Shown here piece after piece: positions 1 through 34,579 of a stretch of 34,579 bases of DNA (the stretch's first letter is position 1; each line of letters begins with the position of its first letter). This DNA comes from Verrucomicrobiia bacterium (GTDB taxonomy: Bacteria > Verrucomicrobiota > Verrucomicrobiia > Opitutales > Cerasicoccaceae), in NCBI GenBank assembly GCA_030425485.1, contig JAUIAM010000031.1, positions 1-34,579 of the forward strand. The letters run 5' to 3'. The notes under the pieces are model-generated. The model saw only the letters and a list, made by a program, of their open reading frames with translations. It was not told where the DNA came from and did not search any database. The position numbers and the translations under genes were made by a program.

Positions 1-326
1 TCGCACCAGAACGGCGTGTACCCGCAGTCGTTTTGCCCCACCGCCACGCCATCGACGTACACCCGGCAAAGCATGCTCACCGCCTCAAAGTGCAAACGCA
101 AAGCAAGCCCCGGCTCCGTCCGCATCGTCCGACGGTAAAGCGCCACCCCGCGCTGACCCGCATAGTCCGGCAGCGCATCAAAAGCACACGGCACCGGCAA
201 CCGCGCAGGCGTCTTTGTCACAGAGACATTAACCCCGTCAAAATCAACATTACCCAGAAAAGCAAAACCCCACAAACCATCAAGGCGATGAACTACACGA
301 CGGTCGTGATCAGAATAACAAGACAT
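1..326 (-). CDS. Glycoside hydrolase family 2 protein, N-terminal fragment (runs off the left edge)
   Basis: The reverse complement from the ATG at 326 is open to the window edge, giving about 108 residues. It starts MSCYSDHDRRVVHRLDGLWG and continues with a jelly-roll-like stretch ending VYVDGVAVGQNDCGYTPFWC. The early LDGLW and the VYVDGVxVGxxxxGYTPF pattern are typical of the sugar-binding N-terminal domain of GH2 enzymes (beta-galactosidase, beta-glucuronidase, beta-mannosidase). The catalytic barrel lies outside the window, so substrate cannot be assigned. There is no signal peptide. The gene lies about 100 bases downstream of the LacI-type regulator on the same strand and probably shares its transcription and control. 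I see no clear Shine-Dalgarno sequence before the ATG. GH2 assignment is fairly firm; activity is unknown. Confidence 0.75.
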   Translation of the reverse strand, partial: MSCYSDHDRRVVHRLDGLWGFAFLGNVDFDGVNVSVTKTPARLPVPCAFDALPDYAGQRGVALYRRTMRTEPGLALRLHFEAVSMLCRVYVDGVAVGQNDCGYTPFWC

Positions 327-425
327 GGTAAATGATTAGATGACAGGTACCAGCCAATATCCGGCAGGGGCCTGCTGAGATTACATACGAAAAATGCGTG
401 GTTTGCGGGACGGGGCGAACGCGTC

Positions 426-1541
426 TTACTTTTTGGCTTTGCCTGCGGATTCGCGAGGGCGGTCAAAGTTGTTGCCAGCCTGCTCATCGACCTTGATGTG
501 TGCGACGGTTTCGCCTGCGCGGATCGAGCCCGGGAGTACCCAGGCCGAGGGCTTGGTTTCCGGGTTATCAAATTGACGCTCAAGCATCTCGACCGAACTG
601 CGGGCGATCTCTTCAAAGGGGAAGACCACAGAGGTCATAACCATCTCGGCCAAGTGCTCCGCCACCTGCGTATTGTCAAAGGTGGCTACGCTGAGGTCCT
701 TTGGAATACTCAGCCCGATACTCTTGGCCCAGACGATGAACTTGGCCGCGAGCCAGTCCGTGGAGCAAACCCATGCCGTGGGCCACTCGGCCCTGTCCTC
801 GGGTAAGTGCTCCATGAGCATACGGTCCATCTCGGCGGTGGGGAGCAGGCCGCGATCGTTGAGCCAGATCTCATGTTGCAGGCTGCAGCCAACGCTCCTT
901 AGCGCGGTATGCACGCCCCCCAGGCGTTCGGAGGCGTTGTTCTCGCTCCCAAGGGAACCGATCCAGCCGATCTTGCGGTGGCCCGCCTTGATGAGCACAT
1001 CGGCAGCCTGGATGCCGCCGCTGTAGTCCATCATGGTTACGCCGCCGATACCGTTGACGACATCCTGGTTGCAGAGCATGATGATTTTGCCGACAAATCG
1101 CTCGGCCAGAAAGTGGTGATAGCGGGGGCGCAGGTGTACGGGCAGGCGACCGCAGAGGATGCAGCCGTCCATCTGTACGCCATTGATGCCGCCTTCCTTG
1201 ATGAAGGTATCGAGGATTTTTTCACCCTCATCGCCCGAGCTCGGGACCATGACCGGAAAGGTTCTCCAGCCCCGCTTGGCCATCTCCTGGTTAACGACCA
1301 GGATGTGCCGGCGGGCCAGCTCGTACATGTCGCCATCCAACTGGGTCGTGACGATAAATCCGATGGCCTTACCCATCGCGCTGTTGGTCGACTTGGTGTA
1401 GCCCAACTCCTCGGCCGCTTCGCGGATGCGCTTAACGGTTTCCTCCTTGATGCCTTTGCCGCTGCGCAGTGCAATGCTAACGGTGGATGAGCTCAGCCCC
1501 AGGTGCTCTGCGATCTCTTTAATGGTTGCCACGCGCACCAT
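426..1541 (-). CDS. LacI-family transcriptional regulator
   Basis: This is a DNA-binding regulator of carbohydrate genes, about 371 residues from the preferred start. The N-terminus has the classic LacI helix-turn-helix: VATIKEIAEHLGLSSSTVS, then the hinge region RIREAAEELGYTKS. The rest is a periplasmic-binding-protein-like sensor domain, with segments such as ADVLIKAGHRKIGWIGS and LSVATFDN. The frame stays open to an ATG at 1568, but that would add nine residues before MVRVATIKE and would place the start inside a perfect 14-base palindrome. I therefore prefer 1541; an adjacent ATG lies at 1544. The neighbours are an AraC-type regulator upstream and a GH2 gene downstream, all on the minus strand. 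It probably senses a sugar released by the local enzymes and may repress itself through the palindrome. Family is certain; the ligand is unknown. Confidence 0.95.
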   Translation of the reverse strand: MVRVATIKEIAEHLGLSSSTVSIALRSGKGIKEETVKRIREAAEELGYTKSTNSAMGKAIGFIVTTQLDGDMYELARRHILVVNQEMAKRGWRTFPVMVPSSGDEGEKILDTFIKEGGINGVQMDGCILCGRLPVHLRPRYHHFLAERFVGKIIMLCNQDVVNGIGGVTMMDYSGGIQAADVLIKAGHRKIGWIGSLGSENNASERLGGVHTALRSVGCSLQHEIWLNDRGLLPTAEMDRMLMEHLPEDRAEWPTAWVCSTDWLAAKFIVWAKSIGLSIPKDLSVATFDNTQVAEHLAEMVMTSVVFPFEEIARSSVEMLERQFDNPETKPSAWVLPGSIRAGETVAHIKVDEQAGNNFDRPRESAGKAKK

Positions 1542-1555
1542 CATCTTATGCATAA

Positions 1556-1569
1556 ATTGACATGTCAAT
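1556..1569. promoter_or_regulatory. Perfect 14-base palindrome, probable LacI-type operator
   Basis: ATTGACATGTCAAT reads identically on both strands. It ends 14 bases before the preferred lacI-type start and lies between that gene and the AraC-type gene. Length, symmetry and position fit an autoregulatory operator of a LacI-family protein, though the usual central CG of many LacI operators is replaced by AT. Binding is inferred. Confidence 0.55.
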
Positions 1570-1606
1570 GCGCTAGTAAATGTTTTTATAAATCTTTATG
1601 CCTTGG

Positions 1607-2518
1607 CTATCGCTTGGGGCCGGGTGTGACCGAGGTTTGCACGTGCTGACGATACTGCGAAGGGGACATGCCGATGATTGCCTTAAAGGAGCGGCTGAAG
1701 AAGGACAGGGAGCCGAAGCCGCATAAATCCGCAACTTTGGTCAGGGAGAGCGTGGAGTCGAGGAGGTAGGTTTTGGCTTCGTTGATGCGCATTTCGCGCA
1801 CGAAATCAAACACGGTCTGTCCGGTCTCACGCTTGAAGAGGCGCGCCAGATGTTCTTCACCTTTTCCGGTGTGCCAGGCGATCTCGCCGAGGGTCAACTC
1901 GCTGGCCAGGTTTTTCAGGATGTACTCCTTGGCGGTTGCGATGACGTGGCTCGTGCCGGGTTTTTCGATGGCGAGAATGGGTTGGGCTCCCGTGCCGATC
2001 TTGCGGGCCATGGCTACGACGAGGTCTGTACATAGTGAGCGCGCTCGGTGGCGGTAGCCCGGGTTGCGCTCGTCGGATTCGCGGCGCAGGGCGTTCAGGT
2101 GCTCGGTGATCTCGCTGTCTATTCCGCTCTTAAACTGGATGGTGCGGTTGAAGTAGTGGTGGACGAAATCGCTAAAGTTCAGCTCCGGGCGACGCACGCG
2201 CTTCTCGTCGCACTTCCGCATGGCCTTGGCATCGATGAAGAGGCGCATCACGTGTAGTTGGGCGGCCTTGTTTTTGTCGGGGTTGATGTACTTGTGGTAG
2301 CGGAATCCGGAGGTGACGAGGATGTCGCCGGTTTGCAGGGGGCGGGGCTCGCCCAGCGGGTCTATCTCGTGCTCAATGGCCCCCTTGAGCACAAAGAGGA
2401 TTTTGAACTCGCTCTTGCGGATGGTGGTGCTGCCCCCGCGTGGAACCACAAAAACCATTTCGTCGGCGAACAAAAACGGCTCGCCCAGTTTTTCAATGGA
2501 ATGTGATTTTAATCCCAC
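1607..2518 (-). CDS. AraC-family transcriptional regulator with N-terminal cupin sensor
   Basis: The 303-residue protein has an N-terminal AraC-type cupin (about residues 10-100, with FKILFVLKGAIEHEID and LQTGDILVTSG) and a C-terminal double helix-turn-helix (about 195-292). The latter includes LTLGEIAWHTGKGEEHLARL and the family signature around CGFGSLSFFSRSFKAIIGMS. Such proteins usually activate sugar-catabolic promoters when bound to a mono- or oligosaccharide. The start is GTG at 2518; no in-frame ATG lies just upstream and no Shine-Dalgarno sequence is visible. It is divergent from the GH88/GH105-led operon across a 350-base spacer, so it is the leading candidate activator of that operon. 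The target is inferred from position only. Confidence 0.93.
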   Translation of the reverse strand: MGLKSHSIEKLGEPFLFADEMVFVVPRGGSTTIRKSEFKILFVLKGAIEHEIDPLGEPRPLQTGDILVTSGFRYHKYINPDKNKAAQLHVMRLFIDAKAMRKCDEKRVRRPELNFSDFVHHYFNRTIQFKSGIDSEITEHLNALRRESDERNPGYRHRARSLCTDLVVAMARKIGTGAQPILAIEKPGTSHVIATAKEYILKNLASELTLGEIAWHTGKGEEHLARLFKRETGQTVFDFVREMRINEAKTYLLDSTLSLTKVADLCGFGSLSFFSRSFKAIIGMSPSQYRQHVQTSVTPGPKR

Positions 2519-2868
2519 GCAATGAGCATGGAGGATGCAGGGGGAGAGTTGAAGTCAAAATAATGAAAAATTATTCCCGGCTGCGTAGTGCTTGCCAGGG
2601 CGCAGGGCTGATTTTGGCGGCAAGTATGTTGGGCCGATCGGCTAAGTGTTTCCGCTGTATCTTGGTTGTGACTGAATATTGGCTGCTGTCTTATTCGTTT
2701 TTACTGAAGGTATCTGGGTGGATCGTTCCCCGGACTCGGAGGGGTTAGGGGTGATGCGTGGGGTGTGCTATCAGGTGATTTGATGTCTTGGGGGTATGTC
2801 AAAATAGTGCAAGAAAAGTCAAGGCTGCCTATAGCCCTCGTGGATGAAAACTGCTATGATAGAGGCAT
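2519..2868. promoter_or_regulatory. Divergent intergenic region between araC-type gene and the uronate operon
   Basis: This 350-base gene-free stretch must hold both divergent promoters. It contains a small inverted repeat, AATAAT-GAAAA-ATTATT, at 2559-2575 close to the araC-type start. Before the operon there is a TATGAT hexamer at 2853-2858 and an AGAGG ribosome-binding site at 2861-2865, immediately ahead of the ATG at 2869. I could not find a convincing -35 element at standard spacing. No protein-coding region is supported here. Confidence 0.4.
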
Positions 2869-3909
2869 ATGTTAAGCGCAAATACACTTGATCTGGCTCA
2901 TGCCGCATTTCGTAAGCATAAGGCCGTTCACGGTTCCTACGACTCTTATCGGGGCATTGTCACTTTGCACGGCATGGCTCGGCTTGCCTCGGAGACGGGC
3001 GATACGCAACTGCTGGAAGAGGCGCGCACTGAGTTGATGCCTTACGTCCGGGGTGAGCGGAAGTTTAAAAGCAACTTCCCGAATTACTTCTGCGGAGGTA
3101 ACGCCACTGCATGGCTGTTCTATAAGGGACACCTGCCGGAGGCCAAGGAAGCGGTGCGCCGCTATGCGGAGCAAATCATGAACGAAGCTCCGCGTGACCC
3201 CAACGGCATCCTTTGTCACCCCGCAAAGCCGGAGGAGTATATCATCTGGATCGACGTGGCATTTGCGGTTACGCCGTTTCTGCTCTTCGCTGGCCTGGCC
3301 CTGGAGAACGATGACTACATCGAGGAAGCCTACCAGCAAACGGCGAAGATGGTGCGCACGTTTTATATCCCGGAGACGGGGCTGTTGATCCAGAGCCACA
3401 ACATGCGTGGACCCGGTCACCGTTCGCAGGACCACTGGAGTCGTGGTAATGGCTGGGCAGCCTATGCGCTGTGCGAGCTGGCCACCTACTTACCCGAGGG
3501 GCACCCGCGCAAGGCCGATGCGGTCAAGCTGTTTACCGATCACGTTGCGGCCTGCGCCAAGTTCCAGAACGCACAGGGCCTGTGGCATCAGGAAATGACT
3601 GAGCACGATTTCTCCTACGTGGAGACTTCAGGCTCCGGGCTTATGCTGTATGCGCTTGGTGTCGGTATTGCTTCGGGGATGATCGGCGAGAGTGAAAAGG
3701 CACGCTTTGAGAAGGGCCTCAAGGGCATGCTGACCTACATCAACGAAGATACGGATATTTTCCACACCTGCATGGGGTGCCTGAGCCCCGGTCAGGGCAC
3801 GAAGCTTGATTACATGGCGCGGCCTCCGGTTGTGAATGACAGTCATGCCTTTGGCCCGGTCGCTTTTTCAATGGGGCAGGCGCACTTCCTCGGGATTAAA
3901 AACATCTAA
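2869..3909 (+). CDS. Unsaturated uronyl hydrolase, GH88/GH105 family
   Basis: The 346-residue protein is predicted to remove the 4,5-unsaturated uronic acid from the non-reducing end of oligosaccharides made by polysaccharide lyases, releasing 4-deoxy-5-keto-uronate. It has the (alpha/alpha)6-barrel features of YteR-type enzymes: a catalytic-type Asp in WIDVAFAVTPF (D129) and the hallmark WSRGNGW (residues 190-196). Length is normal for GH105. There is no signal peptide, so it is cytoplasmic. An AGAGG sits four bases before the ATG. It is the first gene of a long same-strand operon that also carries a heparinase-type lyase and kduD, which matches the role. Whether it prefers rhamnogalacturonyl or glucuronyl substrates cannot be told. 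Confidence 0.9.
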   Translation: MLSANTLDLAHAAFRKHKAVHGSYDSYRGIVTLHGMARLASETGDTQLLEEARTELMPYVRGERKFKSNFPNYFCGGNATAWLFYKGHLPEAKEAVRRYAEQIMNEAPRDPNGILCHPAKPEEYIIWIDVAFAVTPFLLFAGLALENDDYIEEAYQQTAKMVRTFYIPETGLLIQSHNMRGPGHRSQDHWSRGNGWAAYALCELATYLPEGHPRKADAVKLFTDHVAACAKFQNAQGLWHQEMTEHDFSYVETSGSGLMLYALGVGIASGMIGESEKARFEKGLKGMLTYINEDTDIFHTCMGCLSPGQGTKLDYMARPPVVNDSHAFGPVAFSMGQAHFLGIKNI

Positions 3910-3921
3910 CACACACTTATT

Positions 3922-4656
3922 ATGGGAGAGAAATCCACTCAACCGCTGATGGACCTCAGCAAAATCAAAGCCGAGCGCGGCGAGCGCGAACTCGTGTCGT
4001 TTCCCATTTCCGACAAGGAGTTGTGCGAGCGCTACGAGGCCCTCTTCACGGCGGCTGTCAATGACGTGCTGCGCGAGCATAACATGACGCACCAGACCCT
4101 GCCGAACAACATCATGCCTCTGCGTGAGGGGATGAAGGTAGCCGGGCCGGCCTTTACCATCAAGGGGGCCAAGAGCCTGCTGATTAAGGACGAGATGAAG
4201 GAGCGGGCCGAGATGCTGGAGTCCATCCCGCCGCAGTCGGTCGTGGCCTGGGACACCAGCGAGGATGACGAGTCCGCCCAGTGGGGCGAGGTCATGACGA
4301 TGGCGGCCAAGCGTCGCGGCTGCCGTGGTGCGATTGTGGACGGTGGCGTGCGCGACACGGACCGCGTCCTGCCGCAAGACTTTCCCGTCTTTGTCAAGTT
4401 TCGCTCCTCCAACGGCATGCTCGGTCGCTTCCGCATCAGCGGTTGGCAGATCCCCGTGCGCATCGGTGAGGTAGACATCTACCCCGGTGACATTGTCTTT
4501 GGCGACATCGACGGCGTCATCGTGGTGCCGCGTGCAATCGCCTACGAAGTCCTGCTCCGGGCCGAAGAAATTGCCGAGAGCGAGGGTGAGCTGAAGAAGT
4601 GGGTCCAGGAAGGACTCAGCACGACGGAAATCGTGGAGCGCGGCGGTTACTTTTGA
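3922..4656 (+). CDS. RraA-like family protein (putative aldolase/decarboxylase)
   Basis: The 244-residue protein belongs to the RraA/HMG-aldolase fold. It has the signature GAIVDGGVRDTD (R144 and D145, corresponding to the conserved Arg-Asp of active members) and the later GDIDGVIVVPR strand. Catalytically active relatives are divalent-metal-dependent class II aldolases or oxaloacetate decarboxylases; others are RNase E inhibitors. Presence of the Arg-Asp pair and its position 12 bases after the uronyl hydrolase gene favour a metabolic role, perhaps cleavage of a 2-keto-3-deoxy sugar acid. That is inference. No classical KDPG aldolase is in the window. No Shine-Dalgarno sequence precedes the ATG. 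Confidence 0.85.
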   Translation: MGEKSTQPLMDLSKIKAERGERELVSFPISDKELCERYEALFTAAVNDVLREHNMTHQTLPNNIMPLREGMKVAGPAFTIKGAKSLLIKDEMKERAEMLESIPPQSVVAWDTSEDDESAQWGEVMTMAAKRRGCRGAIVDGGVRDTDRVLPQDFPVFVKFRSSNGMLGRFRISGWQIPVRIGEVDIYPGDIVFGDIDGVIVVPRAIAYEVLLRAEEIAESEGELKKWVQEGLSTTEIVERGGYF

Positions 4657-4702
4657 TCGAGCCCCCTTACCTTTATAAAACACAAACGATCCATTATCAG
4701 AT

Positions 4703-5407
4703 ATGAAAGACCTTAAAAATTTAGTTGTCGTTATCACCGGAGCTTCCAGCGGAATCGGGCTGGAATCCGCCAAGCTCTTTGCTGCCTCGGGCTGCAAAGT
4801 CGCCCTCCTCGCCCGAAACCCTGAGCGCCTGCAGGCCGCCGAAGCAGCGGTCAAAGCCGCCGGGGGAGAAGTCATCGCCCTGCCGGTTGACGTGACCGAC
4901 GAGACCTCGGTGGACAAGGCTTTTGCCGAGATCGCGGGCAAGCTGGGACCGGCGGACATACTGGTCAACAACGCCGGAGTCGGCTTTGCCACGGACTTGT
5001 CGAAGTGCTCGCTGGAGGACTACCGCAAGATCATGGAGACAAACGTGACGGGCGTCTTCCTCTGCACGCGTGCGGCCCTGCCCGCCATGAAGGAGCGCAA
5101 GAGCGGCCACGTTATCAACGTGTCCTCCGTCGTTGGCAAGGTGACCAACCCCAACGCTCCCCTTTACTGCTCCAGCAAGTTTGCCCTCAACGGCTACACC
5201 TCCGGGCTGCAGCAACAGGTGGCCGGTGACAAGGTGCGCGTTTCCTCAGTATCTCCTTCCGCCGTGGATACGGCATACTGGGATGGCCGCGAAGTCGATC
5301 GCAGCAAGTTCCTCAAGGCCGAGGAAGTCGCTGCCGCGGTCTTCTTTGTTGCTTCGCAGCCGGACGGAGTCCTGATCAAAGACATCGATCTGACAGCACT
5401 TCGCTAG
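4703..5407 (+). CDS. Short-chain dehydrogenase/reductase
   Basis: This is a classical SDR of 234 residues. It shows the nucleotide-binding TGASSGIG (residues 12-19), NNAG (89-92), the catalytic Ser in NVSSVVG (about 141-142) and the YxxxK pair Y155/K159. The residues after the second strand (LLARN) fit NADP(H) use, but that is weak evidence. In this operon it could reduce a 4-deoxy-5-keto-uronate or oxidise a sugar acid. DEH reductases of alginate pathways are SDRs, so that is one concrete option. It lies 46 bases after the RraA-like gene and is distinct from the kduD homologue further on. The substrate is not determinable from the sequence. Confidence 0.88.
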   Translation: MKDLKNLVVVITGASSGIGLESAKLFAASGCKVALLARNPERLQAAEAAVKAAGGEVIALPVDVTDETSVDKAFAEIAGKLGPADILVNNAGVGFATDLSKCSLEDYRKIMETNVTGVFLCTRAALPAMKERKSGHVINVSSVVGKVTNPNAPLYCSSKFALNGYTSGLQQQVAGDKVRVSSVSPSAVDTAYWDGREVDRSKFLKAEEVAAAVFFVASQPDGVLIKDIDLTALR

Positions 5408-5513
5408 GAGCGAGTTGCTACCATTTTACCGCAAGCTTCGCTTCGTTTTTGCCATAAAGCGAGTGAGCGTATTTGCAGCGGAGCCAGCGGTATCTTTTTA
5501 GCACAACACAGCC

Positions 5514-7562
5514 ATGTCCCTTTTCTTCACTGACGATACAAAGAAACGACTGAATGTCGCCCGTCGCACCGACCCCGTGAGTGGTTTTTTCTGGGGTGTG
5601 CTGAATCAGGCGGATCACTACGCGGCCTCTCCGGGGCTGGCTGGGTTGGCCGAGGAGGAGCAGTGGTGGTATCAGGTGACGGAATCCCTGACCACCGTTG
5701 CCTGGGCCTGGGCCATCAAGCCCGGTGATAAGCTTGCCTGCTGGCTGCGCGATGCGACTTTGTCCGTCGCGCGTCGTCCGCTGAGTGACTGGGTGGGGCC
5801 TGCGTTTCGTGACCATGCCTCGCAGCCAACGCTGGGGCACCTGGAGACGGCCCATCTGGCCATGTCGCTGGCCGTTGTGCTGGATCTTGCTAGGGGAGTT
5901 TTCTCCGAGGAGGAGCAGCGCGAGCTGACGGAGGCTATCGAGCAGAAGGGCATGCAGTTGTGCAAAAACTGGCTCGATGCCAAACGGCACATCAGTAACT
6001 GGCGTTGCATACTGCTCATGGGCTATGCCGTCCCCGCTGCCGTCCTGAACAAGGCGGAGGCGATGGAGTACGCGGTGCAGGAGTTTGCCCGCTGCGCGGA
6101 CTTCTTCCAGCCTGACGGCTCTTATGGCGAGTCCCTCCAGTACGGTAACTATGCCCAGATGGGGCTGACTTACGCCTACGAGGCATTGGTGCGCCGCGAT
6201 GCGTCGCTGGCCGATCGTCTCTCGATCAAGACGTATGTGCAAAAGGTCAGGTGGGATGCCGCATCGTACTTTTATACCAAGCCCCTGAGCGGGTGGGGAG
6301 CTTATCCCTTGCCGCGCAGTGCGAACTTTGCCGATAGTGCGGCGCTCTATCGTCCGTCTGCAGACAACCTGCTGCACATTGCGGTGCGGGCGGAGCGGGC
6401 ATCACCCGAGGCGGCGGGGCTGGCCCATTGGCTCTTTATCGAGCACTACTTGCCATGTTTTAAGAAGTACTCCCCGGACGGAAACAGCTTTGGCTTTAAG
6501 AATGACGTTGGCTTTCTGACCCTGCCCTTGTTGCTCGAAACGGTTGCCACTCCGCTCTCGCCGGAAGAGGCAGGCTTGAAGCCGGTCGAGGCTTTCTCGT
6601 GTGGCAATGTGCTGGCGCGCAATCGCTTTGGTGGGCGTACTATTTTGGCTGCCCGGACGGGCAACGAACCGCTCCATGCGAAGGCCCACCTGCATGGTGA
6701 TGTGAACAGCTTCATTCTGGTTCACAATGAAGAGCGGTTGCTGGCCGACCCCGGCCACGCCTGCTACCGCAACCTCATTCGCGAGCTTGATGTGGCTACG
6801 CTTTCGCATAACACCTGCACTTTTACGACAGAGTCCGGTTCGCTGCTCCAGCAGAAGCACACCGGGCGCCGCATGATCGAGGCGGACGGGCGCAACGGCG
6901 AGCCGTCGGACAACGGCACCAGGCTGGAGCTGTCCGAGCAAGTCGGGGCGGTCACGGCCATTGTTTCGGAGGCGTCCCGTTTATACGGTGAGCCGATCGA
7001 GGAGTTTACCCGTATCTGGTTGCTTTGCGGCGAGCATGCGCTCTTTGTTATCGATCGCATACGGGCGTCTGAACCCGTACGCACGCACTGGTCCTGGCTG
7101 CTTAATAACCGCGACGGTGCGCTCGACCTGAAAATTCCCAAGTCGGACAGGCTGGTTGCCCGTCGGGGTAATGCCGGAATGAAGCTTTTTCATGTGGGGG
7201 AGGCAAGCATGCCTGCTCCGCAATATGCATACATGCACGACGCCTATGCCCCGCTGCCCGCTCAGCTCGGTGAGGGCAAGCCGGGGAGCGGTCTGCTCGT
7301 GCGCTGGGAGGATGCCCAGGCGCGTAAGTCGCTGTGCCGTGTGCACGCGATTACCGTGGACTCGTCTTCCGCGGTGGCCGGATGGCACCTTAAATTTGAA
7401 GACGGCTATGTGGGTATTATTGAAAGCCCGGATGGCTCACAGGCCTGGAAGCTGAAGCTCGATGCCGAGGCGAATCAGGTCAGCGTGCTCGATACACTGT
7501 CGGGCAAGGAAACATCACTCCTGCATTCAGCGGAGGGTAAATGGAGCATTTTACAGCAATGA
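5514..7562 (+). CDS. Heparinase II/III-family polysaccharide lyase-like protein
   Basis: The 682-residue protein has an N-terminal alpha/alpha-toroid region (about 1-340, with ISNWRCILLMGYAVP and FFQPDGSYGESLQYGNYAQ). A C-terminal beta-sandwich starts near residue 370 and carries the heparinase II/III signature AHLHGDVNSF (H392, H394, D396, N398), then RLLADPGHACY. These lyases cleave uronic-acid-containing polymers by beta-elimination and leave the unsaturated ends that the operon's GH88/GH105 enzyme would remove. No signal peptide is present (MSLFFTDDTKK), which is unusual for a polymer lyase and suggests it acts on imported oligosaccharides. Its stop overlaps the next start as ATGA. The lyase family number and substrate (glucuronan, alginate, glycosaminoglycan or other) cannot be fixed here. 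Confidence 0.85.
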   Translation: MSLFFTDDTKKRLNVARRTDPVSGFFWGVLNQADHYAASPGLAGLAEEEQWWYQVTESLTTVAWAWAIKPGDKLACWLRDATLSVARRPLSDWVGPAFRDHASQPTLGHLETAHLAMSLAVVLDLARGVFSEEEQRELTEAIEQKGMQLCKNWLDAKRHISNWRCILLMGYAVPAAVLNKAEAMEYAVQEFARCADFFQPDGSYGESLQYGNYAQMGLTYAYEALVRRDASLADRLSIKTYVQKVRWDAASYFYTKPLSGWGAYPLPRSANFADSAALYRPSADNLLHIAVRAERASPEAAGLAHWLFIEHYLPCFKKYSPDGNSFGFKNDVGFLTLPLLLETVATPLSPEEAGLKPVEAFSCGNVLARNRFGGRTILAARTGNEPLHAKAHLHGDVNSFILVHNEERLLADPGHACYRNLIRELDVATLSHNTCTFTTESGSLLQQKHTGRRMIEADGRNGEPSDNGTRLELSEQVGAVTAIVSEASRLYGEPIEEFTRIWLLCGEHALFVIDRIRASEPVRTHWSWLLNNRDGALDLKIPKSDRLVARRGNAGMKLFHVGEASMPAPQYAYMHDAYAPLPAQLGEGKPGSGLLVRWEDAQARKSLCRVHAITVDSSSAVAGWHLKFEDGYVGIIESPDGSQAWKLKLDAEANQVSVLDTLSGKETSLLHSAEGKWSILQQ

Positions 7563-8575
7563 AAGCAGCCTATTACAAAGGGAATAAAACGATAACGGTA
7601 GAGGCGGGGAGTCGTGTGGCTCCGGGGCCCGGTGAGGTTCGCCTGGACGTCGCCTATTGTGGCATCTGCGGCACCGATACGCACATCTATCATGGGGCCA
7701 TGGACAAGCGGGTGAAAATGCCGCAGATCATCGGCCATGAAGCCTCGGCCACGGTGGCCGAGCTCGGCGAAGGCGTTACCGGGTTTTCCGTGGGCGACCC
7801 CGTCGTGGTGCGTCCGCTGGACAACCGCCTGGAGACGCCAGCCGACCGCGGCTTTAGTCACGTTTGCAAAGGGCTCAAATTTATCGGCATTGATTCACCC
7901 GGCGCTTTTCAAAACAGTTGGACGGTGCCCGCCTTTACCTTGCACAAGGCGCCAGAGGGAATCGACCTCAAGCTGGCTGCCCTCTGCGAACCGCTGGCCG
8001 TGGCCTGCCATGATGTGCGCCGTGGTCGCGTCAAGCCCGGCGAGCTGGCCGTGGTCATCGGTGGTGGCCCGATCGGTATTCTTGTGGCGCTAGTGGCGAA
8101 GCACGCTGGTGCCCATGTTATCCTTTCGGAAGTGAATGCCTATCGCCGGGAGTTTGCGGCCAAGCTGGGGCTTGAGGCCGTCAACCCGATGGAGACGGAC
8201 CTAGAGGCACTTTGCCAGGAGAAGTCAGGCGGCAGTGGGGCCGATATCGTGTTTGAAGTTTCGGGGGCAAAGGCCGCTGCGGCTACCATGACGGACCTGC
8301 TGGCTATCCGCGGGCGTATCGTTGTCGTGGCGATTTATCCGCTGCCCATCGAAATCAATCTCTTCCATTTCTTCTGGAAGGAACTCGAGATGCTGGGCGC
8401 TCGGGTCTACGAGCCCGAAGACTACGATCAGGCCCTGGAGCTGGTGGCGGCAAAAGCTCTGCCTCTGGAGGCCCTGATTACGGATGTGCAGCCGCTGGAT
8501 AATATCGCGTCTGCTTTTAGCGGTCTGGATTCCAGCTCCGACGCCATGAAGGTCCTAATCGACTGCCGCGCCTGA
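7559..8575 (+). CDS. Zinc-type medium-chain alcohol/polyol dehydrogenase
   Basis: The 338-residue MDR protein has a catalytic zinc site (C37 in CGICGTD, H60-E61 in GHEAS, E144 in CEPLAV) and a Rossmann motif GGGPIG at 168-173. It resembles sorbitol, threonine or L-gulonate-type dehydrogenases and probably oxidises a sugar acid or polyol, or the reverse, with NAD(P). The structural-zinc loop is degenerate: where four cysteines are usual, the stretch 88-105 has only C103. The preferred start at 7559 gives the usual MKAA N-terminus and an ATGA overlap with the lyase gene. An ATG at 7541 has a GGAGGG before it and is an alternative adding six residues. The exact substrate is unknown. Confidence 0.88.
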   Translation: MKAAYYKGNKTITVEAGSRVAPGPGEVRLDVAYCGICGTDTHIYHGAMDKRVKMPQIIGHEASATVAELGEGVTGFSVGDPVVVRPLDNRLETPADRGFSHVCKGLKFIGIDSPGAFQNSWTVPAFTLHKAPEGIDLKLAALCEPLAVACHDVRRGRVKPGELAVVIGGGPIGILVALVAKHAGAHVILSEVNAYRREFAAKLGLEAVNPMETDLEALCQEKSGGSGADIVFEVSGAKAAAATMTDLLAIRGRIVVVAIYPLPIEINLFHFFWKELEMLGARVYEPEDYDQALELVAAKALPLEALITDVQPLDNIASAFSGLDSSSDAMKVLIDCRA

Positions 8576-8600
8576 CCCCAACCCCAAAAATAAGTTAACG

Positions 8601-9371
8601 ATGTCACTGGATAAAGTATTTCGCCTGGATGGAAAAGTCGCCCTCGTCACGGGCTGTAAACGCGGTATCGGCATGGCTATGGCCGTCGGTCTGGCCGAGG
8701 CTGGCGCCGATATTATCGGTGTTAGCGCGACGCTCGAGTCGAGCGGCAGCGAGGTAGAGAAAACAGTCACTGCCCTGGGACGAAGCTTCCACGGCTACTC
8801 GGCAGATTTCTCCAAGCGCGAGGAGCTGTATCAGTTTATTGATACAGCAAAAAAGCACCACCCGCAGGTGGATATTTTAATCAACAACGCGGGCAGTATC
8901 CTGCGTAAACCTGCTGCGGAGCACCCAGACGAGTTTTGGGATAATATCATCGAGACGAACCTGAACGCACAGTTCGTTTTGAGCCGCGAGTTTGGCAAGG
9001 AGATGGTGGAGCGTGGAAGTGGAAAAATCATCTTCACCGCATCGCTGCTTACCTTCCAGGGCGGTATCACCGTGCCCGGGTACGCGGCCAGCAAGGGCGG
9101 TATCGGGCAACTGACCAAGGCTCTGGCCAATGAGTGGGCCAGCAAGGGCGTCAACGTCAATGCCATCGCTCCGGGCTATATCGCCACGGATAACACCGAG
9201 GCGTTGCGTAATGATTCTGTGCGCAGCAAGCAAATCCTGGATCGTATTCCGGCAGGCCGTTGGGGCGAGCCAGAGGATTTCAAGGGCGCGGCGGTATTCC
9301 TGGCCTCCGATGCCGCGGCTTATGTGCACGGCACGATCCTCACCGTCGACGGTGGCTGGATGGGGCGCTAG
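8601..9371 (+). CDS. kduD: 2-dehydro-3-deoxy-D-gluconate 5-dehydrogenase (KduD)
   Basis: The 256-residue SDR interconverts 2,5-diketo-3-deoxygluconate and 2-keto-3-deoxygluconate with NAD(H), a late step in degradation of pectin and other polyuronates. Visible motifs are TGCKRGIG (17-24), NNAG (95-98), S148 and Y161-K165 (YAASKGG). KduD-typical stretches include LDGKVALVTG near the start, the S(A/S)LLTFQGG region after S148 and a DGGWMGR C-terminus. Length is as expected. It lies between the MDR and propeller genes in the uronate operon, which supports the call. The isomerase KduI that normally precedes it in the pathway is not in this window. No Shine-Dalgarno sequence is seen before the ATG. 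Confidence 0.9.
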   Translation: MSLDKVFRLDGKVALVTGCKRGIGMAMAVGLAEAGADIIGVSATLESSGSEVEKTVTALGRSFHGYSADFSKREELYQFIDTAKKHHPQVDILINNAGSILRKPAAEHPDEFWDNIIETNLNAQFVLSREFGKEMVERGSGKIIFTASLLTFQGGITVPGYAASKGGIGQLTKALANEWASKGVNVNAIAPGYIATDNTEALRNDSVRSKQILDRIPAGRWGEPEDFKGAAVFLASDAAAYVHGTILTVDGGWMGR

Positions 9372-9417
9372 CAGTATTAGTTTGTGCAAGCGCAGGAACC
9401 GTAATTATTTTTTTGCC

Positions 9418-10623
9418 ATGAATCTGACTTACCAGCCGCGTCCAGTTGAAAACAGGTGGTGCGTTCATAGTTACTACAGCTTGTGCCCCTATGCGCCTGA
9501 TGGTTCGGGCAGAATCCTCGTGGGCGGAGCCGATCCGGACACGGGGGAAGGGGAGGTGATTATCCTCTCGCCTGAGGGCAGCGTGCTTGACCGCTTCGGG
9601 CTTCAGCCCGTGTTGCCGAGCTTCTGGCATACGGGCTTTTGGCAAAGCTGGTCTGCGGACTGCCGCTACGTCTACTATCAGTCCGGGACCGGGCTCAATC
9701 CGGAGGTTGTTCGCCGTGAGCTGGCGACGGGTATTGAGGTGCGTGTGAGTGGAGACATGGAGGGCATCCCGCCGTCAGGCGAGCCCGGGTTGAGCTGTAA
9801 CCACGGGTTGCTCTACGCGGCTGGCTACGGTGACGCCGAGGGGCGCTATCGCCCAGAGTTGGCCTCGGTGCCCTTTCAGGCCAGAGACCAGCACGGGATC
9901 AGCATCGTTGATTTTGACCAGGGCATGTCCAGCATGGGCTTGTCCACGGCAGACATTCTCCAACAGCACCCGGACCGGGAAAAAATCATGCAGGCGGACG
10001 AGGCTGTCCGCGAGCGCTTGGGCCCCGATGAGGGGCTGACGCTGATGACCTACTGCGTGCGCTGGAACCCGCAAGGGACGCGCTTCCTCTTCTATTTTGG
10101 CAACCACTGTGTCGATAAACGCCGGGGCGAGCCAAAGCTGGCCTACGTGTTTACCGCCAACCGGGATCTGACGGACATCCACCTGGCCATGGACATGAGC
10201 TTTGATCGGCGCGGTGTACACTGGGCCTGGCAGCCGGATGGCGAGCGCTTGATCGGCTACGGCCCGCGTCCCGAGGACCCGATGCAGACCGGACTGGCCG
10301 AGGTGCGTTACGATGGCTCGGACTACCGTCTGCTCAGCGAGCACGCCAGCGGCGGGCACCCGTCCGTCAGCCCGATTGATGATGACTTGATCGTAACGGA
10401 CGAGGGCACGTTGGAGGGCGGCGCCGTGCTGTTTATTTCGCGCAAAACCGGGCAGGAAACCGCCCGTATTGCCTTGCCAAAATTCGTTGGGGCCAGCGAG
10501 CCCAAGGGCCGCAACCCCATGCGCATCTGCCACCACCCGGTTTTTTCACATGATGGCAAGCGCATCTTGTTTAACAGCCTGCCCGGCAAGTATTCCCAGG
10601 TGAACGAACTCGAGATAGGCTAA
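9418..10623 (+). CDS. Beta-propeller protein, possible oligogalacturonate-lyase-like (PL22-type) enzyme
   Basis: The 401-residue protein consists of repeated WD40/TolB-like blades, for example WSADCRYVYYQSG, VRWNPQGTRFLFYFGN, WAWQPDGERLIGYG and HPVFSHDGKRILFNS. This matches the seven-bladed propeller of oligogalacturonate lyases (about 390 residues, cytoplasmic, beta-elimination of short oligouronides) and related uncharacterised propellers. There is no signal peptide. The frame is open from 9130 inside kduD, but the ATG at 9418 is the first sensible start, with homology-like sequence beginning MNLTYQPRP. It sits between kduD and an esterase gene, so action on uronic oligosaccharides is plausible. 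I cannot confirm the metal-binding His residues, so the lyase assignment is tentative; a sugar-binding propeller is the alternative. Confidence 0.6.
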   Translation: MNLTYQPRPVENRWCVHSYYSLCPYAPDGSGRILVGGADPDTGEGEVIILSPEGSVLDRFGLQPVLPSFWHTGFWQSWSADCRYVYYQSGTGLNPEVVRRELATGIEVRVSGDMEGIPPSGEPGLSCNHGLLYAAGYGDAEGRYRPELASVPFQARDQHGISIVDFDQGMSSMGLSTADILQQHPDREKIMQADEAVRERLGPDEGLTLMTYCVRWNPQGTRFLFYFGNHCVDKRRGEPKLAYVFTANRDLTDIHLAMDMSFDRRGVHWAWQPDGERLIGYGPRPEDPMQTGLAEVRYDGSDYRLLSEHASGGHPSVSPIDDDLIVTDEGTLEGGAVLFISRKTGQETARIALPKFVGASEPKGRNPMRICHHPVFSHDGKRILFNSLPGKYSQVNELEIG

Positions 10624-10665
10624 ACCCGGCTATGCCTTTGGACGTTTTATAGAAAGCACCGTGTC

Positions 10666-11460
10666 ATGAGCAGTGAGGAGAATTCGTCAGAGGCCATCGT
10701 GCCCGAGCGCATCATTACCTATAAGGAAGTCGATGGTCGGTCCCTGGCCATGCACCTGTTCGAGCCGTCAACCGATGGAAGTGAAGGGCGCCCTTGCGTG
10801 CTGCTGATTCACAGTGGTGGGTGGGTCAACGGCAGCCCGGAGCGCTACTACCACATCGCCAAGCCGCTGCGCGAGATGGGGCTGGTGGTCGCTTGCATCC
10901 AGTACCGCCTCTATGACCCGAAGGCGAACCCGCCCGTTTCCGTTCCTGATGCGGTGGAAGATGCACAGGACGCGATGCACTACCTGAAACAGCATGCCGA
11001 TAGTCTCGGGCTCGACCGGGAGCGCACCATTGCCTGCGGTGGCTCGGCCGGGGCGCACCTGGTTGCAGGTCTGGCTTTGTTTGACTGCGAGCACATCGAC
11101 GCCGCGCTCCTGCGCCCCAAGGTCATGGTCCTCTTCAACCCCGTTATCGATACCTCTGCCGAGGGCTATGGCCATCAGAAGCTGGGTGCAGATTGGGAGG
11201 CGTATTCGCCGCTACACCGTTTGCAGGCGGGACTCCCGCCGACATTGATTTTTCATGGGACGGGGGACCGCACGACACCCTACGGTGGCTCTGCGGCCTT
11301 TAGCCAGCGAGCACAGCAGAACGGCGATGTATGCGTGCTGATTACCCATGACGGGGGCGATCATGGCTACTACAACGCACAGCCGCTGTTTGACCAGACG
11401 ATGCAGCGCGTGCGCGAGTTTCTGGTCGAGCACAACATTTTAGAAAAAGGGGAGGGCTAA
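10666..11460 (+). CDS. Alpha/beta-hydrolase esterase (BD-FAE/acetyl-esterase type)
   Basis: The 264-residue hydrolase has an oxyanion-hole motif HSGGW (49-53), nucleophile Ser127 in GGSAGAH, Asp201 in HGTGDRTTP and His233 in GGDHGYY, so the catalytic triad is complete. The architecture is that of small carbohydrate esterases that remove acetyl or feruloyl groups from oligosaccharides. It lacks a signal peptide and so probably deacetylates imported oligosaccharides in the cytoplasm. It sits 42 bases after the propeller gene and ends 2 bases before an acyltransferase gene, so these two are likely translationally linked. The ester removed is inferred, not shown. Confidence 0.85.
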   Translation: MSSEENSSEAIVPERIITYKEVDGRSLAMHLFEPSTDGSEGRPCVLLIHSGGWVNGSPERYYHIAKPLREMGLVVACIQYRLYDPKANPPVSVPDAVEDAQDAMHYLKQHADSLGLDRERTIACGGSAGAHLVAGLALFDCEHIDAALLRPKVMVLFNPVIDTSAEGYGHQKLGADWEAYSPLHRLQAGLPPTLIFHGTGDRTTPYGGSAAFSQRAQQNGDVCVLITHDGGDHGYYNAQPLFDQTMQRVREFLVEHNILEKGEG

Positions 11461-11462
11461 TT

Positions 11463-12056
11463 ATGAGCGTGTGGAACTTTTTAGACGGCGGGTGCAGTGC
11501 GCCGGAAAAACCGAAGGGCCTGCGTGAGCGGCTGCTCTACTGGCTGGGCAGAAAGTTGGCCTTGCGGCACAAGCATGTGGTGCTGCCCGAAAGCTGTCTG
11601 ATACATCCCGGTGCGAAGCTCAACCCGCGCAACGGAAAGATCGTTTTCGGCGAGAACTGCGTCGTAGCCGAAGGGGCGATTATCCAGGGCAATGTCAGCT
11701 TTGGCGACAATTGCTCGGTGCAGGCATATACCATCTTGGTGGGCTACGGCACGATCGATAAACCCGATGGGCAAATCGCGATTGGCAGTGGTGTGCGTAT
11801 CGCATCCCACGGCATGATGATCGCGGGGAACCACGTTTTTGAAGACCCGGACAAGCCGATCCATGGGCAGGGTTTGGTTTACGAACCCATCACGATCGGC
11901 GACGATGTCTGGGTGGGCGGTCGAGTGAATATTACCGCCGGGGTCAGCATCGGGAAGGGCTCTGTCATCGGCGGCGGTTCCGTTGTTACCCGTGACATTC
12001 CGCCTGCATCAATAGCGGTCGGCGTGCCTGCGAAGGTCATCCGCAAGCGAGAGTGA
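11463..12056 (+). CDS. Left-handed beta-helix (hexapeptide-repeat) acyltransferase
   Basis: The 197-residue protein is made of hexapeptide turns (IHPGAKLNPRNGKIVFGENC, then IGSGVRIASHGMMI, ITIGDDVWVGGRVNITAG and SIGKGSVIGGGSVVTRDI). It ends in the typical VGVPAKVIRKRE. The GNHVFEDPDKPIHGQG loop carries the His expected for acyl transfer in the WcaF/VatD/maltose-acetyltransferase group. It would transfer an acetyl-type group from acyl-CoA to a sugar hydroxyl. A GGGGAGGG-like ribosome-binding site precedes the ATG, better than for most genes here. It is the last gene of the run, directly after an esterase, which is an odd pairing of acyl removal and acyl addition. The acceptor is unknown. Confidence 0.87.
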   Translation: MSVWNFLDGGCSAPEKPKGLRERLLYWLGRKLALRHKHVVLPESCLIHPGAKLNPRNGKIVFGENCVVAEGAIIQGNVSFGDNCSVQAYTILVGYGTIDKPDGQIAIGSGVRIASHGMMIAGNHVFEDPDKPIHGQGLVYEPITIGDDVWVGGRVNITAGVSIGKGSVIGGGSVVTRDIPPASIAVGVPAKVIRKRE

Positions 12057-12266
12057 TTGCGGTAGCGCCTTGTGGCGATGAGTTGTTGCCCAATGCACGA
12101 GGCTTTGGGTATGTAAATATGCACGCATAGATCATTTCCCGATCGATAAGTGCATCTGGAAAACCTTGTTGGGGATATGCCGTCATTTGATGGGTAGCTG
12201 TGTGTCAGTGAATCGCGCTCAGTATTGAAGACACAGCCTAGTGACCACCGGACATTTTTTCTTTAC

Positions 12267-12299
12267 ATATGTCAGCATATATAGATTATGCCAGCATAT
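12267..12299 (+). promoter_or_regulatory. Tandem operator-like repeats before the GntR-type gene
   Basis: ATATGTCAGCATAT (12267-12280) and TTATGCCAGCATAT (12286-12299) match at 12 of 14 positions with a 19-base period. Each is an imperfect inverted repeat of the form ATATG-N4-CATAT. The second overlaps the proposed start codon at 12298. This layout fits autoregulation by the downstream regulator; binding is inferred. Confidence 0.5.
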
Positions 12300-13404
12300 G
12301 AAGTCGGATACTTCCTCAAGTGCTGATGATGTGTTTCAGATTTTAGAAACCAGAATTCGAACCGGACGTGTGGCTGTGGGTAGCTACATGCCGACTGAAA
12401 AGGAGCTGGCGTCGCAGTTTGGCTGTGGTCGCCACGTGGTGGGGCAGGCCCTGAACCGCCTTGCTCATGACGGCATGATCGAGCGTCGCAAGCGTGTGGG
12501 GACGCGGGTCATTAGCAGTACGCCAACGCGTGAGCGTGCGGCCGTCGAGTTGGACGCGATAGGGTTTGTCTACCCGAGTGATCTGCACGAAGGCGTGCGC
12601 CGCATATTGCAGGGGTTTCAGGAGGTGGCGCACGAGGCCAAGCAGCGCGTTGTCATGCTGAGCACGGGGATGGATCACAAGAAAGAGGCGGAGATTGTCG
12701 GGCGTCTGGCCGAGTTTGATGTCAAGGGGGTGGTTGCTTATCCTGTTTTGCCCAAGCTGGAGGATCGCCTGTACTTTGGCCAGATGCTGCATAATTGTAG
12801 CTTCCCGGTTGTGCTGGTGGACACGAATCTGCCCGGCTTTGGGGAAAACTCGGTCATCCACGATGGCTTTCATGCGGGCTGGACGATGACAAACCATCTG
12901 CTGGGCCGTGGGCTCAAGCGAGTCGGTTTTCTTGCGAACTACGCCTGGACCGCAGTCATGCGCGAGACCTACCTGGGCTATCGTCAAGCCATGGAGGCGG
13001 CGGATATCACGATCGAGCCGAACTTCGTCCTGCTGGATGATTTTATTGAGCCGTCTTACGAGGAGCCGCTTTCGGTGGGGGATGATTTTGTGAAGAAATT
13101 TCTGCTCAAAGCGATGGAGCAAAAGCTGGAAGCCGTTGTTTGTGGGGACGACTTCCTGGCCCTGCTTTGCCTGAAGGCTGCGCGTGAACTCGGCATTTCG
13201 GTGCCGGATCAGTTCAAGGTCGTGGGGATATCCGACTACGCAATTTCCTCCCAGAGCGACATCCCCTTGACGACCTACCGGACCTCGTTTGAGGAGATCG
13301 GTCGTCAGTCTTTCCATCTTTTGAACCGTCTCCTCAAGGGCGAGCAGCCCTCCGAGCGAAACCTCCAGATCCGCGGCAGCATCGCGGTCAGAAAGAGTGG
13401 CTAG
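12298..13404 (+). CDS. GntR-family regulator with LacI-like sugar-sensing domain
   Basis: The 368-residue protein has an N-terminal GntR winged helix (about 10-72: VFQILETRIRTGRVAVGSYM, TEKELASQFGCGRHVVGQAL, MIERRKRVGTRV). A periplasmic-binding-protein-like domain follows (about 80-368, with VVLVDTNLPG, FLANYAWTAVM and VVGISDYAISS). This is the AraR-like arrangement found in sugar regulators. The frame is open from a GTG at 12241, but the ATG at 12298 gives a normal GntR N-terminus and leaves the tandem repeats in the leader, so I chose it. The next gene encodes an alpha-L-rhamnosidase, so a rhamnose-containing inducer is a reasonable guess. Family is firm; the ligand is unknown. Confidence 0.93.
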   Translation: MKSDTSSSADDVFQILETRIRTGRVAVGSYMPTEKELASQFGCGRHVVGQALNRLAHDGMIERRKRVGTRVISSTPTRERAAVELDAIGFVYPSDLHEGVRRILQGFQEVAHEAKQRVVMLSTGMDHKKEAEIVGRLAEFDVKGVVAYPVLPKLEDRLYFGQMLHNCSFPVVLVDTNLPGFGENSVIHDGFHAGWTMTNHLLGRGLKRVGFLANYAWTAVMRETYLGYRQAMEAADITIEPNFVLLDDFIEPSYEEPLSVGDDFVKKFLLKAMEQKLEAVVCGDDFLALLCLKAARELGISVPDQFKVVGISDYAISSQSDIPLTTYRTSFEEIGRQSFHLLNRLLKGEQPSERNLQIRGSIAVRKSG

Positions 13405-13472
13405 CCTTTGCGTGTAGCCAGCGCGAGACGGACAACCGCCGCCCCCACCTGTAGCTCCCCCCCGCCTGAACG

Positions 13473-15800
13473 ATGCGATCACCGAATACAACCCGTTTTG
13501 AAGGACAACGCGCTGCCCCTTCCGCCAAATTGCCGGGGAAGTGGATTGGGTATGGCGACCCTGAGCAGGAGGACTCGCCCCCGGCGCCCTTCCTTCGGAA
13601 ATCGTTTGACCTGCCCGTGCTTCCTGTGGAGGCCCGCCTTCAGGTCGCCGTGCTTGGGCTGTGTGAACTGGAGATGAACGGCAAACCTGTCCACCCGGAG
13701 CTGGCCTTGATCCCGGGGTGGAGTGATTTTCGAGTGCGTACTCAGGTCATGACGTTCGACGTGGCGTCCCTGCTCACTGTGGGAGCAAATACGCTGGGTT
13801 GCATTTTGGGGGATGGCTGGTACGCGGGTTATCTTGGCTTCGAGGGGAAACGAAAGCTTTATGGCGGCTCGCCTGCGGTACGTCTTCAACTCGAAATGAC
13901 GTTTGCAGACGGGACCCGCACTGCTGTTTCGACAGACGAGAGCTGGGAAGCGCGTACGGGCCCCATTCTCCGTTCGGATCTTTATCATGGTGAGAGCTAT
14001 GATGCGCGGCGGGAGTTTCCGGATTGGTCAACGCCGGGCTCATCTCGGCGCGGTTGGCACCCAGTTAGCATCCGACCCGTTTCCGGCGATCTGGTGCTCG
14101 ATCCCAAGGTGTCCGAGCCCGTTGAAAAGGTAGAGTATCTACCGACACTCCAGGTAACGGAGCCTGTGCCCGGTTCCTACGTCTTTGATTTGGGGCAGAA
14201 CATGGTCGGCTGGGCGAAGCTCCGGCTTCGGGGCAAGCGCGGGCAGACGGTACGCCTGCGCTTTGCGGAGATGCTGAACCCGGATGGCACGCTCTACACG
14301 GCTAACCTGCGCACGGCCCGGGCCACGGATACCTACATCTTTGGGCAGGACGGTCTCTGCGAATGGGAGCCCCGCTTTACCTTTCACGGATTTCGCTATG
14401 TGGAGCTGACGGGTTGCTCGGGCAAGCCCCGTAAGGCGGCGGTGACCGGAGTCGTCCTGCACAACGGCATGCGTCCAACGGGGCAATTTACCTGCTCGGA
14501 CCCACGGGTCAATCAGCTCGCGAGTAATATCCGCTGGGGGCTGAAGGGGAACTTTCTGGAGGTGCCCACGGATTGCCCTCAGCGTGATGAGCGCCTGGGC
14601 TGGACCGGGGATATTCAGGTCTTTGCCAAGACGGCCAGCTTCTTCTATGACGTGGACGCCTTTTTGACCAAGTGGATGCGCGACCTGCGCGACGGGCAGA
14701 CGCCGGAGGGTGCCTTCCCCGACATCGCCCCGACCTTTATCTGCGGCTTTGGTAACGCAGCTTGGGCCGACGCCGGAGTCATTGTGCCGTGGGTCGTCTA
14801 CCGGCGCTTTGGTAACCGGAGCATCCTGGAAGAAAACTATGAGGCTATGCTGAAGTGGATGGCATTTCAGGAGAAGACGAGTCGCGGGCTCATCCGTCCA
14901 CCTACGGACTATGGCGATTGGTTAGCGGTCGATGCGGTCTATGCCGGGCACGCCCCTGTCCCCAGCGATTTAATAGGCACGGCGTATTTTGCGCGCACGG
15001 CAGCCATCATGACGGAAGTCGCCAGGGTGTTGAAGAAGCCCGCCGATGCGGCGCGTTTCAGGGCGCTGCGTTCCTCTGTGGTCAAAGCGTTTCGACGCGA
15101 GTACGTGACCGCTGGTGGGCGATTGGTGGGGGACTGCCAAACGGCTTATCTGCTCGCGCTGGCCTTTGATTTGCTTCCCCCTGCACAGCGGGCTCCCGCG
15201 GTTGAGCGTCTGGTGGAGCTTATACGCCAGCGGGACTGGCATCTGAGTACCGGGTTTGTTGGTACGCCGCTCCTGTGTCCGGTCTTAAGTCGCTTCGGAC
15301 GTCACGATGTGGCTATGAAGCTCCTCTTGCAGGACAGCTATCCCTCGTGGCTCTTTACGGTGAAAAACGGAGCCACCACGATGTGGGAGCGTTGGAACTC
15401 GTATACACCGGAGGCTGGTTTTGGCGATGTGGGAATGAACTCGTTTAATCATTACGCCTACGGAGCCATCGGTGAATGGCTCGTGCACTCTGTGGCGGGG
15501 CTTGCGCCTGGGCCAGACGCACCCGCTTACAAGCACATCCTGTTTCGGCCCCAGCTTTCCCCGGGGCTTGAGAACGCGAGTGCTTCGCTCGAAACGCCTC
15601 ACGGTAAGACCGAGATCGAATGGCAGTGCGAGCGAGGCGAAATGGAGGGCAGGATCACCGTGCCCGCGCAAAGCTATGCTGACTTCGTACATACGACCAA
15701 GGGAAAACTGATTGAGGGTAAAACAACCAAGACCATTTCAGGCAATGGCAGGCTAAGGCTTTCTCCGGGGGACTATCGCTTCCGGTTAAAGTTCGCTTGA
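13473..15800 (+). CDS. Alpha-L-rhamnosidase, GH78 family
   Basis: The 775-residue enzyme hydrolyses terminal alpha-L-rhamnose from oligosaccharides. The N-terminal beta-sandwich region carries WIGYGDPEQ and LGDGWYAGYLGF. A Bac_rhamnosid-type domain has FDLGQNMVGW, and the (alpha/alpha)6 barrel contains the hallmark DCPQRDERLGWTGD (D372, E373, W377, D380). TTMWERW follows (E639, the second conserved glutamate), and then the C-terminal beta domain starting around GLAPGPDAPAYKHILF. No signal peptide is visible, so it is likely cytoplasmic. It follows the GntR-type regulator by 68 bases and precedes an esterase gene. Together with the uronate genes it suggests a rhamnose- and uronate-containing substrate such as rhamnogalacturonan-, ulvan- or gum-like polymers. 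No Shine-Dalgarno sequence is seen. Confidence 0.95.
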   Translation: MRSPNTTRFEGQRAAPSAKLPGKWIGYGDPEQEDSPPAPFLRKSFDLPVLPVEARLQVAVLGLCELEMNGKPVHPELALIPGWSDFRVRTQVMTFDVASLLTVGANTLGCILGDGWYAGYLGFEGKRKLYGGSPAVRLQLEMTFADGTRTAVSTDESWEARTGPILRSDLYHGESYDARREFPDWSTPGSSRRGWHPVSIRPVSGDLVLDPKVSEPVEKVEYLPTLQVTEPVPGSYVFDLGQNMVGWAKLRLRGKRGQTVRLRFAEMLNPDGTLYTANLRTARATDTYIFGQDGLCEWEPRFTFHGFRYVELTGCSGKPRKAAVTGVVLHNGMRPTGQFTCSDPRVNQLASNIRWGLKGNFLEVPTDCPQRDERLGWTGDIQVFAKTASFFYDVDAFLTKWMRDLRDGQTPEGAFPDIAPTFICGFGNAAWADAGVIVPWVVYRRFGNRSILEENYEAMLKWMAFQEKTSRGLIRPPTDYGDWLAVDAVYAGHAPVPSDLIGTAYFARTAAIMTEVARVLKKPADAARFRALRSSVVKAFRREYVTAGGRLVGDCQTAYLLALAFDLLPPAQRAPAVERLVELIRQRDWHLSTGFVGTPLLCPVLSRFGRHDVAMKLLLQDSYPSWLFTVKNGATTMWERWNSYTPEAGFGDVGMNSFNHYAYGAIGEWLVHSVAGLAPGPDAPAYKHILFRPQLSPGLENASASLETPHGKTEIEWQCERGEMEGRITVPAQSYADFVHTTKGKLIEGKTTKTISGNGRLRLSPGDYRFRLKFA

Positions 15801-15870
15801 GTCCAAATCGATCTGCCTTGGCCGTGTCGGTGTTGGTATAAGGTATCGCTTGTTTAAGCGAGGGTGGGAA

Positions 15871-17031
15871 ATGCTTGATCTTCCGCGTGGGCCTGGATCA
15901 TATATCATTATGCGCTTTCCTATCCCCGAAGACATGCTTTGCCGTGGTGCTCACTGGACCCCGCAGGAAGCCAACAACCAGATGAAGGCTTTTGCGGAAA
16001 CCTGGTCGGACCTTGCCTCCTGGGAGGCGCGGGCCAAGACCATACGGGAGGGAATCCTGAGCGGGCTGGCCTGGGACCACATGCCGCAGGTCGGCAATCG
16101 TTTTAATCCGATCATTCATAGCCGTCGCGAGATGGACGGCTACATCGTCGAGAACATCGCTATCGAGAGCTTTCCGGGTTTCTACGTCACCGGAAACCTC
16201 TACCTGCCGATGGATAGTGCGGAGAAGTACCCGGCGATCTTGAACCCGCACGGTCACGAACCGAACAAGCGCCTGACGCCCGCGTTGCAATACCGTGGCG
16301 CGTGCTTTGCCCGGGCCGGGGCCATCGCCTTTGTTTACGACATGCTCGGGCATGCTGACTCCAAGCAAGTCTCGCATTACATACCGATCTCGCCCCTGCT
16401 GCATACCTGGAACAGCAAACGCGTGCTGGACTACCTGCTCTCACGCCCGGATGTGGACCCGGAACGTATCGGCATCACGGGTGGCTCCGGCGGCGGTACC
16501 CAGACTTTTATGCTCACTGCCCTGGACGAGCGGATCAAGGCCGCCGCGCCTGTCGTTCAGGTCTCGGCTCACTTTTTTGGAGGCTGTGCCTGCGAGAGCG
16601 GCATGCCCATTCATAAAAGTGCGCACCACCAGACAAATAATGTGGAGATTGCGGCGCTGGCTGCTCCGCGCCCCATGATGGTTGTTTCGGACGGGGTGGA
16701 CTGGACGCGCTTTACGCCCAACATCGAGTTCCCGTACCTGCAGCGTGTCTATGCGGTCTATGGCGCGGAGCAAAATGTGGAGAACGCGCACTTCCCGACT
16801 GAAGGGCACGACTACGGTTATTCGAAGCGCTGCGCTGCCTATAATTTCTTTAGCCACCACCTGAAACTGAAGTACGGGAATCTCCCCTATAAGGACGGTT
16901 ACGATGAGAGCTTTGTCACGCTCCTGTCGCCGCAAGAGTTGCAGGTCTTTACCGATGAGCACCCGCGGCCAGCGGATGCCTTGCAGGGAGATGAGGCTGT
17001 GATGGACGCGCTGGGCTTTGCCGTCGCTTAA
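15871..17031 (+). CDS. Alpha/beta-hydrolase, acetyl xylan esterase-like
   Basis: The protein is about 386 residues. It has an alpha/beta-hydrolase core with NPHGHE (125-130), nucleophile Ser196 in GITGGSGGGT, acidic candidates D264/D267 in VSDGVDWTR and His303 in EGHDYGY. It resembles the AXE1/dienelactone-hydrolase-like esterases of uncharacterised carbohydrate loci. The frame is open to a TTG at 15850. I prefer the ATG at 15871 because GAGGGTGGGA precedes it; an ATG at 15910 is also possible. No signal peptide is evident. It lies 70 bases after the GH78 gene on the same strand and would deacylate the same substrate. The precise ester is unknown, and a glucuronoyl-esterase-like role is a less likely option. 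Confidence 0.8.
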   Translation: MLDLPRGPGSYIIMRFPIPEDMLCRGAHWTPQEANNQMKAFAETWSDLASWEARAKTIREGILSGLAWDHMPQVGNRFNPIIHSRREMDGYIVENIAIESFPGFYVTGNLYLPMDSAEKYPAILNPHGHEPNKRLTPALQYRGACFARAGAIAFVYDMLGHADSKQVSHYIPISPLLHTWNSKRVLDYLLSRPDVDPERIGITGGSGGGTQTFMLTALDERIKAAAPVVQVSAHFFGGCACESGMPIHKSAHHQTNNVEIAALAAPRPMMVVSDGVDWTRFTPNIEFPYLQRVYAVYGAEQNVENAHFPTEGHDYGYSKRCAAYNFFSHHLKLKYGNLPYKDGYDESFVTLLSPQELQVFTDEHPRPADALQGDEAVMDALGFAVA

Positions 17032-17050
17032 GTCTTGAATCGCCTCAGGC

Positions 17051-17632
17051 TCACTGGCTCTCCAGTTGTTGGCAAATGCTTTGCACGATGTCATCGACGG
17101 TGGCATGGCTGCACTCAACACTTACCTCCGCGTAGCGAGAGTAGAGGACATTACGCTCTTCGATAATGGCTTCGATGCTCTTTTCTCCTTCGCTGGCCAG
17201 TCCGCGATCAGTACGGTCACCCATGCGCTCAAGGATGACGCCGGTATCGGCGTGTAGCCAGACTACATGGGTAAAGCTGCGCAGGTGTTCCATCGCGTCG
17301 TGGTCGTAGACGACGCTGCCTCCGGTGGAGATAATTGCCCGCTGCGGAGGAAGCTCCAAAATGGTGTTGGCTTCGATCTGGCGAAACGCAGCCAGGCCAC
17401 TTTCATGCAAAATGGTTTTGAGGCTCTTTTGCTGCGTGCGGATAATGATGTCGTCCGTGTCAATAAAGGGCAGCTCCAGCCTTTGGGCCAGAGCCTGGCC
17501 AACGGTCGATTTGCCAACGCCAGCCATACCGATCAGGGTGATGGCCGCCGGGCTGGAAGGGGAATCGACTGGTTCTGGGTTTGGCACCCGACTCAAGATG
17601 CTGCTCCGACCCCTAATTGCAACCCTTCTCAA
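17051..17632 (-). CDS. aroK: Shikimate kinase
   Basis: The protein phosphorylates shikimate with ATP in aromatic amino acid synthesis, in the cytoplasm. Motifs are the P-loop GMAGVGKST, DTDD, FRQIEAN (FRxxE substrate-binding type), STGGSV and DRTDRGL with the lid arginine, then RNVLYSRYAEVSVE at the C-terminus. Total length is 193 residues from a TTG at 17632. The first 30 residues look non-homologous, so a start nearer the core is likely: a TTG at 17599 with GGAG before it, or a GTG at 17590. It is 69 bases downstream of the pseudopilin gene on the same strand and may be read as the last gene of that operon, though its role is unrelated. Confidence 0.88.
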   Translation of the reverse strand: MRRVAIRGRSSILSRVPNPEPVDSPSSPAAITLIGMAGVGKSTVGQALAQRLELPFIDTDDIIIRTQQKSLKTILHESGLAAFRQIEANTILELPPQRAIISTGGSVVYDHDAMEHLRSFTHVVWLHADTGVILERMGDRTDRGLASEGEKSIEAIIEERNVLYSRYAEVSVECSHATVDDIVQSICQQLESQ

Positions 17633-17701
17633 ACCACGCGAGTGCGTAAAGTGTCACGCCAAACGGTTGCGCGTCCGTATGATTTGCCGCGCCGTATCGA
17701 G

Positions 17702-18442
17702 TTATGGTGCGACGACGATGTTGCGGTACAATACGCTGCCTTCCTCCATCGCCTCGACGTGCCCGTCGACAAAGGCCACTGGGGCGGCGCCGTTTGCCCG
17801 GTAGCTGAGGCCGCCGCCGACGCCGTCTTCGCTGCGCTCCACCGGGATGGGGGCGTCCAGGTTTGTCGTCGTGCTTGGGCGGGAAAATGCGGTAGGCGTG
17901 CGGAAGGTGGCAAAGGCGTAGGTGGTGTTGTCGCGCAGGGAGGCTTCACCCACCATGATGAGCTCAGAGGGGTTGGGTATCTCCGTGATGGACATGCGCG
18001 AATCCTCTTCGGAGATATTGGGAAAAAGCACGCCGTGGGCGGAGTAGGTGCAGGGCACGTTCCCATTTACCCTGTCGCCCTCCCGAATTTCCAGGCCAGC
18101 CAGCGGTGAGACAAAAATGTTTTCTGATGAGCTGCCCGAATAGGATAGACGCTCGATATAGGTTTGGATTTCCCGCATCCAGATGCGTTCACCTTCACCC
18201 GGTCGGTAGAAGTAGCCCGGAGGAAACTTGCCCAGATTCTCGTTGGTGTAGAGCTTGATCGCCATGGCGATCTGGCGCAGGTTGGAAATCGACTGGGTCG
18301 TGTTGGCCGAGCGTCTTACGTGCTGCAGGCCGGTGATGATGATGGCGCCGAGGATGGCTATGACTGCGAGGGTGACGAGCAACTCCATCAGCGTGAAGGC
18401 TCGGCGGTGCTTGCGTTTTTGCGTGTTCTTCTTGGCCGTCAT
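17702..18442 (-). CDS. Type II secretion/pilin-like pseudopilin (planctomycete/verrucomicrobial type)
   Basis: The 246-residue protein starts with a basic leader and the prepilin peptidase motif AFTLMELLVTLAVIAILGAI, with expected cleavage before F16 and Glu at +5 (E20). A hydrophobic helix follows, and then a globular domain with ISNLRQIAMAIKLYTNENLG. The C-terminus has APVAFVDGHVEAM, typical of the H-X9-DG pseudopilins abundant in Planctomycetes, Lentisphaerae and Verrucomicrobia. The His of that motif is replaced (RANG instead of RHGG). It would be inserted in the inner membrane and processed by PilD. The gene lies 28 bases after the GH20 gene and looks co-transcribed with secreted glycosidase genes. 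Its function in that context is not known. Confidence 0.88.
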   Translation of the reverse strand: MTAKKNTQKRKHRRAFTLMELLVTLAVIAILGAIIITGLQHVRRSANTTQSISNLRQIAMAIKLYTNENLGKFPPGYFYRPGEGERIWMREIQTYIERLSYSGSSSENIFVSPLAGLEIREGDRVNGNVPCTYSAHGVLFPNISEEDSRMSITEIPNPSELIMVGEASLRDNTTYAFATFRTPTAFSRPSTTTNLDAPIPVERSEDGVGGGLSYRANGAAPVAFVDGHVEAMEEGSVLYRNIVVAP

Positions 18443-18470
18443 CTTTCAATCCTTTCAGCAGGTTCTGTTC

Positions 18471-20414
18471 CTAAGCGATAATGGTCGGGGTCGATGCCTG
18501 TCGGTGCACGAGCGTAATGCTCTGCGTGTGTTCATGGGGCCAGAGTTGGAGTGGTCGCGCGTTTAGCTCTTCGATACTATCAAGCTTATCGTCGAGGTAC
18601 AGCTCCAACTTAACCCGGAGTTTTTGCAGCCGCGCGTGCAGGGTGACGTAGCGCTTCTCGATCACGTCCCAACCATGATAGCGAAACGTCCGATGCCAGG
18701 CCTTTTCGTGGAGCTCCTGCAGGTGTGCCACGCGCTCGACGAGCGGTATAAGGACATCGCGACTGATGCGGCTGAGCGTGGAGGAGTCGCCGCGCTGGTA
18801 GGCACTGCGCAAAGTAAGGTGGAGTTCGGTTTTCCAGGCAAGAGCCTCAGCCATTTTCTGCATAAATTGCAGGCGCTCGTCCCTTGGGTGCTGGAGGGTG
18901 GCCTCTGCCAACTGCTCCGTAACATTACGAAAGTGGTCCAAGAATTCAGGCAGGATCTGGGCTTCCAGGTGACCGAGGAGCGGGTCTTGCCAGAATATCC
19001 ATTTGCTGGCGTTGGCCTCGTAGTCGGTTTCTGCTTCGACAGGAATGAGGTCCAGCCCGCTTCCGCACATCCAGGACTGCAAGTCGTGGTCCACGCTGCC
19101 GAGGAAATTTTCGCTCAGTGAAGTCTCATCCGGGGCTGCCTGCCCGTAGGCCATGTCGGCAAACATCTGGACGGCGGGCAGGGCGGAGAACGGGTCGCAC
19201 TCCATGCCATCGTCGCCCCACATGGTGACGAGTACCTCGTCCAGTTCCTGCCGCACGGCGGCCGCCATGCCTGCGTGTATGGCATGGATGGAGTGGGGGA
19301 GCTGCGCCCAAAAGCGGTTCCAGGTCCAGATGCCTGCGGCAAAGATGGGTTGCTGGCCGAGCTGGCGGTGGCGCGAAATCCATTCGTCGTAGAAGTCTGT
19401 GTCCGTGTGGTAGTAGTCCCAGTAAACCAGTTGGGCCTGCGGGGGAATGCTCTGGGCAAGGGAAGGGTCGATGCGGGATTGCGTGTCGTAGTAGTTATTC
19501 GTTTTCGAGCTGAGGCGAAAAAACATATCGCTCCAGATCATGGGCTTGAGGCCGTGGCGCTCGCAGGTCTCGACGGTCTGCTGCAGGTGTTCGCAGAGGA
19601 TTTCGAACGGCGCCCGTAGACCGTTCTTTAGCCGATAGATGCCCGAGCCGATGCCGTGGGCTTCATCCATCCCGATGTGGATGCGCTTGCTGCGGAAAGG
19701 TGCGGAGACGGCGGTGATCATTTTCTCCACAAAAGCGGTGACGCGCTCGTCGCCCACGAGCAGGACGCTGTCGGTGTCCCGCAAGGCTTGGAAGTGCGGC
19801 CACTGCAGGACTTGGGCCAGGTGGCCAAGCGTCTGGATGCAGGGGATGACTTCTATCCCGAAGTGCGCGGCGTACTGATCGATTGTCCGCAGATCATCTT
19901 GCGAGTACCCCCCTCTGCCGTACCCAAAGAGCGGCTCGTCCGGAATCTCGAAGGTGTCCTCCGTGTAGAGCATGAGCTGGTTAAGGCCCATGAGGGCAAA
20001 GTGCCGAATGAAGCCGCGCACGCTCTCGAGCTTGAGCACGCCGTTGCGGGAGACATCCAGCATGGCTCCGATCGAGCTAAAGGCGCTGGTTTCTTTAAAG
20101 GATTCGGGTGGGGTGCCAGCCTGGAGTTTACCCATTACTATGCCGAAGGCGCGAAAGGCCGCTGCGGGAGTGGAGTAGGTGATTGTGATGTTTTGCGCAT
20201 CGACTTCCACCGCGAAGCCCGGTCTTTGGCCCGCCTGTTTATTAAAGGTAAACTGCCAGCCTTCCTGCTCGGTGGTGAAGCGCTGAGGGAAGGCGTGCTC
20301 GATCTCCCGCAGGCCCGCAGCTAGCTCACTCGGGGCGTGCGCGAAACCGCAGCATATGAGCTGGAGGGCTTGGCCAGAGTGTGGGGATTGAGCTGTGTTG
20401 CTTGCTGTTGGCAT
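18471..20414 (-). CDS. Beta-N-acetylhexosaminidase-like enzyme, GH20 family
   Basis: The 647-residue protein has an N-terminal GH20b-like alpha/beta domain (about 1-100). A TIM barrel follows, with MLDVSRNGVLKLESVRGFI, LNQLMLYTEDTFE and the catalytic Asp-Glu pair in IHIGMDEAH (D250-E251). An alpha-helical C-terminal region of about 200 residues completes it. This is the HexD-like form of GH20, which uses substrate-assisted catalysis to remove terminal N-acetylhexosamines. No signal peptide is present. It lies 30 bases downstream of the secreted TIM-barrel gene and 28 bases upstream of the pseudopilin gene, so it belongs to the same operon. It is quite different from the second GH20-like protein at 23.5 kb, suggesting separate linkages or substrates. 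Confidence 0.88.
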   Translation of the reverse strand: MPTASNTAQSPHSGQALQLICCGFAHAPSELAAGLREIEHAFPQRFTTEQEGWQFTFNKQAGQRPGFAVEVDAQNITITYSTPAAAFRAFGIVMGKLQAGTPPESFKETSAFSSIGAMLDVSRNGVLKLESVRGFIRHFALMGLNQLMLYTEDTFEIPDEPLFGYGRGGYSQDDLRTIDQYAAHFGIEVIPCIQTLGHLAQVLQWPHFQALRDTDSVLLVGDERVTAFVEKMITAVSAPFRSKRIHIGMDEAHGIGSGIYRLKNGLRAPFEILCEHLQQTVETCERHGLKPMIWSDMFFRLSSKTNNYYDTQSRIDPSLAQSIPPQAQLVYWDYYHTDTDFYDEWISRHRQLGQQPIFAAGIWTWNRFWAQLPHSIHAIHAGMAAAVRQELDEVLVTMWGDDGMECDPFSALPAVQMFADMAYGQAAPDETSLSENFLGSVDHDLQSWMCGSGLDLIPVEAETDYEANASKWIFWQDPLLGHLEAQILPEFLDHFRNVTEQLAEATLQHPRDERLQFMQKMAEALAWKTELHLTLRSAYQRGDSSTLSRISRDVLIPLVERVAHLQELHEKAWHRTFRYHGWDVIEKRYVTLHARLQKLRVKLELYLDDKLDSIEELNARPLQLWPHEHTQSITLVHRQASTPTIIA

Positions 20415-20444
20415 GGGAAACCTGAAATTGAATGAGGGCTGAGG

Positions 20445-21461
20445 CTACTCCGTGTGCGAGGCATCCCACTGCTCGAGCATGGGCCGCGCCGTGCGGTAGC
20501 AATGCAGGAAGATGCCACCGTAGCCCGGGGTGCCCTGTTGGTGGGCATTCAGCTCGCGGATGGCTTCAACCAACAGCACGGGGTCGCGGTCGTGGAAGGT
20601 GATCTGCGGGGTTTCGTCGAGGGGAACGGTCTCGATGGAGAGGTAGACCTTCTTGTCTGTGCGCCCGGCGTAGTCGAGCTCCTCCTTGCCGATGTCGGAG
20701 GTGGAGTTGTGCCCCGTCATGTGCGTGCGGTAGGACATGATGCCCATGAAGTCGGACATGTCCTGGATGTGCTCGTCAACGCCCTTGGTGGTGCCGTTGT
20801 ACTCGATAAGAAACTCGCTGCGCCCGCTGTACCAAAAAGGGATGTCGTGCGCGATGGTCATGGAGGGGTCTGCCGCCTGAACCGAGGCTCTGATCTCGGT
20901 CATGGTGTCGAGGAGTTCGAGTAAAACCTGGGTTTTGTCACCCTGCTTCCAGCGCGTGGTCACGTAGGGCTCGATGTCGTAGTGGACGCCGGAGAAGCGG
21001 GCGTCTGCGGGCTGCTTTAGCTGAAAGGCCAGCAGCGCATCAAGACGGGCCAGCGTGTCGTCGAGATTCTCGGCAAAGCCCATCTCTCCCGCGCCGTCGA
21101 GTGCCTCGACTTTGACCCCTGCCTTGTGGGCGGCGCTGAGCAGCGCGCTCCATGCCTCGGGGGTGCTGAGGCGGTAGCCCTGCCCGTCCTTATCAAAGCG
21201 TACCTGCACGAATATCCGCGTGATGCCAAACTTCTGGCAGAAGGCGATCAAGGCCTGCCGCTCCTGTGGGTTCGTCACCTGCTCTTCGCGCCAGACCCAC
21301 ATGCCGATGTCCGCACCGGGAGCGAGTAAGCTTGAGCTGGCGGAGTCGGCATATTTTCCCGCTGCGGCAGTGGGGCAGGAGGCCACGGCATTATCGGCTG
21401 AGGCAGATAAGGCCAAGAGTGAAGCGCCGAGGGTGAAGGTTTTCAAAGCGAGTATTTTCAT
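20445..21461 (-). CDS. Secreted TIM-barrel protein, GH18-like
   Basis: The 338-residue protein begins with a signal peptide (MKILALKTFTLGASLLALSA, likely cleavage around 20-28). The mature part shows alternating strands and helices of a TIM barrel: IGMWVWREEQV, ITRIFVQVRFDKDG, AHKAGVKVEALDG, FSGVHYDIEPY, FMGIMSYRTHMTG and KKVYLSIETV. The strand-4 pattern GVHYDIEPY (D162, E164) resembles the DxxDxDxE active-site strand of GH18 chitinase-type enzymes, although only part of that motif is present. Export suggests periplasmic or outer-surface action on an amino-sugar polymer. The gene sits between a small secreted protein and a GH20 gene with gaps of 37 and 30 bases. An uncharacterised non-GH18 TIM-barrel family is the main alternative. 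Confidence 0.65.
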   Translation of the reverse strand: MKILALKTFTLGASLLALSASADNAVASCPTAAAGKYADSASSSLLAPGADIGMWVWREEQVTNPQERQALIAFCQKFGITRIFVQVRFDKDGQGYRLSTPEAWSALLSAAHKAGVKVEALDGAGEMGFAENLDDTLARLDALLAFQLKQPADARFSGVHYDIEPYVTTRWKQGDKTQVLLELLDTMTEIRASVQAADPSMTIAHDIPFWYSGRSEFLIEYNGTTKGVDEHIQDMSDFMGIMSYRTHMTGHNSTSDIGKEELDYAGRTDKKVYLSIETVPLDETPQITFHDRDPVLLVEAIRELNAHQQGTPGYGGIFLHCYRTARPMLEQWDASHTE

Positions 21462-21498
21462 CGTGAGTTTTGGGGGGATTATAAGGCGTGGCCGGTGG

Positions 21499-22116
21499 CT
21501 AGTCTTTCGCGGTGATGGTGTCGATATAGACGTCCTGACGCACGCCGGCGGTGTTTAGGTTTTCAAAGCGCAGGCGGAGGTTGGAGACTTGGGAGAGCGT
21601 TTCGCGCAAGGAACTGCTGCCGCTTTCCCGCACCATCTCATTCTCGGAGAGTTTGAAGATAATGGTCTGGTAGTGCTTGGATTGTGGAAGTGTCTTGAGA
21701 GACGAGTCGGTCTGCCAGATGGAGCCATCCGGGCCGCCCTGCACAACAAGACGCATGCTGGTAGGGCGATCGGGGCTGGAGAAACCCGCAGCATCAGGGG
21801 AGAGCATCAGCACTACCTCTACGGCGTCGAATTCACTCAGGTCCTGCTTGCCGGTGGGCAGGGATTTTAAGCGCATGTTGGCGTTGTCGCCTGCGTCCCA
21901 GTTGAGTTGAAACAGGGCGGTATGGGTTTTGTTGCGCCCACTGTTCAGGTCGAGCGTGGCGGGGCCGGACGAGGCCGCATTGCCGAAAGCATTCCATTGC
22001 GACTGTAGCTGCTCGCTTGAGCCGTATGCGCTGAAGTCCTCGATCAGCAGCTCCTTGGCGCAGGCCCAACCCGTGAGTCCGAGGAGGAGCAGGATGCTCA
22101 ATTCTCTGTGCTTCAT
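21499..22116 (-). CDS. Secreted protein of unknown family, paralogue of the PEP-CTERM protein at 25.3 kb
   Basis: The protein is about 205 residues with a signal peptide (KHRELSILLLLGLTGWACA; cleavage after ACA likely). The mature part starts KELLIEDFSAYGSSEQLQSQ and looks like an all-beta jelly-roll domain. It shares a clear pattern with the protein at 25261-25941: (I/M)xxF(S/D)xY, QxxWNxFGxAASSG, NWxxGxNANM, SIWQT, LSExEM and NLRLRFEN. Unlike that relative it ends at the last beta strand (VYIDTITAKD) and has no anchor. The ATG at 22116 is chosen because it starts the signal peptide; the frame stays open to 22152. It is the first gene of the operon with the TIM-barrel, GH20 and pseudopilin genes. 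Carbohydrate binding is a guess. Confidence 0.7.
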   Translation of the reverse strand: MKHRELSILLLLGLTGWACAKELLIEDFSAYGSSEQLQSQWNAFGNAASSGPATLDLNSGRNKTHTALFQLNWDAGDNANMRLKSLPTGKQDLSEFDAVEVVLMLSPDAAGFSSPDRPTSMRLVVQGGPDGSIWQTDSSLKTLPQSKHYQTIIFKLSENEMVRESGSSSLRETLSQVSNLRLRFENLNTAGVRQDVYIDTITAKD

Positions 22117-22160
22117 GAGTTCATACGATAGCACGGATAAGCGTGGATGCAATAAAAAAG

Positions 22161-22173
22161 TTCATTCAATGAA
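22161..22173. promoter_or_regulatory. Candidate ROK-regulator operator, site 1
   Basis: TTCATTCAATGAA is a perfect inverted repeat (arms TTCATT/AATGAA around a central C), 44 bases upstream of the operon start at 22116. The same core occurs near two other genes of this locus. Binding by the ROK protein is inferred. Confidence 0.55.
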
Positions 22174-22211
22174 ATAATTGGGCGTGTGTATGTCCATTTC
22201 GTTATGCACGG

Positions 22212-23303
22212 CTACTTGCTGCGGTTGAGGATGGACTCGCCCAGGCGCGCTTCCAGGTACTGGTGGAGGGCCTTGAGACCTGCGCCGTGGGCAATGCCGC
22301 GAATGCCCTGATCGGATAGCATCATGCTAAAACTGCGGTTGCTGAAGGGGATGAGTGAGGTCTTGAGGGCCTTGGAGAACTGCTCGTAGTGCTTCTGTGA
22401 CAGGGTGTTTTCTTCGGAGACGATGATGAGGTGGTTCAGGTCGAGCAGGTTGATGACTGAGGCGAAGTGGTTGCCGAAATTCTGGAAGAAGGGCATGGGG
22501 TGGGGAGTGTCGGGGGCCTCTTCAGCGGGCAGGAGCACGGCGTCGAGCTCGCCTGCGGCATGGTTGGCACCGCGGTAGACTTTGCCGTCGAGGTTGAGGC
22601 ACATGCCGACCGAGTATTCTTCCTTGGCCTGCCGGGTCTTGACTTTGCTGACCAGAAGGTAGCCGGAGTTGTGCAGGTCCAGGTCGGGGTTGAAGTGCTG
22701 TTCGAGGTAGCTGCCGAAGTTGACGTTGCGGTCGATGAGGACGGGCAACTGCAACTGCTCGGCCAGGAGGTCGCGTATGGGGTAGTTCTCCACCTGGAGG
22801 GCGCGCGAGAGCACGGTTACGCCGGACTCGGCATCGACAATACCGGGGACGGCCAGTCCGACGCCCTTGATGTCGCGCATGCTGAGGCCGGCGTCATCTG
22901 TCATGCTGCGGACTTTATTGGCTACGTGTGCGAGCGTGCTTTTCCCCCAGGTTCTTTTCATGCGCTGCTCGGAGAGGATGGCTCCGCTGCTGTCAATGAG
23001 GCAGATGTCCTGGGTGGTGGCATGCAGGTTGATGCCAACGGTGACGGCAATCTTTGGGTTGATGCGCAGGGCGGTTTCGCGTGGGCCCACGCCTCCGCGC
23101 TCGATGCTTTCACCCTCCACGATGATGCCCAGCTTGAGAAACTCGGAAATGATATTTGAGATCGTGGACGCCTGTAGCTCCGTGGCCAGCACGATGCCGC
23201 GCTGGGAGTAGGCCTTGCTCGAGTAGATGAGCCTGAGTACGCGCAAGCGGTTGGCGATCTGCGACTGCTTGCGGTTGTTCTTGGGCTGGGTGGGTGTAAT
23301 CAT
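22212..23303 (-). CDS. ROK-family transcriptional repressor
   Basis: The protein is about 363 residues. It has an N-terminal winged helix (about 10-75, with RLRVLRLIYSSKAYSQRGIV, TELQASTISNIISEFLKLGI and GVGPRETALRINP) and a ROK domain (about 75-350) with GVGLAVPGIVDAESG and NHAAGELDA. Such proteins repress amino-sugar or glucose-type genes (NagC/Mlc/XylR group). Two ROK hallmarks are degraded: the first phosphate-binding loop reads GINLHATTQDICLIDSSG, and the CxCGxxGCxE zinc cluster is absent. This protein is therefore very likely a sensor without kinase activity. The start at ATG 23303 replaces an upstream TTG at 23348. It is divergent from a GH20-like gene and probably controls both flanks. 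NagC-like sensing of an amino-sugar derivative is inferred. Confidence 0.9.
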   Translation of the reverse strand: MITPTQPKNNRKQSQIANRLRVLRLIYSSKAYSQRGIVLATELQASTISNIISEFLKLGIIVEGESIERGGVGPRETALRINPKIAVTVGINLHATTQDICLIDSSGAILSEQRMKRTWGKSTLAHVANKVRSMTDDAGLSMRDIKGVGLAVPGIVDAESGVTVLSRALQVENYPIRDLLAEQLQLPVLIDRNVNFGSYLEQHFNPDLDLHNSGYLLVSKVKTRQAKEEYSVGMCLNLDGKVYRGANHAAGELDAVLLPAEEAPDTPHPMPFFQNFGNHFASVINLLDLNHLIIVSEENTLSQKHYEQFSKALKTSLIPFSNRSFSMMLSDQGIRGIAHGAGLKALHQYLEARLGESILNRSK

Positions 23304-23420
23304 CGGAGGGTGTGCTGGTAACGCGCGGCAGCGCGGCCTGACCGTCAAAGACTGTTCGGCATGCTTGATGAACTTAATGGATATTCAAAACAATTCATTG
23401 ACAGATGTCGAATTTAATAT

Positions 23421-23434
23421 TTCATCGAATGGAA
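23421..23434. promoter_or_regulatory. Candidate ROK-regulator operator, site 2
   Basis: TTCATCGAATGGAA lies in the divergent spacer between the ROK gene (start 23303) and the GH20-like gene (start 23499). It matches site 3 at 12 of 14 positions. A further TTCATTG half-site is at 23394-23400. The site is well placed to control both genes. Binding is inferred. Confidence 0.5.
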
Positions 23435-23498
23435 CAATTCGCCCTGGGTTTTTCCAGTAATAATGGTATGTGGGCCGGAGCGGAGATGACTTTTTGAT

Positions 23499-24983
23499 AT
23501 GGCACACACAGGAACAACGGCCAGGCCTCGCATGCGGGGGTTTATGATAGACTGCGCGCGCTGTCTGGAGAATCGAGAGTACTACCGGAGGCTGATCCGT
23601 TTCATGGCACAAAGGGGGATGAATACCCTCATCTGGCATTTCTCCGACGACCAGGGGCTGAGCGTGGACTTCCCCAGTGTGCCTGGCCTGGCTGATCCTC
23701 ACGCCTACTCCGAGCAGGAGGTGCGGGAGCTCGTGGCCTATGCGCGGGACCACGGCGTGGACATCATACCTGAGCTTGAGACGCTGGGCCACTCGCGCTA
23801 CATCACCCGTCACGCCCGCTATCGCCACCTGCGTGAGTGCGACGAGGATTTTACGGCCATTTGTCCGGTCCACCCGGAGACGCGCAAATTGATGCGGGAG
23901 TTGATCGCTGACGTCGCGCGCATGTTCTCCTCGCCCTGGGTCCATGTTGGGATGGACGAGGTAAAGCTCGGCGACCACCCGCTTACCCAGGAGGCCTTGA
24001 AGACGCAGTCCAAGACCGAGCTTTGGGCGGATTACGTGCGCTTCATCCACGGCGAGGTGACCGCGCAGGGTAAGCAGATGATGATGTGGCTCGACCAGCC
24101 CAGCTACGAAACCGGGATACTGGAAACCTTACCGCGCGATATCCTGCTCGCCCTGTGGCAATACACACCCGATGTCCCCCCGACGCTGGCCCAGACGGTT
24201 TTGGATGAAGGCTTTGATGCGCTGTTGTGCCCGGCTTTAATCACTTACGACCAGCAGGCTTATCCCGGGTCGATTGCGCTACCCAACATCGAGCGCATGA
24301 GCTCTTTTCAAACGCTGAGCGGCAAGGGCCGCGTGCGGGGGATTGCCACGACAATATGGACCCCGATGCGTTATCTGCATGACTGCCTCTGGCCTGGCAT
24401 CTCAGCCGCAGCGGCTATGATGGAGGCCGCGGGTGGGGTGGATATGCACGCCGTGATGGCGGATTACCTGCGCGACTTTTACGGGGTGGAGGCAGGCAAG
24501 GAGGCCGCCGATGCGCTGGTTAAGTGCTTCGAATTAGCCCCCGAACGCAAGGAGTACCTGGGGCTGCTGAAGGCAGATGACATTGAGCAGAGCGAGGGCG
24601 AGCTGGAGTCGAAGGTGGCTGCCTGGCTGGCTATTTCGACAACGCTTCAGCGGCTGTATCCGGCGGTTAGCTGCGAGCGACAAGCCTTTGGCTCGCTGGT
24701 GAGTTTTATTCGCTTCATGGCTTACCTGTATCGACGCGGGGCTCTGCTGAAATGTCCGCGGGAAGACGAGACGGCTTGGTTGGCGGTGTTGCAGGAGGGG
24801 CACTCCTGGCTGGGCACGCTTGAGTCGATATGGGACCGCGAGCGATTCAAGGATGATAAGCGCAAGGTCATGCCCGTGTACGCCTGGGAGCAGAACGAGT
24901 ACCTCATTATTTGTCTGCGTCAAAGTCTGACACAACTGGCACCACGCTGCGAAGCAGCGACCACGGCGGCGGATGCGAGCTAG
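23499..24983 (+). CDS. GH20-like glycosidase
   Basis: The 494-residue protein starts almost directly with the GH20 barrel: MRGFMIDCARCLENREYYRR, MNTLIWHFSDDQGLSVDFPS, GVDIIPELETLGHSRYI, then WVHVGMDEVKLG with the catalytic-type Asp-Glu pair (D153-E154). ATTIWTPMRYLHD and an alpha-helical C-terminal region follow. It lacks the N-terminal GH20b domain and any signal peptide, so it is a short cytoplasmic GH20-type enzyme probably acting on N-acetylhexosamine-containing oligosaccharides. It is transcribed divergently from the ROK gene with a candidate operator between them. The ATG at 23499 is preceded by GGAG at a long spacing (13 bases); an internal ATG at 23532 is possible. The substrate is uncertain. 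Confidence 0.82.
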   Translation: MAHTGTTARPRMRGFMIDCARCLENREYYRRLIRFMAQRGMNTLIWHFSDDQGLSVDFPSVPGLADPHAYSEQEVRELVAYARDHGVDIIPELETLGHSRYITRHARYRHLRECDEDFTAICPVHPETRKLMRELIADVARMFSSPWVHVGMDEVKLGDHPLTQEALKTQSKTELWADYVRFIHGEVTAQGKQMMMWLDQPSYETGILETLPRDILLALWQYTPDVPPTLAQTVLDEGFDALLCPALITYDQQAYPGSIALPNIERMSSFQTLSGKGRVRGIATTIWTPMRYLHDCLWPGISAAAAMMEAAGGVDMHAVMADYLRDFYGVEAGKEAADALVKCFELAPERKEYLGLLKADDIEQSEGELESKVAAWLAISTTLQRLYPAVSCERQAFGSLVSFIRFMAYLYRRGALLKCPREDETAWLAVLQEGHSWLGTLESIWDRERFKDDKRKVMPVYAWEQNEYLIICLRQSLTQLAPRCEAATTAADAS

Positions 24984-25211
24984 GCCGTGGCTGGCGTGCT
25001 GGGCCATTGCCGAGAGTAACTGCTTGAGTGGATGCGCGATACTTCTGACCCGCTCCTTGAACAAGCTCGTGTCGTGGAGTGTCTGCTGGCTTGAGCTATG
25101 TCTTGCCATGCACTCATGGCTTCTCGCTCGGTAAGTTTTCCGCACGTGCAGTCGCTCGGGTAGGAGGCACGGTATGATTTTTTCCGTTGACAAAGTAGCG
25201 CGAGGATAATA

Positions 25212-25225
25212 TTCCATTGAATGAA
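25212..25225. promoter_or_regulatory. Candidate ROK-regulator operator, site 3, with promoter-like elements
   Basis: TTCCATTGAATGAA on the plus strand is TTCATTCAATGGAA on the other, the same core as sites 1 and 2. It lies 35 bases before the PEP-CTERM gene. A perfect TTGACA is at 25187-25192 and a TAATAT hexamer at 25207-25212, giving a short 14-base spacer, so the promoter is uncertain. A repressor on this site would block initiation. Binding is inferred. Confidence 0.5.
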
Positions 25226-25260
25226 ATAAAACAGAAGTGATTTCCTAACTATCCAGGCTT

Positions 25261-25941
25261 ATGAAACTCAAGATACCGACTATTCTCTCACTGGTGCTCG
25301 CCACCGGTCTATCTGTCGCCAACGCGCAGACCCTGATGATCGATAATTTCGACGGTTACGCAGATACAGTTGAACTGCAAAACAACTGGAACTCTTTCGG
25401 CACGGCGGCCTCTTCTGGAGCGCCCACGCTTGGTGCGGGCGAGGGCGTTGCTGGCAGTAATGCAGCAGTCTACAGCCTTAACTGGTTCGATGGCAACAAT
25501 GCCAACATGCGCCGGATCAACCTCGGTGGTCTCGACCTCAGTGCCTATAGCGCTCTCGATGTGACCATGTACGTGGAGACCGACGCGGGCAATGACGCCC
25601 CGACGGCATCGACTGTGCTGAAGGTAGCTATCCAGTCCAGCGACAGCACGATCTGGCAGACGAGTGCCACCTTTGCGCTCGCACCCAATGTGGACAGTTA
25701 CTCGATTTTGTCCTTCAACCTGTCGGAGGCGGAGATGGATCGCGTGGCAGGTTCAGGGACCTTTGCCGATACACTCGCTGATGTGGATAACCTTCGCCTG
25801 CGCTTTGAAAATGCCCAGGAGGTAAATGTGGGACAGACGGCCTATGTTAGCTCCATCGCAGCCATCCCCGAGCCGAGCACCTATGCGCTGCTCTTCGGCG
25901 GCTTGATGATGAGCCTGGCGCTGGTGCGTCGCCGCCGCTAG
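25261..25941 (+). CDS. PEP-CTERM-sorted secreted protein, jelly-roll-like
   Basis: The 226-residue protein has a signal peptide (MKLKIPTILSLVLATGLSVA, cleavage near ANA-QTL) and an all-beta middle. Its C-terminus is PEPSTYALLFGGLMMSLALV followed by RRRR, a textbook PEP-CTERM sorting signal (Pro-Glu-Pro, hydrophobic segment, Arg-rich tail) for exosortase-type processing and surface or matrix localisation. The middle shares WNxFGxAASSG, NWxxGxNANM, SIWQT and NLRLRFEN with the protein at 21499-22116, so they are paralogues. No Shine-Dalgarno sequence precedes the ATG. The candidate ROK site lies upstream and a strong terminator downstream, so it is a single-gene unit co-regulated with the rest of the locus. 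Function unknown; carbohydrate binding or adhesion is a guess. Confidence 0.88.
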   Translation: MKLKIPTILSLVLATGLSVANAQTLMIDNFDGYADTVELQNNWNSFGTAASSGAPTLGAGEGVAGSNAAVYSLNWFDGNNANMRRINLGGLDLSAYSALDVTMYVETDAGNDAPTASTVLKVAIQSSDSTIWQTSATFALAPNVDSYSILSFNLSEAEMDRVAGSGTFADTLADVDNLRLRFENAQEVNVGQTAYVSSIAAIPEPSTYALLFGGLMMSLALVRRRR

Positions 25942-25970
25942 CTAGCCGCAGGTTCCGATCAGCTTTGACC

Positions 25971-26005
25971 AAGACACTATCCTTCACGGGGTAGTGTCTT
26001 TTTTT
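25971..26005 (+). terminator. Strong rho-independent terminator
   Basis: AAGACACTATCC pairs with GGGTAGTGTCTT around a short TTCACG-type loop, giving a 12-base-pair stem with one T-G wobble, followed at once by a run of T (25999-26005). It ends the PEP-CTERM gene unit 30 bases after its stop. Confidence 0.92.
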
Positions 26006-26351
26006 GTCTGCAAAGGCTTGGTGCCAGGGTTTGGCATTGGGATGCTTCCGCCCCCTCGATCAGGTGATGTGCAATACGGGCCTGTGTTTGCGTGCGTTTG
26101 ACAGGCAATTAGTTAGGGAGATTCTTTGTTGTTTTCAGAGAGATGCGATCGCTTAAAATTGCATAAAAGTGCATTTTGAACTGGATTTCTTCCTTTCGCT
26201 TGCCTAGTCTATCTGCGTATCCCGTTTGCATCGCAATCAAAACTTCATTCTCTACGCTATGTCTGGCTGTTGGCAGGTAATGTTAAGGGCCTGCTTCCTG
26301 ACAAGCCTGAAAAAGGCTTTTGGTTGCATGAAATTACATGAAAATACCCCC
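26006..26351. other. Gene-free leader of the large propeller gene
   Basis: Between the terminator and the preferred start of the large secreted protein there is no supported gene. It contains an imperfect inverted repeat, AAAATTGCA (26155-26163) with TGCATTTT (26170-26177), which could be an operator, and the octamer GCGATCGC. I could not fix a promoter. Confidence 0.4.
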
Positions 26352-29300
26352 ATGTCCTACGCCCGATTTCCCCATATTCTTCTCTCCTGCATCCTGACCC
26401 TATTGGCGGGCGCTGTGGGCGCTGTGGCCCAGTTCTCCAATCCCAATTTCGTCATTGAAACGATTTATGAGGGGAATGGTACCATCTCGCTCGATTTCGA
26501 CCCCGTGGGTCGCCTCTATGTGGCCGAGAAGCAGGGGCGTGTCCTGCTCTTTGAGCCCAGCGATGCGCCCCAGATGAGCATTGCGTACCAGTACTACGAG
26601 GGCGACTGGAACCAACTGCCCGACTTTGACAGCCTGACGCCTGCGGCTACGGGGACGGCCACGGGCTTCAACCTTGACGCGCGCCTGCGCGATGATCAGT
26701 TCGGCTTTCGCTATACCGCCACCTTGGAGATCACGACTGCGGACACCTACACCTTCTACACGGGGTCGGATGATGGCAGCCGCTTGCTCATCGACGGCCT
26801 GGAGGTGGTGGACAACGATGGGGCGCATGGGCACGTCTACCAGTCCGGCAACATCTATCTGGGGGTTGGTTCGTATACGCTGGTGGTTGAGTATTTTGAA
26901 GCGGGCGGCGGGGAGTCGCTCGACGTGGAGTGGGAAAGCTCGACATTGCCGCGCCAGGCCCTGGGCGGCGCTGGTGGAGATTTTACCCCGCCTGTGGTGG
27001 TGGTAGATATCACCAGTGCGGTCGATACAAACGGTGAGCGCGGCCTGCTGGGTATGCGGCTCGACCCGGACTTTGCCAACAACCGTTACATGTATCTCTT
27101 TTACTCGACTGCCTCGGACCAGCGCTTGTCCCGGGTTACGCTGAACTCCACCTTTACCGCGGTTGAGGCGGGTTCGGAGAACATCCTGCTCAGCGGCCTG
27201 CCCAACGCGAGCAACGTACACAACGCCGGCGATATGCATTTTCATCCCGATGACCCGTATTCCCTCTACATCGTGCTGGGCGACGATGGTAACCGCTACG
27301 TGGTCGATGATCTTGACGTGTATAATGGCAAGCTCCTGCGTGTGGATGCTGCCACGGGGCTTGGGCTGCCCGGCAACCCGTTCTGGAATGGTGACGCCGA
27401 TTCGGTGCGCTCGCGTATCTGGGCGCATAGTTTTCGAAATCCCTTTCGCTTCTTCTTCGACCCGGACGCGCCTGTCTCCGACGCGCTCTATATCTCGGAA
27501 AACGGCGATGGCACTGACAGGCTTGCCCAGATTGAGATCGGGGCCGATGGCGGATGGCCTTCCGACTTTGAGGACAGCTCAGTTGACGGGAAACGTACCA
27601 TCCTGCGGACCAGTAGTCCGTCGGTGACGGCAGGCATTATAATACGTGGTGGCCCCTTTGCCCCGGATGGTCCCGTGATTTATCAGGCGCGCTACGGGCA
27701 GGAGATTAGACGCTGGAATTTAGTCGGAAGCGACCTGGACCAGATCGAGGCTATCCCGGAGGACAACGGTGGCGCCTTTCTGCTCAATCCGCCTGCCAGC
27801 ATGGTGAGCTTTGAGCTGGGGCCGGATGGTGCGCTCTATTTCACAGACTCGAATCAGGGCGACTCGCTCGGCTCGGGGTACAAGGTCGGGCGCATTCGCT
27901 ATCAGGGTGGAGAGGCCCCGGTGGCGGATTTTGCGTCCAGCCCGGTGAGCGGCGAAGCGCCCCTGGTCGTCACTTTCACTGATGCCTCCAGCGCGCCGGA
28001 TTCCAGTATCGTAAGCTGGGCGTGGGACTTTGGTGACGGGAGCACTTCCACGCAGCCCAGTCCGCAGCATGCCTTTAACGACCCCGGCCACTACACCGTC
28101 AGCTTGACGATTGTGAATGCCTCGGGCTTATCGGCGACCAGCAGCCAGGAGGTTACGGTCTACCGGACAACGACTATGTCGCTGAGCGGAAGCATGCAGG
28201 ACGTATCCAGTGGCTCTGGACTAGCCGTGTCCACGCCGCTTACCCTGAGCTTTTACCAGGCCGACGGCATGTCGCCCGCGCCTGTGAGTGGGGGGAGTGG
28301 AGAAGGGCTGAATCAGCTCACCGCTCCCGCGGGAACATCACTTGACCTGAGCTTCGATGTCGAGCTGACCTCTGCCGGGCTTGTGGTGGTGGTCGATGAT
28401 GGCGCGGGTGGTCTGGCCGCAAAGACGGGCGGCTACCTCGTTGATCTCGATAACGGATCAACCTTGAGCATGGAGCTGAACCTATCGGAGACGGCCATCG
28501 CCGGAAGAGCCCTGGACACCTTGGGGCGTCCGGCCAGCACCGATGTGGGTTTGTACCGTGCCGAGGGTATGCTGCCATTTGCTATCGTGGGCGGACGGGA
28601 CATCCAGGCGGATACGCCGGGCATTCCCACCGGAGTGTTGCATCGTCTGGATACCGATGAACTTGGCTTTTTCTACTTCCCCATGGCGACGGAAGATGCA
28701 GGGACATTCCGCATGAATGCACCCGGTGACACCGGGGCGGCGGTTTATGGGCCCGTCTCGGCAGAAGTCGTGGTGGCGGGCCAATCGCTCTCTATGCTCA
28801 ACCTCGTGCTGGGCCTGTACGATGGCGGTGTGGGGGTGGCTGACTTGTCCGGCATCCCCGAGACGCTCGACGTGGACTTCATAACGCAGATCCAGCCGAT
28901 TTTTACCGCGAACTGTATCGGCTGTCACAATGACATTGCCACGAATAGCGGGGGGCTCGACTTGCAGGCCGAGGCGAGTTTTGCCGAACTGGTGGACCGC
29001 TACAGCGTTGAGGCAACGGGTGTCAAACTCGTTGAGCCCGGCCATCCAGAGCGCAGCTACCTGATGGAGAAAATCAATTCGCTGACACCGCAGGTCGGCA
29101 CAAACATGCGCCCGAGCGATCCCATGCCTTTGGCCGACCGGGCACTCATTCGCGATTGGATTAGCCAGCTCTCCGCCTATGGGCTTTGGCGCGAAGCGGT
29201 CTTTGCTGAAAATGCGACGCTGCCTTCTGCTGACCCGGGAGCGGACTTTAACGGAAACGGGCTGCCGAATGCCGTCGAGTTCTTGCTCGGTCTCGATCCT

Positions 29301-29612
29301 GCGCTGCCGGGGAGCCCCACCTTGCAACCGCGCTTGCTACGGGACGGAAGTGGCCTCGATTTCGCCATGCCCGTCCCCCGCAACGACACAGGGTTTACCA
29401 TGGAGTGGTCGCCTGATTTGTCCCCCGGCTCCTGGCAGACGATCGTGAGCCGAGAGCGCTTTGGTGCCTGGGTGGCTGAGGACGGTATCGACTTACTCCA
29501 TCAAGGTGAGGAGGGGCAGCTACTGTTCAGGTTGCCCTCGCCAGACGAAAATGCCCAGGGCTTTTACCGCCTCCGGACTGATGTCGGCCAGAGCGAGGCC
29601 GAGGCGCTTTAA
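26352..29612 (+). CDS. Large secreted multidomain protein: quinoprotein-like propeller with PA14, PKD and cytochrome-type haem motif
   Basis: About 1086 residues. A signal peptide (MSYARFPHILLSCILTLLAG, cleavage near VAQ) is followed by a glucose/sorbosone-dehydrogenase-like propeller, with VGRLYVAEKQGRVLLFEP, then GLLGMRLDPDFANN, VHNAGDMHFHPDD and IWAHSFRNPFRF. A PA14 domain (YEGDW to YTLVVEYFEAGGGES, about residues 76-200) interrupts the first propeller blade. A PKD domain (about 524-604, WAWDFGDGS), carboxypeptidase-regulatory-like beta domains, and a PSCyt1-like segment with haem motif CIGCH (Cys855) follow. The C-terminus has FNGNGLPNAVEFLLGLDP, a pattern common at the ends of verrucomicrobial secreted proteins. 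It is probably a cell-surface or periplasmic redox or sugar-binding protein. The frame is open to a TTG at 26226, and an ATG at 26328 is an alternative start. Its stop overlaps that of the convergent oxidoreductase gene. Confidence 0.85.
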   Translation: MSYARFPHILLSCILTLLAGAVGAVAQFSNPNFVIETIYEGNGTISLDFDPVGRLYVAEKQGRVLLFEPSDAPQMSIAYQYYEGDWNQLPDFDSLTPAATGTATGFNLDARLRDDQFGFRYTATLEITTADTYTFYTGSDDGSRLLIDGLEVVDNDGAHGHVYQSGNIYLGVGSYTLVVEYFEAGGGESLDVEWESSTLPRQALGGAGGDFTPPVVVVDITSAVDTNGERGLLGMRLDPDFANNRYMYLFYSTASDQRLSRVTLNSTFTAVEAGSENILLSGLPNASNVHNAGDMHFHPDDPYSLYIVLGDDGNRYVVDDLDVYNGKLLRVDAATGLGLPGNPFWNGDADSVRSRIWAHSFRNPFRFFFDPDAPVSDALYISENGDGTDRLAQIEIGADGGWPSDFEDSSVDGKRTILRTSSPSVTAGIIIRGGPFAPDGPVIYQARYGQEIRRWNLVGSDLDQIEAIPEDNGGAFLLNPPASMVSFELGPDGALYFTDSNQGDSLGSGYKVGRIRYQGGEAPVADFASSPVSGEAPLVVTFTDASSAPDSSIVSWAWDFGDGSTSTQPSPQHAFNDPGHYTVSLTIVNASGLSATSSQEVTVYRTTTMSLSGSMQDVSSGSGLAVSTPLTLSFYQADGMSPAPVSGGSGEGLNQLTAPAGTSLDLSFDVELTSAGLVVVVDDGAGGLAAKTGGYLVDLDNGSTLSMELNLSETAIAGRALDTLGRPASTDVGLYRAEGMLPFAIVGGRDIQADTPGIPTGVLHRLDTDELGFFYFPMATEDAGTFRMNAPGDTGAAVYGPVSAEVVVAGQSLSMLNLVLGLYDGGVGVADLSGIPETLDVDFITQIQPIFTANCIGCHNDIATNSGGLDLQAEASFAELVDRYSVEATGVKLVEPGHPERSYLMEKINSLTPQVGTNMRPSDPMPLADRALIRDWISQLSAYGLWREAVFAENATLPSADPGADFNGNGLPNAVEFLLGLDPALPGSPTLQPRLLRDGSGLDFAMPVPRNDTGFTMEWSPDLSPGSWQTIVSRERFGAWVAEDGIDLLHQGEEGQLLFRLPSPDENAQGFYRLRTDVGQSEAEAL

Positions 29613-31912
29613 CGCGAGTGCGGCTTGACGGTGACAATGACTGACTTCGAGGTTGGCGTCTTGCTGACCGCGGCAAAGGACTGTAACGGCACCAGCACAT
29701 TTGCCTCCGGGTAGTAGGCGGCGGCACAGCCCCGGGGGGTGTCATAGGCAATGGCCAGAAAAAGCTCTGCCGTGCGCGTTTCGCCGTTAAAGTGGCTGGT
29801 GATGTCCACGGGCTGCTCGGGCGCAATGCCGCGCGCATCCATGTCCTGCTTATTCATAAAAATAACCCGCCGCTCATTTTTAACGCCTCGGTAGCGGTCG
29901 TTCGGGCCATAGATAGTCGTGTTGAACTGGTCGTGGCTGCGGAACGTCTGCAAGAGTAGCTGGCCTTCCTGAAGGACGAGCGGACGCAGGGGATTGAGGG
30001 TGATTTCGGCTTTGCCGCTATCTGTGTTAAACTGCCGTTGCTTAACGGCGTTGGGCAGATAAAAACCGCCGGCTGTCCTGACCTTGGCGTTAAAGTCCTC
30101 AAACCCCGGCACGACCCTGGCGATGTCATTGCGGATGAGGTTGTAGTCGCCGGAGAGGCTGTCCCACGGCACTGTGCTGTTGGGCAGCGTCGCCTTTGCC
30201 ATGCCGCAGATGATCGATACCTCGCTGCGCAAGTGGGGCGATGCGGGCTCAAGCTTGCCTTCGGAATCGTGCACAATCCCCATGGAGTTTTCCACGGTAA
30301 CGAACTGCGGCCCCGTGGCGCCGATATCCTTCTCGGAACGCCCCAGGCAGGGCAGGATGAGCGCGCGCCTGCCGGTGACGAGATGCCCGCGGTTTAGCTT
30401 GGTTGAGATATGGACGGTGAGCGCGCATTTGCGCAGGGCTTCTGCCGTGAAGTAAGTATCCGGTGAGGCGGACAGGAAGTTGCCCCCCAGGCCGATGAAG
30501 ACGCGCACCTTACCGGCGTGCATGGCCTCAATGGCCTCTACCGTGTCATAACCATGATCTCGCGGAGAGGTAAATCCAAACGTGGTGTCCAGCTTCTGGA
30601 GAAAGTCTTCGGGCATTTTCTCCCAAATGCCCATGGTGCGGTCGCCCTGTACATTGCTGTGTCCGCGGACTGGGCAGAGACCGCTGCGTGGGCGGCCGAT
30701 TTTCCCCGTAATAAGGTGGAGGTTGACAAGCTCCCGGATGGTCTCGACCGCATTGTGGTGCTGGGTCAACCCCATCGCCCAGCAACTGATGCAATCCGCT
30801 GCATCGATAAATGTCTGCGCCGCTTGGCGGATGGCTGACTCGCTCAGGCCGCTGCCCTCCGTGATGGCTTGCCAGCTTATGCTTTGGATATGCTCCTCTA
30901 ACGCCTGAAAACCCTGCGTGTAGTCGCGAATAAAAGCCTGATCGATCACTGTACCCGGCATGGCCTTCTCTGCTTCAAGCACACACTTCAGCATGCCTTT
31001 GAGAAATGGGAGATCGCCATTGAGTTTCACCGGCAGGTGCTGCGAGGCCAAGGGAGTGGATTTCCCCAGAATGCCGGATAGCTTTTGCGGGTGCGAGAAG
31101 GCCTTCAGGCCGGTCTCCAGGAGTGGGTTGACGGAAATGATTTTACCCCCGTTCTGGACCATTTTCTCCAGCGAGGTCAGCATGCGCGGGTGGTTCGTGC
31201 CGGGGTTCTGCCCCAGTATCATCAGGCAGTCAGTCGTCTCGATGTCCTCAAGCGTGACTGTGCCTTTGCCGATGCCGATTGTCTGGTTGAGTGCGGCACC
31301 GCTGGACTCATGGCACATATTGGAACAGTCCGGCAGGTTGTTTGTGCCGTACTGGCGGACGAAAAGTTGGTAGAGAAAAGCCGCTTCGTTACTCGCGCGA
31401 CCCGAGGTGTAAAAGACGCTTTCGTCCGGAGTGGCGGCAGCATTGAGCTCGGTCGCAATGAGTTTAAATGCCTCCTCCCAGGAGATGGGGCGGTAGTGGC
31501 TCTGGGCCTCGTCCAGCAGAAAGGGCTCAGTGAGGCGCCCGGCGTCGTTGAGCCAAAAGTCTGATTGTTCGCCCAGCTCATGGACTGAGTGCTGTTTGAA
31601 GAACTGGGCATCGGCCCGCTTGCGGGTGGTTTCCGTGGCAATCGCCTTGGCTCCATTTTCGCAAAATTCGAAACGGGAGCGCTCGTGATCTGGGTCTGGC
31701 CAGGCGCAGCTCGGGCAGTCAAACCCATGTTTTTGGTTCATCCTCAACAAGGCCTTTGCTCCGCGCTGAACCCCTGCCTGTCGATTAACGTGCTGCAGGG
31801 AAGAGAGTACCGCGGGCGTGCCCACTGCCTTGTCCTTTGGGCTGCCGAGCTGCAGGTGGTCGAGCTTGCGTGGTGGCTCCGGTTGCGGGAGTTTAGAGGG
31901 CGTGTTGGGCAT
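29609..31912 (-). CDS. FdhF/YdeP-like molybdopterin oxidoreductase
   Basis: The protein is about 767 residues and belongs to the molybdopterin superfamily, in the YdeP branch of formate-dehydrogenase-H-like proteins. Near the N-terminus is FDCPSCAWPDP and FCENGAKAIA, a Cys-rich site (C66, C69 and a third Cys near 84) that probably holds an Fe-S cluster. The molybdenum-ligand position, selenocysteine in E. coli FdhF (UHGPS), is a cysteine here in NMCHESSGAA (C200). SVNPLLETG and GLTQHHNAVETI are other family stretches. The C-terminal part is a molydopterin-dinucleotide-binding beta domain (LLLQTFRSHDQFNTTIYGPN). ATG 31912 is 12 bases after the fdhD stop; the frame is open to a TTG at 31945 inside fdhD. 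The substrate is unproven; formate is only one option. Confidence 0.88.
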   Translation of the reverse strand: MPNTPSKLPQPEPPRKLDHLQLGSPKDKAVGTPAVLSSLQHVNRQAGVQRGAKALLRMNQKHGFDCPSCAWPDPDHERSRFEFCENGAKAIATETTRKRADAQFFKQHSVHELGEQSDFWLNDAGRLTEPFLLDEAQSHYRPISWEEAFKLIATELNAAATPDESVFYTSGRASNEAAFLYQLFVRQYGTNNLPDCSNMCHESSGAALNQTIGIGKGTVTLEDIETTDCLMILGQNPGTNHPRMLTSLEKMVQNGGKIISVNPLLETGLKAFSHPQKLSGILGKSTPLASQHLPVKLNGDLPFLKGMLKCVLEAEKAMPGTVIDQAFIRDYTQGFQALEEHIQSISWQAITEGSGLSESAIRQAAQTFIDAADCISCWAMGLTQHHNAVETIRELVNLHLITGKIGRPRSGLCPVRGHSNVQGDRTMGIWEKMPEDFLQKLDTTFGFTSPRDHGYDTVEAIEAMHAGKVRVFIGLGGNFLSASPDTYFTAEALRKCALTVHISTKLNRGHLVTGRRALILPCLGRSEKDIGATGPQFVTVENSMGIVHDSEGKLEPASPHLRSEVSIICGMAKATLPNSTVPWDSLSGDYNLIRNDIARVVPGFEDFNAKVRTAGGFYLPNAVKQRQFNTDSGKAEITLNPLRPLVLQEGQLLLQTFRSHDQFNTTIYGPNDRYRGVKNERRVIFMNKQDMDARGIAPEQPVDITSHFNGETRTAELFLAIAYDTPRGCAAAYYPEANVLVPLQSFAAVSKTPTSKSVIVTVKPHSR

Positions 31913-31923
31913 AGCGTTTACTG

Positions 31924-32787
31924 TTAGATGAGACGTTTGGGGCAACTGTAGATATTGTAACTATTATCTCGGACGAAGCCAATCAGCGTCAGGTTGAAAT
32001 CTGCCGCCATGGAAACGGCCAGGCTCGATGGTGCGCCGACACCGGCAACGATGGACAGCCTTGCCATCAAAGCCTTCTGGATGATCTCGTAGCTCATGCG
32101 GCCGCTGACCGCCAGGACAAGTGGTTCTTGGTCGAGGCGTTGTTGGCAGAGTAGCTCGCCGATGACTTTGTCCAACGCGTTGTGTCGGCCAATATCTTCG
32201 TGGCTGGCCAGCAGTTCGCCCCGGCTGGTAAAGATCGCCGCTGCGTGCAGCCCGCCCGTCCGGTCAAATGTGGCCTGTTTGCTCCTCATCAGATTGGGCA
32301 GCGCGTGTATTAACTGCACCGATACCTTGGCTTCGTCGGTCAGCTTGAGGTGCGGGGCTAAGGCCAGGTTTTCGATGGCATTTGTTCCGCATACGCCACA
32401 GCTGGCATTGGCTGCCCAATGACGCTTGCCGACCGACTCAGCCATGAGCTCTTCGCGGGCGAGGGTAACGAAAGCGCGGGTGGGAGCCGCTTGCCCGTCG
32501 CCTTCGTAGCTCAGATTGAGTATGTCTGAGGAACTGTTGATGATGCCTTCGCTGTAAAGAAGCCCATGGATGAGGCAGCTATCCGCGCCGGGCGTTCGCA
32601 TGGTCACCAGTAATTTTTTCTCAACCTCCAGCTCGCCGCGTCGGTAGCGCAGCACGATTTCAAGCGGGTCTTCAATGGCCAGAGAGTCCTCCACCGGTGG
32701 GTTGATTGTCGCCCCCTCAACGCGCTGCTTAAGCACCTTGATCGATGACCTGGCCGGGGGTTCTGAGTGCCTAAGCGAGCAGTTCAT
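31924..32787 (-). CDS. fdhD: Formate dehydrogenase accessory sulfurtransferase FdhD
   Basis: The 287-residue protein delivers sulfur from a cysteine desulfurase to the molybdenum cofactor of FdhF-type enzymes. It has the conserved SCGVCGT loop (C130, C133), TGGLHAAAIFTSRGELLASH, EDIGRHNALDKVIGELL, SGRMSYEIIQKAL and VGAPSSLAV, all standard for FdhD. Length is normal. It lies just upstream of the FdhF/YdeP-like gene on the same strand with a gap of about 11 bases, so enzyme and maturation factor form one operon. The pair is unrelated to the polysaccharide loci. Confidence 0.95.
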   Translation of the reverse strand: MNCSLRHSEPPARSSIKVLKQRVEGATINPPVEDSLAIEDPLEIVLRYRRGELEVEKKLLVTMRTPGADSCLIHGLLYSEGIINSSSDILNLSYEGDGQAAPTRAFVTLAREELMAESVGKRHWAANASCGVCGTNAIENLALAPHLKLTDEAKVSVQLIHALPNLMRSKQATFDRTGGLHAAAIFTSRGELLASHEDIGRHNALDKVIGELLCQQRLDQEPLVLAVSGRMSYEIIQKALMARLSIVAGVGAPSSLAVSMAADFNLTLIGFVRDNSYNIYSCPKRLI

Positions 32788-33287
32788 GATGGCTCCATTC
32801 AGTTAGCGGAAAAAGCGAGGTGAGGAAAGGGGTAAGTGCGGGTATGGGTTGATGTCGCTGCGGAGAACAATGGCACCGATGCCCGGCAGGCGCAAAGCTT
32901 GTCTTTAACTTAGAAGTCGGCCTGTGGCTACGGGTCAACCCTTTGTTTTTCAGCCAAAAAGCATGTTTGATACTGTCTTCCCATAAAAATGATAAAGCCA
33001 GTGGGCCGGGTAGGGCTGCCTGCCTCAGGCAGCCGCGGATGGCTGAGGCGGCTGTCCCTACCAATATCTTATCAATCATAGATAGCAATGGTCTGAGGTG
33101 TGGCCGGACCGGAGCGCAGTGCTTCGCCTAGGGTAGGGCATAGTGGAGTGTTTTTGAAATTTCAATAGGTATTTTAATGTGTTCATGCCTCATAAGCATT
33201 GTGCCCCGCGCTATTTAATTATGGCTGAGGTGCCGGAAACTTAGGAAGCAGCTCTTGGCCACTGCGACTTCATGATAGAGATACCCT
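32788..33287. other. 500-base intergenic region with inverted repeats
   Basis: No coding region is supported here. It contains the REP-like hairpin listed separately and an AT-rich inverted repeat at 32944-32963 (TGTTTTT-CAGCC-AAAAAGCA) that could be an operator or weak hairpin upstream of fdhD. The stretch from 33150 to 33287 is AT-rich and shows no terminator I can support. Confidence 0.5.
33009..33062. repeat. REP-like long hairpin
   Basis: GGTAGGG (33009-33015) and CCCTACC (33056-33062) are perfect inverted arms. Inside, GCCTCAG and CTGAGGC form a second stem, and TGCCTCAGGCA (33021-33031) is a small palindrome. The G+C-rich structure with its internal mismatch resembles dispersed REP-type intergenic elements of bacterial genomes. 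No second copy lies in this window, so dispersal cannot be shown here. Confidence 0.5.
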
Positions 33288-33902
33288 TTATGGTTGTGGG
33301 CCAGCGACCCAGGGGAATGGGTTCCCCTCATAGGTGGCTTTCGTGCCATTGACTCGAATCAGGTGCCCGGAATAGACCGGGCTATGTCCCTCTGACACCG
33401 AGTCGATTTCTATCAGGCTGATTTCGCCATTGGCAGTGTGGGTTTGCACCGTACTCAAGGTGCCTTCTGGCGTATAGCTGTAGATGACCTTACGGTGCGT
33501 GCCGCTGTCCACATCCGCTGTCTGCCATACCATCAGGCGTTGCTCGCCGTCATAGCCAAAGCTTTCCCGACGAAGGAGTGCGCCGTCGGTATCGCGGGTC
33601 AATCGTTCATAGGGAAATCCCTCTTCGTTGTAGATGACTTCCTGCGTAGTGCTTTCAACAATAGGGCTGTCAGGACTGCTGATGTGCGCGGCCCTCTCTA
33701 TCGCTTGAGGCGTTATATGGGTATTTTCCTCTGTTGCATCTGCGGCGAAGGTTTTTGTTTGCTTCGGCTTTTCTATCATTGCTTCAGGTTCTGGCTCCTG
33801 ATCCTTGCCGCAAGCTGCCAGCACGAGCAGACTCAGACAGCATGCCAGATGGAAACAGCGCCTCTTGGGGGAGTGTGCTCCTGACCTTTCGCGAGTTGAC
33901 AT
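33288..33902 (-). CDS. Lipoprotein with YD/RHS-like beta repeats
   Basis: The 204-residue protein has a basic start, a hydrophobic segment and a lipobox LAAC (Cys31), so it should be a lipoprotein. After an acidic, low-complexity linker (GKDQEPEPEAMIEKPKQ) the C-terminal half has YD-repeat-like strands: YNEEGFPYERLTRDTDGALL, ESFGYDGEQRLMVWQT and VIYSYTPEGTLSTVQTHTAN. These resemble units of RHS/wall-associated proteins, but far fewer. It lies 13 bases downstream of the Fn3-protein gene on the same strand and is probably in its operon. Function unknown. Confidence 0.75.
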   Translation of the reverse strand: MSTRERSGAHSPKRRCFHLACCLSLLVLAACGKDQEPEPEAMIEKPKQTKTFAADATEENTHITPQAIERAAHISSPDSPIVESTTQEVIYNEEGFPYERLTRDTDGALLRRESFGYDGEQRLMVWQTADVDSGTHRKVIYSYTPEGTLSTVQTHTANGEISLIEIDSVSEGHSPVYSGHLIRVNGTKATYEGNPFPWVAGPQP

Positions 33903-33915
33903 GCTGAGGGGACGT

Positions 33916-34579
33916 TTACTGGTTGTCGTTTACGACTACGCGGGCGAAGCGCCCCTCCTCTGTGTTCATCGGCTTTGTGTCGCGTATGACAATTCGCTCC
34001 CAGTCCTGGTCTATGGGAGTCGAGGAGACGAGGATGCTGGACTCGTCCCATTGGGAAAAATCGGACGAGAATTCGCAAACATAGCTGACACCCGAGCCTG
34101 TGCTGTCCACACGGCGTAGGAATTCCATGCAGAGATAGCCATCACGCTCGAAGGTGCGGGGCATTCCAATCTTGCCCGCTTCCGGCATCGTATTCACTGG
34201 CCCGTTTGAGTCCATGTTGAAGGCATAGCGCAACATCGGGTGGGTGCCTTCGGTCTCGCTGTTTGAGATTTGTGAGACATCTGCGGTGCCGTAGTTATCC
34301 AGCAGCCATTGCACGTAGTAGGAGTGTGTCTCTGCGATGGTGATATAGGTGGGTTCCGAATCCACGCTGCCGTTTCGGGCTCTGATGCGGTACAGGTAGA
34401 TAAACGATGGCATCAGCCCCGTGTCATTGTAATAGGTCTGCGAGGCTGGCACGACGGCGATCTCGACCCAGCCACCCAGATCATCCCGGCGCTCCACAAC
34501 GTACGCTACGGGTGCGTCCCCGGTGGATGCGGCTATCCAGAAAATGCCAATATGGGTCGGTGAACTGGCGCTACTGACA
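33916..34579 (-). CDS. Secreted fibronectin-III protein, C-terminal part (runs off the right edge)
   Basis: The frame is open from the window edge, so the N-terminus is missing. The visible 220 residues begin with a fibronectin type III domain: IGIFWIAASTGDAPVAYVVE, then ERRDDLGGWVEIAV, YYNDTGL and YLYRIRARNG. A C-terminal region follows with YVQWLLDNYGTADVSQ, HPMLRYAFNMDSN and VSYVCEFSSDFSQWDE. This resembles the NLLEYALGxDP plus SxxLxxW endings of many verrucomicrobial extracellular proteins. A GTG at 34497 is not a true start because the Fn3 domain continues upstream of it. Overall role unknown; probably a large secreted adhesin or hydrolase. Confidence 0.75.
   Translation of the reverse strand, partial: VSSASSPTHIGIFWIAASTGDAPVAYVVERRDDLGGWVEIAVVPASQTYYNDTGLMPSFIYLYRIRARNGSVDSEPTYITIAETHSYYVQWLLDNYGTADVSQISNSETEGTHPMLRYAFNMDSNGPVNTMPEAGKIGMPRTFERDGYLCMEFLRRVDSTGSGVSYVCEFSSDFSQWDESSILVSSTPIDQDWERIVIRDTKPMNTEEGRFARVVVNDNQ

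What the first reader, a model, noticed from the sequence alone, without database searches (positions are those of the whole stretch)
22161..25225. A shared TTCATTCAATG(G)AA site defines a possible ROK regulon
Three promoter regions around one ROK gene carry the same core: 22161-22173 (perfect palindrome), 23421-23434, and 25212-25225 on the opposite strand. Each lies within about 120 bases of a start codon, and together they cover every transcription unit of the locus: the secreted-protein operon, the repressor/GH20 pair and the PEP-CTERM gene. I noticed no other copies in the window. This ties otherwise separate genes into one unit.
Basis: partly seen in the sequence, partly recalled or inferred. 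Interest (0 to 1): 0.6.

Follow-up and report, generated by a model that had tools for sequence, protein, structure and literature searches.

The report
ROK-controlled amino-sugar regulon operator
A short mirror-image DNA word sits in front of every gene group of a sugar-degrading locus in a Verrucomicrobia bacterium and its relatives, and is very probably the landing site of the repressor encoded in the middle, which appears to control the use of glycans that contain amino sugars.

Summary
All three sites are at the stated coordinates. They are copies of a 25-bp palindrome, consensus AATTATTTCATT-N-AATGAAATAATT. In the 3.81-Mb genome the exact degenerate core occurs at one other place only, inside an open coding frame. 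A matrix trained on five other genomes gives the window sites 37.2, 33.9 and 27.7; the next-best place in the window scores 10.8.

Six of 10 same-family genomes, the window's own included, have a full-length ROK orthologue (the five others 47-62% identical). Each has 3 to 5 such sites on its ROK contig. The sites are 69-81% identical, their flanks 23-37%.

In relatives the same operator precedes GH20-nagB-nagA and transporter genes, pointing to amino-sugar catabolism, like NagR of Bifidobacterium or ChiR of Thermotoga. Two secreted proteins of the locus are paralogues with a predicted fold like carbohydrate-binding modules; one carries PEP-CTERM.

Binding by this ROK protein, repression and the effector are inferred. 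Genome G006, without a close orthologue, also has several palindromes, so score alone does not separate true from stray sites. New member of a known kind.

The parts
22155..22179 (.). Operator 1, 25-bp palindrome (core 22161-22173), 44 nt upstream of the secreted-protein operon, between it and the 3' end of the ROK gene
   Evidence: (held-out score 37.2)
23415..23439 (.). Operator 2 (core 23421-23433), shared by the divergent ROK and GH20 genes; TTGACA ends 17 nt before the core on the GH20 side
   Evidence: (held-out score 27.7)
25207..25231 (.). Operator 3 (core 25213-25225), 35 nt upstream of the PEP-CTERM gene; TTGACA ends 20 nt before the core
   Evidence: (held-out score 33.9)
22212..23303 (-). 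ROK-family regulator (363 aa, P0004), the presumed repressor
   Evidence: Pfam ROK 4.3e-15 (run with a longer start); PDB relatives XylR and Lmo0178, and Mlc by profile; alignment of six orthologues
23499..24983 (+). GH20 family (beta-N-acetylhexosaminidase-like), no signal peptide evident by reading the translation
   Evidence: Pfam 5.8e-34; PDB hexosaminidases; translation
25261..25941 (+). Secreted CBM-like beta-sandwich protein with PEP-CTERM tail (P0002)
21499..22116 (-). Secreted paralogue of P0002 without PEP-CTERM (P0003), first gene of the operon
   Evidence: 40% identity over 186 aligned positions
20445..21461 (-). Secreted TIM-barrel glycosidase-like protein (P0005), second gene of the operon
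   Evidence: no Pfam or NCBIfam family at E 0.001; predicted fold near Cwp19, GH18 and GH191 structures
18471..20414 (-). GH20 with GH20C C-terminal domain, third gene of the operon
   Evidence: Pfam 1.9e-40 for the GH20C C-terminal domain, 5.3e-13 for GH20

Best explanation
The three sites are operators of the ROK regulator encoded between them. Without inducer the ROK protein binds the 25-bp palindrome, which lies at the promoter, and blocks transcription of three units: the secreted operon (CBM-like protein, TIM-barrel hydrolase, GH20C), its own gene with the divergent GH20, and the PEP-CTERM CBM-like protein. An amino sugar released from the glycan (most likely GlcNAc, GlcNAc-6P or a GalNAc counterpart) releases it. 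The regulon captures and trims, and in relatives also imports and metabolises (nagB, nagA), a glycan that contains N-acetylhexosamine. Shown by computation: the sites, their rarity in the genome, their conservation together with the ROK gene, and their target genes. Inferred: binding by this protein, repression, and the identity of inducer and glycan.
For: Rarity in the own genome. Leave-one-genome-out matrix scores: 23 of 23 sites in six genomes at 24.1-37.7, best other place in the same loci 18.2. A profile search of 12 whole genomes finds 23 places at E 0.135 or better (better strand) on the ROK contigs of the six genomes; 21 were in the training set, two (G009 C159:11068 and 11185) were not; outside those contigs the best in the six genomes is E 0.22 (the tool scored only the best 150 first-look candidates per genome). 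G089, with a 33% identical ROK, has three untrained places, all on its ROK contig (E 0.079, 0.29, 0.53). Site identity 0.69-0.81 against 0.23-0.37 in flanks. The CBM-like secreted family has exactly two strong members (E 1e-38 or better) in each of the six genomes, and all 12 have an operator in front. In two Cerasicoccus genomes and G009 the GH20 gene behind an operator is followed by nagB and nagA; G368 has ROK, GH20C, nagB, nagA and a symporter in a row. A TTGAC hexamer ends 17-24 nt before the core at 14 of 29 promoter sides, 0.94 expected from shuffles, which puts the core on or just after the -10 place. The position aligned with the Asp that is catalytic in ROK kinases (role recalled) is Asn193, invariant in six orthologues.
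Against: No binding or expression data. A strict sigma-70 scan finds no promoter at any of the three sites (3 found in the region, 1.7 expected); 15 of 29 promoter sides lack TTGAC, in the window those of ROK and of the secreted operon. In the window's own genome nagA and nagB lie on another contig without an operator, near a LacI-type gene, and the operator-bearing units of the window contain no transporter, so the amino-sugar assignment leans on relatives. G006, without a close ROK orthologue, has 8 exact matches to the symmetric core TTCAYTNARTGAA (reversed control 2), more than any ROK-positive genome (1-4), and its best profile matches (E 0.128 and 0.139) equal the weakest true site (0.135). 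In G368 the one listed profile match is at chance level (E 1.96). The evidence comes from one family plus two distant genomes.
Confidence: 0.85

Rival explanations
1. The sites bind another regulator, for example a LacI- or GntR-type protein, and the ROK gene is only one of its targets.
For: A GntR/LacI-type regulator (12241-13404) lies in the same window, and L055 has a LacI-type gene. G006 has similar palindromes without a close ROK orthologue.
Against: By reading the ORF lists, ROK is the only regulator seen at the sites in all six loci (not every ORF was put through a family search). Sites clustered at one locus go with the ROK orthologue in 6 of 6 genomes and no such cluster was seen in the other four. 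T-rich left and A-rich right ends are described for ROK sites (PMC4856308, passages).
Confidence: 0.08
2. ROK acts as an activator at these sites rather than as a repressor.
For: ROK factors can be activators or repressors (PMC9599254, passage).
Against: Where a TTGAC hexamer is present (14 of 29 promoter sides) the core lies 17-24 nt after it, on or just after the -10 place, a place for blocking; the ROK gene itself carries a site.
Confidence: 0.1
3. The regulon serves another hexosaminyl sugar, such as GalNAc or a mixed or modified glycan, and nagA/nagB joined it secondarily.
For: GH20 enzymes take GlcNAc or GalNAc (recalled); the TIM-barrel model also resembles GH191 galactosaminidase structures; nagA and nagB are outside the regulon in the window's genome.
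Against: nagA and nagB are coupled to the operator or the ROK gene in three same-family genomes and in G368.
Confidence: 0.3
4. The three sites are chance AT-rich similarities.
For: As 13-mers with up to 3 mismatches they do not clearly exceed the window's expectation.
Against: Genome-wide rarity, held-out scores and conservation.
Confidence: 0.01

Closest known systems
NagR (ROK) regulon of Bifidobacterium longum subsp. infantis (PMC9599254, passages)
   Same: ROK regulator with palindromic operators; regulon holds nagA, nagB and genes for GlcNAc-containing glycans; [quoted passage not shown]
   Different: Different phylum; operator sequences were not compared; the CBM-like pair and PEP-CTERM protein were not seen in the passages read; effector here untested
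ChiR (ROK) of Thermotoga maritima (PMC3750489, passages)
   Same: ROK regulator of a chitobiose transporter, a chitobiose hydrolase and GlcNAc catabolic genes
   Different: No secreted CBM-like pair or PEP-CTERM protein in the passages read; its operator was not seen
NagC and Mlc of Escherichia coli
   Same: ROK regulators; T-rich left and A-rich right operator ends (PMC4856308, passage); sequence relatives
   Different: NagC model scores 50.2 bits against a cut-off of 650; the zinc cysteine motif of the family (recalled) is missing here
Carbohydrate-binding modules of families 11, 28, 30 and 27
   Same: Predicted structure of P0002 aligns to CBM11 (1v0a, Z 15.5, 2.8 A over 157 residues), CBM28 (3acf, Z 14.2) and CBM30 (1wmx, Z 13.2)
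   Different: No sequence match to a CBM family in Pfam, none in the PDB up to E 10; a complex I assembly factor scores as high (Z 16.4, 4.2 A)

Membership tests
ROK-family transcriptional regulator | ROK domain | tested here: met
   PF00480, 4.3e-15, 56.5 bits against a cut-off of 22.9
ROK-family transcriptional regulator | N-terminal region aligned with the DNA-binding end of solved ROK regulators | tested here: met
   phmmer alignments to 2hoe, XylR and Lmo0178 begin at residues 17, 18 and 8; no separate HTH family was reported by Pfam
ROK-family transcriptional regulator | Zinc cysteine motif CxCGxxGCxE (recalled) | tested here: not met
   Absent from P0004 and its five orthologues by reading the alignment; the ROK domain score passes nonetheless
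ROK sugar kinase | Catalytic Asp (position recalled) | tested here: not met
   Aligned position is Asn193, invariant in six orthologues
NagC equivalog | NCBIfam NF047937 cut-off | tested here: not met
   50.2 bits against 650
ROK-controlled amino-sugar regulon (NagR/ChiR type) | Palindromic operator upstream of the regulator and hexosaminidase genes | tested here: met
   that ROK binds it is not tested
ROK-controlled amino-sugar regulon (NagR/ChiR type) | nagA and nagB in the regulon | tested here: inconclusive
   Behind an operator-GH20 unit in two Cerasicoccus genomes and G009, behind ROK in G368; on another contig without a site in the window's genome
ROK-controlled amino-sugar regulon (NagR/ChiR type) | Amino-sugar effector | not testable with these tools
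   needs binding assays
Carbohydrate-binding module (P0002, P0003) | CBM-type beta-sandwich fold | tested here: met
   P0002 model, mean pLDDT 87.8; CBM11, 28 and 30 rows at Z 13.2-15.5; P0003 by homology only; a shared fold does not show function
Carbohydrate-binding module (P0002, P0003) | Glycan binding | not testable with these tools
   no assay
PEP-CTERM protein (P0002) | C-terminal sorting signal | tested here: met
   TIGR02595 24.6 bits, cut-off 16; Pfam 20.2 bits, just under its 20.7 cut-off
GH18 (P0005) | Sequence family match | tested here: inconclusive
   no Pfam or NCBIfam match; fold search ranks GH18 chitinases among other TIM barrels

The most novel reading that the evidence does not exclude
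A family-specific inducible glycan-capture system: a ROK repressor co-regulates two paralogous single-domain lectin-like proteins, one sorted by PEP-CTERM and one freely secreted, with a new secreted TIM-barrel glycosidase and hexosaminidases, so that a PEP-CTERM protein here serves as an inducible surface glycan collector, functionally comparable to SusD-like proteins.
Probability: 0.35. Interest if true: 0.6.

Novelty: new member of a known kind. Interest (0 to 1): 0.42.

Why it matters
It gives a concrete operator and target list for a ROK regulator in Puniceicoccales; among the papers listed (13 of 13; 15 of 3,160; 4 of 4) none, by title and start of abstract, describes a ROK regulon in this phylum (open-licence PMC only). 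It also ties a PEP-CTERM protein, a class whose roles are mostly unknown (recalled), to a probably sugar-induced system: 12 of 12 members of one paralogous family carry the operator.

Tried and rejected
Mismatch search in the window alone: weak, replaced by genome-wide and held-out tests. A first matrix test gave window scores 36.7, 33.1 and 27.2 and next-best 11.1, then stopped with an error in the simulated control; it was repeated in corrected form with more sites. Near-matches elsewhere in the own genome: a 16-base form with up to two mismatches gave 69 rows (29 forward, 40 reverse) against 24 reversed-control rows. Eleven of these rows are one identical 16-mer; five copies were fetched and lie in a dispersed repeat between open frames. 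Of the other places, 8 stretches were fetched and only L035 was read; the remaining near-matches were not examined.

Orthologues beyond the family: 8 of 372 order genomes at E 1e-50, six of them the close set. The genome-contig scan confirmed 4 loci of 80 pattern stretches. PDB sequence search with the CBM-like family found nothing up to E 10. For the TIM-barrel protein one PDB sequence, 10yv ('Putative GH97'), matched at 4.6e-14, while fold search ranked Cwp19, GH18 and GH191 structures at TM about 0.5; its family is left open. Weaker places near ROK in the two Cerasicoccus genomes (16.4 and 18.2) were not counted as operators. The window's weak half-match at 23394-23406 was rejected, as the matrix does not list it. 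In G368 the matrix gives 22.9 to a place upstream of ROK and 27.3 to one before the GH20-like region, but the profile search listed only the second, at E 1.96; neither is claimed as an operator. An activator role and another binding protein remain as rivals.
Full report
OBSERVATION. The three sites are present as described. Gaps from core to start codon are 44 nt (operon starting at 22116), 117 nt (ROK), 65 nt (GH20) and 35 nt (PEP-CTERM gene). In the window alone a 13-mer with up to three mismatches is not remarkable (10 against 5.65 expected; 11 of 100 shuffles reach it). In the whole genome (3,813,870 bases, 62 contigs) the exact degenerate core TTCATYSAATGRA is found at four places. Three are these sites; the fourth, C56:34310, lies inside a 290-codon open frame that by my reading of its sequence looks like an alpha/beta hydrolase (no family search was made). 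The reversed pattern gives none.

CONSERVATION. Seven of the 10 genomes of the family match the ROK protein at E 0.001 or better. Six, the window's own included, have a full-length orthologue, the five others 47-62% identical; the seventh, G006, has only a weak match (E 9.7e-5). Scanning stretches around the five other orthologues showed near-palindromes with the same core at each, in front of the same genes. Nineteen aligned sites define a 25-bp palindrome with an uninformative centre; positions 8 and 9 on either side of the centre, which lie outside the core used to pick the sites, carry 1.1-1.3 bits. With each genome held out in turn its sites score 24.1-37.7 (23 of 23 sites, six genomes); the best other places in those loci are 18.2 and 16.4, both beside ROK in Cerasicoccus, then 10.8 in the window. 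Mean pairwise identity at fixed offset (six genomes, 18 sites) is 0.81, 0.79 and 0.69 across the 25 bp for the three gene groups, against 0.23-0.37 in the flanks. The sites had been picked by their cores, which inflates the core figure.

SPECIFICITY. A sequence profile of 21 sites, both orientations, was run on 12 whole genomes; the tool scored the best 150 first-look candidates of each genome, or all where there were fewer. Distinct places on the ROK contig: G000 3, G003 4, G004 4, G005 3, G007 4, G009 5, in all 23, at E 0.135 or better on the better strand. Twenty-one were in the training set; two in G009 were not. Elsewhere in these six genomes the best is E 0.22 (G004 C5). In the four family genomes without a full-length orthologue the best are G006 0.128, G001 0.262 and G002 1.33, and G008 has none. 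Plain patterns tell the same with a blemish: exact matches to TTCAYTNARTGAA number 1 (G000), 4 (G003), 4 (G004), 4 (G005), 4 (G007) and 3 (G009), but also 8 in G006 (reversed control 2), 2 in G001, 2 in G002 and 0 in G008. So score or count alone does not separate true from stray sites; clustering at one locus, in front of the same genes, does. G089, whose ROK is 33% identical, has three places (E 0.079, 0.29, 0.53), all on its ROK contig. G368 (32%) has one at chance level (E 1.96), on its ROK contig and before the region matching GH20.

NAMES. Cerasicoccus is in Cerasicoccaceae, Puniceicoccales, Opitutia, Verrucomicrobiota. Of 372 order genomes searched, 8 match at E 1e-50: the six plus G089 and G368.

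GENES. In the stretches of all six ROK contigs are ROK, GH20, two CBM-like paralogues, the TIM-barrel protein and GH20C. The paralogues (40% identical in the window) occur twice in each of the six genomes at E 1e-38 or better, once with and once without the PEP-CTERM tail. All other matches are weak (E 2.8e-6 or worse), mostly limited to the C-terminal part, a few longer (G003 C7, G002 C4). All 12 strong members have an operator in front; for one, the PEP-CTERM gene of G004, the mechanically chosen start codon lies inside the site, and homology begins after it. The predicted structure of P0002 (mean pLDDT 87.8) is a beta-sandwich close to CBM families 11, 28 and 30, although a complex I assembly factor scores as high, so function is not shown. 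The TIM-barrel protein has no Pfam or NCBIfam family; its model (mean pLDDT 79.1) resembles Cwp19, GH18 and GH191 structures at TM about 0.5.

PATHWAY. In both Cerasicoccus genomes the GH20 gene behind an operator is followed by nagB, nagA and a UgpC-type ATPase, and ROK is followed by a fusion of solute-binding protein and permease and by a second permease. In G009 nagB and nagA also follow GH20. In G005 a sodium symporter follows the PEP-CTERM gene; in G007 and G009 it has its own operator. G368 has ROK, GH20C, nagB, nagA and a symporter in a row. G007 has a second ROK gene, 32% identical, right after nagB and nagA. In the window's genome nagA and its closest nagB are on contig C11 near a LacI-type gene, without an operator. 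The outer parts of the regulon therefore change while the core of ROK, hydrolases and CBM-like proteins stays.

MECHANISM. TTGAC plus one base ends 17-24 nt before the core at 14 of 29 promoter sides (divergent sites counted on both sides), against 0.94 expected in mononucleotide shuffles; it is there at 6 of 6 PEP-CTERM genes and, in the window, at GH20 and the PEP-CTERM gene but not at ROK or the secreted operon. The core then covers or directly follows the -10 place, as a repressor site would. Against this, a strict promoter scan finds none of these promoters. In P0004 the position of the kinase's catalytic Asp (role recalled) is Asn193, invariant in six orthologues, so it is unlikely to be a kinase. 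GlcNAc and its phosphates are effectors of NagR in Bifidobacterium (PMC9599254, passages); the effector here is a guess by analogy.

COMPARISON. It works like NagR of Bifidobacterium (PMC9599254, passages) and ChiR of Thermotoga (PMC3750489, passages). ROK operators with T-rich left and A-rich right ends are described in PMC4856308 (passages). The original papers on Thermotoga ROK regulators and on NagC/Mlc operators were not held. By the listings alone (titles and starts of abstracts), no paper on a ROK regulon of Verrucomicrobia or Puniceicoccales appeared; one search listed 15 of 3,160.

Noticed in passing
G000 C11:74659, C27:19787, C33:291311, C40:43745, C43:7, C49:36584, C53:7, C56:183679, C57:18031, C57:213952, C58:3238: Identical 16-mer ACTTATTCAATGAACT eleven times; the five copies read (L167, L170-L173) lie in a dispersed, imperfect repeat of roughly 130 bp between open frames, and two copies start at base 7 of a contig.
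   Followed up: partly
L056:9659-12403; L057:5768-8512: A 914-aa protein fuses an extracellular solute-binding domain to an ABC permease domain; the following 622-aa permease has a stretch resembling GH42 (run on L056; L057 is 86% and 81% identical).
   Followed up: no
L056:8481 and L057:9668: Weaker operator-like places (16.4 and 18.2) exactly 115 bp from the main operator beside ROK in both Cerasicoccus genomes, about eleven helical turns, possibly for looping.
   Followed up: no
L059:2955 and 3055; L123:8069 and 8186: In G007 and G009 the divergent CBM-like gene and sodium symporter gene each have their own operator, 100 and 117 bp apart.
   Followed up: partly
L060:5713-8741: G007 has a second, 32% identical ROK gene right after nagB and nagA, which suggests a split of an ancestral regulon between two ROK paralogues.
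   Followed up: partly
L056:5259-8360, L057:9837-12920, L058:12288-15386: A conserved protein of about 1030 aa with a prepilin-like N-terminus (by reading) sits directly behind an operator in three genomes; the L056 copy has no Pfam or NCBIfam family.
   Followed up: no
L099:1044-1934, 6884-7690, 10291-10968: G089, from another family of the order, has three CBM-like paralogues around its ROK gene and an ABC transporter related to that of Cerasicoccus.
   Followed up: partly
G006 C1:489950, 2050387, 2074888, 2081741, 3455777, 3621096, 3758819, 4235980: Eight exact palindromes of the type TTCAYTNARTGAA (reversed control 2) in a genome without a close ROK orthologue; they may belong to another regulator.
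   Followed up: no
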